A stretch of DNA of 59,681 nucleotides from Verrucomicrobiota bacterium. Lineage in GTDB: Bacteria; Verrucomicrobiota; Verrucomicrobiia; Palsa-1439. The translations under genes were made by a program, and so were the position numbers. The notes beneath the pieces are model-generated. The model searched no databases, had not been told where the DNA came from, and saw only the letters and a program-made list of their open reading frames with translations. Shown piece by piece: positions 1-59,681 of the stretch (the stretch's first letter is position 1; each line of letters starts with the position of its first letter). The stretch spans positions 1 through 59,681 of the forward strand of contig VHCW01000018.1 of assembly GCA_016871575.1 (NCBI GenBank), in the 5' to 3' direction.

Positions 1-2
1 TG

Positions 3-137
3 AACGGGCAGACCTGCACCACGCTTCTGAAGGACAGGAACCTCGCTCATGACAGACTGGACCTCTTTAGCGAAGGCGGCACGGTCCGCTGCACGAAGCT
101 CGATGTCTGGAAAATGAACCGCACTGAGCCGAAATAG
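3..137 (+). CDS. C-terminal end of a GH32-like (beta-fructosidase fold) protein, partial
   Basis: The window opens inside a reading frame that runs to a TAG stop at 135-137. The 44 visible residues contain DRLDLFSEGG followed by VRCTKLDVWKM, which resembles the last beta strands of the GH32 C-terminal sandwich domain, where a D-R-x(4)-F-x(3)-G pattern precedes a closing LDVW strand. The catalytic propeller lies outside the window, so activity cannot be judged. The gene is read in the same direction as the sialidase, only 8 nt upstream of it, so it is probably the preceding gene of the same secreted-enzyme operon. The assignment rests on a short stretch and is tentative. Confidence 0.5.
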   Translation, partial: NGQTCTTLLKDRNLAHDRLDLFSEGGTVRCTKLDVWKMNRTEPK

Positions 138-145
138 GAGAAACC

Positions 146-1369
146 ATGAAACACACGCTTGCCCTCCTCACCGCCCTGCTGCTCGCGCCGCTGGCCCCGC
201 TGCCCGCCGCTGACAAACCCGCGAAACCAAACCCCGACCAGATTGTGGGCATCGACCCCAGTGACGGCGATCCGGCATCCGCTCGTTCGGATCCGCCGAT
301 GTTGATTCCTGATCCGAACGGCACCGCAGACTACGCCCGCGCCAAACGCACCTGCACCGGCGTGCCCAGTATAGCCGTTTCGCGCGGTGGGCGCATCTGG
401 GCAGCTTGGTATTCGGGCAAGACGCCGGGCGCGATCATTGAGCGCTGCCCGCATTCCTACACGGTCGTCAGCACCAGCGGCGACGGTGGCAAGACCTGGA
501 AGGAAGTGCTCGCCATTGATCCCGATGGAGCCGGCCCGCTCAAGGCCTACGATCCGCAACCCTGGGTCGATCCCGATGGAAAGCTCTGGGTGTTCTGGCA
601 TCACACCGGGGGCAGCCAAGCGTGGGCCATTACCGCCGATGACGCGGAAAAAGAAAACCCCACTTGGTCGCAGCCGCGCCCCATCACCTCTGGCATCATG
701 ATGAACAAACCGGCCATCCTCTCCAACGGCGACTGGCTCTTTGCCGTGAACCAGCGGAAGACCGGAACAATCAGCCTCGTGAAGGCGCTGGTCTCCAATG
801 ACCAAGGCCGCACCTTCACCGAGAAAGGCAATCTGGAGATCAGCTACGACCTCAAGCCCTGTGAACCGATGATCGTCGAGCGTAAGGACGGTTCGCTGTG
901 GATGCTGACGCGCTCGCAACAAGGCATCAGCGAGAGCATCTCCACCGATGGCGGCACGACATGGGGTGAGCTAAAGGCGCAGGCCATCAAACACACCGCC
1001 TCGCGATTTTTCATCAGCCGCCTGCAGTCCGGCCATTTGCTGCTCATCAAGCACATGGGCCTGGATGTTGATTTGGAAGCCGTGGGCCGTTCCCAGCGAC
1101 GGGAACTGATGGCTTTCATCTCCAAGGACGACGGCAAGACGTGGTCGAAGGGCCTCATGCTCGACGACCGCAACGGCGTCTCCTATCCCGACGCCCAGCA
1201 GACCGCCGACGGCACTATTTATCTCATCTGGGACTTCGCCCGATCCAAGGAACAAGAGATCCTCATGACCACTTTCCGCGAGGAAGACGTGCTGGCCGCC
1301 AACGAGGACGCCATCGCCCGCGTCAAAGCCAACCGCCGCCTCGTGAGCAAAGGAGGAACGACGGAATGA
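146..1369 (+). CDS. Secreted sialidase-family protein (BNR/Asp-box propeller)
   Basis: This 407-residue protein begins with a signal peptide (MKHTLALLTALLLAP, cleavage near residue 21). Four Asp boxes are visible: SGDGGKTW at 111-118, SNDQGRTF at 217-224, STDGGTTW at 266-273 and SKDDGKTW at 326-333. The ending SYPDAQQ...IYLIWDF is typical of BNR_2 sialidase-like propellers in Planctomycetes and Verrucomicrobia. These enzymes act outside the cytoplasm on glycans, but many family members are not true sialidases and the substrate is unknown. A purine-rich ribosome site (AGGAGA) precedes the ATG. Its TGA overlaps the ATG of the next gene (ATGA), which implies translational coupling in one operon. 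Confidence 0.85.
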   Translation: MKHTLALLTALLLAPLAPLPAADKPAKPNPDQIVGIDPSDGDPASARSDPPMLIPDPNGTADYARAKRTCTGVPSIAVSRGGRIWAAWYSGKTPGAIIERCPHSYTVVSTSGDGGKTWKEVLAIDPDGAGPLKAYDPQPWVDPDGKLWVFWHHTGGSQAWAITADDAEKENPTWSQPRPITSGIMMNKPAILSNGDWLFAVNQRKTGTISLVKALVSNDQGRTFTEKGNLEISYDLKPCEPMIVERKDGSLWMLTRSQQGISESISTDGGTTWGELKAQAIKHTASRFFISRLQSGHLLLIKHMGLDVDLEAVGRSQRRELMAFISKDDGKTWSKGLMLDDRNGVSYPDAQQTADGTIYLIWDFARSKEQEILMTTFREEDVLAANEDAIARVKANRRLVSKGGTTE

Positions 1370-4197
1370 ACACACCCACCCTCACAATCCTCACCGTTCT
1401 GTTGCTCGCGCCGCTGGCCGCGCTGCATGCCGCTGCCGCACCCAGCCTTCTTCCGCCGGGTTGGGATACGGCTCTTGCCGGCGATACGGTGATGGAGCGG
1501 CTTATTCCAGTCACCGCGCCACAGGTGAAGGGCGCTCACGATTCCGACTTGGTCTTGGTTGATGAACACGCGTTTATCGTGGCGATGGTCAACGACGAGA
1601 AACCGGGCGAACATCCTGCGTGGCCGGAGATTTACGATGTGCTGGCCATCGTGAACCTCTCCACGCTGAAGGTCGAATCCGTCATCCCCTATGCCAGATC
1701 AGGGCAGGCATTTGACAATGAGACGCTGCCCGTGGGCGCGTGTTTCGTGCCGCGTATCGTTCGCAAGGACGAACGGACGCTTCGCTGCTACTTCGCCAGC
1801 GAAGAACCCAGCGCGCGCCATTCGCAGATGTACATCCGAGACTTCGACCTCGTGACGCGGACGTTTGATCGGCGCATCCAACGGGCAAAAATCAAAACCT
1901 CAGCGGGCGTGTTCGACATGCAACCACGCCACCTCTACGACGATGCCGCCCGGCACGGATTTACCAAGCCGGCCAAGGATTTCGGTCTCTATTTCATAGA
2001 TTCGTTGAAAACTTTCGGCAGACGGACGTATGCGGTGGTCAACAATTTTCCCGGCAAACAGAACGCGTGGGCGCTGGTGCACGATGATTTCGTCACGTTC
2101 GAGATTCTCGGTCATCTCAACGAACCACAGTCGGTGGACCTCAGCGAGGCTTCGGTCAACTGCCTGCCCGATGGGACATGGATGGCCATCTGCCGGCAGG
2201 ATGGCGGGAATCGGAATTACTATTTTACAACCAGTCGCGACGGCAGGAAATGGAGTGTCGGCAAGGAAATGCCTTTCGTGCCCAACGGTGGCAACTCGAA
2301 ACCCACCTTCGACAAGTTCAGCGGCCTCTACTATCTCGGCTGGCAGGAAAGCACGAAGATCGAGGGCGTGGGGCGGAGCGTGTTCAACATTGATATTTCC
2401 CGCGATGGCAAAACATGGGAACGCAAGTATCGGTTTGAGTCGCGGGATACATTTCAATACCCGACATTCCGCGAACACAACGGCGCCATCTGGTTCAGTG
2501 TCACCCAAGGCCGCAAAGAGCGCATCATGTTCGGCAAGCTGGAGAACACCGGCCAGTTCGAGTCTCAGACCGGCAAAACTCGAAAAGCGATGCCGCCACC
2601 GGCGGCCGAGGAGCCGGCCGTCATGAAGCCCGGCGTGAAATTGTTCACCGACCGCAAGTATGTCATCGAGGAAATCCCCAATCTCGTGCGCGGATTGCCG
2701 TTTCTGCGCGCCAGCATCGAACAACTCGACGTAGAAGTCACCAAACCCGGAACTCTCTACGCGCTGACGCCGACGATGCGTCCGCGCGCGGCGAGTCAGG
2801 AGAATGCTTTGGTGCAGGCAGGCTTTACAAAGGTGAATATCCCGGAAACGCAGCTTTTCCCCGGCGAGATCAATCGCGTCAGTCTCTATCGGAAAAACGT
2901 AACGACAGGCGAGCGACTGCGCTTCAGAACATTTGTCGTGCTCATTACCGACAAGGCAGAAATTCAACTCCGTCCTCCCAGCAAAGAGATGTCAGGCGCA
3001 ATCTTGACGATGCCTCCGATCACCAGACGCTACGATGCTGGCATCCTTCCCAAAGACTGGGATCCCAAGGCCGCTGCCGACAAGGTAATGGCCGGTCTGG
3101 TCAAGATCACGGCGCTGCATGTCAAGGGCGCGCACGATGCGGAGTTCGTGTGCGTAGGCGACCGCGCTTACATCGTCGAGCACGACAACGACATCCAGCC
3201 CGGTCACGGCGCGGGCGCGGCGCAGTATTGTGTGTTGACGGTGGTGAATCTCAAGACACTGGCCGTCGAGAAAATCATTCCGATGGCGAAGTCGGAGCAG
3301 GTTTTTGACAACGTGACGCTGCCGAAGGGCATGTGTTTCGTGCCGCGCATCATCCGGAAAGACGAGCACACGCTGCGTTGTTACTTCTGCAGCCAGCCAG
3401 CGAAGGAGCAGGCGATCACTTGGTATCGCGACTTCGACCTGCGCACGCTGGCCTTTGCGGGCAGCATCCACAAGGCGAAGCTCAAGACAGCCGCCGGGGT
3501 GTTCGACATGGAGCCGCGTCACTTCCACGCCGACGCCGCGGCGCAGGGCTTCACGAAGCCGCCGGTGAACATCGGCCTCTACATCTTCGATTCCTTCAAG
3601 GAGTTCGACGGGCGACGTTACGTGGCCATCAACAACTTCCCCGGCAAACAGAACGCGCTCGCGCAGTTGCATGACGACTTTGTCACGTTCGAGATTATCG
3701 GCCACTACAACGAACCGCAGTCGCAGCAGCTCAGCGAGTCAGCCGTGAACCGGTTGCCCGACGGCACATGGATGGCCATCTGCCGCAACGACGGCGGCAA
3801 CTACCATTTCACCACGAGCCAGGATGGAAAACGCTGGACCGTTGGCGAACCGAAACCCTTTGTCCCGAACGGCCTGAACTCCAAGCCGACGTTCGACAAG
3901 TTCGGCGGCGTCTATTATCTCGGCTGGCAGGAGAACACGAGCATCGGAGGCGGCCGGCGGAGCGTGTTCAACGTTGACATTTCACGCGACGGCAAGAAAT
4001 GGGACCGCAAATATCGCTTCGAATCGCCCGACTCGTTCCAATACCCGACCTTCCACGAACACAACGGCGTCATCTGGTTGACCGTCACACAAGGCCACAA
4101 AGGCAGCACTGACCGCATCATGTTTGGCAAACTGGAGGACGTCGGGCAGTTCAATTCGCCCAATCAGAGAACCCGCGCACCACTTACAGACAAATGA
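1366..4197 (+). CDS. Secreted protein with two tandem sialidase-like propeller domains
   Basis: This 943-residue protein starts at ATG 1366, which overlaps the sialidase stop and follows the ribosome site AGGAGGA. A signal peptide (VLLLAPLAALHA) precedes domain A (about residues 30-395). A beta-rich linker of about 130 residues (about 409-541) follows, then domain B (about 558-932). A and B are clear homologues: both contain VKGAHD, CFVPRI, NNFPGKQNA, LPDGTWMAICR, a YYLGWQE block, FQYPTF and RIMFGKLE, plus two Asp-box-like S-x-D-G-x(2)-W motifs each. A third copy forms the next gene. The role is probably binding or cleaving an extracellular glycan; no catalytic residues can be assigned. An upstream in-frame extension is not used because it would run through the sialidase gene. 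Confidence 0.75.
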   Translation: MNTPTLTILTVLLLAPLAALHAAAAPSLLPPGWDTALAGDTVMERLIPVTAPQVKGAHDSDLVLVDEHAFIVAMVNDEKPGEHPAWPEIYDVLAIVNLSTLKVESVIPYARSGQAFDNETLPVGACFVPRIVRKDERTLRCYFASEEPSARHSQMYIRDFDLVTRTFDRRIQRAKIKTSAGVFDMQPRHLYDDAARHGFTKPAKDFGLYFIDSLKTFGRRTYAVVNNFPGKQNAWALVHDDFVTFEILGHLNEPQSVDLSEASVNCLPDGTWMAICRQDGGNRNYYFTTSRDGRKWSVGKEMPFVPNGGNSKPTFDKFSGLYYLGWQESTKIEGVGRSVFNIDISRDGKTWERKYRFESRDTFQYPTFREHNGAIWFSVTQGRKERIMFGKLENTGQFESQTGKTRKAMPPPAAEEPAVMKPGVKLFTDRKYVIEEIPNLVRGLPFLRASIEQLDVEVTKPGTLYALTPTMRPRAASQENALVQAGFTKVNIPETQLFPGEINRVSLYRKNVTTGERLRFRTFVVLITDKAEIQLRPPSKEMSGAILTMPPITRRYDAGILPKDWDPKAAADKVMAGLVKITALHVKGAHDAEFVCVGDRAYIVEHDNDIQPGHGAGAAQYCVLTVVNLKTLAVEKIIPMAKSEQVFDNVTLPKGMCFVPRIIRKDEHTLRCYFCSQPAKEQAITWYRDFDLRTLAFAGSIHKAKLKTAAGVFDMEPRHFHADAAAQGFTKPPVNIGLYIFDSFKEFDGRRYVAINNFPGKQNALAQLHDDFVTFEIIGHYNEPQSQQLSESAVNRLPDGTWMAICRNDGGNYHFTTSQDGKRWTVGEPKPFVPNGLNSKPTFDKFGGVYYLGWQENTSIGGGRRSVFNVDISRDGKKWDRKYRFESPDSFQYPTFHEHNGVIWLTVTQGHKGSTDRIMFGKLEDVGQFNSPNQRTRAPLTDK

Positions 4198-4208
4198 AAG
4201 AATCAACC

Positions 4209-5438
4209 ATGAAACACACCCTCACAATCCTCACCGCCCTGCTGCTCGCGCCGCTGGCTGCGCTCCACGCCACCGATGTGCCGGAGCAAACACCCAACAT
4301 CATCCCCGTCGGCTGGGATCCGATTCAGGCCGCCAACCGTGTGATGGCGCGACTGGTCAAGGTGACCGGTCCGCAGGTGAAGGGCACGCACGATGCGGAG
4401 TTTGTCTGTGTGGGCGATCGCGCGTACATCGTCGCCTCCGCCAACGATGTGCAGCAGGGCGAGAACCCGGAGTGGCCGTTCATGTATGTGACGATGTCCA
4501 TCGTGAACCTGAAGTCGCTGAAACTGGAGAAGTTCATCGATTTTGCGAAGAGCGAGCAGGCGTTTGAAAACCAGACGCTGCCCGCCGGGGCGTGCATCGT
4601 GCCTCGCATCATCCGGAAGAATGACGGCACGCTGCGCTGCTATTTTGACAGCAATGATCCGGGCAATCGGCAGTCCCAGGTCTGGTATCGCGACTTCGAT
4701 CTGAAACGCGGCGAGTTCGCGCCGACCCTTCACAAGGCGAAGCTCAAGACCGCGGCGGGCACCTTCGACTTTCAGCCGCGGCATCTTCATGCGGATGCCG
4801 CCGCCCAAGGATTCTCGCGCGTGGCCAACGATTCAACCATCCACATCTTCGACTCCTTCAAACGATTCGATGGCAGGATCTACGTCGCCTTGAACAATTT
4901 TCGGGGGAAGCAAAATGCGCTCGCTCTGGTGCATGACGATCTGGAAACGTTTGAGGTGCTCGGGCACTTCAACCAGCCGGAGAGCGCGGCGCTGAGCGAA
5001 TCCGCCGTCAACCGCCTGCCCGACGGCACATGGATGGCGGTCGTTCGCAGCGATATTCCGGTCAGGGACGGGGGCAACTATCACTTCGCCACGAGCCGGG
5101 ATGGCAGGACATGGACGGCCGGCCGTCCGATGCCGCAGGTGCCGAATGGCCTTGGCTCCAAGCCGACCTTCGACCGGTTCGGGGACATCTATTACCTCGG
5201 CTGGCAGGAAAGGACGCGCATCAAGGACGCGGCGGGCCGGCTAGTGAACCGTAGCGTGTTCAACGTGGACGTCTCCCGCGATGGACAAACCTGGGAGCGG
5301 AAGTACCGCTTTGAGTCGCCGAACTCGTTTCAATACCCGACGTTCCACGAGCACGACGGCAGCATCTGGCTTACCGTGACGCAGGGCGATGAGGACATCT
5401 CCCGAAAAGAGCGCATTATGTTCGGCAAACTGGAATAG
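4209..5438 (+). CDS. Secreted single-domain paralogue of the preceding propeller protein
   Basis: This is a 409-residue protein with signal peptide MKHTLTILTALLLAP, followed by one copy of the domain seen twice in the preceding gene (VKGTHDAEFVC, CIVPRIIRK, NNFRGKQNA, LPDGTWMAVVR, YYLGWQE, FQYPTFHE, RIMFGKLE). It is closer to domain B than to domain A, for example in the shared AEFVCVGDRAYIV block. Start 4209 is chosen because the signal peptide then matches its neighbours; an in-frame ATG at 4194 would add five residues and overlap the preceding stop. It is the last gene of the operon and faces the convergent U32 gene 8 nt away. The function is unknown, presumably glycan-related. Confidence 0.75.
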   Translation: MKHTLTILTALLLAPLAALHATDVPEQTPNIIPVGWDPIQAANRVMARLVKVTGPQVKGTHDAEFVCVGDRAYIVASANDVQQGENPEWPFMYVTMSIVNLKSLKLEKFIDFAKSEQAFENQTLPAGACIVPRIIRKNDGTLRCYFDSNDPGNRQSQVWYRDFDLKRGEFAPTLHKAKLKTAAGTFDFQPRHLHADAAAQGFSRVANDSTIHIFDSFKRFDGRIYVALNNFRGKQNALALVHDDLETFEVLGHFNQPESAALSESAVNRLPDGTWMAVVRSDIPVRDGGNYHFATSRDGRTWTAGRPMPQVPNGLGSKPTFDRFGDIYYLGWQERTRIKDAAGRLVNRSVFNVDVSRDGQTWERKYRFESPNSFQYPTFHEHDGSIWLTVTQGDEDISRKERIMFGKLE

Positions 5439-5446
5439 CGGGGCAA

Positions 5447-7810
5447 CTAACCCAGCACCGTCAATGTGCCACTCGTGACGCCCAGTTGGTCTGCGACTTT
5501 TAACCTACGCGCCAGTTCGACGGCGCGCAATTGCCCGGCCAGCAACGCCCGATAGCTTTCCAGCGTCAAGCGGGTTTGCGCAGCATCTTCGTGGAGCAAT
5601 TCAAACCGAAAGGTTCGTGCGCCGGCTTCCGTAAACCGTTTCGCCCACTCCGCGCCGCTTTGCGCCAGCGCGTGAAACACTGTGTTGCGGCAGCCGACAT
5701 CCGCCTGCACCGGATGCCGCGCGCCGACGCGATCGCGCAACTCCACCTTGTGCCGCTCACACGGACGCCCGCAGTTTGTCGAGTCGGTTCCGCCAGTGAG
5801 GAATGCCGCAAACAGGCAGTGCTCCATGTGAAACATCGGCAGATGTTGGTGAATCACCACTTCAAACCACTCCGGCGGCGCGCTCCGCAACAGCGACAAC
5901 ACTTGATCGCCGTTGAGGTCATACGACACCGTAATCCGCTCCAACCCGGCGCGAATCAACAATTCCGCCGACAGCGCATTGACCACATTCAGCGAATAGT
6001 CCCCCACCCTTCTCCCCAGCCATTCGATGCTGCCGAGACTCCGAACGAGGATGCCGTCACCCTGCGAAATTGTTTTCAACAAACCCTGCTCACCGGGTTT
6101 TAGAATGCGCGGTGTTGCGAGAAAAAGCTCCGCCCGATTGCGCGCCAGCGTCACCGCGTCCGCATACCGGCGAACATCCTCAAAATCCGCGTACACCGTC
6201 GCGCAGCCAACCTCAAGCGCCGCAGCAAGCTGTTCCATCGTCCGGCAGAGTGCGATGAGTTGCGGTTTCTTGTCCGTGCTGTAGCTGCGAGCCTCCTCGC
6301 GGCAGCTTGTGATCAGCGCCGTCTTGTGCGGGCCGCGAGCAGGCTCGCGGCTACAGACCGGCAGTTTCGCAATTAGTTCCCGTCGCAACCGGTTCAACTC
6401 GCTCACCGGCAATATGACTTGTCCGACCAGCTCGTTGCGCAGTTCACCGAGAACAAACGGCGTGTCCCCCAGCCGTCCCAGTTGATCGCGCAGCGCCGTC
6501 TCTGTCAGCGGCCGCTTGAACGCCGTCTGCAACGCCATCTGCGAATGAACACGCACAGCACCGCACTCAATCGTCAACGGGCGGTCCGCCGCGCCTCGGA
6601 CCACCAAGTCAATCGGTCGCCGGGCCAACGGAATCTCCCCGGCAAATGTACGACGCAGTTCCTTTTCCAGATGCGGGTCGCTTGTCTTCCAAAAGCGGTC
6701 ACCGGGCTTAAGCGCTTGAAAATCTATCTTGCCCCGCTCGAAGTACAAACTCGCGCCCCGCACTTCCCAAACCCGGCCGCCTTGTTCTTTCTCACCCTCG
6801 AACAAGATGCCGTCGCCAGCCCGGACCGCGCAGCGCATCTCCACTTCGACGTGATCGAACGATACATTCCGAATCTCGCCGACCAGCGGCCCGCGTTTCG
6901 TCCCGAACCGTCCCTTCACCAACTCCTGATGGTTCACCCCGTGGAGCCAGCCCGTATGGAGGCCGCGCGAGAATGCCATCTCCAGTTTGTACCAGTCCTC
7001 CTGTGTGGCCATTGCGCCGTCAATCGCCTTGCGATACACCTGCGTCGTTGCCGCCACATATTCCGGTGATTTCAGTCGTCCCTCGATCTTGAACGCTGAG
7101 ACGCCAAGTCGGATCAACTCCGGAATCTCCCGTACTGCGGCGAGGTCCTGGGGTGAAAGCAGATACCGGCGGTCACCCAGATCTTTTATAGCGCCATCCA
7201 CCACCAGTTCATACGGCAACCGGCAGGCAGCGGCGCATTCGCCGCGATTGGCGCTGCGCTGGCCAAGTGCCTCGCTGGTCAGGCACTGACCAGAGTACGC
7301 CACACAGAGCGCGCCGTGGACAAACACCTCCAACTCCATCACAGCCGGATCAAACTTCGCCAACTCGCGCAAAGCCAGTTCGCGGGCAAGCACGACGCGT
7401 TTGATGCCGAGTCGCGCGATAAACTTCACGGCCTCAGGATTCGCGATGGTCATCTGCGTCGAGGCGTGAATCTCCATCCGCAGACCGAGCCGTTGCGCCA
7501 GCGTCGCGACACCCAAGTCCTGCACCATCACGGCGTCCACACTGGCGGCGTCGAGCAGAAGCAACTCGCGTTCAGCCTCAGCCAGTTCGTGTGGGAACAC
7601 GAGGATGTTCAGCACCGCAATCGCGCGACGATTTCGCTCATGGAGAAAACCCACCAATTCCGGCAACTGTTCCGCTGTGAAATTGTCCGCCCGCATCCGT
7701 GCGTTGAACCGCGGCAGGCCGAAATAGACGGCGTCCGCGCCGTTGGCGACAGCGGCGCGGGCGCACTCCAAGTTGCCGGCGGGAGCGACCAGTTCGGGTT
7801 TGCCGTTCAC
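5447..7810 (-). CDS. U32-family peptidase / RlhA-like rRNA hydroxylase relative
   Basis: This protein of about 787 residues has two U32-type halves. The first shows the signature EVFVHGALCVAYSGQC, with four cysteines near residues 169, 176, 192 and 196 that in UbiU, TrhP and RlhA bind a 4Fe-4S cluster. The second half keeps a cysteine set around TDSTNCGRPC. Length and the middle DUF3656-like region match RlhA (YdcP), which hydroxylates C2501 of 23S rRNA, rather than a protease. The start is uncertain: GTG 7810 places conserved KPELVAPAGN right after the start, while ATG 7876 would add 22 residues and overlap the divergent gene. A palindromic repeat (6279-6356) lies in frame between the halves. 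Confidence 0.8.
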   Translation of the reverse strand: MNGKPELVAPAGNLECARAAVANGADAVYFGLPRFNARMRADNFTAEQLPELVGFLHERNRRAIAVLNILVFPHELAEAERELLLLDAASVDAVMVQDLGVATLAQRLGLRMEIHASTQMTIANPEAVKFIARLGIKRVVLARELALRELAKFDPAVMELEVFVHGALCVAYSGQCLTSEALGQRSANRGECAAACRLPYELVVDGAIKDLGDRRYLLSPQDLAAVREIPELIRLGVSAFKIEGRLKSPEYVAATTQVYRKAIDGAMATQEDWYKLEMAFSRGLHTGWLHGVNHQELVKGRFGTKRGPLVGEIRNVSFDHVEVEMRCAVRAGDGILFEGEKEQGGRVWEVRGASLYFERGKIDFQALKPGDRFWKTSDPHLEKELRRTFAGEIPLARRPIDLVVRGAADRPLTIECGAVRVHSQMALQTAFKRPLTETALRDQLGRLGDTPFVLGELRNELVGQVILPVSELNRLRRELIAKLPVCSREPARGPHKTALITSCREEARSYSTDKKPQLIALCRTMEQLAAALEVGCATVYADFEDVRRYADAVTLARNRAELFLATPRILKPGEQGLLKTISQGDGILVRSLGSIEWLGRRVGDYSLNVVNALSAELLIRAGLERITVSYDLNGDQVLSLLRSAPPEWFEVVIHQHLPMFHMEHCLFAAFLTGGTDSTNCGRPCERHKVELRDRVGARHPVQADVGCRNTVFHALAQSGAEWAKRFTEAGARTFRFELLHEDAAQTRLTLESYRALLAGQLRAVELARRLKVADQLGVTSGTLTVLG
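6279..6356. repeat. Palindromic REP-like pair inside the U32 coding sequence
   Basis: Two inverted copies of a 25-bp palindrome lie about 28 nt apart. The right copy (6332-6356) is itself a perfect 9-2-9 hairpin built on GCCGCGAGC, followed by TACAG. The left copy (6279-6303) is its reverse complement with two mismatches. The same unit recurs at 9795-9819 and, in altered form, at 51632-51655. The copy here adds residues such as SREPARG and SCREEARSYS to the U32 protein without breaking the frame. Confidence 0.8.
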
Positions 7811-7838
7811 GGGCGGAACGGTAACACAGTTGTTCGGA

Positions 7839-7867
7839 TTGCCAAGCCAGTGCTTTTGCGGTACGCT
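7839..7867 (+). promoter_or_regulatory. Putative promoter of the coiled-coil protein gene
   Basis: TTGCCA at 7839-7844 and TACGCT at 7862-7867 are separated by 17 nt, and the -10 ends 7 nt before the ATG at 7875. Transcription would start almost at the start codon, giving a leaderless mRNA; no Shine-Dalgarno motif is visible. The -10 match is weak (3 of 6). Confidence 0.4.
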
Positions 7868-7874
7868 TTTGCCC

Positions 7875-9656
7875 ATGAAACAATTTCTCGTTCTTGCCTT
7901 TCTACTGGCCTGCGCATCGGACGCACTGTTCGCGGCGGACGATCCCGGCGCGCAATACGTGGATGCGTTCCTGTTGATTCAAGAAGGCGATGCCGCGAGG
8001 GCAAAGTCGGACTGGAAAACCGCTTATACGAAGCTCACCGCCGCCCAGCATATCCTGCTTGAGATCCGAGAGAAATCCCCCGCTTGGAATGCGCATCTCA
8101 TCCAATTCCGTCTGGAACACTGCCTGGAACAACTTGACGCCATCAAGCCGAACCTTGCGCCATCAGGAAGCGGACTTTCCGCCACGTTTGTGGCGCCGCC
8201 CAAACGAGGCGCTGACTCCACGGAGGTTCGCCAACTGCGCGCCGACCTCGCGGATGCGATGAACCAAATCGAAGCGTTGAAGCGCGAATTGCAGAACGCA
8301 AAGACAACCGCGACACCAGAGGCCGCCGAACTGGATCGTCTTCGCACCCAGTTGGCCGAGGCAAAGACCGAGATGGAACGCAGCAAGGCAGCCCACTTGA
8401 CCGCTCAGGCAACGCTCAACAAGAAAGAGGCAGACGAAGCCGCCCGCATGGCGGAAGTCAACCAGAAGATCGCCGAACTCCAGAAACAGGCCAGCGACCG
8501 CAACCGCAAACTCGAAGAAATGGAAAAGCTTCGCGCCGATCTCAACGCGGCAAACACACGCGCCGGCAACCTCGCCCGCCAGAACAAACAGCTTGCCGCC
8601 CAGCTCGGCGACGCCAAGAGCGCCGCCGAACGCGCCAACATGACCGCTGCGGAACTGAAAGCGGCGCAGCAGGCAAATGCGGATTTGCAGGCGCAGTTGA
8701 CCGAGGCGAAACGCCTCGCAGGAACCGGGTCGCGCGATGTTCAGGCCTTGCGCGCGGAACTGATGGAAGCGCGCGCCACCGCTGACCGGTCCATCCGTCA
8801 ACAGTCAACACAACTGGAACAATTGAGAAAGGAAAACCAGACACTCGCCCTGCAATTGGCGGATTCCAAGCGCGCCACCGCCGCCGATTCCGCTGCGTCC
8901 GCAGAACTTCAGGTTCTGCGCAGCGAACTGGCAGCCGCCCGCACCGACACGGAGCGCGCACGCGCACTCAACGCCAGCCAGCTTGAGGCATGGCAGCGCG
9001 AACGCGCCAGCCTGCTGGCGCGCGCCCCCGATGGCGACAGGCAGTCGCCTGTTTCTTCTGAGCGCAACAGGGGAGTCATCTACGCCAAATCGCCGGGCGC
9101 CGGCAACACGATCATTGACGAAACGTTGCAGCGGCAGAACAGGGAGCTTTCCGAGCAGTTGTCCAGCACCACCCGCCAACTGGAAAAGCTGCGCGCACAA
9201 CTTGCCGCTGACGCGCGCGCCAATACCACGCGCAACCGCAAATTCAGCGATGAACTTTCACTGTTGAAAGACCAGAACAGCGACCTCGCCCGCCAACTCG
9301 CCGAGGCGCGTCCCGCAGACGGCAACCGCGGCGTGCTGTACCGCAAATCTTCTTACACGCCGCGAAGCGAATCACAATCCCGGCTGGAAAAGGAAAACGA
9401 GCGGCTCGCCGCGCAACTGTCCGACGCTCGCCGCCAAGTCAGCACGCTTCGCAGCGAACTGACGGCAAAAGACAAAACTCTGACCGTCACCGCCGCCCCC
9501 GACACAGGCAAGAAGGAGTTGGAGCTTCAAATGCAACGATTGCGCGAGGAGAACGGGCTCTTGCGCCAGTTGTTGAACCGCTACGCTCCGCAGCATCCCG
9601 AACTGAAGCGCGAGGCTACCGGTCGCTCTATCTCGCTGTCGCCGCGCAAACCGTAA
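7875..9656 (+). CDS. Secreted coiled-coil protein
   Basis: This 593-residue protein has a signal peptide (MKQFLVLAFLLACASDALFA). An N-terminal helical, TPR-like region (about 25-105, with AQYVDAFLLIQEGDAA and YTKLTAAQHILLEI) precedes a very long Ala/Glu/Arg/Gln-rich coiled coil from about residue 120 to 570, with many A-E-L-x-R-L heptads. It should be periplasmic or surface-located and elongated, perhaps a structural or scaffold protein. A similar phrase (RGVxYxKS) occurs twice (RGVIYAKS, RGVLYRKS). ATG 7875 is chosen because the signal peptide starts there. No enzymatic domain is visible and the exact role is unknown. Confidence 0.7.
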   Translation: MKQFLVLAFLLACASDALFAADDPGAQYVDAFLLIQEGDAARAKSDWKTAYTKLTAAQHILLEIREKSPAWNAHLIQFRLEHCLEQLDAIKPNLAPSGSGLSATFVAPPKRGADSTEVRQLRADLADAMNQIEALKRELQNAKTTATPEAAELDRLRTQLAEAKTEMERSKAAHLTAQATLNKKEADEAARMAEVNQKIAELQKQASDRNRKLEEMEKLRADLNAANTRAGNLARQNKQLAAQLGDAKSAAERANMTAAELKAAQQANADLQAQLTEAKRLAGTGSRDVQALRAELMEARATADRSIRQQSTQLEQLRKENQTLALQLADSKRATAADSAASAELQVLRSELAAARTDTERARALNASQLEAWQRERASLLARAPDGDRQSPVSSERNRGVIYAKSPGAGNTIIDETLQRQNRELSEQLSSTTRQLEKLRAQLAADARANTTRNRKFSDELSLLKDQNSDLARQLAEARPADGNRGVLYRKSSYTPRSESQSRLEKENERLAAQLSDARRQVSTLRSELTAKDKTLTVTAAPDTGKKELELQMQRLREENGLLRQLLNRYAPQHPELKREATGRSISLSPRKP

Positions 9657-9820
9657 CCGGGCTGTCGCCGCGCTCCTTGTCCGGCGCAGGTCTCTGACCG
9701 CGCCGTTCCTATGACCGAAGGTCTCCGCACTGCGATGGAAATCCGCGATCAGCCAATTGTCCGCAGTCGGGAGACCCGCGCACAACCGAGGATTGCCGCG
9801 AACAGGCTCGCGGCTACAGT
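9657..9820. repeat. Intergenic stretch made of dispersed palindromic repeat pieces
   Basis: Between the convergent coiled-coil and DUF1080 genes lie several repeat pieces. One is the GTCGGGAGACCC unit at 9766-9786, which reappears at 32850-32870. Another is the palindrome GCCGCGAACAGGCTCGCGGC with a TACAG tail at 9795-9819, matching the copies at 6332-6356. GGTCTCTGACC and GGTCTCCGCAC near 9690-9730 look like further decayed copies. No gene is visible here; the hairpins may also end transcription from both sides. Confidence 0.6.
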
Positions 9821-10561
9821 TCACCGCGCCGGTAATGTGCGAATCCAGATGTTGCGGTAACGAACCGGATTCTTGTGATCCTGTAGGATCAGCGGCCCTT
9901 CCGTGGCTTCCCCGCGCAGTTCGACGTTGTCCTGAATCAGAATCCCGTTGTGAACGACGGTCACGCTCGCCGATACAGTCATTTTGCCTTGGGCATCAAA
10001 ACGCGGTTGCCGCAGCGTAATGTGATAACTCTGCCATTCGCCGGGTTTGCGACAGGCGTTGACCAATGGCGGATACATTGCGTAAATCGCGCCCGCTTGA
10101 CCGTCGGGATAGGTGTCGTTCTCATAGGAGTCGAGAACTTGGACTTCTTGGTGCCCGGGTAGAAACACGCCGCTGTTGCCGCGCCCCTGCCCCTTGCCGC
10201 TGACCTCGACTGGCGTGGCCCATTCAATGTGAATTTCGCAGTCACCGAATTTCTCCTTGCTAGCGATCGTGCCGCCTTTCGGAACGATTTCCATGTAGCC
10301 ATTCTCAACCTTCCACTTCGGCTCAGGTGATTTGTCCGCGTCCTTCGGGCCGGGGCGGCGCACCCATTTCGAGAGGTCTTTCCCGTCAAACAGCACAATC
10401 GCATTTGGTGGCGGGGGTCTCATTTCACCGGGTTTCGGCGCACCGGGATCAACCACCTTCGGACGCGGCCGGTTCATGTCCTTCGGTTTCCACGTCTGCT
10501 TGGGTTCAGCGCCGAGTGCAAACGACGCACTTAGTAAGCCTGCCAGAAGAAAGATTTTCAT
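9821..10561 (-). CDS. Secreted DUF1080 protein (3-keto-disaccharide hydrolase-like)
   Basis: This 246-residue protein has a signal peptide (MKIFLLAGLLSASFALGA). A proline-rich linker leads into a concanavalin-like DUF1080 domain from about residue 55, marked by VLFDGKDLSKWVRR, the SKEKFGDCEIHIEWATP strand, GRGNSGVFLPG, a Y-x-N-D-T-Y-P-D-G-Q-x-G-A-I-Y loop and the closing GPLILQDHKNPVRYRNIWIR. Some DUF1080 proteins hydrolyse 3-keto-glycosides; others are only inferred to bind glycans. Multiple secreted copies per genome are typical of Planctomycetes and Verrucomicrobia. It is divergent from the PIG-L gene. A TATCAT hexamer 8 nt upstream of the ATG could be its -10 box. Confidence 0.85.
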   Translation of the reverse strand: MKIFLLAGLLSASFALGAEPKQTWKPKDMNRPRPKVVDPGAPKPGEMRPPPPNAIVLFDGKDLSKWVRRPGPKDADKSPEPKWKVENGYMEIVPKGGTIASKEKFGDCEIHIEWATPVEVSGKGQGRGNSGVFLPGHQEVQVLDSYENDTYPDGQAGAIYAMYPPLVNACRKPGEWQSYHITLRQPRFDAQGKMTVSASVTVVHNGILIQDNVELRGEATEGPLILQDHKNPVRYRNIWIRTLPAR

Positions 10562-10597
10562 GACGGGAGATGATACCGAACCGGGTTCCGGATGCGA

Positions 10598-10627
10598 GTT
10601 CGATTTTTGGCGGTTCGATTTTTGGCG
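10598..10627. repeat. Perfect 15-bp direct repeat between divergent genes
   Basis: GTTCGATTTTTGGCG occurs twice head to tail between the divergent DUF1080 gene and the PIG-L deacetylase gene, just before a TACACT hexamer that ends 8 nt upstream of the latter's ATG. It could be a regulator site or simple slippage. Confidence 0.5.
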
Positions 10628-10651
10628 GTCCGGCTGCTACACTGATACGTC

Positions 10652-11350
10652 ATGAGTCCCCGCCCCATCACCGACTTCCACTGGCCGTCGCGCCAACGTA
10701 TCCTCGTCCTTGCGCCGCATCCTGACGACTTCGACGCCGTCGGCGTCACCATGCGCTTCTTCCACCAACGCGGCGACACCCTCCGCGTCGCCATCGTCAG
10801 CGGCAGCGCCAGCGGCGTGCTCAACAGTTTCTGCGCGCCGGCGGAAAAGGCCGCCGTCCGCGAACAAGAACAACGCGACAGCCTCCGCTTCTTCGGCCTG
10901 CCCGACGATGCGCTCACCTTCCTCCGCCTCCCCGAGGACGCCAACGGCGACCCCATTGAGGACGCCGACGCGATTCAACGCGAACTCGACGTCGCCCAGC
11001 CGAATCTTGTCGTCCTCCCACACTACCACGACACCAACGTTGGCCATCGTCGCGCCTACGCCATGTTCCGGAAATGCTCCGTCTTACCGGCGTTGCTCTT
11101 TCGCGACCCGAAAACCACCGAGTTCCGGTGCGACCTCTTCACGCCGTTCGACGAAGCAGCGGCGCAATGGAAACGAAAGCTGTTGTTGCATCATCGCTCA
11201 CAGGAACAACGGAACCGCCAGCAACGCCGTCGCGGTTTCGACGACCGGATTCTCGATGTGAACCGTCAGATCGCGGCGGAGATCGGGTGTCCGTCGCCCT
11301 ACGCCGAAGCGTTCCAAGTGGACGGTCATGTCCCCTTCCCAGTCGGTTGA
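10652..11350 (+). CDS. PIG-L family deacetylase (LmbE-like)
   Basis: This is a 232-residue cytosolic protein of the zinc-dependent N-acetylglucosaminyl deacetylase family. The metal motif PHPDD is at residues 22-26 and the matching HYHDTNVGH motif at 124-132, which are the expected zinc ligands and catalytic aspartate of the fold. Family members deacetylate GlcNAc-containing conjugates (MshB, BshB, PIG-L), and the substrate here is not evident. No signal peptide is present. It has its own upstream region with no ribosome site, and it converges on the DUF1737 gene 36 nt downstream. Confidence 0.85.
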   Translation: MSPRPITDFHWPSRQRILVLAPHPDDFDAVGVTMRFFHQRGDTLRVAIVSGSASGVLNSFCAPAEKAAVREQEQRDSLRFFGLPDDALTFLRLPEDANGDPIEDADAIQRELDVAQPNLVVLPHYHDTNVGHRRAYAMFRKCSVLPALLFRDPKTTEFRCDLFTPFDEAAAQWKRKLLLHHRSQEQRNRQQRRRGFDDRILDVNRQIAAEIGCPSPYAEAFQVDGHVPFPVG

Positions 11351-11386
11351 CGAGACCTTCCGCACGTCGTCGGCAAGATCGCTTTT

Positions 11387-11617
11387 TCAGCGTAGTCCGC
11401 TTTTGACTGCCGCCGAAGCTGGCCAGACGCCTGTTTCTTTCTTCGGCTCACGAACCATCGCTTGCAGAAAGCTCCCAGCAGCACCCTTGAAGCTCTCATC
11501 CACGACAGTAACGCCGCCGAGCGGCTGCCATCCTTGTTTCATGTGAGCGTTGACCGCATCTTCCAGAGATTTGGACGTCCCCTCTTGCACAAGCATATAT
11601 TCCAAATATTGAGCCAT
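11387..11617 (-). CDS. Small DUF1737-like protein
   Basis: This 76-residue protein begins QYLEYMLVQEG and has a VNAHMKQGWQPLGGVTVV block; this is the pattern of the DUF1737 family (short cytosolic proteins of unknown role). A strong ribosome site (GGAGGA) stands 8 nt before the ATG at 11617, which supports the start. The last 14 residues (VWPASAAVKSGLR end) do not belong to the family core and resemble the tail of the cytochrome gene that ends at 24069. Function unknown. Confidence 0.65.
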   Translation of the reverse strand: MAQYLEYMLVQEGTSKSLEDAVNAHMKQGWQPLGGVTVVDESFKGAAGSFLQAMVREPKKETGVWPASAAVKSGLR

Positions 11618-11985
11618 CTGTATTTCCTCCGCCCGACCTTTTACCGCCGATACCCCCCAAAAAGCACGCGGAAAAAAAGTTCAAGAAAGTGACACGGAAA
11701 GAAGGGAAGGTGCTCCCTTTTCTCGAAGTATAAAGCGTGAGAGCAAAGAGGCAAAACCAAGTCAACTTCCGTCTGCGGGCCTCGGCGGCCTTACGTCGTT
11801 GTTCCCCGCCGACGAGTCAGCCAACTTGTCTCCCCTGCAGGCGACTTTCCAGAGAGGCACTATGAACGAACCCCAAACCACCACCCTGCTTGACGCCGTC
11901 GTCAACGTCCTCGCTGATCGTGGCAAGTGGACCACAAAGCCGGTGCTGCTCAGTCTGCTGCAAGACCGTCTCGGCATCGCCATCC
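11618..11985. other. Gene-poor stretch
   Basis: No gene can be supported firmly. An open frame from ATG 11862 (MNEPQTTTLLDAVVNVLADRGKW) runs to 12071 behind a weak purine run, but its C-terminal half is an out-of-frame reading of a PIN fragment, so at most its first 40 residues could be real. A small hairpin (AAGGGA with TCCCTT arms) lies near 11703-11720. Confidence 0.4.
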
Positions 11986-12108
11986 ATGAGCGGCTTGACC
12001 GATTGTATTTCATTCGTTGCCATGCGCGACGACGGACTGACCGATGCGCTCACCGCAGACCACCACTTTGAGCAAGCCGGTTTCCGCGCCCCGCTCAAGA
12101 CAAAGTAG
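11986..12108 (+). pseudogene. C-terminal fragment of a PIN-domain (VapC) toxin
   Basis: The frame reads SGLTDCISFVAM, then RDDGLTDALTADHHFEQAGF to a TAG stop. This matches the last 40 residues of VapC-type PIN toxins, including the acidic residue of LTDCISF and the ALTADHHFEQAGF tail. The N-terminal half with the first catalytic aspartate is missing, and the sequence upstream of 11986 in this frame is unrelated. It is a remnant left by deletion or recombination, not a working toxin. Confidence 0.65.
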
Positions 12109-12114
12109 CGAAAT

Positions 12115-12303
12115 TCAGTTCGAGAACCGCACGAACGAAGCGCCGTGACTCGGTACGGTTGTCTCGGATCGGCGCTCGAAGGTGCCGAGGTGTTTCTGTC
12201 GCCAGAGATCACGGACGTGTTGTCGGCCGGTGATCCCAAGTTCGTTCCATGTGGCGGAGAGTTTCGCCGGTTCGTTGGCGAGGTTGAACGAAGCGTGAGC
12301 GTG
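12115..12303 (-). pseudogene. C-terminal fragment of a GH27-type alpha-galactosidase
   Basis: On the minus strand the frame reads ASFNLANEPAKLSATW, ELGITG, VRDLWRQKHLGTFE and VPSHGASFVRF before its stop. This is the closing beta-sandwich domain of GH27 alpha-galactosidases (W-x-E-L-G, V-R-D-L-W, L-G-T-F, V-P-x-H-G). The catalytic barrel is absent: upstream the frame runs directly into the hairpin repeat at 12328-12389. The piece lies back to back with the PIN fragment, so two unrelated gene ends meet here. Confidence 0.6.
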
Positions 12304-12327
12304 CGGTTCGAAGTTCTGCTTAACGAG

Positions 12328-12389
12328 AGGAACGCCGCCGTCTCGGCGGTCGCAATCCAGCACGAAACCGCCGGGACGGCGGCGTTCCT
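12328..12389. repeat. Strong hairpin with 23-bp arms
   Basis: Arms at 12328-12350 and 12367-12389 are inverted copies with one mismatch (AGGAACGCCGCCGT core), around a 16-nt loop. The arms also contain shorter internal palindromes (CCGCCG...CGGCGG). The element sits at the broken edge of the alpha-galactosidase fragment and looks like a mobile palindromic repeat rather than a terminator, because no T-run follows. Confidence 0.85.
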
Positions 12390-12426
12390 GCCCCACACAT
12401 CGAACTGCGCTTGTTCACCCGCGCCA

Positions 12427-12455
12427 TTGACAGTGGTGGACTAACCGGGCTAAGT
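12427..12455 (+). promoter_or_regulatory. Putative promoter of the phd/PIN operon
   Basis: A perfect TTGACA (12427-12432) is followed 17 nt later by CTAAGT (12450-12455), which ends 7 nt before the antitoxin ATG. The layout and sequence closely parallel the region before rnhB (TTGACA, 17 nt, CTAAAT, 7 nt). A leaderless transcript is implied. Confidence 0.5.
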
Positions 12456-12462
12456 TCGCGCC

Positions 12463-12696
12463 ATGAAATCGGTAAATGTTCACGACGCCAAGACTGGTTT
12501 TTCCAAGCTCCTGTCCGAGATTGAGGAGCGGGGCAGTCGGTTCATCATCTGCCGGAACGGCCATCCCGTGGCTGACCTCGTGCCTCATCAGGCTGTCAAC
12601 CGGCTCCAGCCTGACAAGAAACTCGGCGCGTTGCGGATCAAGTACGATCCCATCGAGGAACTCGCTCCTGCTGATTGGCCGGACGATGCGCGATGA
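12463..12696 (+). CDS. Phd/YefM-type antitoxin
   Basis: This 77-residue protein has the Phd/YefM fold signature: MKSVNVHDAKTGFSKLL at the start, then EERGSRFIICRNGHPVADLVPH. It should bind its own promoter as a dimer through the N-terminal domain and neutralise the downstream toxin with its acidic C-terminal tail (YDPIEELAPADWPDD). The stop overlaps the toxin start (ATGA), so the pair is coupled. The pair looks intact, unlike the broken PIN fragment 350 bp upstream. Its 5' region carries a probable promoter immediately upstream with no leader. Confidence 0.88.
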   Translation: MKSVNVHDAKTGFSKLLSEIEERGSRFIICRNGHPVADLVPHQAVNRLQPDKKLGALRIKYDPIEELAPADWPDDAR

Positions 12697-13070
12697 TTCT
12701 CGACACCTGCGCCTTGTTGTTCCTGCCAAGCGGCGATACGCGCCTAACACCGCCCACCCGTGAACGGTTGGCCAGTGCGTCATCTGTTTTCTACTGTGCC
12801 ATCAGCGCCTTTGAGATCGCGCTGAAAGTCCGCGACAAGAAACTCGATCTGCCACTGTCGCCGGCACGCTGGGTCCGTGCCGTTGCCGACCGCTATGGAC
12901 TGGTGGAGGTGCCGTTGGACACCGGCCTGTGTGTGGCTGCGACGGCACTGCCGTTGATTCACCGCGATCCTTGCGACCGCTTTATCATCGCCGCCGCCAA
13001 ACATCTGTGCGTGCCGGTGGTCACCATTGACCCGCGCTTCCAAGAGTACGGCGTCGAGGTAATCGCGTAG
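12693..13070 (+). CDS. PIN-domain toxin (VapC-like)
   Basis: This 125-residue PIN-fold ribonuclease is the toxin partner of the Phd-type antitoxin. Acidic residues expected in the active site are visible: ILDTCALLFL at the start (Asp4), E in SAFEIALKV, and D-P-C-D-R-F-I-I-A-A near the end, followed by VVTIDPRF. Such Phd-linked PIN toxins usually cleave tRNA or rRNA, but the target here is unknown. The start ATG 12693 overlaps the antitoxin stop. All key acidic positions are present, so it is probably functional. Confidence 0.88.
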   Translation: MILDTCALLFLPSGDTRLTPPTRERLASASSVFYCAISAFEIALKVRDKKLDLPLSPARWVRAVADRYGLVEVPLDTGLCVAATALPLIHRDPCDRFIIAAAKHLCVPVVTIDPRFQEYGVEVIA

Positions 13071-13087
13071 AAGGGACACCATTCCGA

Positions 13088-13106
13088 AACGGGCGGGACG
13101 CCCGTT
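13088..13106. terminator. Hairpin between convergent toxin and lipA genes
   Basis: A perfect 8-3-8 palindrome (AACGGGCG, GGA, CGCCCGTT) lies in the 39-nt gap between the toxin stop and the lipA stop. It could act as a bidirectional terminator, although no T-run follows, and it could equally be another dispersed palindromic repeat. Confidence 0.45.
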
Positions 13107-13109
13107 CCA

Positions 13110-13961
13110 CTATTTCACAGCTTCCCAAGCATGGTAGGAACTGCGGACGAGCGGGGCGCTTTCAACGTGGCGGAAACCGAGCTTCTCCGCTGCCGTCTTC
13201 AACTCGGCGAACTCTTCCGGTGTCACGTATCGAGCCACCGGCAATTCGCGCGCCGTCGGACGCAGGTATTGTCCGAGGGTGAGGATGTCGCAGCCATGCG
13301 CGCGCAAATCGCGGGCGACAGCCAGCACTTCCTCGTTTGTCTCGCCGAGGCCGAGCATCAAGCCGGACTTCGTCAATAGGTCGTCGCGCAGTTCCTTGGC
13401 CAGTGACAAGATAGCCATCGAACGTTCGTACACGGAACCGGGGCGCACGGGTTTGTAGAGGCGCGGCACGGTCTCGACGTTGTGCGCCAGCACTGTCAAT
13501 GGCGTGGCTGCCATCCGCGCGAGGCCGTCGCGGCGAAAATCGGGGATCAGCGCCTCGATGCCGCATTGCGGTCGGCGTTGGTGGATGGCATCAACGGTCG
13601 CGGCGAAATGGTTTGCGCCTTGGTCGGGCAGGTCGTCGCGGTCAACGGAAGTCAGCACGACATAATCGAGGCTGAGTTTCACGACGGCATCGGCGACGTT
13701 CGCCGGTTCGGCAGGATCGAGCGGCATCGGCTTCCCCTTCCCCACCGCGCAGAAATGGCAGCGGCGGGTGCAGATGTCGCCCATGATGATGAAGGTTGCA
13801 GTGCCGTGGCTCCAGCACTCGCCGCGGTTCGGACACTGCGCCTCTTCGCAAACGGTGTGCAGTTTCAGCCCCTTCAACGTGTCGCGCACGCGACGAAAGT
13901 CCGCGCCACCGGCGACGAGGGAGCGAATCCATTTGGGGTGTCGAGTCGCCGGTGCGGTCAC
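13110..13961 (-). CDS. lipA: Lipoyl synthase
   Basis: This 283-residue radical-SAM enzyme inserts two sulfurs into octanoyl groups on lipoyl domains of 2-oxoacid dehydrogenases and GcvH. Both iron-sulfur cluster sites are intact: the auxiliary cluster motif C38-x4-C43-x5-C49 and the radical-SAM motif C64-x3-C68-x2-C71. The late LVRSSYHA contains the serine that ligates the auxiliary cluster. Length and spacing match the family. The start codon overlaps the stop of the MBL hydrolase gene by 4 nt (ATGA), so it is translated second in that two-gene operon. No lipB gene is in view. Confidence 0.96.
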   Translation of the reverse strand: MTAPATRHPKWIRSLVAGGADFRRVRDTLKGLKLHTVCEEAQCPNRGECWSHGTATFIIMGDICTRRCHFCAVGKGKPMPLDPAEPANVADAVVKLSLDYVVLTSVDRDDLPDQGANHFAATVDAIHQRRPQCGIEALIPDFRRDGLARMAATPLTVLAHNVETVPRLYKPVRPGSVYERSMAILSLAKELRDDLLTKSGLMLGLGETNEEVLAVARDLRAHGCDILTLGQYLRPTARELPVARYVTPEEFAELKTAAEKLGFRHVESAPLVRSSYHAWEAVK

Positions 13962-14683
13962 AGGGCAAAGAACGGGTTGTGAAGTTTTTCCTCGCCAACG
14001 GTCGTCATCGGGCCGTGGCCTGGACAGATGATGGTATCGTTGGGCAAGCTCAGGATTTGTTCTCGGATGCAGGCGAGCGCTTCTTCATAGGCGGACGGAG
14101 CGCCGCCGATGGAGCCGGCAAAAAGAGCGTCGCCGGTCACAATGACAAGCCGAGAGAGGCCGCGCACGAGATAGCTGGTTCCGCCGGGGCTGTGGCCGCT
14201 GGTGCGGCGCGCCTCGATTTGAAGCGAGCCGGCGTGGAAAGACCGACCGTCAGGAAATGGCTGCACACCTTGAACCGGTTCATGCTCGGAGATAAACGCG
14301 CGCGTTTTCATACGATGCAAGGCGCCGGCATGGTCGGGGTGACTGTGCGTCAACAGGAGCAAGTCGAGCGACAGGGAACGGCCCCTCAGAAAAGCAAGCA
14401 TCGGCGACGGGTCCGCACCGGTATCGAAGGCGACCGCACGCGAAGCGTCGTGGGCGATGTAGGCGTTGACTGTCGAGAGGCCGTAGCGGGTGCTAAACAT
14501 GGCCAGGCCGGGCAGCATGACGGGCGCGGGATGCCAATTCCGGTCAGCCAGCGCGGCGAGGCCAAGGTGGAGCCTCTCGGCGAGGTGCTCGATGCACGCG
14601 CCGCGAAGTGAGCCATCACGAATGCCGAGGCCGGCTTTGGCCTTGGCGATGATATCGTCAAAATTGTCTTCGAGAGGAATCAT
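13958..14683 (-). CDS. MBL-fold metallohydrolase (glyoxalase II-like)
   Basis: This 241-residue metallo-beta-lactamase fold protein has the metal motif THSHPDHAG (H113, H115, D117, H118), a further histidine in TSGHSPGG, the aspartate of TGDALFAG and the histidine of PGHGPMTTVGEE. The full set suggests a binuclear metal site and hydrolase activity, for example on a glutathione- or other thiol-linked ester; the substrate cannot be told. An N-terminal extension of about 50 residues precedes the fold. It is the first gene of an operon with lipA, which it overlaps by 4 nt. Confidence 0.85.
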   Translation of the reverse strand: MIPLEDNFDDIIAKAKAGLGIRDGSLRGACIEHLAERLHLGLAALADRNWHPAPVMLPGLAMFSTRYGLSTVNAYIAHDASRAVAFDTGADPSPMLAFLRGRSLSLDLLLLTHSHPDHAGALHRMKTRAFISEHEPVQGVQPFPDGRSFHAGSLQIEARRTSGHSPGGTSYLVRGLSRLVIVTGDALFAGSIGGAPSAYEEALACIREQILSLPNDTIICPGHGPMTTVGEEKLHNPFFAL

Positions 14684-14861
14684 GGTGATTCTTGGCTACA
14701 AGATGGGTTATTTCAGCGTGAAACTCAACAGGAGATTCGTTGGAAGCAGTTGTTTCGCGAAAAGGCCGTTCTCGCCGGCAACCTTCGAGCAAACGCGGAA
14801 ATGACAGAAAATGTTTCCGAGATCGGTGGCCGTTGCGCCCTTCTGAGGCGCAGCGACCGGC

Positions 14862-16025
14862 TCAGGCGACAACTTCGAGCAGCAGCCCCTTGAGGTATTC
14901 TGTTTCCGGAACGCCGAGCAGGATCGGATGATCGGGGGATTGTGCCAGCGGCTTCACCAGGCGCACCATCTTGCGAGCGTCAGCCGCAGCGTCCATCACC
15001 ACCTCGCGCAACAACTCCGCCCGAATGTGGTGTGAACAGGTAAACGTCGCCAACAAGCCGCCCGGCGAAAGCATCTTCAGCGCGCGGAGATTGATTTCCT
15101 TGTACCCGCGCAACGCGTCGTCCACGTGTTGCTTCGTGCGCGTGAAGGTCGGCGGGTCCAGCACGATGACATCGAACTGCCGTTTCTCGGCGTCGTACTT
15201 CTTCAGCGTGTCGAAAGCGTTCGCACACACGAACTCGATCTTGCCAGGCAGGCCGTTCAACTCAGCGTTCTGTCGGGCGCGCGCGACGGCGACTTCGGAG
15301 ATCTCCACGGCCTCGACGCTCGCCGCCCCGGCCTGCGCAGCGCAGAGCGCGAAACCGCCGTGGTAGCTGAAACAATCGAGCACACGCTTGCCGGCGCAAC
15401 GATGGGCGATGTCGGCGTAATTGTCGGCTTGATCGAGAAAGAAACCGGTCTTCTGGTCGTCAAGCAGGTGTACAGCGAATCGGACGCCGCCAACCCGGAC
15501 GGTTGCGTTCCCGTCGGATTCCCCAAAGAGCACCCCCTTGGATTCCGCCAGTCCTTCCAGTTTCCGCGTCGGGACATCGCTGCGCTCGATGATTGCCTTT
15601 GGCTGAAACAGTTCGCAGGCAAGCTCGGCCAACATTGCTTTGCGCTGGTCAATGCCGAGCGTCAACGCCTGCAAGACGAGGTTCTCGCCAAACTTGTCGA
15701 GGATCAGACCGGGCAATTGGTCGCCCTCGGAAAACACCAGCCGTTGCGCGTCGCCCGTCGGACGCAAAGCAGCGGCCGCCTGCAGGCGGCGACGAAAGAA
15801 ATCCTTGTCGAGTTCCACTTTGTGCGCAGCGAACCGGCGAACGACAATCTGGGAATTGCGGTTCAGCAGCCCCACGCCGAGACTGCGTTTCCGGTGATCG
15901 AGAATCTCAACAGTGTCACCATCCCGCGCGTCGGCGCTGATGGCGGCAATCTCGCCGGCATAGACCCAACAATGGCCTGCGACGAGACGGCGGTGTTTGC
16001 CGGGCTTGAGCGCTATGGCGGGCAT
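14862..16025 (-). CDS. rlmI: 23S rRNA m5C1962 methyltransferase (RlmI-like)
   Basis: This is a protein of about 387 residues with an N-terminal PUA domain (LKPGKHRRLVAGHCWVYAGEI) and a Rossmann methyltransferase. Motif I is VLDCFSYHGGFAL, the catalytic motif is VLDPPTFTRTK, and TFTCSHH supplies the motif VI cysteine. This matches the RlmI/RlmO group, which methylates C1962 of 23S rRNA. The start is taken as ATG 16025, which has an AGGA at about 10 nt; an in-frame ATG at 16034 is possible. The gene overlaps the 3' end of kamA by 13 nt, so the two are co-transcribed. Confidence 0.88.
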   Translation of the reverse strand: MPAIALKPGKHRRLVAGHCWVYAGEIAAISADARDGDTVEILDHRKRSLGVGLLNRNSQIVVRRFAAHKVELDKDFFRRRLQAAAALRPTGDAQRLVFSEGDQLPGLILDKFGENLVLQALTLGIDQRKAMLAELACELFQPKAIIERSDVPTRKLEGLAESKGVLFGESDGNATVRVGGVRFAVHLLDDQKTGFFLDQADNYADIAHRCAGKRVLDCFSYHGGFALCAAQAGAASVEAVEISEVAVARARQNAELNGLPGKIEFVCANAFDTLKKYDAEKRQFDVIVLDPPTFTRTKQHVDDALRGYKEINLRALKMLSPGGLLATFTCSHHIRAELLREVVMDAAADARKMVRLVKPLAQSPDHPILLGVPETEYLKGLLLEVVA

Positions 16026-17158
16026 GGGACGCATTCCTCGTTTCGCTCGGGGTATTCGTACAGTTCGCCTTCGTGATTGCGAATGAGGACGCGCTGCTTG
16101 TCGTGAGCGGCGACCGTGACGGGACCGACGGGAATTTTCCCGCCGCCGCCGGGGGCGTCAATGACGTATTCGGGGACAGCGTAGCCGGTCGTGTGGCCGC
16201 GCAGCGACTCCATGATCTTGATGCCTTGGCGAACGGAGGTGCGAAGATGATCCGTGCCGCGAACGAGGTCGCACTGGTAGATGTAGTACGGACGGACACG
16301 CATCACCAGCAGCTTGTGCATCAAGGATTTCATGACGACCGGATCATCGTTGACGCCGCGCAGCAGCACGGTCTGGTTGCCGAGCGGAATGCCGGCATCG
16401 GCAAGCCGCCCGCAGGCGGCGGCCATTTCCGTCGTGGCTTCACGCGGATGATTGGTGTGGATGCTCATCCAGAGCGGATGAAACTGTTTCAGCATCGCGC
16501 ACAGTTCGGGCGTAATGCGTTGCGGCAGGAACACGGGAACCCGGCTTCCGATCCGGAGAATCTCGACGTGGGGAATGGCGCGCAGTTCTGCAAGAAGATG
16601 CTCAAGCCGTTCGTCGCTCAACAAGAGCGGGTCGCCGCCGCTGAGCAACACGTCACGAACCTCTGCGTGGCGACGAATGTACTCGATGGCCGCGCTGAAA
16701 TCCGTTTCGAGTTGCCGTTCCCCCACCCCGCTGACCACCCGGCTCCGGGTGCAATACCGGCAATAGGACGCGCATCGGTCCGTGACGAGAAAGAGCACAC
16801 GATCCACATACCGGTGCACCAAGCCCGGCACCGGCATTCGTTCGTCCTCGCCGCAGGGATCAGTCAGTTCCCACGGCGCAACCGCGGTTTCCTCAACGCG
16901 CGGAATCACTTGCCGGCGAATCGGGCAATGCGGGTCGGACCGGTTAATCAGGTTGAAGAAATATGGTGTGATACCCAAAGCGAGCTTTTTTCCGGCTAAC
17001 AGCGTGCCCTCACGTTCCTCGGTCGTGAGCGGGAGGAGCGTTTCCAGTGTTTCCAAAGTGGTGATGCGGTGACGAAGCTGCCAGCGCCAGTCGTTCCAAT
17101 CCGACGGCGCGACGTCTGACCACAATCCATTACTTCCTCCGGATTCGTCGGCTTGCAT
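16013..17158 (-). CDS. kamA: Lysine 2,3-aminomutase
   Basis: This 381-residue radical-SAM and PLP enzyme is expected to convert L-lysine to L-beta-lysine. The cluster motif is C129-x3-C133-x2-C136 in RCASYCRYCTRSR. The PLP lysine is K341 in DAPGGGGK. The two aspartates that hold substrate lysine in the Clostridium enzyme are present as D297 (YQCD) and D334 (VIDAP). This separates it from EpmB. No beta-lysine acetyltransferase (AblB) is in view. ATG 17158 is preceded directly by a good promoter. A TTG twelve codons in has a strong GGAGGA ribosome site and could be a second start. Confidence 0.92.
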   Translation of the reverse strand: MQADESGGSNGLWSDVAPSDWNDWRWQLRHRITTLETLETLLPLTTEEREGTLLAGKKLALGITPYFFNLINRSDPHCPIRRQVIPRVEETAVAPWELTDPCGEDERMPVPGLVHRYVDRVLFLVTDRCASYCRYCTRSRVVSGVGERQLETDFSAAIEYIRRHAEVRDVLLSGGDPLLLSDERLEHLLAELRAIPHVEILRIGSRVPVFLPQRITPELCAMLKQFHPLWMSIHTNHPREATTEMAAACGRLADAGIPLGNQTVLLRGVNDDPVVMKSLMHKLLVMRVRPYYIYQCDLVRGTDHLRTSVRQGIKIMESLRGHTTGYAVPEYVIDAPGGGGKIPVGPVTVAAHDKQRVLIRNHEGELYEYPERNEECVPCPP

Positions 17159-17167
17159 GTTGGCGGA

Positions 17168-17195
17168 ACTATAGACACGGGAAACAACGTGTCAA
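17168..17195 (-). promoter_or_regulatory. Promoter of the kamA-rlmI operon
   Basis: On the minus strand TTGACA (17195-17190) and TATAGT (17173-17168) are separated by 16 nt; both boxes are near consensus. The -10 ends 9 nt before the kamA ATG, so the transcript would have at most a few untranslated bases. This is the best-looking promoter in the window. Confidence 0.65.
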
Positions 17196-17204
17196 GCGGC
17201 AGGC

Positions 17205-17233
17205 TTGACGGCGCAACCAAGATGCTGTTTCCT
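17205..17233 (+). promoter_or_regulatory. Possible promoter of the phosphoesterase gene
   Basis: TTGACG (17205-17210) is followed after 17 nt by a poor -10 (TTTCCT, 17228-17233), 6 nt before the ATG at 17240. It is divergent from the kamA promoter and would also give a leaderless mRNA. The weak -10 makes this tentative. Confidence 0.3.
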
Positions 17234-17239
17234 CCCTGC

Positions 17240-18067
17240 ATGAAAACGCGTTTGCTTCTCATGTTGTTCTTGCTGTGCGCTCCCCTGTCCGAGGCGCAAT
17301 CCGTGCGGATCGGCGTTCTTGCCGACGCGCACTACGCCGACAAATCATCCACCACGAAACGCGCCTACCGCGATTCACTGAAAAAACTCGCCGCCGCCGT
17401 CACAGCCTTCAATGAGGCGAAGGTGGATTTCGTCATTGAACTGGGCGATTTCATTGACTCGGCGCCGACGGTGGAAGCCGAGGCTGGGCATTTGCGCGCC
17501 ATCAACGCGGTATTCGCGAAGTTTCGCGGCCCGCGCCATTACGTACTCGGCAACCATGATGTCGAGGGCTTGACGAAGGCGCAGTTCCTCAAAACGACCG
17601 GCGCACAGGCAGCACACTACTCGTTTGATTGTGGCGGATTACATTGCGTCGTGCTCGACGCATGTTACCGCGCCGACGGCACGCCGTACGGAGCAAAGAA
17701 CTTCACGTGGACCGATACCGACATTCCCCCGGCGCAGCGCGACTGGCTCGCCGCCGATCTGAAGGCCACCAACAAGAAGACTCTCTGCTTTATCCATCAA
17801 CGACTCGACGTTGAAAACAAATACGCGGTGAAAAGCGCCCCGGTGATTCGCAAGATACTGGAAGGTTCCGGCAACGTATTGGCGGTGTTCCAAGGCCACG
17901 CCCATACCAACGACCTTGTCGTGATCAACGGAATCCGTTACTGGACATTGGCCGCGATGGTGGACACGCCGGGCGCCTACTCGATCTTGGAGATCAAACC
18001 CGACCACTCACTGCGCCTGGCCGGGTTTCTCGGCCACAAGAGCTACGACACAGCCGGCGACCGCTGA
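17240..18067 (+). CDS. Exported calcineurin-like metallophosphoesterase
   Basis: This 275-residue protein has a signal peptide (LLLMLFLLCAPLSEA). The five metal-binding motifs are intact: VLADAHY near residue 31, ELGDFID, VLGNHDVEG, CFIHQRLD and FQGHAHTND. The arrangement resembles the ADP-ribose/CDP-alcohol diphosphatase (ADPRibase-Mn) branch, but the substrate cannot be set from sequence. The protein should act in the periplasm. ATG 17240 fits the signal peptide; an in-frame upstream extension would overlap the divergent kamA start. It ends 5 nt before the convergent GH2 gene. Confidence 0.85.
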   Translation: MKTRLLLMLFLLCAPLSEAQSVRIGVLADAHYADKSSTTKRAYRDSLKKLAAAVTAFNEAKVDFVIELGDFIDSAPTVEAEAGHLRAINAVFAKFRGPRHYVLGNHDVEGLTKAQFLKTTGAQAAHYSFDCGGLHCVVLDACYRADGTPYGAKNFTWTDTDIPPAQRDWLAADLKATNKKTLCFIHQRLDVENKYAVKSAPVIRKILEGSGNVLAVFQGHAHTNDLVVINGIRYWTLAAMVDTPGAYSILEIKPDHSLRLAGFLGHKSYDTAGDR

Positions 18068-18072
18068 AAACG

Positions 18073-19989
18073 TCACGGGCGCTTCGGAACTTGTTGAATC
18101 AACCGGCGATTGATTTCCAGCAGCACGGAAGGATTCACCTTGATCTTCGCGCGGTCGTAGGCCAGCAAGCCGTTGACCTCGCCCTCGACATCGGTGGTCT
18201 GCGTGTAAACGGCGGCGGACAACCCCAGATCGTGTCGCATCGGGATCAATGCTTCCAGTTTCTTCTTGAGCGCCGCGAGGAATGTTGCCTCGTCCTGATA
18301 CGTCTGGTAGCCCCAGTTCCGCATCGCGGGGTTCCACAAGTGACCTTCGATGGGCCAGCCCACGCCGCCGTACTCGCCAATCACGATGGCACGGTCCAAT
18401 TTGCCCACCGGCGCAATCGGCACCTCTTGGTACGTATGGATGTCGTAGATGTCGCCTACGTTCCGGTCGAGCCACCCAGACGTGGCGTTGACCCAACGGC
18501 TCGGGTCAATCGCCTTGACCCATTGTGTCAGCGCAGCCGTTTCGTATTGGCCCCAGCCTTCGTTGTGGACGACCCACATGACAATGCTCGGATGATGGCT
18601 GAGCCGATTGATCATCCTGCGCAATTCGAGTTCGTGTTGTTCCGCGCTGGTTGCGAGGCGAACGGGGTCACCTTCATCCCGGATATGGTTTCGCAACGCT
18701 TGATTAAAGCCGCTCGGCATATCCTGCCAGACGAGCAAGCCGAGACGGTCGCAGTGATAATAGTATCGCGCCGGCTCGATCTTGATGTGCTTGCGGAGCA
18801 TGTTGAACCCGGCGCTCTTCAGCCATTCCAACTCCCAAACCATCGCCTCGTCGGACGGCGGCGTCAGCAACCCATCCGGCCACCACCCCTGATCCAGCGG
18901 TCCGTGCTGGAAAACAGGAGCATTGTTGATTCGCAGCGCGGGCTGCTGCCGCACCGGCCCGGCGCCGATGGAAAGCTCGCGCATTCCGAAATACGAAGTC
19001 ACTGTGTCCAACGGCGTCCCGATCACTTCTGCGCGCGCATAGGCGGCGCGTTCCTTTGCGCCAAACGCAGGACTGGGCGGCACCGGCTTGACCCGCACCA
19101 GTTCAGCGGTCAGGTCGTACAGGAATGGCGAATCCACCGACCACAAACGCAACTCAGACAAGTCCAGCCAGCCCTCGCGATTGATTCGCACGATGGTTGT
19201 CCCGACGGCTTTGCCCTTCGCTTTCGCCGTGAAACGGACGGCCAACGTATTGCCGGGGAGCGCCTCGTTGAGCAGTGCCGTCACGCGCAGCCGTTGGCTT
19301 TCCACATCCGGCGACAGCCGTAGCTCGGCCAGATAATGAGGCCGTGGCACCGGCTCCATCCAGACCGTCTGCCAGATGCCGGATACCGGCGTGTACCAGA
19401 TCCCTTTGGGGTCAAGCTGCTGTTTGCCGCGCGGCTGTTCTCCGTTGTCCGTCGGGTCCGTCACGCCAAGAACAATCTCGTTGTCGCCGTCCTTGAGATA
19501 ATCGGTCACATCAAACGCAAACGGGTCCGACCCGCCTTGGTGCGAACCGACCAACCCGCCGTTGATCCAGAGCACGCAGTCAAAATCCACCGCGCCAAAG
19601 TGCAAGAGCACACGGTTCTCCTTCCACGCCGGTGGAATTTTCACAGCGCGACGGTACCAGAGACGGTCGGCGGGTGTGAGTGGCTTGCCGACGCCGGAAA
19701 GTGCCGACTCGACGGCAAACGGCACCAGAATCTTTCCATCAAAACGCGACGGGATCGGCGCCGTGCGGGGCGCGATGGCGTACTCCCACAATCCGTTCAA
19801 GTTCAACCAACGATCCCGGACGAACTGTGGCCGCGGATATTCGCGCCACGCGGTATCCGGCGTCAACGCCTTGCCCCATTTCGTCATCAACTTCGGATTC
19901 GCCGGCTGCCAGGATGACTCGGCAGCTTGAGCAATCCCCGTCGCGAAAAAGATTGTCGCGAGCAACGTTGTGCGGATAATCGTAATCAT
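18073..19989 (-). CDS. Secreted glycoside hydrolase family 2
   Basis: This 638-residue enzyme has a signal peptide (LLATIFFATGIAQA). It has the GH2 order: sugar-binding jelly roll (about 60-215, with LNGLWEY, WYRRAV and NGGLVGSHQGG), immunoglobulin-like sandwich (about 215-345) and a TIM barrel. The acid/base is E477 in VVHNEGWGQ and the nucleophile E539 in VIGEYGG. Usual GH2 substrates are beta-galactosides, beta-glucuronides or beta-mannosides, and the motifs do not decide among them. It should act in the periplasm or outside. A promoter-like pair lies directly upstream with no leader. Confidence 0.92.
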   Translation of the reverse strand: MITIIRTTLLATIFFATGIAQAAESSWQPANPKLMTKWGKALTPDTAWREYPRPQFVRDRWLNLNGLWEYAIAPRTAPIPSRFDGKILVPFAVESALSGVGKPLTPADRLWYRRAVKIPPAWKENRVLLHFGAVDFDCVLWINGGLVGSHQGGSDPFAFDVTDYLKDGDNEIVLGVTDPTDNGEQPRGKQQLDPKGIWYTPVSGIWQTVWMEPVPRPHYLAELRLSPDVESQRLRVTALLNEALPGNTLAVRFTAKAKGKAVGTTIVRINREGWLDLSELRLWSVDSPFLYDLTAELVRVKPVPPSPAFGAKERAAYARAEVIGTPLDTVTSYFGMRELSIGAGPVRQQPALRINNAPVFQHGPLDQGWWPDGLLTPPSDEAMVWELEWLKSAGFNMLRKHIKIEPARYYYHCDRLGLLVWQDMPSGFNQALRNHIRDEGDPVRLATSAEQHELELRRMINRLSHHPSIVMWVVHNEGWGQYETAALTQWVKAIDPSRWVNATSGWLDRNVGDIYDIHTYQEVPIAPVGKLDRAIVIGEYGGVGWPIEGHLWNPAMRNWGYQTYQDEATFLAALKKKLEALIPMRHDLGLSAAVYTQTTDVEGEVNGLLAYDRAKIKVNPSVLLEINRRLIQQVPKRP

Positions 19990-19995
19990 GCGCGA

Positions 19996-20024
19996 AGATT
20001 AGATTTCCTCCGTCCGAATGTCAA
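19996..20024 (-). promoter_or_regulatory. Putative promoter of the GH2 gene
   Basis: On the minus strand TTGACA (20024-20019) and TAATCT (20001-19996) are 17 nt apart, ending 6 nt before the GH2 ATG. A GGAGGAAA run lies within the spacer, too far from the ATG to act as a ribosome site. Confidence 0.45.
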
Positions 20025-20035
20025 CAGCGACGGCC

Positions 20036-21367
20036 TCAGTTCCGTTTTGGGAACGTGTACAATTGCAGCATGGATGGCGGAGGGAGTTCGCCTTCGCGGG
20101 GTTTGTCCCGATTCGCGTCCAGCGTTTCCCATCGCAGGACATACCGGGCGTCGGATTGCCCGCGGTCCTCGGCAGAGCGAACGCGCATTCCGGGAAATGT
20201 CGAGCGAAGCGGCCCCATCGAAGTTCGTGGCGGACGGTATCGCCCGATGGGCTTCAGTGTTGCTTCGTCGAGAAACCAGCCCCCGGAGCCGTACTCGCGG
20301 TGACTCCATGTCTGCGCCAGTTTGCCGTCGCCGGTGAGACTCACCGGTGACACGCTGATACCGAAGCCGATTGTGCCGCCGCCGGAAAAGTCCCATCGCC
20401 ACTTCCACCCGCTGGCCTGCACAATCTTCCATCCGTTCGCTTCCCGTCGCGCATTGTAAAGCTGTGTGTGGCCGTTGGTGTCGTGCTTGTGATAGCTGAG
20501 AATGACGCGCCCGGTGGAATCGAAACCGATTTTCGTGTTGCCGTTGATGATCCCACCCTTGACTGGGACCGGGTCCACAATCTCAGATGTGGCGGCCGTG
20601 ATGGGAAGCGTGAGGTGTTTGCCATCGCTAGTCTCCCAATGAACAAGGTCTTTACTGCGCGCGTAACAGAGGTCGTGGTTCGTGGCGCAGTCCGGCGTGT
20701 CGCGCCAGACCCAGCACAGGTGGTAATCGCCGTCAGGTCCCTTGACCGGACCGACACTGTAGGCATTGCACCGGTTCTGGCCGTCGAGAAGCGGCGTGTC
20801 CAGCAATCGTTTCCATGTGCGCGTGGCCGGGTCGTAACGATTGTAGTAATCCACACCGTTGCCGCTGCGACCGTGCCGATAGGCGAAGATCAACTCGCCG
20901 GAGCCGCCGCGAAGAAAACGCGGGTAGGTGCAACGGTCTTCGTGGTCGCTAATCATCCTCCCGATCCAGGCGAGGCTTGTCGGGTCGCCGGGGCGTGTGG
21001 TGCGGAAATACACCAGCGGATGACAGTGCATGTTCCCCGTCACGTGCAACTGCCCGTCGGAATCCACGGCCATCGTCACGGAGTTGTGGCTGTCCCAGAC
21101 CAGTTGGGTCGGACTCCATTTTCCCGGTGTGACTTTACCGGGGTCGGGAAACCGGTGAAGACGGAATGACGGCACGTCGAGCGTGCGCCACGCGATGGTC
21201 ATTCGCCGTTCCTTGTCATAAAACGCAACATACTGCGTGTTGCCGTGCGTCAACAACGCAAAGCCGACCGGATGACCCGACCATACCTCGGCGATGTCAA
21301 TCGGGGGCGACGCGGAAACCAGTGCGGCCAGCGACACGGCAGCCAATTGGGAGTTCCACCAGTTCAT
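20036..21367 (-). CDS. BNR_4 family secreted propeller protein
   Basis: This protein of about 443 residues has a short N-terminal hydrophobic signal (AAVSLAALVSAS). The sequence VGFALLTHGNTQYVAFYDKERRM, the WDSHNSVTMAVDSDG block and GNMHCHPLVYFRTTRPGD are hallmarks of BNR_4 proteins. These adopt a seven-bladed propeller, and some relatives are polysaccharide lyases (PL24/PL25 ulvan lyases) that use histidine and tyrosine; the conserved HCHPLVYF here could supply them, but this is inference. It follows the lipoprotein propeller gene by 18 nt and is probably in its operon. The start is ATG 21367; a GTG precedes it directly. Confidence 0.75.
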   Translation of the reverse strand: MNWWNSQLAAVSLAALVSASPPIDIAEVWSGHPVGFALLTHGNTQYVAFYDKERRMTIAWRTLDVPSFRLHRFPDPGKVTPGKWSPTQLVWDSHNSVTMAVDSDGQLHVTGNMHCHPLVYFRTTRPGDPTSLAWIGRMISDHEDRCTYPRFLRGGSGELIFAYRHGRSGNGVDYYNRYDPATRTWKRLLDTPLLDGQNRCNAYSVGPVKGPDGDYHLCWVWRDTPDCATNHDLCYARSKDLVHWETSDGKHLTLPITAATSEIVDPVPVKGGIINGNTKIGFDSTGRVILSYHKHDTNGHTQLYNARREANGWKIVQASGWKWRWDFSGGGTIGFGISVSPVSLTGDGKLAQTWSHREYGSGGWFLDEATLKPIGRYRPPRTSMGPLRSTFPGMRVRSAEDRGQSDARYVLRWETLDANRDKPREGELPPPSMLQLYTFPKRN

Positions 21368-21385
21368 CACGCCGTTTTGTTTGGC

Positions 21386-22489
21386 CTACCGCTTTTTCTT
21401 TTTCTCAACTGGCGGCGGTGGAATCTTGATCACCGAGAGCGTGGCGGGCAGTTGATGTTTCTTGTTTTTGAATCCCGGAAACGGCCAGTCCATGTTCGAG
21501 ACGACAATCTCATCGCCGCGCACCAACGCCTCGCACGGTTGGTCGAGCATTCCCTTGAGTTTGTCGGCGCTCGTCTTCGGGTCGCCATTGGTCACGAGCA
21601 TCCGGACGTTGCCCTCGGGCGAAATCTCCTGCACGGCATTGGCGGCGGAGTCGGCTACATAGAGTTTGCCGCTCTTCGGATCCATGTGCATGCCGTCGCA
21701 ATTGACCATGAACAACGACTTGGCGAACTCAGTGTTGGAAGCCACACGGCCGTCCCGGTCGAACGTCAACTTGTGCATCACGCCGTCGCCGAACAGCCCG
21801 ACATAGAGATTGCCCTTGCTGTCAAACGCAATCCCATCAGCACCGAACCGCCACTGGTCCTTGTAGCTTCGGAACGTGGCAATGACACGCGGGTCATCCT
21901 GCAACGGCGTGCGCAAGACGATATTTTCGTCGTCGAGCTTGAACCGCAGCACGGCGCTGATCAACGGACGCGAATTCTCCACCAGGACGGACTCGGTGAT
22001 GTAGATGTAACCGTCGCGGATGACAACGCCATTGGCGACATTAAGACCGCTCGCCACCAGCACCATGTTTTGCGGCTGGCCGCCCCTGACCACCAGTTTC
22101 CAGAGACGCGACTTCTGGTTCTTGTCCTTCATGTACTGCATGTCGGCGAAATACAGGTCGCCGTTCGGCGCCGCCACGATTCCCATCGGCGCGATCCGGT
22201 CCACGCCCTTCGCCAGCCCCGGATACGGCGTCGGAAACTCGTAGAACTTTTCCGCCTGGTTGTCCGCCGTCACGCGCATCAACAGGGGGGGCTTCGACTC
22301 GTCATTGAAATTCGGCACCGACACGATGATGCTGTTGTCCGGCAACAGCGTCATGCCGTCCGGCGTGTTGCAGTACTCCGGCAACGCCACCAGCAACTGC
22401 GCCTTTCCACTAAACTGAGTGACGGGCGTTTTGCATCCGCACATCAACGCCATGACGGCCAGACACGAGACTATTGCGAAACGTTTCAT
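21386..22489 (-). CDS. Lipoprotein with SMP-30/NHL-like six-bladed propeller
   Basis: This 367-residue protein begins MKRFAIVSCLAVMALMCGCK, a plausible lipoprotein signal with the acylated cysteine near residue 19. A propeller follows with repeated units (DGMTLLPDNSIIVSVPN, MGIVAAPNGDLYFADMQY, DGIAFDSKGNLYVGLFGDG, DGMHMDPKSGKLYVADSAAN), as in SMP-30/gluconolactonase-type folds. The C-terminus is basic (VEKKKKR). The start is fixed by a perfect AGGAGGT ribosome site 7 nt upstream; the long frame extending upstream is not coding. It may bind or act on a sugar lactone or be a sensor; no catalytic assignment is possible. Confidence 0.75.
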   Translation of the reverse strand: MKRFAIVSCLAVMALMCGCKTPVTQFSGKAQLLVALPEYCNTPDGMTLLPDNSIIVSVPNFNDESKPPLLMRVTADNQAEKFYEFPTPYPGLAKGVDRIAPMGIVAAPNGDLYFADMQYMKDKNQKSRLWKLVVRGGQPQNMVLVASGLNVANGVVIRDGYIYITESVLVENSRPLISAVLRFKLDDENIVLRTPLQDDPRVIATFRSYKDQWRFGADGIAFDSKGNLYVGLFGDGVMHKLTFDRDGRVASNTEFAKSLFMVNCDGMHMDPKSGKLYVADSAANAVQEISPEGNVRMLVTNGDPKTSADKLKGMLDQPCEALVRGDEIVVSNMDWPFPGFKNKKHQLPATLSVIKIPPPPVEKKKKR

Positions 22490-22560
22490 CGAAACCTCCT
22501 GTAGTTTGAAAACGCTGTACATGGCGCGGAGTTTACCAAACCGTTCCCATTTCGCCAGCG

Positions 22561-22586
22561 CGAATATTGTCGGCGAATATTGTCGG
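22561..22586. repeat. Perfect 13-bp tandem duplication
   Basis: CGAATATTGTCGG occurs twice in a row in the gap between the hypothetical gene ending at 22596 and the lipoprotein gene starting at 22489. It lies upstream of the latter and could be an operator or slippage product. Confidence 0.55.
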
Positions 22587-22595
22587 CAGCGGCGG

Positions 22596-23528
22596 TCATT
22601 GTTTGGCGGGAGCGACCGCACGGCGGATGTCACGGCCCAGCCGCCGCATTGCCTCGATTTCCCCAAACAACAGCAGGTCGTCAAAATACTCGCACATCCG
22701 ATCCTCGGCGGCGACATCCACCCGGTGCTCCATCTCCTCGACCAATTCGCGCAGCATTGTCCGCCGCGCAGCCAATTCATCGAGGCGCGACATTTTCACT
22801 GTCGAATCCTTTTGACGGTCCCACATCGCGCTTTCCAGCGATTGCCCCGCCAGTTCCGCAACCAGAAACGTCGGCGCCGCCTGCATTGCCTTCGCTGTCT
22901 CCGCCAGGAATTGCTCCACGTACCCCTCATACCGGCCGCGACGCAGTTCCTGCGCCATCTCGACGGCGTACAGTTTCGGCAGAAAACCAATCCGTCGCGC
23001 CGCGTATTTCGAGTACCCGATGGCCTCCAAGATCCGAATCCGCGCCCGCGCCGCGCCGTCAGCGCCGTCGCGGAACACCGGGCCGGCGCCTGTCGGCTCA
23101 AAACGGTCCGCTTCCCCTTGTCGTCGCAATACCCAGAGTTCGATCAGCCACGCGACGCTGTTGGTCTTGTCGTGCCGCTGACAGTAGTCGAGCCAGTGCA
23201 AGGCGAGTTTGTCTTGGCCTTCGGATGCGGCAGCGCAGGCGAAGCGAAGCGCGACAGCCGTGTTTGTGCCGCTGCTGGTGATGGCGATTTCGAATTGCGT
23301 TTGTTTCTCTTTCCATCCAGTGAGCAATTCCGCGGCGCCCCATTGGAGTTCCCAGTCCGCGCGATGCTTCCTCGCCGCATCCACTATCCGCGACGGCTCG
23401 ACCCGCAAGAGGCGTCCGATGGACTCGGATTGCCATTGGCCGGATTCACGGCGGGCACGGTCGGTTTCCCGAAAATCCTCAAACGACGGCAACGCCGCTG
23501 CCACGGCTATGGCCAACAATAGACTCAC
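22596..23528 (-). CDS. Uncharacterised helical (TPR-like) protein
   Basis: This 310-residue protein has a short hydrophobic N-terminus (MSLLLAIAVAAALP) that may be a signal peptide. The rest is rich in Ala, Glu, Arg and Leu with helix-turn-helix pairs such as ALHWLDYCQRHDKTNSVAWLIELWVL and MRRLG at the end, reminiscent of tetratricopeptide folds but without a clear consensus. Its start overlaps the stop of the PH-domain gene by 4 nt, so the two are co-translated. The function is not recognised. Confidence 0.65.
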   Translation of the reverse strand: MSLLLAIAVAAALPSFEDFRETDRARRESGQWQSESIGRLLRVEPSRIVDAARKHRADWELQWGAAELLTGWKEKQTQFEIAITSSGTNTAVALRFACAAASEGQDKLALHWLDYCQRHDKTNSVAWLIELWVLRRQGEADRFEPTGAGPVFRDGADGAARARIRILEAIGYSKYAARRIGFLPKLYAVEMAQELRRGRYEGYVEQFLAETAKAMQAAPTFLVAELAGQSLESAMWDRQKDSTVKMSRLDELAARRTMLRELVEEMEHRVDVAAEDRMCEYFDDLLLFGEIEAMRRLGRDIRRAVAPAKQ

Positions 23529-23986
23529 GCGTCTTGCCTTTGCCCGATCAGTAGATCGCGGATCTTCTTGGGGTCAGGCAGGCCGTACAACGTTTCGTCG
23601 GCCTCGACGGTCGCCGCCGTGGAGATCGTCAGATTGCCAATCCCGATAATTCGTCCCCAAAGCCCCTGGTCCACGTCAATCGAACGAATGTCGCGGATGA
23701 AAAACTCACTGTAGTTCTTCGTGAAAATGCCGCGTTCGACGGAAAGGCGGTCTTCGTACACCCGCAACACTTCCGATTGTCGTCGCAACCACGCAATGAT
23801 CAACGGGATGCCCAGCCATGCGAAAAGAAGCAGCCAGAAATACGCCCACCATGACGGGCGCACCTCCAGCAGGAGTTTGTTTCCGAGAGGACGTTTCTTG
23901 GCTCCGGTCGGGAAACCGCAGGACGGGCAGGCCGCGGCCTCCGTCGAAACCCTTCCGCCACATTCGGGACACGTGATAAGCGCCAT
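23525..23986 (-). CDS. Zinc-ribbon membrane protein with bacterial PH domain
   Basis: This 153-residue protein starts with a zinc ribbon (CPECGG...CPSCGFP). A transmembrane segment (WWAYFWLLLFAWLGIPLIIAWL, about residues 46-68) follows, and then a bPH_2/YdbT-like domain (VYEDRLSVERGIFTKN...DIRSIDVDQGLWGRIIGIGNLTI). Such proteins are usually membrane-anchored and may take part in envelope stress or secretion; the role is unknown. The start is ATG 23986, directly before the zinc ribbon, supported by a promoter just upstream. It overlaps the downstream hypothetical gene by 4 nt. Confidence 0.75.
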   Translation of the reverse strand: MALITCPECGGRVSTEAAACPSCGFPTGAKKRPLGNKLLLEVRPSWWAYFWLLLFAWLGIPLIIAWLRRQSEVLRVYEDRLSVERGIFTKNYSEFFIRDIRSIDVDQGLWGRIIGIGNLTISTAATVEADETLYGLPDPKKIRDLLIGQRQDA

Positions 23987-23995
23987 AACAGAATG

Positions 23996-24025
23996 AATGT
24001 ATGCTGGTGAGTCACCGCATGTCAA
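23996..24025 (-). promoter_or_regulatory. Putative promoter of the PH-domain gene
   Basis: On the minus strand TTGACA (24025-24020) and TACATT (24001-23996) are 18 nt apart. The -10 ends 9 nt before the ATG at 23986, so the leader would be about 2-3 nt. No ribosome site is visible. Confidence 0.5.
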
Positions 24026-24068
24026 AAACCAATTCGCGATTCGCAGTCATCCCGCGCGGGGCGCTCGG

Positions 24069-24629
24069 TTACTTGATTGCCGCTGAAGCGGGCCACGTTG
24101 CGTTCTTCGTGCGAACCGCTTCGAGGTAGCGTCCCGCCAAGGCAGTTTGCTCCGTGGTGAATCGCGCAATTGGGGCCATTCGCTCGACCCATCCCTTCAA
24201 TTTCTCCCCGGTGTATTTCTCGGGATTGATGGGTTCGAGTTTGTGAGCGTGGCAACTGGCGCATTTCGTCAGACATAATTCCTGTGCCACGGCGAATTCG
24301 TTGGTGGATACTGCCGGTTGGCCGGTGGCCGGCAGGACAATGGGGGGGACTTTTACCCCGCCGGTTCGCCCAGCCTCCAAGTACGACGCCACGGCCATCT
24401 GTTCGTCGTTACCGAGTTTGGACATTGGGGACATCCGTGCGACCATTTCCCGCATGGCGCGTTGCGTATAGGCGGCAGGGTCATAATCAATCTTCTTGCG
24501 CTGATGACACGGAAGACAGCGTTTGACATAAACCTCCCGCCCCTCGGGAAATTCGCCGAGAACCGGCGCGGGAACGAGAAGCGCTGCCACAAACACGGCA
24601 ACCAATACAATAACGATTCGCAACGTCAT
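24069..24629 (-). CDS. Exported di-haem c-type cytochrome
   Basis: This 186-residue protein begins MTLRIVIVLVAVFVAALLVP, a signal peptide. It carries two CxxCH haem motifs, CLPCH near residue 38 and CASCH near residue 125, each in its own small cytochrome domain. Each domain has a distal methionine candidate (MSPMSKLGNDEQMAVASYLEAG and MAPIARFTTEQTALAGRYLEA). The two halves look like a duplication. It should act as a periplasmic electron carrier; the partner is not in view. The last residues (WPASAAIK) resemble the tail of the DUF1737-like gene. A promoter lies immediately upstream. Confidence 0.82.
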   Translation of the reverse strand: MTLRIVIVLVAVFVAALLVPAPVLGEFPEGREVYVKRCLPCHQRKKIDYDPAAYTQRAMREMVARMSPMSKLGNDEQMAVASYLEAGRTGGVKVPPIVLPATGQPAVSTNEFAVAQELCLTKCASCHAHKLEPINPEKYTGEKLKGWVERMAPIARFTTEQTALAGRYLEAVRTKNATWPASAAIK

Positions 24630-24637
24630 CGTTCGAT

Positions 24638-24666
24638 GTGGTACGCAACAGCCAGGCAACGGTCAA
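24638..24666 (-). promoter_or_regulatory. Putative promoter of the cytochrome gene
   Basis: On the minus strand TTGACC (24666-24661) and TACCAC (24643-24638) are 17 nt apart, ending 8 nt before the ATG at 24629. The -10 is weak (3 of 6), but position and spacing repeat the pattern of the other starts. Confidence 0.35.
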
Positions 24667-24876
24667 GTTGAATCGCCGCAGGCCGTGGGCCGCACGCGGC
24701 CGACGCTCAGCATGACAACCCAAGCGGTTAGGTGACGGCCATCGCGCAACTGAAGTTCTGCGCCGAAACTTTTCGTGTCCTGCGGCAATCCCCTGCTCCC
24801 TTGTTGCGGGTGTCCCGTGCCGCAAGACAAATCCTGCGCTTGGCAGCGTGCGCGAGATGTGGGAGAAAGTGGGCCA

Positions 24877-25236
24877 ATGACAACCTCGAACGACACCATC
24901 GGATCGCTCACTGCCGAAATCCGCGCCTTTCGGGATGCGCGTGACTGGATGCAGTTCCATGCGCCCAAGGAACTGGCCGTCGCCATCGCCGCCGAGTCGG
25001 GGGAACTCCTCCAGCATTTCGTCTGGCAAAGCTCGGAGCAGTCCCAACAGCGGGCGCGGGAGCGGCGCGACGAGGTCAGCAGCGAGATCGCCGACGTGGC
25101 GCTGTTGCTGTTCGAGTTGGCGGACAATCTCGACATCAATCTCGCCGACGCCATGCGGGCCAAGCTGGCCAAGAACGAAGTCCGTTACCCGGTGGCCAAA
25201 GCCCGCGGCTCAAACAAGAAGTACACCGAGCTATGA
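24877..25236 (+). CDS. MazG-like nucleotide pyrophosphohydrolase
   Basis: This 119-residue all-alpha NTP pyrophosphatase belongs to the MazG/RS21-C6 (dCTP pyrophosphatase 1) group. The metal-binding E-x2-E and E-x2-D motifs are visible: ELAVAIAAESGELLQHFVW and RDEVSSEIADVALLLFELAD. Such enzymes clear non-canonical nucleotides. The start at 24877 is set by a GGGAGAAAG ribosome site and by the domain boundary; the long upstream frame contains no domain. Its stop overlaps the rsmH start by 4 nt, so the two genes form one operon. Confidence 0.88.
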   Translation: MTTSNDTIGSLTAEIRAFRDARDWMQFHAPKELAVAIAAESGELLQHFVWQSSEQSQQRARERRDEVSSEIADVALLLFELADNLDINLADAMRAKLAKNEVRYPVAKARGSNKKYTEL

Positions 25237-26246
25237 CCGTCGAGGCAACTCCCCACCGACGCCGACCGCGTTACCCCGGCAAATATCCTCGGCGTTTCGA
25301 GCACAAGTACAAGGAGCACCAGGCAAACGCCGAAACCGTGGCGAAAGTGATGGCGTCGGGCAAGACGCCCGCCGGCACGCACCGGCCCATCATGGTGGCG
25401 GAGATAATCGACGCGCTCAAACCGCAAGTGGGCGAGGTCGCGGTGGATTGCACGCTTGGCTACGGCGGCCACGCGCGCGAACTGCTGAAACGAGTCTTGC
25501 CCGGCGGACGGCTCATCGGGCTGGACGTTGATCCCATCGAGCTACCGAAGACCGAAGTGCGCCTTGCCGGTGAGGGATTCACCGCGCACCGCAGCAACTT
25601 TGCCGGGCTGCCGAAGGTCCTGGCGGCGGAACAGCTTGCCGGTGCTGATCTGATTCTGGCTGACCTCGGCGTCTCCTCGATGCAGATTGATGATCCGTCG
25701 CGCGGCTTCTCGGTGAAATTCGACGGACCGCTCGACATGCGGATGAACCCGCAGCGCGGCCAGCCGGCTGCGGCGCTCTTGAAGCGGAGCAATGCCGTCA
25801 CATTGGCAGCGCTGCTCGTGGAGAACGCGGATGAGCCGCGCGCGGAACTGCTGGCCGCCGCGTTGGCGGGGAAGCAATTTGCCACGACGCGGGCGTTGGC
25901 GGAAACTGTCCGTCGGACGCTGCCCGGATCGGTCCTTGATGAGGAGCGTGATGACACGGTTCGCCGTGTGTTTCAGGCGCTGCGGATCGCGGTGAACGAG
26001 GAGTTCTCGGCGCTCGACATGTTCCTGCGCAACCTGCCATCCTGTTTGAACGCCGGCGGGCGTGTTGCGATCGTGACGTTTCATTCGGGCGAGGATCGCC
26101 GTGTGAAGAAAGCGTTCGAGGCTGGATGGCGCGATGGTGTTTACGCGGATATTGCCCGCGAAGTCATCCGTCCATCGAGCGCGGAACGACACGATAATCC
26201 CCGGTCGAGTTCAGCCAAGTTGCGCTGGGCGATCAAGCCAGCCTGA
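25233..26246 (+). CDS. rsmH: 16S rRNA m4C1402 methyltransferase
   Basis: This 337-residue protein methylates the N4 of C1402 in 16S rRNA (RsmH, formerly MraW). Recognised blocks are THRPIMVAEIIDALKP, the SAM motif VDCTLGYGGHARELL, DLILADLGVSSMQIDDPSRGFS, DGPLDMRMN, the FQALRIAVNEE helix and VTFHSGEDRRVKKAF, and the ending SSSAKLRWAIK. A basic N-terminal extension of about 45 residues (RRRPRYPGKYPRRFEHKYK) is longer than usual. In most bacteria rsmH heads the division-cell-wall cluster; here it sits apart, coupled to a MazG-like gene. Confidence 0.95.
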   Translation: MTVEATPHRRRPRYPGKYPRRFEHKYKEHQANAETVAKVMASGKTPAGTHRPIMVAEIIDALKPQVGEVAVDCTLGYGGHARELLKRVLPGGRLIGLDVDPIELPKTEVRLAGEGFTAHRSNFAGLPKVLAAEQLAGADLILADLGVSSMQIDDPSRGFSVKFDGPLDMRMNPQRGQPAAALLKRSNAVTLAALLVENADEPRAELLAAALAGKQFATTRALAETVRRTLPGSVLDEERDDTVRRVFQALRIAVNEEFSALDMFLRNLPSCLNAGGRVAIVTFHSGEDRRVKKAFEAGWRDGVYADIAREVIRPSSAERHDNPRSSSAKLRWAIKPA

Positions 26247-26330
26247 GTGATTCAGCGGCAACCGTCTCACGTGGGGATGTTCGATCATCGAGCATCTGCT
26301 GAACCCAACAACGCCGGTCCAGATGCCGCC

Positions 26331-28391
26331 TCATTGAAATACGCGAAGCCGGTAAAAACGTGACGGCTCGTTGTTTGCGGTGGGATCCAGTATCTGGATG
26401 ATTGAGTTGGTTGCCTGGAAATTATCCAGCAGGATTTGCCAGCCGTTGGTGCGCGAAAGGTGGGAGTTGTATTCGACCCGGTAGACCTTGCCGGAGACGG
26501 CGAGGAAGGTGATTTCCCAGCCCTCGGGAGAGAGTTGCAGCGTGGTGATGGCAAAGCGGCTGAGGGCGAGCCGCGGGTTGGTGCCGGCGATGTACTCTTG
26601 GCGATTGAGAAGCCCGTCGCCATCGGAGTCGGCGTTGGCATCAGCGGCGGTCGGGCCTCCGAAATGGTAGTCCTCCCACCAATCGGGCAAACCGTTGGCG
26701 TTGGTGTCGGCCGAGGCGGGGTAATAGACGGCGGTAGCGACTGTGTTGGAGTAAATATTGAAGGAGACGGGATTTCGCGGATAGCCATTCTCGTCCGCTT
26801 GTCGGAGACCGCCAACCTTCCAATGGCCGAAGATGGAGCCGCCTGATTGCGATGGCGCATTGGTGGTTTGGATTTTTGTGCCGTACTGAACGAAGTCGCT
26901 AATGGTGGGAATGATGTCAGGGGGACTGCTTTCGACACGGTAGAAGTATGGGACGAACACGAAGATCAACCCCGACGCACGACCGGAGATGCCGCCATCC
27001 AGAATCGCGTCCTTCACATTCGGATGATAGTCGCGATTGTATTCCTGCAACAGCGTGAACCCATCGGCGTCGGTGTCGCTGTCCGCGGTGACATTGGTAG
27101 CCGCATAAAACTGCCATTTGAACCAATCGGGCACGCCGTCGCCTGTGGTTTGCCGGCTGGTGGGCATGTAAACGGCTGTCGCGGTGATATCGGTGGCAAC
27201 CATGATCGTCAATCCACCGACAGCGCGCCCCAAGGCGTCCGCCACGCGCACGCCGTTGGTTTGCCACTCAGCAAAGGCATACCCGAGCGCAGTGCCGTTT
27301 GTCCTGACATCGGGGAGCACGCGAAGCGTATTCGTCACCAGAATCAACTGATTGGCGATGATGCCCGGCGGATCGCTTTCCTCCGAATACCAGACGTAGC
27401 CGGGGTTGCGGAAACCAATCAGTTCTGAGGTGCGACGGGAAATGCCACCGTCAGCGATGTTGTCCACGAGGTTCGGATGCGTGTCGCGTGTGTACTCATC
27501 GAAGAGTGTAAGGCCGTCGGCATCCGAGTCATTCGTAGCGGAGATCGATGTTGTCCCGTAGTGGTGGAGCTTGAACCAATCAGGAACCCCGTCCTCAAGG
27601 CTGCTTGCCGTGGAGGAAAGAAAGATGGCGACAGCAGCGGTGTTGGAAGCGATGGTGAGGCCGAGGTTGCCGACGGAGCGGCCCAGCGCGTCGGCAACGC
27701 GGATGCCGTTCACCTCCCATTGGGCAAAACGGTAGCCGAAAGAAACGCCATAGACATCCGGCAACAGTTGCGTGCTGTTGGTGGCAACCGGTTGACTCAG
27801 GACCAGAACGCCTGGGGGGCTGCTTGTGGCCTGGTAAATGACGACGCCCGGATCTTGAATGACGAAGAAAGAAACACCACCTCGTTGTGAGATGCCGCCG
27901 TTCACGATCGTGTCCACGACATTCGGATGATAGTCGCGCCAGAACTCGTCTTGCAGCGTAATCCCGTCGCCGTCGGTGTCGGATGTCGCCCCGTGAGTCA
28001 ACGAGCCGTAGAAATGCCATTCGAACCAGTCGGGGATTCCATCCATGTCTGTATCGTCAGTCGCGAGAATGTAACGGGCAACAGCATCCACCGGTTCAAC
28101 AACCATGAATCGGACAGGATTGATGCCCCGGCCAATGGGATCCTGCTGGCGCACACCAGTAAACGTCCAGTGAACAAATTGATAGGTGCCGGTCTTCATC
28201 GGCGCCGACACGGTGGAGACCAGCGAGCCGGTGGCTACGAGACGGATATCGTTGTTAATCAGCGCCGGCGGGTCCGAACTCTGACTGAACTGTACTTGCA
28301 CTTGTGCCACGGCGCCTCCGCACAATGCGAGACACGCCAGCAGACCGGTGACTGAAGTCGCAATCGGTGCAAATATGACGTCGCTGCGCAT
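26331..28391 (-). CDS. Large secreted repeat protein with calcium-type loops
   Basis: This protein of about 686 residues has a signal peptide ending near AVAQ. It contains four repeat units spaced about 150 residues apart. Each has a DG-x-PDWF-x-W block, then an aspartate-rich loop of the D-x-D-x-D-G type (SDTDGDGITLQDEF, NDSDADGLTLFDEY, SDTDADGFTLLQEY, ADSDGDGLLNRQEY). These loops resemble calcium-binding thrombospondin type 3 or dockerin loops. A beta-rich segment with ADALGRAVG and VATAVY-like strands follows each in the middle of the protein. It is probably a cell-surface or extracellular structural protein. ATG 28391 avoids overlap with the preceding gene; a start at 28427 is possible. 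Confidence 0.7.
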   Translation of the reverse strand: MRSDVIFAPIATSVTGLLACLALCGGAVAQVQVQFSQSSDPPALINNDIRLVATGSLVSTVSAPMKTGTYQFVHWTFTGVRQQDPIGRGINPVRFMVVEPVDAVARYILATDDTDMDGIPDWFEWHFYGSLTHGATSDTDGDGITLQDEFWRDYHPNVVDTIVNGGISQRGGVSFFVIQDPGVVIYQATSSPPGVLVLSQPVATNSTQLLPDVYGVSFGYRFAQWEVNGIRVADALGRSVGNLGLTIASNTAAVAIFLSSTASSLEDGVPDWFKLHHYGTTSISATNDSDADGLTLFDEYTRDTHPNLVDNIADGGISRRTSELIGFRNPGYVWYSEESDPPGIIANQLILVTNTLRVLPDVRTNGTALGYAFAEWQTNGVRVADALGRAVGGLTIMVATDITATAVYMPTSRQTTGDGVPDWFKWQFYAATNVTADSDTDADGFTLLQEYNRDYHPNVKDAILDGGISGRASGLIFVFVPYFYRVESSPPDIIPTISDFVQYGTKIQTTNAPSQSGGSIFGHWKVGGLRQADENGYPRNPVSFNIYSNTVATAVYYPASADTNANGLPDWWEDYHFGGPTAADANADSDGDGLLNRQEYIAGTNPRLALSRFAITTLQLSPEGWEITFLAVSGKVYRVEYNSHLSRTNGWQILLDNFQATNSIIQILDPTANNEPSRFYRLRVFQ

Positions 28392-28402
28392 GGCCGCACC
28401 GA

Positions 28403-30067
28403 TCAAGGCAGCGGCACAACCCACCACGCATTTGTTACCGTCAGCGTGAGATTGGTGCTGAACAAGCCGGTGTCGAATCCGAATTCATTTATTTTTTGCG
28501 GCAACCCGCCGATCTGCGTGCGGGGATCCCATTGCGTGACGCGCCCGGTGGTCCCGATTTTGGCGCGATAGACTTCCCCGGTCGTCGCCTCGCGAACGTT
28601 CAGCAGCGAAAATAGAAAACCACGTCCGTCTGCTGTGGTCAGCGTGTTGGTTCCAATCGTTTCTGCATACAACTTGCCGGCATCGCCTCCGGTTCCGTAA
28701 ATGTTTCCCCCTGCGGAAAAGGCGATGTTGGGGTTGTCGCTCGCCACCAACCAAACCCAGACACCGAGGAAATCGCTTTGCAGGAAAGGACTGCGGCTGA
28801 TGACAAGCGAATTGCCGTACGTATCGTCCGGAGGAAGCGTAAGAAAATGGCAGTCCATCAAGGAGCGATTGTCCTTCGCGAGCACGTTGATCTTCAAATA
28901 AAAGAAGTTTGTCGGGAAGTCCGCTCCCGCATCCCATGTCAGATGATACGGCACTCCCGTCGTCAATGTGCCGGGAAGGACAACCGTCGTGTCATTGGTG
29001 AACGTGGTCATCTTGATCAGCGCGCCCAAGTCTGTGCGCCCGCTGAGAAAGGCGACAGCCGCGGCTGTCACATTCGTGTTGTCGGGATCAATCACGGAAA
29101 AATCAATGTCAACCCATGTGGTGCCGGTGCGCTGGGCGCAATTCAACATCACCGGCAGCGGCACGGCATTCGGTGGAATCGTGCCAAATGTCCTGTACCC
29201 TCGCCGATACACGCGAATCTCTGTGCCGGTCAGCACGTACAGTTGTTGACCACCGGGGCTGTAGCAGAGACCATGCGCCAGACTGCCGGGGGAAAAATTA
29301 AACAACTGCCCCAACTCCGGCGACAACACAAACGCCAGCGGACTGGCTCCGGAGTCAACGACGCAAACCAACCCGTCCGCTGACACGGCCAGTTTCTTTG
29401 GGTTCCAATTGTAGTAACCCCCGCCTTGAAACTGCCCGATGAATTCACCCGTCGCCTTGAATCGTTGCACACGAGTATTGCTGAAGTCAGCGGCGCAGAC
29501 CGTGCTGTCGGGACCAACGGCGACATCATAAAGGCCGTTGAACTCGCCCCCGGCGGAGCCGGATTGTCCCCATTGCCGAACAAAGTTTCCCTGCCTGTCG
29601 AAAACCTGAATCCGCCTGTTCCCGGTATCGGCAATGTAAATCAACCCATCACCGCCAAGCGCCACGCCATACGGCGACGCAAGGCTATTGGTGCCCCACT
29701 GCGCGAGCAGGTTGAATTCCATGTCGTAAATCCGAATCTGGTTGCTGGTGGTTGCGGAACAGACAATGACCTGGTTGCTCACCGGATCAAATTCAATATC
29801 GCGCGGACTGGTTACCGACAGATTCGTGATGACTGTCCCCGTCGCATCAAACACGCGCACGACGTTCCCAAACGTCATATAGCATCGGTTGGAAAAATCA
29901 ACAGCGATTCCGTAGCCTGTGCTGTTATCAACGAGGTTTGTCCCGGTGTTCCAGCGGCTTTCGAGCCAGATATTGTCCTGCAATTGACGCTGTGACCAGC
30001 CGGTGGCGGCCAGCGCCAAATACATCAGGACGACGGCCATCCCGGTTGCTCTCCTGTTCGCTCTCAT
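28403..30067 (-). CDS. Secreted NHL-repeat protein
   Basis: This 554-residue protein begins MRANRRATGMAVVLMYLALA, a signal peptide. NHL repeats form a propeller from about residue 40 to 300 (YGIAVDFSNRCYMTF, DIEFDPVSNQVIVCS, YGVALGGDGLIYIADTGNRRIQVF, YDVAVGPDSTVCAADFSNTRVQRF). The C-terminal 250 residues hold beta-rich domains (ITNEF-like and LVISRSPFLQSDFLGVWVWLVA) seen in secreted Verrucomicrobia proteins. It is adjacent to the calcium-loop protein, 11 nt apart, and likely in the same operon. The frame extends upstream past the divergent dus gene, but ATG 30067 is the start that gives a signal peptide. Confidence 0.7.
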   Translation of the reverse strand: MRANRRATGMAVVLMYLALAATGWSQRQLQDNIWLESRWNTGTNLVDNSTGYGIAVDFSNRCYMTFGNVVRVFDATGTVITNLSVTSPRDIEFDPVSNQVIVCSATTSNQIRIYDMEFNLLAQWGTNSLASPYGVALGGDGLIYIADTGNRRIQVFDRQGNFVRQWGQSGSAGGEFNGLYDVAVGPDSTVCAADFSNTRVQRFKATGEFIGQFQGGGYYNWNPKKLAVSADGLVCVVDSGASPLAFVLSPELGQLFNFSPGSLAHGLCYSPGGQQLYVLTGTEIRVYRRGYRTFGTIPPNAVPLPVMLNCAQRTGTTWVDIDFSVIDPDNTNVTAAAVAFLSGRTDLGALIKMTTFTNDTTVVLPGTLTTGVPYHLTWDAGADFPTNFFYLKINVLAKDNRSLMDCHFLTLPPDDTYGNSLVISRSPFLQSDFLGVWVWLVASDNPNIAFSAGGNIYGTGGDAGKLYAETIGTNTLTTADGRGFLFSLLNVREATTGEVYRAKIGTTGRVTQWDPRTQIGGLPQKINEFGFDTGLFSTNLTLTVTNAWWVVPLP

Positions 30068-30140
30068 ACGCCAGCAAAGATAGCACACACTGCCCCACAG
30101 AAAAGTGGAACTTCTGCGCGATTCCCTGTATTGATTCGCC

Positions 30141-31136
30141 ATGATTCTCACATTGGGACCGCTCAGCATTTCACCGCCCTTGTTCCTTGCGCCGTTGGCT
30201 GGGTACACGAATTTGCCGTTTCGGCTGCTGCTGCGTGAACGGGGCGGGCTTGGCCTGTGCACCACCGATCTGGTCAACGCCCGTTCCCTTCTGGAACAAC
30301 ATCCCAAGGCGCTCGAATTGATTCGCACCGCCCCCGATGACCACCCTTTGGCGGTCCAACTCTACGGCGCAAAACCGGAAGAACTCCGCGATGCCGCCGT
30401 GTGGCTCGAACAGCAGGGCTACAATGCCGTGGACATCAACATGGGCTGTCCCGTCCGCAAGGTCTGCCGCACCGGCAGCGGCTCGGCGTTGCTCGACAAC
30501 ATCGCCGCCGCGCAACGCCTTGTCAGCGTTGTCGTGAACGCCGTCCGCATTCCCGTCACCTGCAAGGTCCGGCTCGGCACTCCCGAATTGGCGCGCGCGC
30601 TCGATGACGCCGGAGCCGCTGGAATTACCGTTCACGGACGAACTCGACAACAAGGCTTCGCGGGAAACGTCAATCTTGCCGGCATCCGCGCGCTCGCACA
30701 AGCTGTCCGACGCATACCGGTCATTGGCAATGGCGACATCACGACGCCGCAGGACGCGAAACGAATGCTCGACGAAACCGGCTGCGCGGGAATCGCCATC
30801 GGACGCGGCGCATTCTACAACCCGTGGATTTTCCAGCAGACCGCCCGTTACCTGGCGACCGGCGAAACGCTGCCCGAACCGGACTTTGAGCAGCGTGTCG
30901 CGTTCATGGCGCGACACCTCGACCGGATGATCGAATTGTACGGCGAGTTTCACGCCTGCCGTCAATTCCGCAAGGTCGCGCTCGCGTACATCAAACCGTT
31001 CGGTCCCGTCACGGAGTTTCGGCGGCGCGTGGTGCAGTTGGAATCCCGGAGCGAGTTCTCAGAAATTCTCGATGCCTACCGCCAATGGCGGGAACCGCGG
31101 CTCAAATCTTCATCCGCCGCCGCAAATCCGCGCTGA
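30141..31136 (+). CDS. dusB: tRNA-dihydrouridine synthase
   Basis: This 331-residue FMN-dependent TIM-barrel enzyme reduces uridines in the tRNA D loop. It shows PLFLAPLAGYTNLPFR, HPLAVQLYGAKPEELRDAA, the catalytic cysteine region VDINMGCPVRKVCRTGSGSALL, VTCKVRLG, GITVHGRTRQQGF and IPVIGNGDI, followed by GIAIGRGAFYNPWIF and the C-terminal helical domain. This arrangement matches DusB. The 3' end overlaps the convergent dapF-like gene by 35 bp, so their transcripts are complementary at the ends. Confidence 0.93.
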   Translation: MILTLGPLSISPPLFLAPLAGYTNLPFRLLLRERGGLGLCTTDLVNARSLLEQHPKALELIRTAPDDHPLAVQLYGAKPEELRDAAVWLEQQGYNAVDINMGCPVRKVCRTGSGSALLDNIAAAQRLVSVVVNAVRIPVTCKVRLGTPELARALDDAGAAGITVHGRTRQQGFAGNVNLAGIRALAQAVRRIPVIGNGDITTPQDAKRMLDETGCAGIAIGRGAFYNPWIFQQTARYLATGETLPEPDFEQRVAFMARHLDRMIELYGEFHACRQFRKVALAYIKPFGPVTEFRRRVVQLESRSEFSEILDAYRQWREPRLKSSSAAANPR

Positions 31137-31941
31137 ATCTCCCGGTGCAAACTTCCTCCACGGGACCGGTCATCACGAGGTTCAGTGACGGATCGAGTTC
31201 TATCGTCAGGTTGCCGCCTTCCATGTGGACAGTCACGTTGCCGTCCACCAATCCCTTGTCGTAACAAGCCACCGCGACTGCGCATGACGACGAACCGCTG
31301 GCCAGCGTATGGCCTGCGCCGCGTTCCCAGATCAACGCCCGCACGTCGCCGCGCCCCAACACCTGCGCAAACTGCACGTTCGTCCGCTTCGGGAATGCCG
31401 CGTGATTCTCGATCAACGGGCCGAGCTTGAACAAGTCCACCGTCGCAAGATCATCCACGATGGTCACGCAATGCGGGTTGCCGACCGACAACGATGTCAC
31501 GGCCAGCGTCTGTCCGCCGACTTCCAACCGCGTCAGCTTTCGGTCAATCACCGCCTGTCCCATGTCCACCCGGACCGCCACGCACCGGCCTTGCTTCAGA
31601 ATCAACCTCGACCGCACCACGCCGCCGAGCGTGTGAATGCTAAACTCCGTCTTCTTCGTGTAACCGTGGTCGAAAAGAAACTTCGAGTAAATCCGCAGCC
31701 CGTTGCCGGACTTTTCCGCTTCCGAGCCGTCGGGATTGAGGATGCGCAACGCGAAGTCCGTCCCCTTCCCTTTCGCCGAAACGTTCAACAGAATGCCGTC
31801 GGAACCGACACCGGTGTTGCGGTGACAGATGGCGCGAATCCGCTCCTGCGTCAGCTTGTACGGCAAGCGCGCGGCGTCCATGACAAGGTAATCGTTGCCC
31901 AGCCCGTGCGACCGCACAAAATCAACATGCTCTTGTTTCAT
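31102..31941 (-). CDS. dapF: Diaminopimelate epimerase family protein with one catalytic cysteine replaced
   Basis: This 279-residue protein has the DapF double fold: HGLGNDYLVMD near the start, GVGSDGILL, an N-P-D-G-S-E-A-E block, GNPHCVTIVDD and ERGAGHTLASGSSSCA. DapF interconverts LL- and meso-diaminopimelate with two cysteines. The second cysteine is present (SGSSSC), but the first, expected in GNGxRC, is replaced: the sequence reads SGNGLRIYSKFL. It may be a variant epimerase or a related racemase. The start ATG 31941 fits family length; no ribosome site or promoter is visible. The sequence upstream is a tandem repeat array. Confidence 0.82.
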   Translation of the reverse strand: MKQEHVDFVRSHGLGNDYLVMDAARLPYKLTQERIRAICHRNTGVGSDGILLNVSAKGKGTDFALRILNPDGSEAEKSGNGLRIYSKFLFDHGYTKKTEFSIHTLGGVVRSRLILKQGRCVAVRVDMGQAVIDRKLTRLEVGGQTLAVTSLSVGNPHCVTIVDDLATVDLFKLGPLIENHAAFPKRTNVQFAQVLGRGDVRALIWERGAGHTLASGSSSCAVAVACYDKGLVDGNVTVHMEGGNLTIELDPSLNLVMTGPVEEVCTGRFSADLRRRMKI

Positions 31942-31988
31942 GGCGTTGAGGAAAGCACAAACTCGCCCCGTCGGCAAGCCCGCGCGCG

Positions 31989-32303
31989 GAACAGCTTTTC
32001 CCCCGACGGAAAAGTGCGGGCACGGAACCGTTTTGTGTGTGCCCGAAAAGATTTTGTGGGCGCACACCACCGCGACGAGTCACAACAAAACAGCGGCGGG
32101 TCTGCGCGCCGGCGTTTTGTGTGTCCACAAAACGATCGGGGGTCTGCACGGCGTGGTTTTGTGTGTCCACGGAACGATTCCGTGCATACCCGAAACGGTG
32201 TCGGGTCTGCCCGAAACGGCGGCGTGGATGCCCGAAGGCATTTTGTGTGTCCCCGAAATGGTTTTGTGCCTTCACAAAATGATTTTGTGTCTCGACATAA
32301 TGG
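31989..32303. repeat. Degenerate 21-bp tandem repeat array (15 units)
   Basis: The array has fifteen consecutive 21-bp units without gaps. The commonest form begins TTTTGTGTGTCC and ends with CGAAA plus two or three variable bases (units at 32031, 32115, 32157, 32241, 32262 and 32283). Other units keep only the centre, such as GGGTCTGCCCGAAACGG. The period is a multiple of three and the unit rarely makes stops, so several frames stay open on both strands. On the minus strand the repeat spells a variable heptapeptide of PFRGHTK type. Some units hold GTTTTGTG/CACAAAAC palindromes. No start signal supports translation. It lies between dapF and a broken methylase gene. Confidence 0.85.
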
Positions 32304-32407
32304 CCGTGTTTGCAGCGGGTTAAGCTGGTTTGAGACCAAAACCGCCGTTTCTGCCCCCCGGAAAGAAGGATTGCCATCAAAAAGCCTTCCCGCTACACTC
32401 TGCCGAC

Positions 32408-32490
32408 ATGAACCGGCTTTACTACGGTGACAACCTTGCGGTGTTGCGGGACAAGTCGAGTTTTCCCGACGCCTGCGTTGACCTCAGGCT
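32408..32490 (+). pseudogene. N-terminal fragment of a site-specific DNA methyltransferase
   Basis: The frame starts MNRLYYGDNLAVLRD and continues CVDLRLR. The first 27 residues match the start of adenine-specific DNA methylases of restriction-modification systems (LYYGDNL, then a VDL strand), but the expected catalytic DPPFN motif is missing because the frame turns into unrelated sequence after CVDL. The ORF stops at 32564. Only the extreme 5' end of the gene survives. Confidence 0.6.
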
Positions 32491-32743
32491 GCGGACGTTC
32501 AGGAAAGCTATAGACCCATCGATCATATCGTGGATGCGGAGGCAACGCATGCAAGAAACCCGTTGAACAATGCTTTGCGACCGTATGTTGATAGATTCTT
32601 TGGTGATATCGCCTCGCAAAACGCAATTGATGTGATCGAGCAGTGCTATGTCTGGACATCAGCGTGAGCGATCCGCCTACGCAATCAGAAGCGCAAGACA
32701 TCCTGAACAAGCTCAATGAACTGATCAACGCGTTGAAGCGGTA
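32491..32743 (+). pseudogene. Decayed coding fragments of low GC content
   Basis: This stretch is visibly richer in A and T than its surroundings and holds broken frames. One reads YRPIDHIVDAEATHARN and ALRPYVDRFFGDIASQNAID to a stop at about 32667. Another reads LDISVSDPPTQSEAQD and LNKLNELINALKR to a stop at 32743. These look like real protein tails out of frame with each other, but I do not recognise the families. With the methylase start next to it, this may be the remains of a restriction-modification locus. Confidence 0.4.
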
Positions 32744-32760
32744 GTCGTCAGCAAAGTTCT

Positions 32761-32812
32761 CCTCACGCTCCGCGTGAGGTTCATGCCTGCCAACATCACG
32801 CGGAGCGTGATG
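32761..32812. repeat. Pair of inverted 19-bp palindromes
   Basis: CCTCACGCTCCGCGTGAGG (32761-32779) and CATCACGCGGAGCGTGATG (32794-32812) are each perfect 8-3-8 hairpins, and they are inverted copies of one another over their centre. This is the arrangement of paired REP elements. They lie in the non-coding scar upstream of rnhB. Confidence 0.75.
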
Positions 32813-32839
32813 AATACTTTTACTTTGTTCGGCGCCAAT

Positions 32840-32887
32840 CCCGTGCGGGGTCGGGAGACCCTCGCACAACTCGGGCGCCCGCACGGC
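32840..32887. repeat. Nested palindromic repeat related to 9766-9786
   Basis: An outer inverted pair (CCCGTGCGGGG near 32840 and GCGCCCGCACGG ending near 32886) encloses GTCGGGAGACCCTCGCACAAC. The inner unit matches 20 of 21 bases of 9766-9786, so this is a dispersed family. Confidence 0.6.
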
Positions 32888-32972
32888 GACAACTTTGACT
32901 GCGACACGGCGACTGCACCGCCGAGCGACACACTGCAAGTCCCGTCTCAGCGGCTAACCGGGAATCGGTCGC

Positions 32973-33001
32973 TTGACATGACCTGTCACAACTGGCTAAA
33001 T
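32973..33001 (+). promoter_or_regulatory. Putative promoter of rnhB
   Basis: TTGACA (32973-32978) and CTAAAT (32996-33001) are separated by 17 nt, and the -10 ends 7 nt before the rnhB ATG at 33009. It nearly repeats the layout before the phd antitoxin and implies a leaderless mRNA. Confidence 0.5.
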
Positions 33002-33008
33002 CGCGCCG

Positions 33009-33680
33009 ATGCCAACGCTGCGCTACGAAAAGAAAGCGTTCCAAAATGGAGCGCGCATCATTGCTGGGGTGGATGAAGCCGGACGCGGTCCGCTGGCGGG
33101 GCCGGTGGTGGCGGCGGCTGTTGTTTTGCCGTGCGAGTTCCGGCACAGGACGCTCAATGACTCCAAACAGTTGCGCGAGGAACAGCGCGAGGAGATTTAC
33201 ATCGAGTTGACGGGGCGCTCCGACATCGCATGGGCTGTCGGCATTTCCTCGGTGGAGATCATCGAGCAGTACAACATTCTCCGCGCGACGGAACGCGCCA
33301 TGTACATTGCCGTCAGCGGGCTGACGGCGCAACCCGATCACGTCTTGGTGGACGGACATCGTTGCCGGGCGATCCTGATCAAGCAGACCTCGATCATCAA
33401 GGGGGATTGTAAAAGTTTCTCCATTGCTGCCGCCAGCGTCATTGCCAAGGTCACACGCGACCGGATGATGCTCGCGCTGGACCAGTCGTATCCACAGTAC
33501 GGTTTTGCCAAACACAAGGGATATGGCACGCCCGAACACCTCGCGGCCATCACGGCATTCGGCCCCTGCCCGATTCACCGGCGCACGTTTGCGCCCATAC
33601 GCAATGTTCTCGAACCTGTTCAACTGGATCTTCTCGCGCTGGAAACGGCAGCCGACGGACCCGCGCCAGTGGAAGCGTGA
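33009..33680 (+). CDS. rnhB: Ribonuclease HII
   Basis: This 223-residue endonuclease cleaves RNA in RNA-DNA hybrids and single ribonucleotides in DNA. The family signature IAGVDEAGRGPLAGPVVAAA carries the first catalytic Asp and Glu. LNDSKQLREEQRE, the third acidic residue in HVLVDGHRCRA, the KGDCKSFSIAAASVIAKVTRDRMM block and YGFAKHKGYGTPEH follow. It runs a little past the usual end (LDLLALETAADGPAPVEA), and this tail overlaps the yraN start by 77 nt in another frame. No ribosome site precedes the ATG, which fits a leaderless transcript. Confidence 0.95.
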   Translation: MPTLRYEKKAFQNGARIIAGVDEAGRGPLAGPVVAAAVVLPCEFRHRTLNDSKQLREEQREEIYIELTGRSDIAWAVGISSVEIIEQYNILRATERAMYIAVSGLTAQPDHVLVDGHRCRAILIKQTSIIKGDCKSFSIAAASVIAKVTRDRMMLALDQSYPQYGFAKHKGYGTPEHLAAITAFGPCPIHRRTFAPIRNVLEPVQLDLLALETAADGPAPVEA

Positions 33681-34050
33681 GTTGGGTGAGCGCGGCGAGC
33701 GCTGCGCCGCCCGCCATCTCCGCCGGCACGGTTACAAGATTTTGCTCCGTCGCTTCCGGAGTGCGTCCGGCGAGATTGACATCGTCTGCCGGGACGGCAA
33801 ATGGCTGGTATTCGTCGAGGTAAAGACGCGCGTCAGCGAGGAGCTGGGCGCGCCAAGCGAGGCGGTGGATGCCACGAAACAACGGCATTTATCCAAGGTC
33901 GCGCTCGATTACCTGCGCCTGCTGGGTTATCCGGAGGTTTCATTCCGTTTCGACATCGTCGAGGTCATACTTCCGAAAGGCGCCCGGCGACCGGAAGACG
34001 TGCGCGTCATTCAAAATGCCTTCGAGATGAGCGAGCCGTACATCTACTAG
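33604..34050 (+). CDS. yraN: YraN family (UPF0102) putative nuclease
   Basis: This 148-residue protein has a restriction-endonuclease-like fold. The core reads GERGERCAARHLRRHGYKILLRRFRSASGEIDIVCRDG, then LVFVEVKTR, with the E-x-D and E-V-K acidic residues of the PD-(D/E)xK family kept. YraN commonly follows rnhB, as here. From ATG 33604 it overlaps rnhB by 77 nt; a TTG at 33682, just after the rnhB stop, would give a more typical length near 122 residues. The biochemical role is unknown, possibly DNA processing. Confidence 0.85.
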   Translation: MFSNLFNWIFSRWKRQPTDPRQWKRELGERGERCAARHLRRHGYKILLRRFRSASGEIDIVCRDGKWLVFVEVKTRVSEELGAPSEAVDATKQRHLSKVALDYLRLLGYPEVSFRFDIVEVILPKGARRPEDVRVIQNAFEMSEPYIY

Positions 34051-34057
34051 CCTGATC

Positions 34058-36844
34058 TCACTCACGATAGGCGCGGATTTCGAAAACGCGGGCGGACTTG
34101 TCGCCGTTGGTCCCCTCAACGGTCAGGCGAAGCCTGGATGCGGTAACGACGGGGAAACGATGGATGCGATGCCGTAGGAAGTTGGATTTCACCACAGCCA
34201 AATCCTTCCAGCGTTTGCCGTCAAAACACGCGAGACGGTAATCCCGCACGCATTGTTCAACCAATGGGCCGACGGGAGCACGCGCATTGAGTTCGGTGTC
34301 GAACGTCAGGTGAACCGTGTTCAACTCGACCGGCGCGGGGAACGCCAGTTCGATCCATTGCGGCAACGACGCGCGCGGCTCAGACGCCCAAAGATGACTG
34401 TTGGCGCCCACGATGCGCGCGACGCCGTCAATCACGTTCTCAGGACGATGATCGGTTGGGAACCGGAGTCCGGGGTCCGTGTAGAACGCGTACTGTTGGT
34501 TGTTCACAATCGTCCACGATCGTGTTGCGTCGCCACCGTATGCGCGTCCGCTACCGGGGAAACGGCGTTCCATCAGATACCACGAAACACCCGGTGTCTT
34601 GGGGAGCATGAGCCAGACGTACGGTTGCGCGACCGCGCAGTCCACACGGAATGCGACATACTTGCGCCCACCGGGCGACAGCTTGGCGGTGGCGGTTGCC
34701 AAGTCATTTGTCGCCGAGAAATCGCCAAACGCGCTTGCGCCGCGCAGGCGCAATGTCAACTCCACCGGATCTTTGCGCGATGACGACAGCAGCAAGTGAA
34801 CAACGCGAAACCGCTCGGTGTCGGCGCGGGGGAACATGACGGCGCGCGGTGTGTTCAGTTCGTGGCTTTCGGCGGCACGAACATTCTCGCGCGCAAACTC
34901 GGTGTGCGTTCTCGTGCTCGATGCGGTGGCCGCAGCCGAGCGGGCCAGGTCGGCCGGGTCTTCGTTCTTCAATTCGGGGATGTACTGGTCGTGCTTCAAG
35001 AGTGTCTGCTGCAATTCGCCGATGTGCCGCTGGCCGAGTTCCCGTGGAAAACATCGGCGTTGAAGACACAATCCGGCCGCCGTTCCGGCAGCCTGCCCCA
35101 CGGTGGCCAGCGTAGCCTCGACCCGCACCGTGCCCAGCGCGATGTGCGTGACGCTCATGTTCCGACCGGCAAACAGGAGGTTGACGATGTTGGTCGAGTA
35201 GAGCGAGCGGAAAGGGATGCTGTAAATCGGCACGCGCGGATTGCAGTGGAACGGCCCTTCCTTCCCCGAATAGATTCCGCGCGCATGATGGACGTCCAAG
35301 CCCCATCCGCCATAGGAAATCCGGTCGGGGAACATGACGCCGGTCTGCGCGTCCTGTTGTTTGAGCATATAATCGCCCACGAGCCGGCGTGTCTCGCGCT
35401 TGGCGTTCATGTGCGGAACGTAAGCCAGCGCGTAGTTGCGGGCGCGCTGGCGGTCCTCCCATCCGTTCTTGATGTATCCCCAGTAGCCGAACGTGATGCG
35501 AATCAGTTCATCGCGGGCCCGTTCGGGATCGTTGAGGTCGTCAATCTCACCCGGATGTTCCAGCCACCATTGGCCGCTGACGAATCCTTTCATCCGCCGC
35601 CCGAATTCCTCCGGCGGCGGAAGCTTCGCAGCCCATGCCGGCGGCGTGTAGGCAACGGGCTGGCCCGCGTCCTCGGCGCGATACGACAACGTAAAGTTGC
35701 CCATGATGCAACCGCTCATGGTAATCGGGTCGGATTGTGGCGGCGCGAGGTCTTCCCCAAACTCGTCGCGTGACTCCCGTCCGAGGCGATACGTCGCGCC
35801 AGCGTAGTAGCCAAGCCAACCGTCGCCGGTGCAGTCAATGAACAACTGGCCGCGATAGAGACTCGGCTCCAACGTCAGCGTGTCCACTGCCCGCACACCG
35901 CCGATGGTGCGACTGTCTTTCATCTCCGCGGCAACGACGCGCTGGTTCAACAGCACGGTCAGATTCGTCTCTGCACGTGCCAGAATCTGGAACGCCTCGC
36001 TCCATTTCCGGAACTCGTGCCGGGCGCGTATCAATTGCGCCTCCTCGATGATGCCGCTTTCGCGCGCGTTCGGGTGCGACACGCTTGCCCCCTGGGGCGG
36101 CACGCCCAACTCCGTGCTCGCATTGCCGCCGAGCACCGGGCGATCCTGCACGAGCACGGTCTTCGCCCCCAAGCGCGCCGCCGCCAGCGCCGCGCTGCAA
36201 CCCGCCGTGCCGGCGCCAACCACGATCACATCGTAGTTGTCCGTTGCCTTGAGCTTGTCTGAAACGCCCGTCAATCGTCGCCGTTCACGCGCAGTGTCAT
36301 TGGGCGGCGCGTATTTCAGGTCGGTGGTGAGAATCAAGGCATCACACCGCGCGAAATACCCGGCACGATCGTGCAACGCGAGTTTCGTCGCGCCTTTCGG
36401 GAGATGGAATTCGCCCGCCGACTCCCAAATCCAGTCGCTCGTATTCGCCGCGCCGATAATGTGTTTCGACCGCACACCACCAACCGAGATCGTAAACTTG
36501 CCCGGCGCAAACTCCTTGATCCAATTCTTCGAGCGCACCCAGACCCGATACGTGCCGGCTTTCGGAATCTGAATCTCAGTCGTCGCATCCTTGATGGGCT
36601 TCCCCACGCCACCGGCCAGGAGGTACGGCGATCCCATGAACGCCACGAATTGTGTGTCCAACCGCCATTCGCCGTAGTCAGCAAAATCCTCCGCCTCGAC
36701 CCACAGAAAGCCGTCGGCGGCCATTTTGATTTCGCGCACCGGTTTGCGAAACCGCGCCAGATCCTCCAAGCTCCCCGGCACAACGTCAGCCTTGGCGACA
36801 AGCGCCAACGCACAATAGATCAACGCAACAATCATGTTCTTCAT
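34058..36844 (-). CDS. Secreted FAD-dependent oxidoreductase with sugar-binding-like domains
   Basis: This 928-residue protein has a signal peptide (MIVALIYCALALVAKA). A beta-sandwich of about 150 residues (VEAEDFADYGEW, AGTYRVWVRSKNW) resembles carbohydrate-binding modules. A Rossmann FAD-binding domain follows: VVGAGTAGCSAALAAARLGAKT at about 208, the RPVLGGNASTELG loop, FIDCTGDGWLGYYAGA, LLFAGRNMSVTHIALGTVRV and GQAAGTAA. Late parts look like discoidin-type sandwiches (LWASEPRASLPQWIELAF). This FAD_oxidored family is frequent in glycan-degrading Planctomycetes and Verrucomicrobia; the substrate may be a sugar or polymer. It ends 7 nt from the convergent yraN. Start ATG 36844 follows a promoter-like pair. 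Confidence 0.85.
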   Translation of the reverse strand: MKNMIVALIYCALALVAKADVVPGSLEDLARFRKPVREIKMAADGFLWVEAEDFADYGEWRLDTQFVAFMGSPYLLAGGVGKPIKDATTEIQIPKAGTYRVWVRSKNWIKEFAPGKFTISVGGVRSKHIIGAANTSDWIWESAGEFHLPKGATKLALHDRAGYFARCDALILTTDLKYAPPNDTARERRRLTGVSDKLKATDNYDVIVVGAGTAGCSAALAAARLGAKTVLVQDRPVLGGNASTELGVPPQGASVSHPNARESGIIEEAQLIRARHEFRKWSEAFQILARAETNLTVLLNQRVVAAEMKDSRTIGGVRAVDTLTLEPSLYRGQLFIDCTGDGWLGYYAGATYRLGRESRDEFGEDLAPPQSDPITMSGCIMGNFTLSYRAEDAGQPVAYTPPAWAAKLPPPEEFGRRMKGFVSGQWWLEHPGEIDDLNDPERARDELIRITFGYWGYIKNGWEDRQRARNYALAYVPHMNAKRETRRLVGDYMLKQQDAQTGVMFPDRISYGGWGLDVHHARGIYSGKEGPFHCNPRVPIYSIPFRSLYSTNIVNLLFAGRNMSVTHIALGTVRVEATLATVGQAAGTAAGLCLQRRCFPRELGQRHIGELQQTLLKHDQYIPELKNEDPADLARSAAATASSTRTHTEFARENVRAAESHELNTPRAVMFPRADTERFRVVHLLLSSSRKDPVELTLRLRGASAFGDFSATNDLATATAKLSPGGRKYVAFRVDCAVAQPYVWLMLPKTPGVSWYLMERRFPGSGRAYGGDATRSWTIVNNQQYAFYTDPGLRFPTDHRPENVIDGVARIVGANSHLWASEPRASLPQWIELAFPAPVELNTVHLTFDTELNARAPVGPLVEQCVRDYRLACFDGKRWKDLAVVKSNFLRHRIHRFPVVTASRLRLTVEGTNGDKSARVFEIRAYRE

Positions 36845-36853
36845 GCGGAACAG

Positions 36854-36883
36854 AGTATGAAGGCAACGCATTCGAGGCGTCAA
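36854..36883 (-). promoter_or_regulatory. Putative promoter of the FAD oxidoreductase gene
   Basis: On the minus strand TTGACG (36883-36878) and CATACT (36859-36854) are 18 nt apart; the -10 ends 9 nt before the ATG at 36844. The -10 could also be read as TACTCT two bases further on. No ribosome site is seen. Confidence 0.4.
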
Positions 36884-36908
36884 GCACGGCGGCGGGTACA
36901 ACGGATTG

Positions 36909-38303
36909 CTACTCGCCGGGTTTGCCGCGAATACCGGGCTTGGTCACCGATGACAAGTCGAACAACTTGTCAAGTTCCGCCTGGCTCAGGCCAGTTTCCG
37001 CTGCAGCGATTTCACGAATGGTCTTGCCAGTTTCGTACGCTTTTTTCGCAAGCGCCGCTGCTTTATCGTAGCCGATGACGGGCGCCAACGGGGTGCACAT
37101 CGCAAGGCTTCGCACGACAAGCGATTCGCACCGGTCACGATCCGCTTCAAGACCGGCCACGCAATTGTCGGCGAAGTTCCGGGCAGCAGCCGCGAGCAGT
37201 TCGACGCTCTCGATCAATTGCGCGCCCATCAGCGGCATCGCCACGTTCAACTCAAGGAAACTCTGCAAGCCGCACAATGTAATTGTCGCGTCCGCCCCGA
37301 TGACCCACAGGCAGACCTGGATGGCGCTTTCCGCAATGACGGGGTTCACCTTCCCCGGCATGATGGAACTTCCGGGTTGGACGGCCGGGAGTTTGAGTTC
37401 CCCCAACCCGCAACGGGGGCCGCTGCCCAGCAGACGGATGTCGTTGGCAATCTTCGCAAGACTGACCGCAATGGCCTTGACTTGGCCGCTGGCCTCGACG
37501 CAAGCGTCGCGCGCCGAGGCGGCTTCAAAATGGTTGCGCGCTTCTGACAGTTTCGCGCCGAGCCGGGCGATGGTCTTCCTGGCGAAATCGGGATGCGCGT
37601 TGAGGCCGGAACCGACAGCCGTGCCGCCGAGTGGCAGTTCGCGCAACACCTCAATGGCACGGCGCGCCCGGCCGATGCCGTGTTCCATCTGCGCGGCGTA
37701 ACCGCCAAACTCCTGCCCCAGCCGCACGGGTGTCGCATCCTGAAGATGGGTCCGCCCGATCTTGACGATATCGTCAAACTGCCGCGCTTTCCGAGCGAGC
37801 GCATCCTGCAACTGCTGGAGCGCCGGGATCAAATCCGCCTGAATGCCCTCGATGACAGCGATGTGAATGGCGGTCGGAATGACGTCGTTGGACGACTGAC
37901 AGCGATTGACGTGATCGTTGGGATGGACCGGCGACTTGCCGCCCCGCTTGCCGCCGAGGATCTCGTTGGCCCGGCGCGCGATGACCTCGTTGGCGTTCAT
38001 ATTCGTCGAGGTGCCGCTGCCCGTCTGGAAAATGTCCACGGGAAACTCCGCGTCGAGCTTGCCGTCTGCCACTTCGCCGGCTGCGGCAATGATAGCGGCG
38101 GCGCGTTTCTTGTCGAGCAGCCGGAGCTCGAGGTTCGTCTGGGCAGCGGCGCGCTTGATGCGCCCCATCGCGTGAATGAGCCGCGACGGCATCGGCCATC
38201 CGCTGATCGGGAAGTTGGCGACGGCACGCTGTGTCTGGACACCATAGTACGCGCTGGCCGGCACCTCCACGGAGCCGAGCGAATCTTTCTCAGTGCGTCT
38301 CAC
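36909..38303 (-). CDS. fumC: Class II fumarate hydratase
   Basis: This 464-residue enzyme hydrates fumarate to malate in the citric acid cycle. Visible blocks are RTEKDSLGSVEVPASAYYG, TGSGTSTNMNANEV, HVNRCQSSNDVIPTA, GRTHLQDATPVRLGQE, GGTAVGSGLN and the superfamily signature GSSIMPGKVNP. The start is taken as GTG 38303, which overlaps the TGA of the Gfo/Idh gene (GTGA) and aligns with the E. coli start (VRSEKDSMG). An upstream TTG would add 12 residues. It is the last gene in a run with GT2, lpxI and the oxidoreductase. Confidence 0.94.
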   Translation of the reverse strand: MRRTEKDSLGSVEVPASAYYGVQTQRAVANFPISGWPMPSRLIHAMGRIKRAAAQTNLELRLLDKKRAAAIIAAAGEVADGKLDAEFPVDIFQTGSGTSTNMNANEVIARRANEILGGKRGGKSPVHPNDHVNRCQSSNDVIPTAIHIAVIEGIQADLIPALQQLQDALARKARQFDDIVKIGRTHLQDATPVRLGQEFGGYAAQMEHGIGRARRAIEVLRELPLGGTAVGSGLNAHPDFARKTIARLGAKLSEARNHFEAASARDACVEASGQVKAIAVSLAKIANDIRLLGSGPRCGLGELKLPAVQPGSSIMPGKVNPVIAESAIQVCLWVIGADATITLCGLQSFLELNVAMPLMGAQLIESVELLAAAARNFADNCVAGLEADRDRCESLVVRSLAMCTPLAPVIGYDKAAALAKKAYETGKTIREIAAAETGLSQAELDKLFDLSSVTKPGIRGKPGE

Positions 38304-39307
38304 AGTTCGCGTAGCGCCTCCTTTTTCGGCATTCCACAAAGCGCGGTAATCTCCATTGCGACTTCGAGGGCTTGCTTCGCGGCCTCGCCGGTGACGACGG
38401 GCTGCTGGTGAAGACGAATGGCGTCAATGAAACTTTGGAGTTCGAGCTTGAGCGGTTCGTCGCGCTCAATGGGAACCGGCTCGCGAATGATCTTTTTGCC
38501 GGCAAACTCGCTGACGATTGTGGCGTCCTTGCCGGCAAGCAGTTTTTTCAGAAGGCTCGATTCGCGGGCGTTGTCGCTGGCCATGCGGTACAGTTGACCT
38601 TCCTGGCGCATGTAATCGAGCGAAATGTAGGCGGCGCCTTGCTGGGTGCGACCGAAGATGCGGAGTTTCCGCATTCGTTCCGGGCTGACCCGGCTGGCCG
38701 TGATGTTGGCAACGCAGCCGTTGGCGAACTTCAGCCGGGCATTGGCAATGTCTTCGCTCCCGGCGCTCAGCACGGGAATGCCGACAGCGTCAACCGACGC
38801 AAGCGGTGACTCGACGAGCGCAAGGATGATGTCGAGATCGTGAATCATGAGGTCCAAGACAACCCCGATGTCGGTCGAACGCGCCGGGTACGGCGAAAGA
38901 CGGTGCACTTCGATAAAACGGGCTTCAGTGAGGATGCTGTTGAGATAACGAAGGACAGGGTTGAATCGCTCGACGTGGCCGACTTGGAGGACGCAGTGGT
39001 GACGGCGCGCAAGCGCGACCAGTTCCCCGGCCTCGGACACCGTGCGGGTGATCGGCTTCTCAACGAGCACGTGTTTGCCGCGCTCAAGGAACACGCGCGC
39101 GACGGCTGCGTGTGATTCGGTCGGTGTGGCGACGCTCACGGCATCGGCGGCATCGGCGAGGGCTTCCAGTGTTGGGAAACTGGTTTTCTTTGGGTCCATG
39201 TCAAACGAGCCGACAAACTCCACACCGGGAAGTTCGCGGTAAATCCGGGCGTGATGCTGGCCGAGGTGCCCCACGCCGACTACGCCGAGCCTGAGCGAAG
39301 CGATCAC
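38300..39307 (-). CDS. Gfo/Idh/MocA family oxidoreductase (possibly GnnA-like)
   Basis: This 335-residue protein has the N-terminal Rossmann motif LGVVGVGHLGQHHARIY and the catalytic block HVLVEKPITRTVSEA. VVLDLMIHDLDIIL supplies the conserved Asp-His. The family oxidises sugar hydroxyls with NAD(P). Because it is coupled to lpxI and sits with lipid genes, it may act like GnnA, which makes the 3-keto sugar for diamino-type lipid A; this is inference, and a GnnB aminotransferase is not in view. The start is GTG 39307, overlapping the lpxI stop (GTGA), since the longer frame would overlap lpxI heavily. Its stop overlaps the fumC start. Confidence 0.85.
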   Translation of the reverse strand: MIASLRLGVVGVGHLGQHHARIYRELPGVEFVGSFDMDPKKTSFPTLEALADAADAVSVATPTESHAAVARVFLERGKHVLVEKPITRTVSEAGELVALARRHHCVLQVGHVERFNPVLRYLNSILTEARFIEVHRLSPYPARSTDIGVVLDLMIHDLDIILALVESPLASVDAVGIPVLSAGSEDIANARLKFANGCVANITASRVSPERMRKLRIFGRTQQGAAYISLDYMRQEGQLYRMASDNARESSLLKKLLAGKDATIVSEFAGKKIIREPVPIERDEPLKLELQSFIDAIRLHQQPVVTGEAAKQALEVAMEITALCGMPKKEALREL

Positions 39308-40122
39308 TTGACCTCCACAGCGACGACTCGCAGTCCTTGTTTCTCCGCGGCGTCGAGCACCTTCTGCCGTCCAAGCAGGAGCGTGGCACCGGCCTCGATG
39401 GCAAGCACGGCGACGGTACCGGCGGCGCACGATTCGATGGTGCGAATCCCGACACAGGGAATGTCGAACCGGAAATCATGCCCCGGCTTGGCAACCTTTA
39501 CCACAACCGCCCCACCCTTCTCTCCCGCAAGCGCGCCGCCCCGTTTGATCGCTTCGTCGCTGCCCTCAAATCCCTCGACGGCGAGAACCGTGCCCTGCTT
39601 GACAACAACAGTCTGGCCGATATCAAGCCGGCTGATTTCCTTGGCGATACGCAGTCCGAACGAGATGTCATCCTGTTGGTCCCGATCAGGAACGCGTCGC
39701 GTCAACGCGCCGGACTGAGGAACATGTTCGCCGAGAAACGGTCGCGGATCGAGGAGCGTCACGCCGTCCTTGCCCAATTCATCCGCAATCGCGCCGAAGA
39801 TGGTCTGGGCATTGCGCACCTTGAGGCGCGCGGCAACGGCAATCATACGCAAGTCGAGGCTCAAGTTCTTGTACAGATTGGCGGGCGTGATACCGCCGGC
39901 CATGACGGCGCGGGTAATGTTGCGTTTTGTGAAGACTTCGATGAGACGGTTGAGTTGGCCGATCCGAACCCATTCGACTTCGTTGGCGGCTTGCGCAATT
40001 TGAGCGTCCGTTTCGCCCTCAAAAGCCACCGCGACTGTCGGGAGTCCCTGCTCCCGCGCGGCGCGGGCAAACAACAATGGAAATTCTCCATTGCCAGCAA
40101 TGATACCGAGTGGGTCGGACAT
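39304..40122 (-). CDS. lpxI: UDP-2,3-diacylglucosamine pyrophosphatase LpxI
   Basis: This 272-residue protein (DUF1009 family) begins MSDPLGIIAGNGEFPLLFARAA. It continues with RAVMAGGITPANLYKN, the DGVTLLDPRPFLGEHVP block, FGLRIAKEISRLDIGQTVVVKQGTVLAVEGFEGSDEAIKRGG and FDIPCVGIRTIES. LpxI hydrolyses UDP-2,3-diacylglucosamine to lipid X in lipid A synthesis, replacing LpxH in many phyla. Length and motifs fit well. It shows that the organism makes lipid A. It lies 11 nt after the GT2 gene and overlaps the Gfo/Idh gene by 4 nt. Confidence 0.93.
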   Translation of the reverse strand: MSDPLGIIAGNGEFPLLFARAAREQGLPTVAVAFEGETDAQIAQAANEVEWVRIGQLNRLIEVFTKRNITRAVMAGGITPANLYKNLSLDLRMIAVAARLKVRNAQTIFGAIADELGKDGVTLLDPRPFLGEHVPQSGALTRRVPDRDQQDDISFGLRIAKEISRLDIGQTVVVKQGTVLAVEGFEGSDEAIKRGGALAGEKGGAVVVKVAKPGHDFRFDIPCVGIRTIESCAAGTVAVLAIEAGATLLLGRQKVLDAAEKQGLRVVAVEVK

Positions 40123-40133
40123 GGCAGGGCAAC

Positions 40134-41648
40134 TCAGGCGTTGGCGGCCGCGAGCGGCGGCGCGGCGCGGCGCGCGAACCGCGTGCTGGTTTGCATGAGC
40201 GACATGAATCCGACGTACAAGAAGCCCACTTGGAACAAGAGAATGAAGATGGCGCTGATCCAAATGCCGTGTTCCAGCACGTCGTAGAGAAACCACGTGT
40301 AGTAAAGGCCGAAGGCAATTTCGAGGTACGGAATCAAGCCGCGGAAAGAGCGGTACTTGATGCTGCGCCACGAATCGTTCCGTTGCTGGACGCCGGCCTT
40401 GGGTGTGCGAACAAACTCGCTGCGGTGGTTGAAAATCGCCTCCAGAACTGCCCGGGCGTTGTTGACGCAGAGGCCGATGCCGACTGCCATCATCAACGGC
40501 ATGTAGAGAATGCGTTTCCACCATTTCGCATGAAGCGCAATCTGCGGACAGAAGTAAAATGCCGTGACGGAGACAGACGCCGCGAGGAACAACGGCACGT
40601 CCACAAGAAACAACTTCGTCCACTCGTTGCCGCCGGTGGCTTCGTGCGTGCCGGCGTACGCAGTGGAACGAAGCACAAGACAGAGTGTGAACAACATCAA
40701 GTGGCCGAGGTTGCTGGTCAGGTGCATCGTGCCTTCGAGCTTGATCTTCAGCGGAAGTTTGGCGCGCCAGAGTTGCGGCAGCATCTTCTTCATGGCTTGC
40801 GCGGAACCTTTCGCCCAGCGATGTTGCTGCGCCTTGAAAGCGTTCATCTCGACTGGCAGTTCGGCCGGAGTCACGATGTCGGGCAGAAAAAGAAACTTCC
40901 AGCCCTTGATCTGCGCCCGGTAACTGATGTCGAGGTCTTCCGCGAGCGTGTCGTGATGCCAGCCGCCGGACCCTTCGATGCAAGAGCGCCGCCAGATGCC
41001 GCCGGTACCGTTGAAGTTGAAGAACCGTCCCGAACGGGAGCGAGCCGTCTGTTCGATAAGGAAATGGGCGTCGAGAATTATGGACTGGATCTGGGTCAGG
41101 ACGGAATACCGCGCGTTGATGTGCCCCCATCGGGTCTGCAACATGCCAATCGTGGGGTCGGTGAAGTAATGGATTGTCTTCTGGAGCAGGTCGGGCTGCG
41201 GGACAAAATCGGCATCGAAGATGGCAATGAATTCGCCGGTGGCGGACTGTAGGCCGTTCTGCAACGCCCCGGCTTTGTAGCCTTCGCGGTTGGCGCGGTG
41301 AATGTACTGGACGTTGAAACCGCGACGGCGAAGGTCGTCGGTCTTGCGCGCAACAATCCCGGAGGTCTCATCCGTCGAATCGTCAAGCACCTGGATTTCG
41401 AGCTTGTCCTGCGGGTAATCGAGCGCGGCAATGGAGTCGAGAAGGCGTTCGGCCACGTACATTTCGTTGTAAAGCGGAAGCTGGACCGTGACACGGGGCA
41501 GCGTCGTCATTTGGCCGAGGGGTTCGAGCTTCTGCTTGCGGTGCTTGTAGTACAGGTAAATCATCCAGTACCGATGCAGGCCGTAACAAGACAAGCCGAT
41601 CAACACCACGAAATAGATTGTTGTGCCCACTAAATGAAGAATATGCAT
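40134..41648 (-). CDS. Membrane glycosyltransferase family 2 (cellulose/mannan synthase-like)
   Basis: This 504-residue processive GT2 has one N-terminal membrane helix (LVGTTIYFVVLIGLSCYGL). The catalytic domain follows, with VTVQLPLYNE, VLDDSTDET, the metal site IFDADFVP, TLAEDLDISYRAQIKGW and the QQHRWAKG motif that marks processive synthases. Several C-terminal helices complete it (HLMLFTLCLVL, VPLFLAASVSVTAFYF, GIWISAIFILLFQVGFLYVG). It is closest in style to CslA-like beta-mannan or cellulose synthases, or glucosylceramide-type enzymes, making an exported polysaccharide. ATG 41648 is chosen from the membrane-helix start; ATG 41687 would add 13 residues. It is divergent from the heptose adenylyltransferase gene. 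Confidence 0.88.
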   Translation of the reverse strand: MHILHLVGTTIYFVVLIGLSCYGLHRYWMIYLYYKHRKQKLEPLGQMTTLPRVTVQLPLYNEMYVAERLLDSIAALDYPQDKLEIQVLDDSTDETSGIVARKTDDLRRRGFNVQYIHRANREGYKAGALQNGLQSATGEFIAIFDADFVPQPDLLQKTIHYFTDPTIGMLQTRWGHINARYSVLTQIQSIILDAHFLIEQTARSRSGRFFNFNGTGGIWRRSCIEGSGGWHHDTLAEDLDISYRAQIKGWKFLFLPDIVTPAELPVEMNAFKAQQHRWAKGSAQAMKKMLPQLWRAKLPLKIKLEGTMHLTSNLGHLMLFTLCLVLRSTAYAGTHEATGGNEWTKLFLVDVPLFLAASVSVTAFYFCPQIALHAKWWKRILYMPLMMAVGIGLCVNNARAVLEAIFNHRSEFVRTPKAGVQQRNDSWRSIKYRSFRGLIPYLEIAFGLYYTWFLYDVLEHGIWISAIFILLFQVGFLYVGFMSLMQTSTRFARRAAPPLAAANA

Positions 41649-41719
41649 AACCACTTCTACCTTGACCCAACGGGAGGCGTCAGTCATCCTTGCTGGCAAC
41701 AGCTTTTCCCCGAATCCGC

Positions 41720-42244
41720 ATGCAGAAGCAAGCCAAAAACCGCGCATCGAAACTCCTGACGCTGGCGGCAGCAGCCCGCTGGGCCGCCACTGCCCGCCGG
41801 CGCGGACGGCGCGTGGTGGCGACAAACGGCTGTTTCGACCTTCTCCATTACGGGCACGTGGACTACCTCTCACGCGCCAAATCGCTGGGCGATCTCTTGG
41901 TGGTCGGTTTGAACTCTGACCGCTCCGTCCGTCAACTCAAAGGCCCAACACGTCCCTTGGTGTGCCAAGCACATCGCGCAGCTGTCTTGGCAGCATTGGC
42001 TTGCGTGGATGCTGTCGTTATTTTCCCGCAGAAACGCGCCACGCGTTTCCTCGCCGCGGTGCGCCCGAGCATTTACGTCAAAGGCGGCGATTATCGGCCT
42101 GACACACTCGACCCGAAGGAGCGCGCCGTTCTGGCCGAGGCCGGAACCAAGGTGCGGCTTCTCCCCTTCGTAAAGGGGTTCTCGACAACGACATTGATTG
42201 AAAAAATCCGACAGTCGCTTGCAGCCGCATCCAAGGGGGGCTAG
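41720..42244 (+). CDS. rfaE2: Heptose-1-phosphate adenylyltransferase (RfaE2/HldE C-domain)
   Basis: This 174-residue nucleotidyltransferase has the cytidylyltransferase-like motif NGCFDLLHYGHVDYLSRAK (HxGH) and later SIYVKGGDYRPDTL and VRLLPFVKGFSTTTLIEKI. These features match the domain that adenylates D-glycero-beta-D-manno-heptose 1-phosphate for ADP-heptose synthesis and lipopolysaccharide core. It is a stand-alone domain, so a separate HldA-type kinase is expected elsewhere. The start is placed at ATG 41720; a basic run (RWAATARRRGRR) precedes the fold. It could also supply other nucleotide-activated sugars. Confidence 0.9.
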   Translation: MQKQAKNRASKLLTLAAAARWAATARRRGRRVVATNGCFDLLHYGHVDYLSRAKSLGDLLVVGLNSDRSVRQLKGPTRPLVCQAHRAAVLAALACVDAVVIFPQKRATRFLAAVRPSIYVKGGDYRPDTLDPKERAVLAEAGTKVRLLPFVKGFSTTTLIEKIRQSLAAASKGG

Positions 42245-42247
42245 AAT
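42219..42247 (+). promoter_or_regulatory. Putative promoter of the small lipoprotein gene
   Basis: TTGCAG (42219-42224) and TAGAAT (42242-42247, 5 of 6) are 17 nt apart and end 9 nt before the ATG at 42257. It overlaps the 3' end of the heptose adenylyltransferase gene. Confidence 0.45.
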
Positions 42248-42256
42248 ACAATCACC

Positions 42257-42595
42257 ATGAAGAAGTTCCTGATCTTAGTGTTGCTGCCAATCTTGACCAC
42301 CGGCTGCGCGACCACACCAAGACCGGCGGCAGTGTCGCTGGCGGACGTGATTTCCATGACCAAAGCGGGGTCGTGGGATGACGACATTATCCGACGGATC
42401 GAGTCGGCACGAACCGTCTATCGCCTGGGCGCCGATGACGTGGTTCGTTTGCGCAACGAAGGCGTCAGCGATCGCGTAATCAACTACATGCTGGAAACCT
42501 ACACCCGCGCAGCCGTGGCTGAACAACAACGCCGCGACTATTACTATTACGGCAGCTACTACGGTCCCTACTACCGTCCGCACTGGTGGTGGTGA
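42257..42595 (+). CDS. Small lipoprotein with tyrosine-rich tail
   Basis: This 112-residue protein starts MKKFLILVLLPILTTGCA, a clear lipobox with cysteine 17 as the acylation site. The middle repeats a pattern seen in short Verrucomicrobia lipoproteins (SLADVISMTKAGSWDDDIIRRIESARTVYRLGADDVVRLRNEGVSDRVINYML), which predicts two or three helices. The C-terminus is very rich in Tyr, Pro and Trp (YYYYGSYYGPYYRPHWWW). It should sit at the outer or inner membrane. The function is unknown. Confidence 0.8.
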   Translation: MKKFLILVLLPILTTGCATTPRPAAVSLADVISMTKAGSWDDDIIRRIESARTVYRLGADDVVRLRNEGVSDRVINYMLETYTRAAVAEQQRRDYYYYGSYYGPYYRPHWWW

Positions 42596-42645
42596 TGGCG
42601 AGCGAGCTTGTGTTTCCCTCCCGGTTTGCGTAAACATTCGCCCCG

Positions 42646-43266
42646 ATGACTACACCTTTGCGCATCGGCGTGCTCGGCTCCGGCAACGGCTCCAATTGCG
42701 AAGCAATCATGGAAGCCTGCGATCGCGGCGTCATTCCCGGTGCTGTCACGGTGGTGCTGAGCGATCACGCTGACGCGTTTATCCTCGAACGCGCCCGGCA
42801 TCGCGGCATTCCAGCGGCATTCATTGGTCAGAGCCAATTTAAGACAAAACTGGAACCGGAACTGGAACAACATCTTGTGCGGCTGTTACAAGAGGCGCAA
42901 GTCGGGCTGGTGGCACTGGCCGGGTACATGCGGGTCGTGAAACGGCCGTTGCTCCATGCTTTCGCGGGACGAATCATCAATGTCCATCCGTCGCTGTTGC
43001 CGTCATTTCCCGGATTGAAGTCTTGGGAACAGGCCTTGAACCACGGCGTCAAAGTCACCGGCGTGACCGTGCATTTTGTCAACGAAGGCGTGGACACCGG
43101 GCCGATCATCCTCCAGGAAGCCGTCCCGATTCTCCCCGGCGACACCGCCGAGTCGTTGCACCAACGGATTCACGCCGTGGAACACCGGTTGTTCCCGGAG
43201 GCGATCCGTTTGTTCGCAGCAAACCGGCTGCGCATCAGCGGACGACGGGTGGATGTGACGAGCTAA
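42646..43266 (+). CDS. purN: Phosphoribosylglycinamide formyltransferase
   Basis: This 206-residue enzyme transfers a formyl group from 10-formyltetrahydrofolate to GAR in purine synthesis. It contains the phosphate-binding [17 protein letters not shown], the catalytic block [16 protein letters not shown] (Asn and His) and the aspartate in [14 protein letters not shown]. Length is normal for PurN. A weak TTGTGT, 17 nt, TAAACA pair ends 9 nt before the ATG, again a possible leaderless start. It lies 57 nt before hisG. Confidence 0.94.
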
Positions 43267-43322
43267 CTTTGTGCTCGCCAGAAACAGAAACAACGGGTAC
43301 GAAATGCACTGACGGAATTACT

Positions 43323-44207
43323 ATGGAGAATACACTGAACAAGTTGCGATTGGGTTTGCCAAAAGGCAGCCTGCAGGAGTCCACGTTCGCGTTGATGGCG
43401 AAGGCGGGCTGGAAAATTGCCTCCAGCAGCCGCAGTTACCTGCCGCGCGTGGACGATGCGGAATTGGAATTGCGCCTGATTCGCGCGCAGGAAATCAGCC
43501 GGTACGTCGAGCACGGATACCTTGATGCGGGGCTGACGGGCGCGGACTGGATCGCGGAAAATGACAGCGACGTGCATGTGGTCTGTGAAGTCGCCTATAG
43601 CAAACAGACGACCTCACCGGCCCGCTGGGTGCTGGCCGTGCCGAACGACTCGCCCATCCAGTCTGCCAAAGACCTCGAAGGCAAACGAATCGCGACGGAA
43701 CTGGTCGAGTTGACGAAACGGTGGTTGAAGAAGCAGGGCGTGCGCGCCGAGGTGGAGTTTTCCTGGGGCGCGACGGAAGTGAAGGCGCCGGAATTGGTGG
43801 ATGCCATCGTGGAACTGACCGAGACCGGTTCCTCGTTGAAGGCAAACAACCTGCGGATCGTGGACACACTGGTCACCAGTTTCCCGCAGTTGGTGGCCAA
43901 CAAACAATCGTGGAAGGACGCATGGAAACGCAAGAAGATCGAAACGCTTGCGCTGTTGTTGCGCGCCGCGCTCGCCGCCGAGGAGAAGGTCGGCTTGAAG
44001 ATGAACGTGCCGCGCGCCAAGCTCGATGGCATTCTCCAAGCGTTGCCTGCGCTTCGCAATCCGACGATCTCACCGCTGGCGTTGGAAGGATGGGTGGCAT
44101 TGGAGACGATTATTGACGAGAAGGTCGTCCGCGAGATCATTCCGCAATTGAAGGCAGCGGGCGCGGAAGGCATCATTGAGTATCCGTTGAACAAAGTCAT
44201 TTACTGA
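43323..44207 (+). CDS. hisG: ATP phosphoribosyltransferase (long form)
   Basis: This 294-residue enzyme catalyses the first step of histidine synthesis. It has [35 protein letters not shown], the PRPP loop [29 protein letters not shown], and a C-terminal ACT-like regulatory domain ([29 protein letters not shown], ending [12 protein letters not shown]), which marks the long HisG_L form inhibited by histidine without HisZ. ATG 43323 is chosen because the conserved start follows; the upstream frame overlaps purN. The small mS38-like gene follows after 15 nt. Confidence 0.95.
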
Positions 44208-44222
44208 GCAAAAGGAGACCCT

Positions 44223-44318
44223 ATGGGTTCATTGAAGAAACACCGCAAATCCAAGATCAATCGTCATAAACGGCGGAAACGCCTCAAGGCGATGCGCCAC
44301 AAGAAGCGCAACCGCTAG
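44223..44318 (+). CDS. 31-residue AURKAIP1/COX24 (mS38-like) protein
   Basis: A very short gene: MGSLKKHRKSKINRHKRRKR followed by LKAMRHKKRNR, 31 residues, with over half Lys, Arg or His. The pattern G-S-x-K-K-(R)-K-x-K-x(3)-H-K-x-R-K-R matches the COX24_C/AURKAIP1 family (PF08213), whose mitochondrial member mS38 is a small-subunit ribosomal protein. The bacterial members are probably ribosome-associated. A good ribosome site (AAAGGAGA) lies 7 nt before the ATG. It sits between hisG and the TPR gene in the same direction. Confidence 0.85.
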   Translation: MGSLKKHRKSKINRHKRRKRLKAMRHKKRNR

Positions 44319-44333
44319 TCTGTGAAACAACAC

Positions 44334-46019
44334 ATGCAGGAGTCCCGTTCGCATGAGCGGGCGTACATGCTGGCGGCGATGTTTGTCCTCGCCGCCGCCT
44401 GTGCTACCCGCACGCCCAAGACTGAAACGCCTCCGCCGCCGTCAGCAACGATAACCACGGAGTCGCCCGGTTTGCCGGACCCAAGCTCCGAGGCGCTTAG
44501 TCAGTATGCGGCCGGGGTGTCGCTGGAAACGCGCGAGGGTGCTGCGGCCGCAGTGCCGGCCTATGAGAAAGCATTCGAGCTGGACCCCCAAAACTCCGCG
44601 CTGGCCGGGAAACTGGCGCAGATTTACATCGGACGGAAGGAACGTGACAAAGCCCTCGCGCTGCTGGAAAAGGCGGCAAAGGCCACACCGGACTCTCCCG
44701 AACCCTGGTTTTGGATGGGTGTCACCCGACGGGCCGGCGATGAGCGGACAGAAGCGATTGTGGCCTTCTTGGAGGCATTAAAACTCAAACACGATCATCT
44801 CCCGTCCCTCCGTGCGGTGGTGGAGGTCTATTTCCAGAAAGATGAAACCGCCATCGTCCCGTCGTTGCTGGAGCGCGCCTTCAGCCAGCCCTCTGGCGAT
44901 GCTTCCTTCTGGCTCGGCTTGGGCGACGTTTACCAATTCGTCCTCAAACAAAAAAAACAACTCGCCACCGAAATCACGCCAAGCCGGCCGGTTGACTGCT
45001 ACGAAAAGGCGCGGGCCATCACCCCGCGCAACCCTGAACTGTTGCTGCGCCTCGCGGAAGCCCAGATGGCGGCGGAGAACTTCACCGGCGCGGCGGAAGT
45101 TTACACGGCGCTGTTGAAATTGCGGCCTGACCTCACCCAGTTGCGGGAACGGCTCGCGCAGGCGCTCCTGCGCGCAGACGACAAAACCAAGGCCATTGAC
45201 GCCCTCAAGGTCATCGTCAAACGCGAGCCGTTGCGCTACGACGTCCACAACACCATCGCCGAGTTGTATCAGGAACTCGACAAGGATGCCGATGCCGTCG
45301 TTCACCTCCAACAATCACTCGACATCAATCCCAACCAGTTCGACGTCTGCGTCCGCCTCGCCCTCGTCCGCCTCCACCAGAAGCGCTTCACCGACGCGCT
45401 CCAAACACTCGATGCTGCCAGAAAGAAATTTCCCACCCGCTTCCAGGTTCCTTATCTCAGGGGATTGGTTTACTCCGAACAAAAAGACTATCCGAAAGCC
45501 GTCGCGGCCTACGCCGAGGCCGAACAACTCATCCAGGCCAGCGAGCAAGACAAACCCACAAGCGCCTTTTACTTCATGTACGGCGCCGCACGGGAACGAA
45601 CCGGCCAGCACGACAAAGCGGCCACTCTTTTTCGTAAAGCGCTCGAACTCGACCCGAAAAATCACAATGCCGCCAATTACCTCGGCTACATGTGGGCCGA
45701 CCGGAACGAAAACCTCAACGAAGCTCTCGACTTGATCAAGAATGCTGTCGCTGCCCAACCCGACAACGCCGCGTATATTGACAGCCTCGGCTGGGTTTAT
45801 TACCGGCTTGGCCGCCATGAGGAGGCGCTCACACAACTTCGGCGCGCGGTCCAACTCTCTGCCAAGGAACCAGACGCCACCGTCTATGAGCACCTCGCTG
45901 ATGTGCTCCACAAGCTCAATCGCCGGGACGAGGCCGTCAAGATGCTCCGCAAAGCCGCCCAACTCGACCCGCAAAACAAGGAACTCGACGGCAAACTGAA
46001 ACAATGGACGGCCAAATAA
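44334..46019 (+). CDS. TPR-repeat lipoprotein
   Basis: This protein of about 561 residues has a hydrophobic start ending in a lipobox (MLAAMFVLAAACATR, cysteine near residue 22). A proline-rich linker follows (TETPPPPSATITTE). The rest is tetratricopeptide repeats with classic A-x-AYEKAFELDPQN, A-LLEKAAKATPDSPEPW, AIDALKVIVKREPLRYDVHN, LFRKALELDPKNHNAANYLGYMWADR and LGWVYYRLGRHEEALTQLRRAV units, at least ten. It is a membrane-anchored scaffold probably in envelope assembly or a multiprotein complex. The start is uncertain among GTG 44322, ATG 44334 and ATG 44367. Confidence 0.8.
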   Translation: MQESRSHERAYMLAAMFVLAAACATRTPKTETPPPPSATITTESPGLPDPSSEALSQYAAGVSLETREGAAAAVPAYEKAFELDPQNSALAGKLAQIYIGRKERDKALALLEKAAKATPDSPEPWFWMGVTRRAGDERTEAIVAFLEALKLKHDHLPSLRAVVEVYFQKDETAIVPSLLERAFSQPSGDASFWLGLGDVYQFVLKQKKQLATEITPSRPVDCYEKARAITPRNPELLLRLAEAQMAAENFTGAAEVYTALLKLRPDLTQLRERLAQALLRADDKTKAIDALKVIVKREPLRYDVHNTIAELYQELDKDADAVVHLQQSLDINPNQFDVCVRLALVRLHQKRFTDALQTLDAARKKFPTRFQVPYLRGLVYSEQKDYPKAVAAYAEAEQLIQASEQDKPTSAFYFMYGAARERTGQHDKAATLFRKALELDPKNHNAANYLGYMWADRNENLNEALDLIKNAVAAQPDNAAYIDSLGWVYYRLGRHEEALTQLRRAVQLSAKEPDATVYEHLADVLHKLNRRDEAVKMLRKAAQLDPQNKELDGKLKQWTAK

Positions 46020-46022
46020 CCG

Positions 46023-47048
46023 TCACGGCTTCAGCGGTTCGACAATCTGGATTTCCAATTCCGTCATCGGTTCTTCCTCTGGCTTTTCCAGTTTCTCTGT
46101 CATCTTCTTTTCGTCCGTGGCAACCGCTGCCAGTTGGCGCGACCTCACCAGACCGGGACGGAGCCGTGGATCGGCATTGATCTCGGCCAACTGTTCCTTG
46201 AATTTCGCCACCAGCGCCGACGGAACCCGCACCCGCATCTGGTGCGGCATTGGACCGCCCTTTTTCACCTCAACCACAGCGCCTCGCAGCGGATTGAGCA
46301 ATTCGCGCACGCGCTCCTCCGCCAACGATGGATTTACGGCCGCCACCAACACCGTCTCGCGCTCGATTAACATCCGTTGTTGATTGTCAACGAGAGCCAA
46401 TGTTGCAGTGGCGTCCGTCCCGGACGCCCGCCCGGCATGGCCTCCTGCCGTCATTTGCGAAGCGTCTGCCCCGCGTTCAAGCGGTCGGCCCGCAGGTTCG
46501 GCCTTCAAAGCCAACGCGCGTTTTACCGCCGCGGGACTTGCCGGGGCAACAGGTTCTGGAGCACCCGACGGAGCCGGTGCTGTGTCCGCGACTTCCCGCC
46601 GTTCACTCAACTGCGACAAGGCATCGGTATCCTTCCGCGCCTCCAGCGTTGCGCTTGCCGCCGACACTTCGTTGGCCGTCGTGTAACAAATGCATGCTTG
46701 TCGTTTCTGCTGGTGTTGCGCCAGGAACATCACCCCGACGGCCACCGCCACCACGGCGACAGCCTCCACCGGAACCTTCAACCAAACGGGACGGAACACA
46801 ACATCCATCCACGACCGTTGCGTGTCGTTGCCGGAAATCTTCCGGCGCACATCCGCCGCGAAACCCGGCGGCGGCGCCAACTGCGGCAATCGCGCCACGC
46901 CGTTGCCGAGTTGCTCCAACTGGGCAAGATGACGGCGACACCGGTCGCACGCGTCGAGATGCATCCGCACCTCGGCGCGCGCCGCGTCGGCCAATTCGCC
47001 GTCAATGTAGGCGGACAATTCTTTTTCGATTTGCCGGCACGTCATCAT
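46023..47048 (-). CDS. Anti-sigma factor with zinc-finger and extracytoplasmic domain
   Basis: This 341-residue protein has an N-terminal zf-HC2 zinc-binding anti-sigma domain with a cysteine at 4 and the H30-x3-C34-x2-C37 motif (HLDACDRC). One membrane helix (about 93-112, VEAVAVVAVAVGVMFLA) follows, then a long low-complexity linker and a folded-looking C-terminal domain (ERVRELLNPLRGAVVEVKKGG...VRVPSALVAKFKEQLAEINADPRLRPGL), which may sense a signal in the periplasm. The start overlaps the ECF sigma stop (ATGATGA). It should hold the sigma factor at the membrane until a stimulus releases it. Confidence 0.85.
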   Translation of the reverse strand: MMTCRQIEKELSAYIDGELADAARAEVRMHLDACDRCRRHLAQLEQLGNGVARLPQLAPPPGFAADVRRKISGNDTQRSWMDVVFRPVWLKVPVEAVAVVAVAVGVMFLAQHQQKRQACICYTTANEVSAASATLEARKDTDALSQLSERREVADTAPAPSGAPEPVAPASPAAVKRALALKAEPAGRPLERGADASQMTAGGHAGRASGTDATATLALVDNQQRMLIERETVLVAAVNPSLAEERVRELLNPLRGAVVEVKKGGPMPHQMRVRVPSALVAKFKEQLAEINADPRLRPGLVRSRQLAAVATDEKKMTEKLEKPEEEPMTELEIQIVEPLKP

Positions 47049-47635
47049 GGCCACTCATCTTTCATCGCCGCGCGCAACGCATCCCTCGCGCGGGCGATCC
47101 TCGATTTTACTGTGCCCACCGAGCACTGCAACACCGCCGCAATCTCCTCGTAGCGCAACGCCTCGACGTTGCGCAGCATGAGCACTTCGCGAAGGTTTTG
47201 AGGCAATTCCGCCATTCTCCGCTCCAACAGTTGCACAAATTCCAGTTTCCCCAGTTCCACGTCCGCCGGGTCGGACGCAGCCGCCATCTGGCGGTTCACC
47301 TCGCCATCGCCGCTTTCCACCGGCACATCCAACGACTCGGTTCTCTCCCGTCCGTGCCGCCACCACCAGCGGCGCTTGTTGCGGGCAAGGTTCACCACAA
47401 TCTGGTGGAGCCACGTCGTGAATTCGCACTCTCCACGAAACCCGCCCAAACTCCGGTACATCCTGACAAACGCATCTTGCGCCACTTCCACGGCGTCCTC
47501 CTCGTTGCGCAATAATTGGTACGCAACATTGACCGCTCGACCTTGGTGGCGGCGCACCAGCACCGCGAAGGCGTCGTCATCGCCTCCTTGTGCCTGCGCA
47601 ACCAGTTCGCGGTCAGTTGATGAGACACTTTCCAT
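47045..47635 (-). CDS. ECF RNA polymerase sigma factor (RpoE-like)
   Basis: This 196-residue sigma-70 family ECF factor shows region 2 as DDAFAVLVRRHQGRAVNVAYQLLRNEEDAVEVAQDAFVRMYRSLGGFRGECEFTTWLHQIVVNLARNKRR. Region 4 has LPQNLREVLMLRNVEALRYEEIAAVLQCSVGTVKSRIARARDALR. It belongs to the RpoE group and is paired with a zf-HC2 anti-sigma gene, the common arrangement. It would direct RNA polymerase to stress promoters with GGAACTT-type -35 boxes; such a box lies directly before its own start. ATG 47635 is followed by no strong ribosome site. Confidence 0.95.
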   Translation of the reverse strand: MESVSSTDRELVAQAQGGDDDAFAVLVRRHQGRAVNVAYQLLRNEEDAVEVAQDAFVRMYRSLGGFRGECEFTTWLHQIVVNLARNKRRWWWRHGRERTESLDVPVESGDGEVNRQMAAASDPADVELGKLEFVQLLERRMAELPQNLREVLMLRNVEALRYEEIAAVLQCSVGTVKSRIARARDALRAAMKDEWP

Positions 47636-47648
47636 GGGAAAAAGTTCC
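47621..47648 (-). promoter_or_regulatory. Candidate ECF-type promoter at the sigma-factor start
   Basis: On the minus strand GGAACTT (47648-47642) and TCTCA (47625-47621) are 16 nt apart, close to the E. coli RpoE consensus. The -10 lies just inside the annotated coding region, so transcription from it would begin after the ATG; either the true start codon is downstream or the match is accidental. GGGAACTTTTTCCC also forms a palindrome. Confidence 0.3.
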
Positions 47649-47666
47649 CGAAATCTGTCGTTGCCG

Positions 47667-48659
47667 CTAATCGAATTCCGGTTTCGCCCCGCGCGCCATC
47701 AGGTCGCGCACCGCCTGGCGCGGGGATTTGTTGGTGTAAATCGCAGCGAACACTTCGCGGGCAATCGGCATTTCCACGCCGCAACGATGCGCCAGTTGCT
47801 GGACGGATTTGACCGTGCGGACGCCCTCCGCGACGGCTTTTGTGCTCCCAAGGATTTGCTGCGCTGTCTCGCCCTTGCCGAGCCGTTCGCCGAACGCACG
47901 ATTCCGGCTGTGCCGGCTGAACGCGGTCACCATCAGGTCGCCGACGCCGCTCAACCCGGCAAACGTCTCCGCGCGCGCGCCGCACGCCAGCCCCAGCCGC
48001 GTCATCTCCGCCAGGCCGCGCGTGCAAAGCGCCGCCTTCGTGTTGTCGCCAAACCCGATTCCCTCACAGACGCCGGCAGCCAGCGCGACGACATTCTTCA
48101 TCGCGCCGCCGAGTTCGACCCCGACGACATCATGGTGCGTATAGACGCGGAACCGCTCGTTCATAAAAACATCCTGCGCCTGCACAGCGCGCGCATCGTG
48201 TTCTGACGCGGCCACCAGCGCCGTCGGAATGCCCCGCGCCACCTCCTCGGCGTGGCTCGGTCCGGACAGGACGACGGTATCGAGCCGTTTCAGTTCCTCG
48301 CTGATTACTTCGCTCATCCGTTTGGCCGTGTCGTTTTCGATCCCCTTCGCCACGTGAACCAACAGCGCATTCCATGGAATGTGCAGCCTCAACCGCGCGC
48401 AAATCGTCCGCATCCCGTGTGACGGCACCGCCAGTACCACCATCTCCGCGCCGGAAAGCGCCGTCGCGTCGTCCATCGTGACAACAATCGCATCGGGGAT
48501 TTTCACGCCGGGCAGCAAGAGTTTGTTTTCGCGGAACGCAAGGATCGGATCGACTTCCTCCACAACGCGTCCCCAAAGCCGCACCCGGCACCCGTTGCCG
48601 TGCAGCAACACCGCCAACGCCGTTCCCCATGCCCCCGTGCCGATGACTGTCACATTCAT
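47667..48659 (-). CDS. gpsA: Glycerol-3-phosphate dehydrogenase (NAD(P)+)
   Basis: This 330-residue enzyme reduces dihydroxyacetone phosphate to sn-glycerol 3-phosphate for phospholipid synthesis. It has the dinucleotide motif MNVTVIGTGAWGTALA, VLAVPSHGMR, HVAKGIE, VLSGPSHAEEVARG, the catalytic lysine in GAMKNVVALAAGVCEG, FGDNTKAALCTRGLAEM and the FAGLSGVGDLMVT block. ATG 48659 is chosen because this motif starts there; it overlaps the plsY stop by 4 nt. The two genes supply and use glycerol 3-phosphate and are coupled. Confidence 0.95.
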   Translation of the reverse strand: MNVTVIGTGAWGTALAVLLHGNGCRVRLWGRVVEEVDPILAFRENKLLLPGVKIPDAIVVTMDDATALSGAEMVVLAVPSHGMRTICARLRLHIPWNALLVHVAKGIENDTAKRMSEVISEELKRLDTVVLSGPSHAEEVARGIPTALVAASEHDARAVQAQDVFMNERFRVYTHHDVVGVELGGAMKNVVALAAGVCEGIGFGDNTKAALCTRGLAEMTRLGLACGARAETFAGLSGVGDLMVTAFSRHSRNRAFGERLGKGETAQQILGSTKAVAEGVRTVKSVQQLAHRCGVEMPIAREVFAAIYTNKSPRQAVRDLMARGAKPEFD

Positions 48660-49264
48660 ACTTTCTTCACTCCGATTCGGTTCTCCGTTCCGGCCAGCAG
48701 CCGTTGGATGTTCGACTTGTGTTTGTAAATCGCCAGCACGCTGAGGATGACAGTGAAAATGATAAAAGTCTTGTCTTGTGTGATAAGCCAAGTCGCCACC
48801 GGGAGCGCCGCCGCCGCCACAATGGAGGCCAGCGAGACGTACCGCGACGCCGCGAACACGATCCCCCACACCGCCAACACACACAGCAACGGCAACGTCA
48901 GCATTGCCAGCAACGCCCCGGCGCTGGTCGCAATCCCCTTCCCGCCTTTGAACTTCAACCAGCACGTCCAGTTGTGACCCGCCACGACCGCGACGCAAGA
49001 AACAATCTGCAGCAGCGTCCTGTCGAGTTCCGGAAAAAACGCCGGGGCAGCGAAGACAGGAACAAACCCCTTCGCTGCGTCAATCAAGAGGACCGTAACG
49101 CCGATGGGTTTGCCCAGCGCCCGCATGACATTGGTCGCGCCGATATTGCCGCTGCCGATCTTCCGAATGTCAATGCCGCGCGCCTTGCACCAAACAAAGC
49201 CGGTCGGGATCGAGCCGAGAAGGTACGATGCCGCCGCGCAGCCAATCCAGATTCCTGCCGTCAT
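48656..49264 (-). CDS. plsY: Acyl phosphate:glycerol-3-phosphate acyltransferase
   Basis: This 202-residue inner-membrane enzyme with about six helices makes lysophosphatidic acid from acyl phosphate and glycerol 3-phosphate. Three family motifs are visible: YLLGSIPTGFVWCKARGIDIRKIGSGNIGATNVMR, VAGHNWTCWLKFKGGKGIATSAGALLA and the C-terminal YKHKSNIQRLLAGTENRIG. It lies upstream of gpsA and overlaps it by 4 nt, so substrate supply and use are translated together. Its ATG at 49264 has no evident ribosome site. Confidence 0.95.
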   Translation of the reverse strand: MTAGIWIGCAAASYLLGSIPTGFVWCKARGIDIRKIGSGNIGATNVMRALGKPIGVTVLLIDAAKGFVPVFAAPAFFPELDRTLLQIVSCVAVVAGHNWTCWLKFKGGKGIATSAGALLAMLTLPLLCVLAVWGIVFAASRYVSLASIVAAAALPVATWLITQDKTFIIFTVILSVLAIYKHKSNIQRLLAGTENRIGVKKV

Positions 49265-49309
49265 AAGGCTGCGACTCTAGCCGAAACATCCCGCTCGCAT
49301 CAAGCGCGT

Positions 49310-50398
49310 TTACTCCGGCGACACGATGCGCGGTAGTAGGGCGCGCATTTCCGTGGCAAGCTGCTCGGCCGGCAGCACCCAACTGCCGAGCGACGCCCGG
49401 TGTTGCAGATTCCGAGAGGTAGTCGTCAGCGCCTCCGTCACCGTGGCGCCAAGTCTCATTGAAAGAATGACCAACACGTACTGCACCATCAGCAGCCGGT
49501 AGCCGGCCAGCACCGAGATGTCTTCGTCGCGCCATCGCCCGAAGTAACATTTCCCAAACAACGCCTGCAGCAGGAACCGCCGCAGCATCGCCTCCGCGTC
49601 GTTGTCGAACGTCACGTTCGGCAGCGCGGCCAACTCGGCAAACGTCACCGAACGCCCGTTGATCTCCAATCGTCGTTGCAGCACCGACACCACAAGCGGG
49701 CCGACAAATGCCGCGGAAGTCGTTGTTTGCAGGAACGCTTGCGCGCAGAGGCCTAGAATCGCGCGCTGCCGCCAGTTCAACGCGTCCACCGGCAGCGGGT
49801 CGCCGGGCGGGACGACCCCCGTCAACAATCCTTCCCCGGCAAGCAACGCCGGCCAGAGCGGTCCCACGATGGCCGCGCGAATGCGTTCCTCCAGGGCGAG
49901 GTAATCAGCCCAGCTTGTCCGTTTCGTGTCCGTCAATGCCACGTCCGCGCCCTGTTCGCGGTCGGGGCCGAGGCGTTCGCACAACGCAGCAAGTTCATCG
50001 CGCGTCTCGCCAAGTTCGCGACCGGAGTTCTCACACGCGCCGACACTGGCATACGAAAGACTCACATAAACGCCGGTGGGCGTCCGCACAAACTGATACG
50101 GGAACCGCTGGCATGTGGCCGGTTTGGCTTCTGCTCCGAAATGTTTGTGAATCAGGCAAAGCTTGTCCTCGCCAAGGAACCTGCACAATCCCGACGGTTG
50201 CAGCCCCAGCAGCGTTCGCGCACCGTCTTGACGGAAGAACTCATCGCGCGGCGGCGCGCCGGGCACCTGGCCCCAATCGAATTGCTCCAGACGCTCTTTC
50301 TCCGCCGCGTTGACCTCGATCCCCCATTGCCGGCAGCAACGGCCGCAGCAGGTGCAACTGAAGCGCAGCCCCGGCAACAACTGCAACGCGTCGTTCAC
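49310..50398 (-). CDS. YkgJ-family cysteine cluster protein
   Basis: This is a 362-residue protein with an N-terminal cysteine cluster: FSCTCCGRCCRQWGIEV, then GLCRFLGEDKLCLIHKHFG and PATCQRFPYQ. This pattern (about eight cysteines) is the YkgJ/Fe-S-or-zinc cluster family, which often binds an iron-sulfur or zinc cluster of unknown use. The C-terminal 250 residues are helical and hydrophobic in part (LQALFGKCYFGRW, LLMVQYVLVILSM). The start is GTG 50398, overlapping the lnt stop (GTGA); a longer frame would overlap lnt by 49 nt. It is probably translated together with lnt. Confidence 0.78.
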   Translation of the reverse strand: MNDALQLLPGLRFSCTCCGRCCRQWGIEVNAAEKERLEQFDWGQVPGAPPRDEFFRQDGARTLLGLQPSGLCRFLGEDKLCLIHKHFGAEAKPATCQRFPYQFVRTPTGVYVSLSYASVGACENSGRELGETRDELAALCERLGPDREQGADVALTDTKRTSWADYLALEERIRAAIVGPLWPALLAGEGLLTGVVPPGDPLPVDALNWRQRAILGLCAQAFLQTTTSAAFVGPLVVSVLQRRLEINGRSVTFAELAALPNVTFDNDAEAMLRRFLLQALFGKCYFGRWRDEDISVLAGYRLLMVQYVLVILSMRLGATVTEALTTTSRNLQHRASLGSWVLPAEQLATEMRALLPRIVSPE

Positions 50399-51942
50399 GG
50401 TTGCGATTCCCTTTGCCGCAAACGCCAAACCATCCAGCCGCAAGCCAGCGAACTGATCAGCGCGCAGGCAGCCACAAACCAGTCGCCGTGCTGAACGTAG
50501 AACGTGTGCGCGTTACTGCTTACCAGCGGAACCGTGCAGACCAGCAGTCCTTCTTGATGCGCCGGGAGCCGGCGTTCGGGCTTGATGTAACCGAACTCGT
50601 CCACGACGCACGTCACGCCGTTGTTCGTGCAGCGGACCAGCGGACGACGCGTCTCGACGGCGCGAAACACGGCATTCGCCAGATGCATCTCGGCAGCCGG
50701 TGATTCCTTGAACCAGGCATCGTTGGTCAGGTTCACCATGAAATCCGCGCCGCGACGGACAAACTGCCGGTAGAGATCGGGAAGCGTGTCCTCAAAACAA
50801 ATCACCGCGCCGAAGCGGGTCGCACCCAGTGCGAGCAGACTGACGGTGTTGCCGCGCTCAAAACTGCCGTCAATCGGCGTCAGCCATTTCATCACCGGCA
50901 AAATCTTCCGCAGCGGCACGTACTCGCCGAACGCGACGAGATGAATCTTGTGATACAGCCCGGCGATCTTGCCGTCGGGATGCACCAACGCCGCGGCGTT
51001 GAACCAGTCTGAGCCGACGACATCCATCGTACCGGTGAGCAACGGCGCATTGGCGAGCGCCACCAGGTTCGAGACGAGACGGTAGGATTCCAAATCGTAC
51101 CGCAACGCGCCCGGTGTGGCCGTTTCCGGCCAGATGACCAGATCGGGTTTCAGCAACGCGGCCTTCTCCGTCAAGGCGCGGTACCGCTCCTCAATCATCG
51201 GTTTCTCGGTCGGATCGAATTTCACCTGCTGCGGAATGTTCCCTTGAATCAGCGCGACCCGCAGCCCCGGCACTGCGTCATCGTCACCCCGCAGCAATTT
51301 CAGCCCGTTGACAAAAGTGACGCACACCAAGGCCACGGCAGCGTACAATTCCCAACTCAGCCGCCGCGCCGGTTCATCGTTGCTCCGCAAATGCACGAAC
51401 CGTCGGATGGTAAAAAAGATGGCGAAGTTGACAAAGCAGACGAGCGCCGAGACGCCGTACACCCCGGTGACGCTGGCGATTTGGATGATGGGCAGGGTCT
51501 GGTGCTGGCTCACGCCCAGCCCGTTCCAGCCGAATCCGCCGAAGATGATTTTGCCGCGCACCCACTCCAGCGTCACCCACCACGCGGTCCCCACAACGGC
51601 CAGCAACAGATTCCGCAACGCCGAATCTCTGGCCGCAAGCCTGCTCGCGGCAAGAGAGAAGATCATCGCCGCGACCCCGAAGTACATCGCCAGCGCCGCA
51701 ATCAGTCCGACCGTCCCGGCAACGGTCACATGAATCGTCCACCAGACCGTCATCCCGAAGAAGACCAATCCCGCCAGCCACCCCCGGCGAAAGGCCGGCC
51801 AACGGTCGCTGCGCTCCAACGCAAACAACAACGGCACCAGCGCAATCCATGCACATTCCGCCCGGTTGAACGGCGGGTACGCCAGCGCCAGCAAGAGGCC
51901 GGATACGGCCGGCAACAACCAACTGTAAAGCAGCGATTTCAC
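50395..51942 (-). CDS. lnt: Apolipoprotein N-acyltransferase
   Basis: This 515-residue inner-membrane enzyme adds the third acyl chain to lipoproteins. The N-terminal half has about six helices, and the C-terminal half is a nitrilase domain with the catalytic triad: E273 in IWPETATP, K332 in LYHKIHLVAFGEYVP and C382 in VICFEDTLP. The start is GTG 51942 (VKSLLYSWLLPAVSG). The frame stays open upstream, but that part is the intergenic repeat (51951-52091) and not conserved protein. A palindromic repeat lies inside the gene near residue 100. Its presence fits the many lipoproteins seen here. Confidence 0.93.
   Translation of the reverse strand: MKSLLYSWLLPAVSGLLLALAYPPFNRAECAWIALVPLLFALERSDRWPAFRRGWLAGLVFFGMTVWWTIHVTVAGTVGLIAALAMYFGVAAMIFSLAASRLAARDSALRNLLLAVVGTAWWVTLEWVRGKIIFGGFGWNGLGVSQHQTLPIIQIASVTGVYGVSALVCFVNFAIFFTIRRFVHLRSNDEPARRLSWELYAAVALVCVTFVNGLKLLRGDDDAVPGLRVALIQGNIPQQVKFDPTEKPMIEERYRALTEKAALLKPDLVIWPETATPGALRYDLESYRLVSNLVALANAPLLTGTMDVVGSDWFNAAALVHPDGKIAGLYHKIHLVAFGEYVPLRKILPVMKWLTPIDGSFERGNTVSLLALGATRFGAVICFEDTLPDLYRQFVRRGADFMVNLTNDAWFKESPAAEMHLANAVFRAVETRRPLVRCTNNGVTCVVDEFGYIKPERRLPAHQEGLLVCTVPLVSSNAHTFYVQHGDWFVAACALISSLACGWMVWRLRQRESQP
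51632..51655. repeat. Altered REP-like palindrome inside lnt
   Basis: GCCGCAAGCCTGCTCGCGGC followed by AAGA is a near-palindrome and the reverse complement of the family at 6332-6356 and 9795-9819 with a few changes. It encodes the LAASRLAARDS segment of the Lnt membrane domain. Confidence 0.6.
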
Positions 51943-51950
51943 ACGGACAA

Positions 51951-52091
51951 TAAATCCGAAATCCGAAATCCGAAGCACGAAACAAGCACGAAATCCGAAT
52001 AACCAAAACCTTCGAAGCGGGAAAATGGCTTTTTTGAATTTGCCGTCATTCGGGTTTGTTTCGGATTTCGAGATTCGAGCTTCGGATTTCT
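51951..52091. repeat. Imperfect inverted repeat between lnt and secA
   Basis: The left arm (about 51951-52000) repeats AAATCCGAAATCCGAAGCACGAAA-type units, and the right arm (about 52046-52091) is its inverted relative (TTTCGGATTTCGAGATTCGAG, CTTCGGATTT split across the line). Between them lies an A/T-rich stretch with a T6 run. The element is unlike the neighbouring coding DNA in base composition. It fills the whole gap between the secA stop and the lnt start and could fold as a large hairpin. Confidence 0.65.
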
Positions 52092-52092
52092 C

Positions 52093-55089
<2,997 letters not shown>

Positions 55090-55093
55090 AAAA

Positions 55094-55654
55094 TCAGCTT
55101 CCCGGCTTCACAACCGGTATTCCTTCCTTGCACATCGGACACACCGACGGCTCGAACGTTTCGATCTCCAACTTCAACAAACTCACCAACGGCGCGCCAA
55201 AGCCAGCCTTCCCGCCGGAACGATCCACCAACGTACCCACGGCAACAACATCGCCGCCGCGCGCCTTGATAATGTCAATCGTCTCCTGCACCCGGCCGCC
55301 GCGCGTCACCACGTCCTCAACGACGAGAAACTTCTCGCCCTTGCCAACGGTGAAATTGCGCCGCAACTCCAGCGCGCCCGCCGCGTTCTTCTCGGCGAAA
55401 ATGTGTTTCAACCCGAGCGCCCGCCCGACTTCGTGGCCGACAAACAACCCGCCCATCGCCGGCGAAATCACCGTGTCAGCCTTCGGCAGCTTGGCCGCCA
55501 GCGCAGTGCAAAGCTTCTCCGCATGACGCGGATACTGGAGCACCAGCGCGCACTGGAAATACTGTTTGCTGTGCAGGCCGGAACGCAGCAGGAAATGCCC
55601 GCCGAGTAACGCTTTCGTGTCGCGAAAGATTTGAAGGACTTCGGTGTTGGTCAT
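55094..55654 (-). CDS. pyrE: Orotate phosphoribosyltransferase
   Basis: This 186-residue enzyme joins orotate and PRPP to give OMP in pyrimidine synthesis. It shows [37 protein letters not shown], the [19 protein letters not shown] helix, the flexible loop residues around [16 protein letters not shown], and the PRPP motif [20 protein letters not shown]-terminal Cys pair (VCPMCKEG) is an extra, perhaps metal-binding. ATG 55654 overlaps the stop of the upstream small gene by 4 nt. It is followed by secA after 4 nt. Confidence 0.93.
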
Positions 55655-55893
55655 TTCCGCCCCCGGCCACTGCGGCGTCGCGGTCTGTACACGGCAGGGC
55701 TTTCCGCCACAGTCATGGGTTCGACGGAACGTTTCCGCACCTTGCGCCACCACGGACCCAAAATCGGGTCCGCCAGAATCTTCGCCTCGGCCAGACGGTT
55801 CCGTTCCGCGACCGTCAGACCCTCGTATTCCTTGCGGAGCTTCCGCTGGATGTCCCATTTCATCTGCACACAATCAAACGCTTTCTTCTTCAC
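55651..55893 (-). CDS. Small basic protein, likely antitoxin partner of the PIN protein
   Basis: This 80-residue basic protein (FDCVQMKWDIQRKLRKEYEGLTVAERNRLAEAKILADP, ending [11 protein letters not shown]) has no catalytic motif. It is overlapped by 4 nt on each side, by the PIN gene before and pyrE after. Small proteins with the phrase KWDIQRKLRKEYEGLT are found next to PIN-domain genes and are taken as antitoxins. No DNA-binding motif is visible, and the pair order is toxin first. Confidence 0.55.
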   Translation of the reverse strand: MKKKAFDCVQMKWDIQRKLRKEYEGLTVAERNRLAEAKILADPILGPWWRKVRKRSVEPMTVAESPAVYRPRRRSGRGRK

Positions 55894-56348
55894 GGTGTCA
55901 CCACCTCTTTTGGGGAAAAAATCCGGACTGACCGATACCCGTGCAACTCATTGACAGCATTGTAACCGGCGATTTTCTCAAAATGCACGATGTGCCGAAA
56001 ATTCCAACTCACTATCAAGTCCGCACCCGCCACTGTCGCAATGGCAATGTGTTCAGCATCTTCCCTGCTGGCAGGGCCGACAATCCCGGCTTCCATGTAC
56101 GCGTCGCACAACTCCGACGCTTCTGGCGTCAAGCTCACCGTTTCAATGTGCTCGCGGTCAAGTTTCTCAAGCACATCTCGAACCCGCTCCGGCGCCGACT
56201 GCAATTCCGCAACCAAAGCGTCCGAAACGATCAGCACAAACCGAGCGACGCTCACTTCATCGAACAACCGGCGGCTCTCCACGGCAAACTCCGGATCGAA
56301 GCAGCCGCCAAAAACAGACGCATCCGCATAGAGACGCAGTTTCTTCAT
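55890..56348 (-). CDS. PIN-domain protein (putative toxin)
   Basis: This 152-residue protein has a PIN fold with aspartate in YADASVFGGCFDPE, glutamate in ALVAELQSAPE, and the late acidic pair SREDAEHIAIATVAGADLIVSWNFRHIV. These fit a metal-dependent ribonuclease. The N-terminal FGGCFDPEF is a variant of the standard T-N-I-L-L start. It overlaps the small basic gene by 4 nt and lies 11 nt after pgi. It is probably a toxin with the adjacent gene as antidote, but it is embedded in a housekeeping operon. Confidence 0.75.
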   Translation of the reverse strand: MKKLRLYADASVFGGCFDPEFAVESRRLFDEVSVARFVLIVSDALVAELQSAPERVRDVLEKLDREHIETVSLTPEASELCDAYMEAGIVGPASREDAEHIAIATVAGADLIVSWNFRHIVHFEKIAGYNAVNELHGYRSVRIFSPKEVVTP

Positions 56349-56359
56349 ACGAACATCGC

Positions 56360-57757
56360 TTACGCTCCCACCACAAATTTCGGGTTCGATTTTACTGCTT
56401 GTTCGACTTCGCGGCGTTTGGCCTCGAATCCTTTGCGTCCCATCAACGCGTACGTGTTGACCTTGCCAAGCTCGACGCCCGGCTGGTCAAACGCGTTGAT
56501 GTTGTACAATTCGCCGGCGTAGGCCGTCTGCATCTCCAGTAAATAGAGCAACGCGCCGACGGTGCGCTCGTCCACCTTCTTGACGCGGATGGCGCAGTTC
56601 GGCTTGCCGCTCTGCGTGAGCGCCAGCTCGGTCGCCTTACCCTCGGCGTTGAGCAATCCGTTCATCGTGTGGCCGCCGAGATATTTCACCGCTTCGTACT
56701 CGGGGAACGCGTGCGGGATGTCGCACCGCGTCGCAAATTCGTCCACGGTCAGGAACGTCACCACCTTGTCGAACGGCCCTTCGATGTAAAGCTGCATCAC
56801 CGAGTGTTGGTCCGTCGCGCCGACGGCCCTCTCCGGTGTCTGGCCGCAATGCACGACCTTGCCGGCGCGGTCCACGCGCTTGCCGAGGCTCTCGGCCCAG
56901 AGTTGACGGAACCAGTCGGCCACGTCGCGCAACGCGTGCGAGTACGACATCATCACCTGCGCGCTCTTGCCTTTGGCCTTGTCCATCAGGTAATGCAACG
57001 CGGCGCCCGTCAGCGCGGGATTCTCCCAGAGCTTGCCGGATTGTTTGCAGAGCTTATCCATCTCGGCGGCACCGTCGAGCAGCTTGTGAATATCAATGCC
57101 CGTCACCGCCGCGCTGAGCAGGCCAACCGCGCTGAGCACCGACCACCGGCCGCCCACGTCCGGCGGAATCGGCAACGATTGGTAGCCGAACCTCCTCACG
57201 ATCTCGCGCAATTCGCCCTTCTCTGGATCGGTCGTGATGACAATCTGTTGGACGGCCTTTTCCGGGCCGAGTTCTTTTATCAGTGCCTCGCGAAACACGA
57301 GGAATTCGCTCATCGTCTCCGCGGTGCCGCCGCTCTTGGTGATGACGTTGAACACCGTGCTGTTCAAATCGAGCACGTCAAGCAACCCGTTAATCCGGTC
57401 CGGGTCAACGTTATCGGGCACGTACAACCTCGGACCGCGGCGCGGCGGGCGGCTCAGTTCATTGTAACAAGGGTGGTTCAGCGCCGACTGCAACGCGATG
57501 TTGCCCAACGCCGAGCCGCCGATGCCGACGACCACGAAGTTCTCGCACCGTCCGGCAATCCTGCCGGCCATCGCGCACACCTCATCGGCAAGCTGGGTGT
57601 TGTACGGCAGCTTCCGGAAACCCGGCGGCGTCTTCTCGACGGCGTTCCAGGCCGCCTCGATCTTCGGGGCGAGCGCCTTCAACTCGGTGTCCTTCACGCC
57701 GTGGTCGCCCACGCGCTCGGCCATCAGGTTGTTGAAATCATAACGAAGGTTCAGCAT
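56360..57757 (-). CDS. pgi: Glucose-6-phosphate isomerase
   Basis: This 465-residue enzyme interconverts glucose 6-phosphate and fructose 6-phosphate. The sugar-phosphate motif VVVGIGGSALGNIALQSAL is at about residue 75, VFNVITKSGGTAETMSEFL gives the second SIS half, GGRWSVLSAVGLL the catalytic region, and GATDQHSVMQLYIEGP holds the catalytic Gln/His. The protein is shorter than the E. coli form (549), like many bacterial PGIs of this subgroup. ATG 57757 has an AAAGGAGA ribosome site, partly supplied by the flanking repeat (57769-57827). It leads the operon with the PIN pair, pyrE and secA. Confidence 0.93.
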   Translation of the reverse strand: MLNLRYDFNNLMAERVGDHGVKDTELKALAPKIEAAWNAVEKTPPGFRKLPYNTQLADEVCAMAGRIAGRCENFVVVGIGGSALGNIALQSALNHPCYNELSRPPRRGPRLYVPDNVDPDRINGLLDVLDLNSTVFNVITKSGGTAETMSEFLVFREALIKELGPEKAVQQIVITTDPEKGELREIVRRFGYQSLPIPPDVGGRWSVLSAVGLLSAAVTGIDIHKLLDGAAEMDKLCKQSGKLWENPALTGAALHYLMDKAKGKSAQVMMSYSHALRDVADWFRQLWAESLGKRVDRAGKVVHCGQTPERAVGATDQHSVMQLYIEGPFDKVVTFLTVDEFATRCDIPHAFPEYEAVKYLGGHTMNGLLNAEGKATELALTQSGKPNCAIRVKKVDERTVGALLYLLEMQTAYAGELYNINAFDQPGVELGKVNTYALMGRKGFEAKRREVEQAVKSNPKFVVGA

Positions 57758-57768
57758 TCATTCTCCTT

Positions 57769-57827
57769 TGTAGGCCGACTCTGCGAGTCGGCGGAAACAC
57801 GACGCCACTTCACAGAAGCGGCCTACA
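57769..57827. repeat. Palindromic repeat upstream of pgi
   Basis: Outer arms TGTAGGCC and GGCCTACA enclose an inner 8-3-8 hairpin GCCGACTCTGCGAGTCGGC. The element sits between the divergent pgi and isomerase-like genes and overlaps the bases just upstream of the pgi ribosome site. It may form a hairpin in the pgi leader. Confidence 0.7.
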
Positions 57828-58021
57828 GTGCGCAGACTTATCGCATGTTCAACCCCACCCGACAACAGCTTTTTCGCAGCCCGTCAACGCCGACCGGCCA
57901 TACCTCCGTCCTGATCGAGGTGTTGCTTGTTGATGACGCCCGCGCGCGCAATCGCCCAAGAGAATGCGCTTGTGACAGCAGGCGAGCGTTGTTAGAAATG
58001 CGAATGCAGAAAGGAACTGCC

Positions 58022-59611
58022 ATGAAACCGACCACGCACAAAGCAGTTACCGCCGGACTGCCCATAAACCGGCGGGATTTTCTGGCAAGAAGTTTGGGAA
58101 CAGCTCTGGCCGTTGCACTGGCTGACGCAAAATTCATCACGGCAGAACCGTCTGGGGTAGGCGGCATTCCTCTGCACCCGCGCGACACCAAACTCCACGT
58201 CAAGCCCGTGATGACGAATATCATTCACTCGGCCACGTGGCAGGGACCGTGTCGCTGGACATCGGTCACACCGGAAGCCGAGAAGGCGAATGTCGAGAAA
58301 CAGTTCGCCACATGGTCGAAAGAACTTACAACCAAAGGTCTCGGCAGTGCAGACGGCGTGCGTGTGCTCGAACCGGTCCACGTGACGTTCAGCGAGAAAT
58401 GGGTGTTGGACCCCGCGGCGATGGCCAAGCTCGCCGCTGATAACCCGGAGACCGATGCTTTCTTCATCCACCCCGGTGGCAGCGCGCGGGCGTCGTTCGA
58501 GATCGGCAACAAGTTCGGCAAGCCAATCGTGTTCGACCGCAACTCGTGCCGGACGGCGAGCATCGCCGGCTTTACGCTGGCCAAGGGGAACGAAGTCTTC
58601 GTCGCGGGCCGCGACATGGACCTCACGAAGATCCTCTCGCTGCTTCGGGCGAGAAAGGTGTTTCGCCAGACGAAAGTCCTCTACCCCACGGACGGTGTGC
58701 CCTCTTTCTCGCCGGACACCGTTTGGGATTTTGACGATCTCCGAAAGCGTCTCGGCGTGACCGTGAAGACCATCAGCTACCGGGAAATGACCGATGAAAT
58801 GAACCGGCTCCTTGCCTATCGGGAAATGACTGGTGGGAAGAACCAGCTTCTTGGCGAGCGGTACGAACAAGCCACGCGAGGCGCCGATGAATTGGTTCGC
58901 AAGGCGGACAAGTTGTTTCTCAAAGAGCATCTGGTGTTTCGCAGCATGTTGTTCGACCAATGCATCCGGAGCCTCATGGCCCGTCACGGGTGCAATGCGT
59001 TTACCATTGATTGCTTCGAGTTCTGTCCGAGCCTCCTGCCGCAGCGATGGCTGCTCACGCCATGCCTGCAACATGCCCTGTTCGGCAACGAAGGGATCGC
59101 CTCGGCGTGCGAGGCCGATTTCGGGATTCTTCTGGCGATGCGAATGTTGATGAGCGTGTCGAACAAGTCGTGTCACCAAGGCAACGCCGACCCCCGAGGC
59201 GAAGATGCCTTCCGCATCAACCACAGCGCCCCGAGCATGAAAATGAATGGCTTCGACAAGCCCGATCTCCCCTATCAATTGGGCCGGTTCTGCGAGCAAG
59301 GCTGGGGCACCAAGCCGGTGATTGACTTCATGAACAACGATGAGAAGACGGTCACCGTGGCTCGCGTTGATCCAACCGCCACGAAACTCCTCGTGCTCAA
59401 AGGCACGCTGGTCGGCTCCAGTGGCTGGGGCAAAGACCTGCTCGGCTGCTCGGTCGAGGCCGTCATCAAGCCCCCATCAGGCCGGGCGGACGAGTTCATG
59501 AGAAGACGACTCGTGTACGGCAATCATTTGCCGTGGGTCTATGGCGACTACACCAAGGATCTCAAGACCCTCGCCGAAATGCTGGGGCTGAGTGTGGAAG
59601 TGATTTCGTGA
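58022..59611 (+). CDS. Tat-exported L-fucose/L-arabinose isomerase-like protein
   Basis: This 529-residue protein starts with a Tat signal (INRRDFLARSLGTALAVALADA, twin arginine at 17-18). The mature part resembles the fucose/arabinose isomerase superfamily: a Rossmann-like N-domain (DAFFIHPGGSARASFEIGNKFGKPIVFDRN), then GCNAFTIDCFEFCPSLLP and IASACEADFGILLAMRMLM (candidate metal-ligand region). The C-terminal barrel ends with VYGNHLPWVYGDYTKDLKTLAEMLGLSVEVI. Most relatives are cytosolic, so export is unusual. ATG 58022 has an AAAGGA ribosome site; the frame extends far upstream only as antisense of pgi. The substrate is unknown. Confidence 0.65.
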   Translation: MKPTTHKAVTAGLPINRRDFLARSLGTALAVALADAKFITAEPSGVGGIPLHPRDTKLHVKPVMTNIIHSATWQGPCRWTSVTPEAEKANVEKQFATWSKELTTKGLGSADGVRVLEPVHVTFSEKWVLDPAAMAKLAADNPETDAFFIHPGGSARASFEIGNKFGKPIVFDRNSCRTASIAGFTLAKGNEVFVAGRDMDLTKILSLLRARKVFRQTKVLYPTDGVPSFSPDTVWDFDDLRKRLGVTVKTISYREMTDEMNRLLAYREMTGGKNQLLGERYEQATRGADELVRKADKLFLKEHLVFRSMLFDQCIRSLMARHGCNAFTIDCFEFCPSLLPQRWLLTPCLQHALFGNEGIASACEADFGILLAMRMLMSVSNKSCHQGNADPRGEDAFRINHSAPSMKMNGFDKPDLPYQLGRFCEQGWGTKPVIDFMNNDEKTVTVARVDPTATKLLVLKGTLVGSSGWGKDLLGCSVEAVIKPPSGRADEFMRRRLVYGNHLPWVYGDYTKDLKTLAEMLGLSVEVIS

Positions 59612-59681
59612 TGGCGCACTCGCCTTGCCCAGAGTTGATGGAGGAGCAGCTTCGCAAGGACGTGGAGTGGGGACTCCATGG
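59611..59681 (+). CDS. Start of an unknown gene, cut by the window end
   Basis: ATG 59611 overlaps the stop of the isomerase-like gene (TGATG), so a coupled second gene begins here. Only 23 residues are visible (MAHSPCPELMEEQLRKDVEW, then GLH), which is too little to assign a function. Confidence 0.5.
   Translation, partial: MAHSPCPELMEEQLRKDVEWGLH

Follow-up and report, generated by a model that had tools for sequence, protein, structure and literature searches.

A GTAG-type REP doublet lies in frame within a U32 peptidase gene

The window, by which we mean the whole stretch of 59,681 nucleotides that was analyzed, contains a gene for a U32 peptidase whose reading frame runs through a pair of inverted palindromes. 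Two single units of the same palindrome lie elsewhere in the window. The features concerned are the following:

5447..7876, minus strand: gene for a U32 peptidase/DUF3656 protein of 809 aa, with a match to Peptidase_U32 and DUF3656; TrhP-like models remain below the cut-off
6254..6379, minus strand: variable interdomain linker (residues 500-541), which contains the doublet; residues 508-520 and 523-529 have a pLDDT < 50
6279..6356, minus strand: REPIN-like doublet of GTAG-type REPs (CTGTAG...CTACAG), which encodes, in frame, residues ~507-533 of the U32 protein (VCSREPARGPHKTALITSCREEARSYS)
6281..6302, plus strand: REP unit A, GTAG + CTGCGAGCCTCCTCGCGG, with 2 mismatches to the family core
6333..6354, minus strand: REP unit B, GTAG + CCGCGAGCCTGCTCGCGG on the minus strand, with a perfect core
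9791..9817, minus strand: lone REP unit in an intergenic region, 4 bases beyond the 3' end of gene 9821-10561 (minus strand)
51632..51655, minus strand: single REP unit without GTAG in lnt (ORF 50398-52092), at residues about 145-154, probably decayed

The sequence at 6279-6356 reads CTGTAG-CTGCGAGCCTCCTCGCGG ... CCGCGAGCAGGCTCGCGG-CTACAG and consists of two inverted copies of GTAG-CCGCGAGC-(CT)-GCTCGCGG, with the GTAG on the outer sides. Each unit is composed of GTAG, an 8-bp stem, and a 2-base loop. The palindromic cores occupy 6285-6302 and 6333-6350, and are bordered by GTAG at 6281-6284 and CTAC at 6351-6354. The initial annotation had described a REP-like palindrome pair in frame within the U32 gene, and the inverted cores, the GTAG/CTAC ends, and the open frame from 5447 to 7876 on the minus strand all bear this out.

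While a generic repeat search gave nothing at this site, a script detected the inverted pair with an inverted-repeat score of 19, compared to maxima of 10-14 when the whole window was dinucleotide-shuffled 20 times. In addition, the window contains 10 matches to the core pattern (at most 3 mismatches, both strands counted), against a shuffle mean of 2.43. These shuffle scores and pattern counts rule out a palindrome that arose by chance. Two other strong inverted repeats were seen in the window, at 12329-12391 (score 20) and 32759-32812 (score 17), which have different REP-like sequences.

The doublet belongs to a dispersed family

The source genome (G000) is an assembly of 5.19 Mb in 257 contigs, 95% complete. 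A search for the core pattern returned 85 strand hits; the reversed pattern, used as a control, returned 10. The places were fetched, and a unit was counted if it fitted CCGCGAGC[AC][GT]GCTCGCGG within 2 mismatches; hits with 1-2 mismatches and another center (e.g., C145:7059) were taken as chance and left out, and C80 was fetched and failed. This genome-wide count yielded 30 units: 8 stand alone and the others form 11 inverted doublets, whose spacers measure 20-30 bp. The left end is TGTAG in 10 of the 11 doublets and the right end CTACA in 9 of 11. The family combines a GTAG beside a short palindrome (8-bp stem) with dispersed copies that include inverted doublets, which are the hallmarks of GTAG REPs and REPINs. 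Across the 11 doublets, 36 of 66 reading frames are open.

Within the window, copies had also been placed at 9795 and 51632; both are there, the one in lnt lacking its GTAG. The same core is abundant in genomes of the same taxonomic family (G002 and G006), and the same-genus genome G001 has one matching place. Among the viral contigs scanned for the 22-base unit, only L346 matched, and no RAYT motif was seen on it. On this contig, the unit (L346:9837-9858) supplies the hydrophobic core of a start that resembles a signal peptide (MTTRFCIVAASLLAAFL).

The doublet stands in for a native interdomain linker

Homology flanks the doublet on both sides within the single open frame of the U32 gene, and the nearest named homologs carry the labels Spartobacteria, Verrucomicrobiales, and Verrucomicrobia, on which basis we place the source genome in Verrucomicrobiota. 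In a first alignment, for which 30 of 41 matching genomes were read, none of the 29 relatives had the residues encoded by the doublet, while a linker of other sequence was present in all 29. Two outcomes that would have spoken against a mobile element, the same residues with changed DNA in relatives and a genome without further copies, both failed to appear.

The pair had also been thought to add about 26 residues to the protein. The doublet does encode roughly this number, but as judged from the aligned sequences it has replaced the native linker, and the protein is not longer by 26 residues. Specifically, the linker measures 41 residues here, 36 in the same-genus G001, and 43 as the median of 138 homologs from the class without an inverted repeat of score >=12. 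Because a length of 41 is normal by these standards, the doublet stands in for the native linker, and a net insertion of 26 residues was rejected. Seven linkers from the class that do have an inverted repeat of score >=12 span 40-59 residues, which does not set them apart from the other 138 (Mann-Whitney p = 0.20). The U32 protein of the nearest relative is 79% identical, and its linker resists confident alignment. The relatives compared offered no empty site flanked by identical sequence, and no target duplication or insertion intermediate is visible at the doublet.

No relative of the U32 protein was found in the PDB. An AlphaFold2 model built from 29 sequences had a mean pLDDT of 82.6, and its low-confidence stretches at residues 508-520 and 523-529 are flanked by a helix (up to residue 504) and a strand (from residue 539). 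The model thus suggests that the insert encoded by the doublet is probably a disordered linker, although it is not the sole such stretch, as residues 192-211 also have a pLDDT <50. In three relatives (L063, L064, and L067), the linker contains AATGCGG-like direct repeats, which are not palindromes.

Copies of the doublet lie in frame within other conserved genes

Four of the 19 elements in the genome are read in frame and have homologous sequence to either side; they are in the genes for the U32 protein, alanyl-tRNA synthetase (AlaRS), a beta-helix/CBM protein, and lnt. Several others lie in ORFs of doubtful reality. The two further doublets in this group are:

L017, residues 502-525: doublet in AlaRS, in frame
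L020, residues 1014-1038: doublet in the beta-helix/CBM protein, between Beta_helix (713-903) and CBM (1071-1199)

At the AlaRS site, VV-EAVSPA-EGEFSI in relatives has become VV-VAASLLAADDAKPEEPRAGSRLQ-EKEWQI, with 23 codons in and about 6 out. A comparable insertion is absent from 17 of 18 aligned AlaRS homologs, and the 18th (L092) has a shorter, unrelated one of ~13 residues. The doublet sits between two parts of the enzyme, as PDB matches of the first part end by residue 472 and the match to 3wqy begins at 532; we take these parts to be the catalytic/tRNA part and the editing part. The U32 and AlaRS doublets are read in different frames, giving CSREPARG in the former and VAASLLAA in the latter. 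Since the peptide sequences differ, no one peptide has been selected. At the REP unit in lnt, the nearest homolog is ~4 residues shorter. The earlier proposal of a mobile palindrome tolerated as a peptide finds support in the 30 genomic units, in the in-frame copies within at least 2 more conserved genes, and in the absence of the sequence from relatives.

In L019, L028, and L029, the REP unit precedes the first recognized domain, which leaves the true start of these ORFs unclear, while in L025 the GTAG of a unit provides the stop codon of a radical-SAM ORF. The N-terminal 50 codons of the lnt ORF (window 51943-52092, SEARISKSETNPND...) resemble another dispersed repeat and lie upstream of the homologous start; a similar stretch was seen in contig 103 of G000 and in G002. 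The AlaRS of the same-genus G001 (L097) has large insertions elsewhere, in an open frame of 1061 aa.

Unrelated palindromic repeats recur in the same U32 linker

Other palindromes were found at the same place in the U32 genes of other genomes: a different GTAG doublet in L066, a pair of GTGGGAGGGGCC... in L065, and a pair of ACCCACCCCCGG... in L056. This contrast between the linker and the rest of the gene was first spotted on the U32 gene of the window and its first 29 relatives. The survey covered 231 loci, with 30 from the first search, 80 from named genomes, and 121 from a search of the class, of which 224 were kept after 7 near-duplicates were dropped. The class search used the matches listed among 207 matching genomes, plus G045, and genes split by large inserts are therefore under-sampled. 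Inverted repeats were scored in 150-base windows, with control windows from the same genes.

An inverted-repeat score >=16 was reached by 8 of 224 linkers and 4 of 3260 control windows, an enrichment of ~30-fold (Fisher 1e-7; because the sequences are related, this and the following p-values are only a guide). At a score >=12, the counts were 11/224 and 15/3260. At >=16, the difference persisted without the U32 gene of the window (7/223 linkers, 4/3246 controls; p = 1.1e-6), in the 194 genes that were not part of the exploratory 30 (4/194, 3/2825; p = 5e-4), and in the class set alone (2/115, 0/1658; p = 0.004). Three of the 4 strong control windows (L202, L207, and L066) also resemble repeat elements by eye.

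Five families of linker repeats are multi-copy in their own genomes, including the one described here (30 units in G000). The L066 family has 47 copies in G013 and none in G000, G005, or G052 (reversed-pattern control 1); the L065 family has 24 in G044 (control 0) and is present in all six other genomes tested; and the L056 family has 10 in G005 and none in six others. A family common to L168 and L325 reaches 205 copies in G265 and 194 in G066 (controls 0); L168 and L315, the latter of G265, are near-duplicates. These counts cover five families, with the linker repeats of L166, L340, L311, L165, and L133 outside them. L133, a weaker linker match, is interrupted by a stop codon at another point of its matched range.

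Probable transposition and tolerance at a permissive linker

These observations are best read as the transposition of a REPIN followed by tolerance at a permissive linker, a reading that we consider highly probable. The GTAG REP doublet would be a small non-autonomous element, of the kind moved via single-stranded DNA by REP-associated tyrosine transposases (RAYTs). It would have inserted into the U32 interdomain linker after the species split from its nearest sampled relative, and the native linker codons would have been lost at insertion or later, so that the linker kept a normal length. The copy presumably survived because the frame stayed open and the disordered linker accepts almost any sequence, in a protein that presumably still works. 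The same tolerance would account for the unrelated palindromic repeats that occupy this linker in other lineages.

The initial annotation had also suggested looking for a REP-associated tyrosine transposase. RAYT genes are present in the genome: L037 (91.7 bits), L038 (100.1 bits), and L039 (84.5 bits) exceed the RAYT cut-off (NF047646, 80). All three have an HxH motif and flanking GTAG REPs, the sequence of which is other than that of the doublet. We examined 17 Y1_Tnp loci in four genomes, all fragmented assemblies (9 of G000 and 8 of G001, G002, and G006), and none was flanked by the doublet's REP (GTAGCCGCGAGCCTGCTCGCGG). Transposition of the doublet by a RAYT is therefore something we infer.

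Recurrence at one site could also reflect an insertion bias, if the U32 linker attracts REP and similar elements, e.g., through lagging-strand hairpins or cleavage dinucleotides. The enrichment at score 16 would fit such a preference, as would the CT/CA dinucleotides at which TnpAREP cuts according to the part of PMC8266576 considered here. However, the families involved are unrelated, and not all have GTAG ends; the linker lacks conserved DNA; and the doublet also lies between domains in AlaRS and the CBM protein. As tolerance alone predicts the same pattern, we regard target preference as unlikely.

Considerably less probable is retention of the hairpin for a role in the mRNA between two protein domains, such as translation pausing or stability. 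By sequence alone, the doublet could form two hairpins or one long one, and REPs are thought to act at the RNA level (PMC3733652, in the parts covered), but inverted repeats of score >=12 are confined to 11 of the 224 linkers, and the left unit of the doublet departs from the family core by 2 mismatches. An artefact of assembly or binning is slightly less probable again: although the 257 contigs and 95% completeness indicate a fragmented assembly, in which repeats promote misjoins, homology continues on both sides in one frame in both U32 and AlaRS, and separate genomes (e.g., G006, G013, and G044) have doublets as well, of this family or another. Selection on the residues themselves, with an incidental palindromic look, would fit the open frame and normal linker length, but is contradicted by the 30 genomic units, the two different frames used, and the unrelated residues in relatives, leaving it next to no likelihood.

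Under transposition followed by tolerance, the repeated filling of one U32 linker by unrelated mobile palindromes, in Verrucomicrobiota and Planctomycetota, serves as a naturally run saturation experiment for how well proteins tolerate insertions. It points to elements that often land in genes and come to notice only where the protein can bear them. For annotators, it is a caution that variable linkers may be recent mobile DNA.

Comparison with known palindromic elements

REPINs, which Bertels and Rainey are said to have described in 2011, reportedly consist of two inverted REPs with a spacer and are dispersed through the genome. They are mostly extragenic. The family described here shares the inverted pair, the spacer, and the dispersal, at a small copy number.

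The initial annotation had likened the doublet to the RPE elements of Rickettsia, in another phylum. The likeness holds for the in-frame palindrome in conserved genes, which RPE-1, RPE-4, and RPE-6 share with the doublet in U32 and AlaRS. In contrast to RPE-4 and RPE-6, which the covered parts of PMC3733652 assign to the CGTC class, the doublet has GTAG ends and no CGTC tag, and differs in phylum and sequence. Nor is it the first such case outside Rickettsia. The same parts of that 2013 paper describe GTAG REPs with dimers and intragenic copies coding for 20-30 aa, the intragenic ones being most frequent in Opitutus terrae, a verrucomicrobium, so the idea of in-gene palindromes outside Rickettsia was already in print for this phylum. 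As described there, these elements resemble the doublet in their GTAG end, 6-9 bp stem, inverted dimers, spacers of at least 20 bp, some in-frame copies, and phylum, a likeness of described features rather than of catalogue sequences. The words U32, peptidase, and alanyl are absent from the main text of PMC3733652, whose supplementary list could include U32, and the parts covered do not describe linker replacement or the recurrence of unrelated repeats at one site. A literature search found no paper on the U32 linker as a host of repeats, and for intragenic REPs and REPINs the foremost match was PMC3733652 itself. New here is that this linker is filled by unrelated palindromic repeats in other lineages.

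The GTAG, stem, and perfect palindrome also fit what the covered part of PMC8266576 gives for TnpAREP recognition, especially of the Stenotrophomonas type. In the Stenotrophomonas REPtron, GTAG is likewise followed by a perfect 8-bp stem that closes on a tiny loop; its cognate transposase is known, whereas none was found for the doublet's REP in the 17 loci.

RAYT genes in one frame with conserved enzymes

Three Y1_Tnp genes were seen in one frame with a conserved enzyme:

L039:1351-2535, plus strand: RAYT-TrpF, on G000 contig 33, with RAYT and REPs between the trpF start codon and the TrpF body
L123:1258-3114, minus strand: CinA-RAYT, on G002 contig 69, with CinA leading into REP-RAYT-REP at its natural stop
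L040:376-1821, plus strand: D-Tyr-tRNA deacylase-Y1_Tnp (RAYT-like), on G000 contig 68, with REP-like sequence after the full domain; the Y1_Tnp domain is barely above the cut-off

These are 3 of 7 small RAYT-type loci, i.e., the 17 Y1_Tnp loci minus 9 longer genes and one IS200-like. One sixth would be expected to share strand and frame with the enzyme, and as 3 of 7 is not beyond chance (binomial tail ~0.10), we claim no selection for the fusions. We offer only tentatively the idea that the REP system of this clade resides in conserved genes at two scales, with doublets serving as replaceable linkers and whole REP-RAYT-REP modules inserting at the very ends of housekeeping genes, where they would be read as an in-frame extension at either end of the enzyme. 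Were this general, a transposase lacking start signals of its own would ride on host translation, and the host would have to keep the frame; should such fusions be translated, they would give RAYTs a new means of being expressed and retained. No report of RAYT-enzyme fusions was found in a search of titles and abstracts, and one survey (PMC6006769, as far as covered) discarded unexpectedly long proteins as gene fusions or annotation errors.

In L039, the stop of trpC overlaps the next start codon as ATGA. The ORF that opens at this overlap encodes MTSPHD, a REP, the RAYT, a second REP, and then TrpF, beginning with its first strand; a TrpB-like ORF with a PALP domain comes next. The RAYT of L039 matches the TnpArep of PDB 4er8 (E 2e-8), and a GTG inside the second REP is a possible internal start. 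In L123, the joint falls where CinA normally ends, as the CinA of four relatives stops within a few residues of it.

Follow-up and report, generated by a model that had tools for sequence, protein, structure and literature searches.

A module made up of about 7 to 19 tandem 21-bp units, which are often dyad-symmetric and particular to each locus, and of a small orphan gene directly downstream is found in Verrucomicrobiota. The segment from 31987 to 32376 of the window (the whole stretch of 59,681 nucleotides that was analysed), judging from its sequence, very probably belongs to a decayed copy of this multi-copy gene module, of which it is the cis part. The best explanation overall, in which we have moderate confidence, is that the window holds a decayed module copy and that the array acts as the cis-element of the gene.

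The array in the window and its copies in the same genome

Fifteen 21-bp frames fit the segment 31989-32303 with zero indels. Identity at a lag of 21 is 0.52 over this segment, whereas 2,000 dinucleotide shuffles gave 0.25±0.026 with a maximum of 0.35, and the segment tops all lag-21 regions in the 59.7-kb window. Identity is also elevated at lags of 42, 63, and 84, and at 42 and 84 it exceeds that at 21. Tandem Repeats Finder splits the array into three pieces. The sequence-only reading had counted fifteen units in exact phase; the fifteen frames do fit, but the first one or two of them (31989-32030) are the left end of the element and the array proper runs from about 32010 or 32031 to 32303. 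The columns that had been described as almost fixed are so (G5 in 14/15 units, G7 in 14/15, and C14 in 15/15), and the dyads that had been noticed within units are real because the columns are symmetric by column permutation (p=0.005). The array is not a CRISPR, as had been stated, since its units abut and spacers are absent. It folds with z of -3.3 and -3.4 on the two strands and had no match among Rfam models. The features of the element and of its surroundings are listed in Table 1.

Table 1. Coordinates of the element and of neighbouring features in the window
Feature	Position	Strand	Description and basis
dapF (diaminopimelate epimerase)	31102..31941	-	Intact, divergent upstream neighbour; Pfam PF01678, 5e-52
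Left end of element	31987..32030	+	Hairpin AACAGCTTTTCC-N6-GGAAAAG (CTTTTCC-N6-GGAAAAG) and linker; 89% over 70 bp, including the first units, to G000:C46:8984-9053
Degenerate tandem array	32010..32303	+	Period 21 bp, about 13-14 units, dyad-symmetric, TTTTGTG-N4-CACAAAA-N3 type; autocorrelation against shuffles, tandem repeat finder, dyad test, folding
Conserved right end of element	32304..32376	+	Common to the C46 and C20 copies
Sigma-70-like promoter TTGCCA-N17-TACACT	32371..32399	+	Sequence; ATCAAAAAGCCTTCCCGCTACAC identical in the C20 copy
52-aa ORF MNRLYYGDNLAVLR...	32408..32566	+	Truncated
Partner-gene relic, C-terminus ISVSDPPTQSEAQDILNKLNELINALKR and stop	32658..32744	+	Identity of 61-64% to the partner genes that follow the family-A genes of L275, L261, and L262 and to the relic behind the C20 array
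rnhB (ribonuclease HII)	33009..33680	+	Intact downstream neighbour; Pfam PF01351, 2e-37

The -10 and start region of the promoter-like site is seen again on contig C90 and in G001, a congener. The 52-aa ORF at 32408 may resemble the N-terminus of a DNA methylase. It has no Pfam methylase match, and the relic at 32658-32744 is part of the array module, so the broken methylase and the restriction-modification context that had been proposed are unconfirmed. It appears that the window copy has decayed, keeping an array remnant and only the tail of the partner gene, with the main gene lost; its assignment to the module is based on one 26-residue relic and on the common ends.

Other copies are present in the genome of the window (G000). 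The copy on C46 consists of about three units between the left end AACAGCTTTTCC...GGAAAAG and the right end AACCGCC-TTTCTG-CCCC-GAAAGAAG-ATTGCC, both ends being as in the window, and the similarity of the two left ends breaks off sharply at AACAGC. As single-stranded DNA the C46 copy folds strongly (z -4.1). The C20 copy, which was found with a covariance model built from the window and C46 copies, is 82% identical to the window across 32312-32410 (about 100 bp), and, despite the common right end, its 21-bp units bear no relation to the units in the window. A model of the right end led to a further array on C170 with units that are again unrelated; against the class this model gave chance level except in its own genome. 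The copies in the window, on C46, and on C20 have defined ends and lie at unrelated sites. In all, this genome contains six or more arrays or remnants of arrays, and its relatives contain dozens, which agree in period and position.

This recurrence bears on the null of the sequence-only reading, that slippage of a simple repeat left the array as a one-off relic. The window copy is degenerate and has lost its gene, as such a relic might, but like arrays are widespread and the columns are symmetric rather than randomly variable, and the one-off relic is refuted for practical purposes. The suggestion that this is an array of sites and not simple slippage holds up.

Two dispersed palindromes were seen next to arrays. 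One, TGTGGGGCAGGTTTG.AACCTGCC...GCAGGTTGCAAACCTGCTCCACATTG, adjoins the C20 and C35 arrays (L071 1358-1432 and L165 14066-14140), and the other, GGAGGGACGCGCTCCGTCGCGTCC...CGGCCACGACGGAGCGTG.CCCTCC, flanks 21-bp arrays in two genomes (L165 14181-14252 and 14477-14548; L197 about 1256-1318). On C170 (L167), an identical sequence of about 54 bp, TTAACCCCCCTGCTGGCGCCGTTGCGAAGCCCCTCTGAAAAGCAATTTCTTATCAT, occurs four times (at about 362, 3342, 4991, and 5047) and cuts genes without homology. These repeats resemble an assembly linker and, therefore, contig C170 may be chimeric.

Survey by period and the genes behind the arrays

BLAST of the array against 38 relatives and a search of 286 class genomes with the two-copy element model gave matches in the genome of the window only. 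The exact unit pattern had 58 scattered matches in 84,980 genomes and none of those inspected was in a comparable array; in a Bacteroidia genome an unrelated dispersed repeat contains the same 18-mer. Sequence searches return only the genome of origin because the unit sequences are not conserved. Since sequence search fails, arrays were sought by autocorrelation in stretches that amount to 1.28 Mb from the same genome, 0.8 Mb from G006, which is a member of its family, and 0.19 Mb from G001. The strong degenerate arrays were mostly of period 21 or its multiple 42, and these are on C18 (the window), C20, C35, and C170, on C1, C3, and C4 of G006, and at L174 and L175 of G001. The exceptions were a repeat of 18 bp at the end of a contig in G001 and a 41-bp array on C19, which is strong and degenerate and has a period near four helical turns (L149 13788-14156). 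No period-21 array was found among other loci of the class (87 kb). In 430 kb of random loci from other bacteria, the arrays had scattered periods of 11 to 27 bp and, where checked, did not adjoin genes of the two families described below. Intergenic degenerate arrays of 22-23 bp in Bacteroidota (L043 7709-7846, L024 2706-2859, and L016 6612-6809) also do not adjoin such genes.

The C3 array of G006 precedes a gene for a protein of 236 aa (P0001) that has no Pfam match. Homologs of this gene, which we call family A, are present in 22 of the 286 class genomes. Thirty family-A loci were read and 21 came from a phylum-wide profile search, several being repeats, which gives about 44 distinct loci; these come from ten or more families of the class and from one genome outside it (G391). 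A period-21 array is upstream of about 29 of the 44. About one third of the loci are without a clear array, some of these being cut by contig ends or being fragmentary matches. Downstream of family-A genes a score of 0.5 was seldom reached, and the sole period-21 case there was coding sequence. An intact family-A gene with its array is also present on C24 of the genome of the window (L258). Family-A proteins are about 210-240 aa long and have the motif Y-[TN]-x-[AS]-I-G-x-x-L-G-I.

A second family, B, of about 210 aa, is represented by the orphan gene P0002 that follows the C4 array of G006. Arrays are upstream at all seven family-B loci, two of the seven being one recent duplicate. Profile comparison showed no homology between families A and B, and neither had a match above cut-off in Pfam, NCBIfam, or PADLOC; the orphan families carry no Pfam, NCBIfam, PHROGs, or PADLOC annotation. 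Family A has no noteworthy relative in the PDB. A viral or plasmid origin was considered and rejected, family-A homologs being absent from phage collections, plasmids, and IMG/VR. The arrays have about 7-19 units with a median of 13.7, and the distance from the array end to the start codon has a median of about 80 nt and a minimum of 10 nt or overlap.

Downstream of the family-A genes in L249, L251, L252, L253, and L271 there is a second conserved gene family with the motif CDLLxPHxDSGLKWxDxxNPQPxD, while the partner in L262 has instead a collagen-like GPPGPQGPPG stretch. Arrays with a period of 16 bp, a multiple of 8 bp, were seen upstream of family-A genes in L257, where such an array replaces the 21-bp array, and in L264, where it is alongside one.

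Symmetry and turnover of locus-specific units

Units inside one array are about 57% alike. Between loci, with free rotation and strand, the best identity of consensus units is 0.482 compared to 0.480 when shuffled, and the arrays compared had no amino-acid or nucleotide motif in common. When tested by column permutation, 18 of 29 arrays have a dyad-symmetric unit profile (Fisher p about 1e-17), and the other 11 have no significant dyad. Covariation within units is weak, with a Stouffer z of 1.7 (p 0.047). Arrays fold beyond shuffles and about equally on the two strands (mean z -3.9 and -3.7). A 7-4-7-3 hairpin as the universal unit was ruled out, stem and loop sizes differing between arrays.

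It had been suggested that the array could encode a variable heptapeptide, and this can be extended to an upstream ORF of heptapeptide repeats that is translationally coupled to the next gene. Most arrays do have at least one open forward frame, which often ends between -4 and +25 nt from the gene start. However, a synonymous excess was not found in any frame and the two strands are alike (1.49 and 1.51), several arrays as delimited have stops in all forward frames, and third codon positions in the window are among the most conserved columns. No peptide motif is shared; one that was apparent by eye (x-G-L-P-E-T-V) was ruled out by profile, codon, and frame tests. Folding that is equal on both strands together with the lack of synonymous bias favours symmetry at the DNA level over coding. 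The arrays are probably not protein-coding, and we regard the coupled ORF as very unlikely.

Two paralogous loci in G215, L250 and L272, encode near-identical proteins and their flanks are 86% and 91% identical, whereas the arrays in between are unrelated and the leftmost unit of L272 alone remains of the L250 type. Similarly, the window has left units in common with C46; with C20 it has in common the right end but not the array. A whole unit in G006, consisting of left end, array, gene, and a terminator-like hairpin with a T-run, is present twice at unrelated sites (L300 and L305) with no difference over about 1.08-1.2 kb, and this copying is recent. No target-site duplication was seen by eye at the boundaries of the window copy, of C46, or of L300 and L305. 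Taken together, these comparisons indicate that the module is copied as a block, apparently as a whole transcription unit, and that the array is later rewritten internally, the unit sequences being replaced while the period, the approximate unit number, the position, and the symmetry are retained.

Internal replacement that leaves old units at the edges, as at the leftmost unit of L272 and at the left ends of the window and C46, is also what would be seen if the array were a selfish or neutral satellite, that is, a functionless, hairpin-prone 21-bp minisatellite that hitch-hikes on a mobile gene cassette and changes by slippage and unequal exchange. The internal degeneracy of the arrays agrees with this, and the stronger identity at lags of 42 and 84 in the window is expected from block duplication. 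On the other hand, the period of exactly 21 bp, the limited spread in unit number, and the upstream-only position persist across families while the unit sequence changes, the columns are symmetric, and arrays in other bacteria have various other periods. The satellite is the third option and we consider it improbable.

The main rival explanation is transcription of the array into a leader or into a separate tandem-hairpin RNA, which either restrains the downstream protein in the manner of type III toxin-antitoxin systems or controls translation. The short distance to the start codon leaves scant room for a promoter at some loci, folding is far above that of shuffles, there is a single gene per array, and the general layout agrees with that of type III systems (PMC8860590). 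Against this, the equal folding of both strands is what DNA dyads would give, only 2 of 29 arrays are separated from their gene by a terminator-like site, no toxin or defence model matches the proteins, and near-identical proteins are found beside unrelated arrays. We therefore consider a transcribed hairpin array to be unlikely, if less so than the satellite.

Returning to the array as the cis-element of the downstream gene, the mechanism can be proposed only tentatively. Two helical turns per unit combined with dyad symmetry would align numerous similar sites along one face of the DNA. These sites may serve dimers of a protein that reads shape and symmetry more than sequence, or of one that co-varies with the array. 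The near-identical genes with unrelated arrays make sequence-specific recognition by the gene product itself unlikely. Occupancy of the array would set or insulate the expression of the gene, and the units would turn over through satellite-like internal exchange, as a result of which the edge units would retain the old type. A more speculative proposal, which we find rather doubtful, is that each copy of the orphan gene has a self-renewing phased dyad array of about 14 units that serves as a locus-specific address. Its sequence would be free and periodically replaced, selection would be on period, copy number, and symmetry, and a regulator or a guide-like partner would read the structure or the identity of the array.

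Motif and homology searches will miss a cis-element that is set by its period, copy number, symmetry, and position and not by its sequence. The recurrence of such arrays across Verrucomicrobiota beside unannotated orphan families provides a concrete handle on these genes, the near-identical paralogs with unrelated arrays are natural swap experiments, and the pattern suggests satellite-like turnover under constraint in bacteria.

Comparison with known systems

Iterons and operator arrays, such as those of plasmid origins and phased activator sites, are direct repeats two helical turns apart with dyads, and they have sequence-conserved units that are read by one cognate protein. The arrays described here are like them in helical phasing (period 21) and in dyads (18 of 29) but differ because the unit is particular to each locus, as in L250 and L272, no initiator gene is nearby, and family A is absent from plasmid and phage collections. 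Heptanucleotide repeats, VNTR minisatellites, and the 22-, 23-, and 41-bp repeats of Porphyromonas are degenerate intergenic tandem repeats of short period. We know of no fixed gene association or symmetry in these, whereas here a period of 21 is held across families. CRISPR arrays are likewise tandem and adjoin genes, but here there are no spacers, the units are variable and contiguous, and no cas genes were seen nearby.

In the type III toxin-antitoxin systems (ToxIN, CptIN, and TenpIN) a tandem array likewise directly precedes a single small gene, and the two have the same orientation. Criteria for these systems include an intrinsic terminator between the repeats and the gene (PMC8860590). 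In the present module there is no regular terminator (2 of 29), folding is strand-symmetric, the proteins of families A and B have no match to a ToxN-, CptN-, or TenpN-type endoribonuclease in Pfam, NCBIfam, or PADLOC, and the units are unrelated even beside near-identical proteins. REP, BIME, and MITE palindromes, including the GTAG/CGTC-tagged REPs (PMC3733652), are dispersed and intergenic and have a common sequence genome-wide. The element is similar in that its ends are hairpins and copies of the module are at unrelated sites, and it differs in that only period, position, and symmetry are in common while the sequence is locus-specific.

The sequence-only reading had taken the array to be alone and without described kin. 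The first part has to be revised since a gene association and locus-specific units were found around like arrays; the second part stands in that no earlier description was found in the open literature, subscription journals being outside the search. The defining features of the element fit no known family. Its period, number, position, and symmetry are conserved without its sequence being so, and an element of this kind, whose function we infer, is apparently undescribed.
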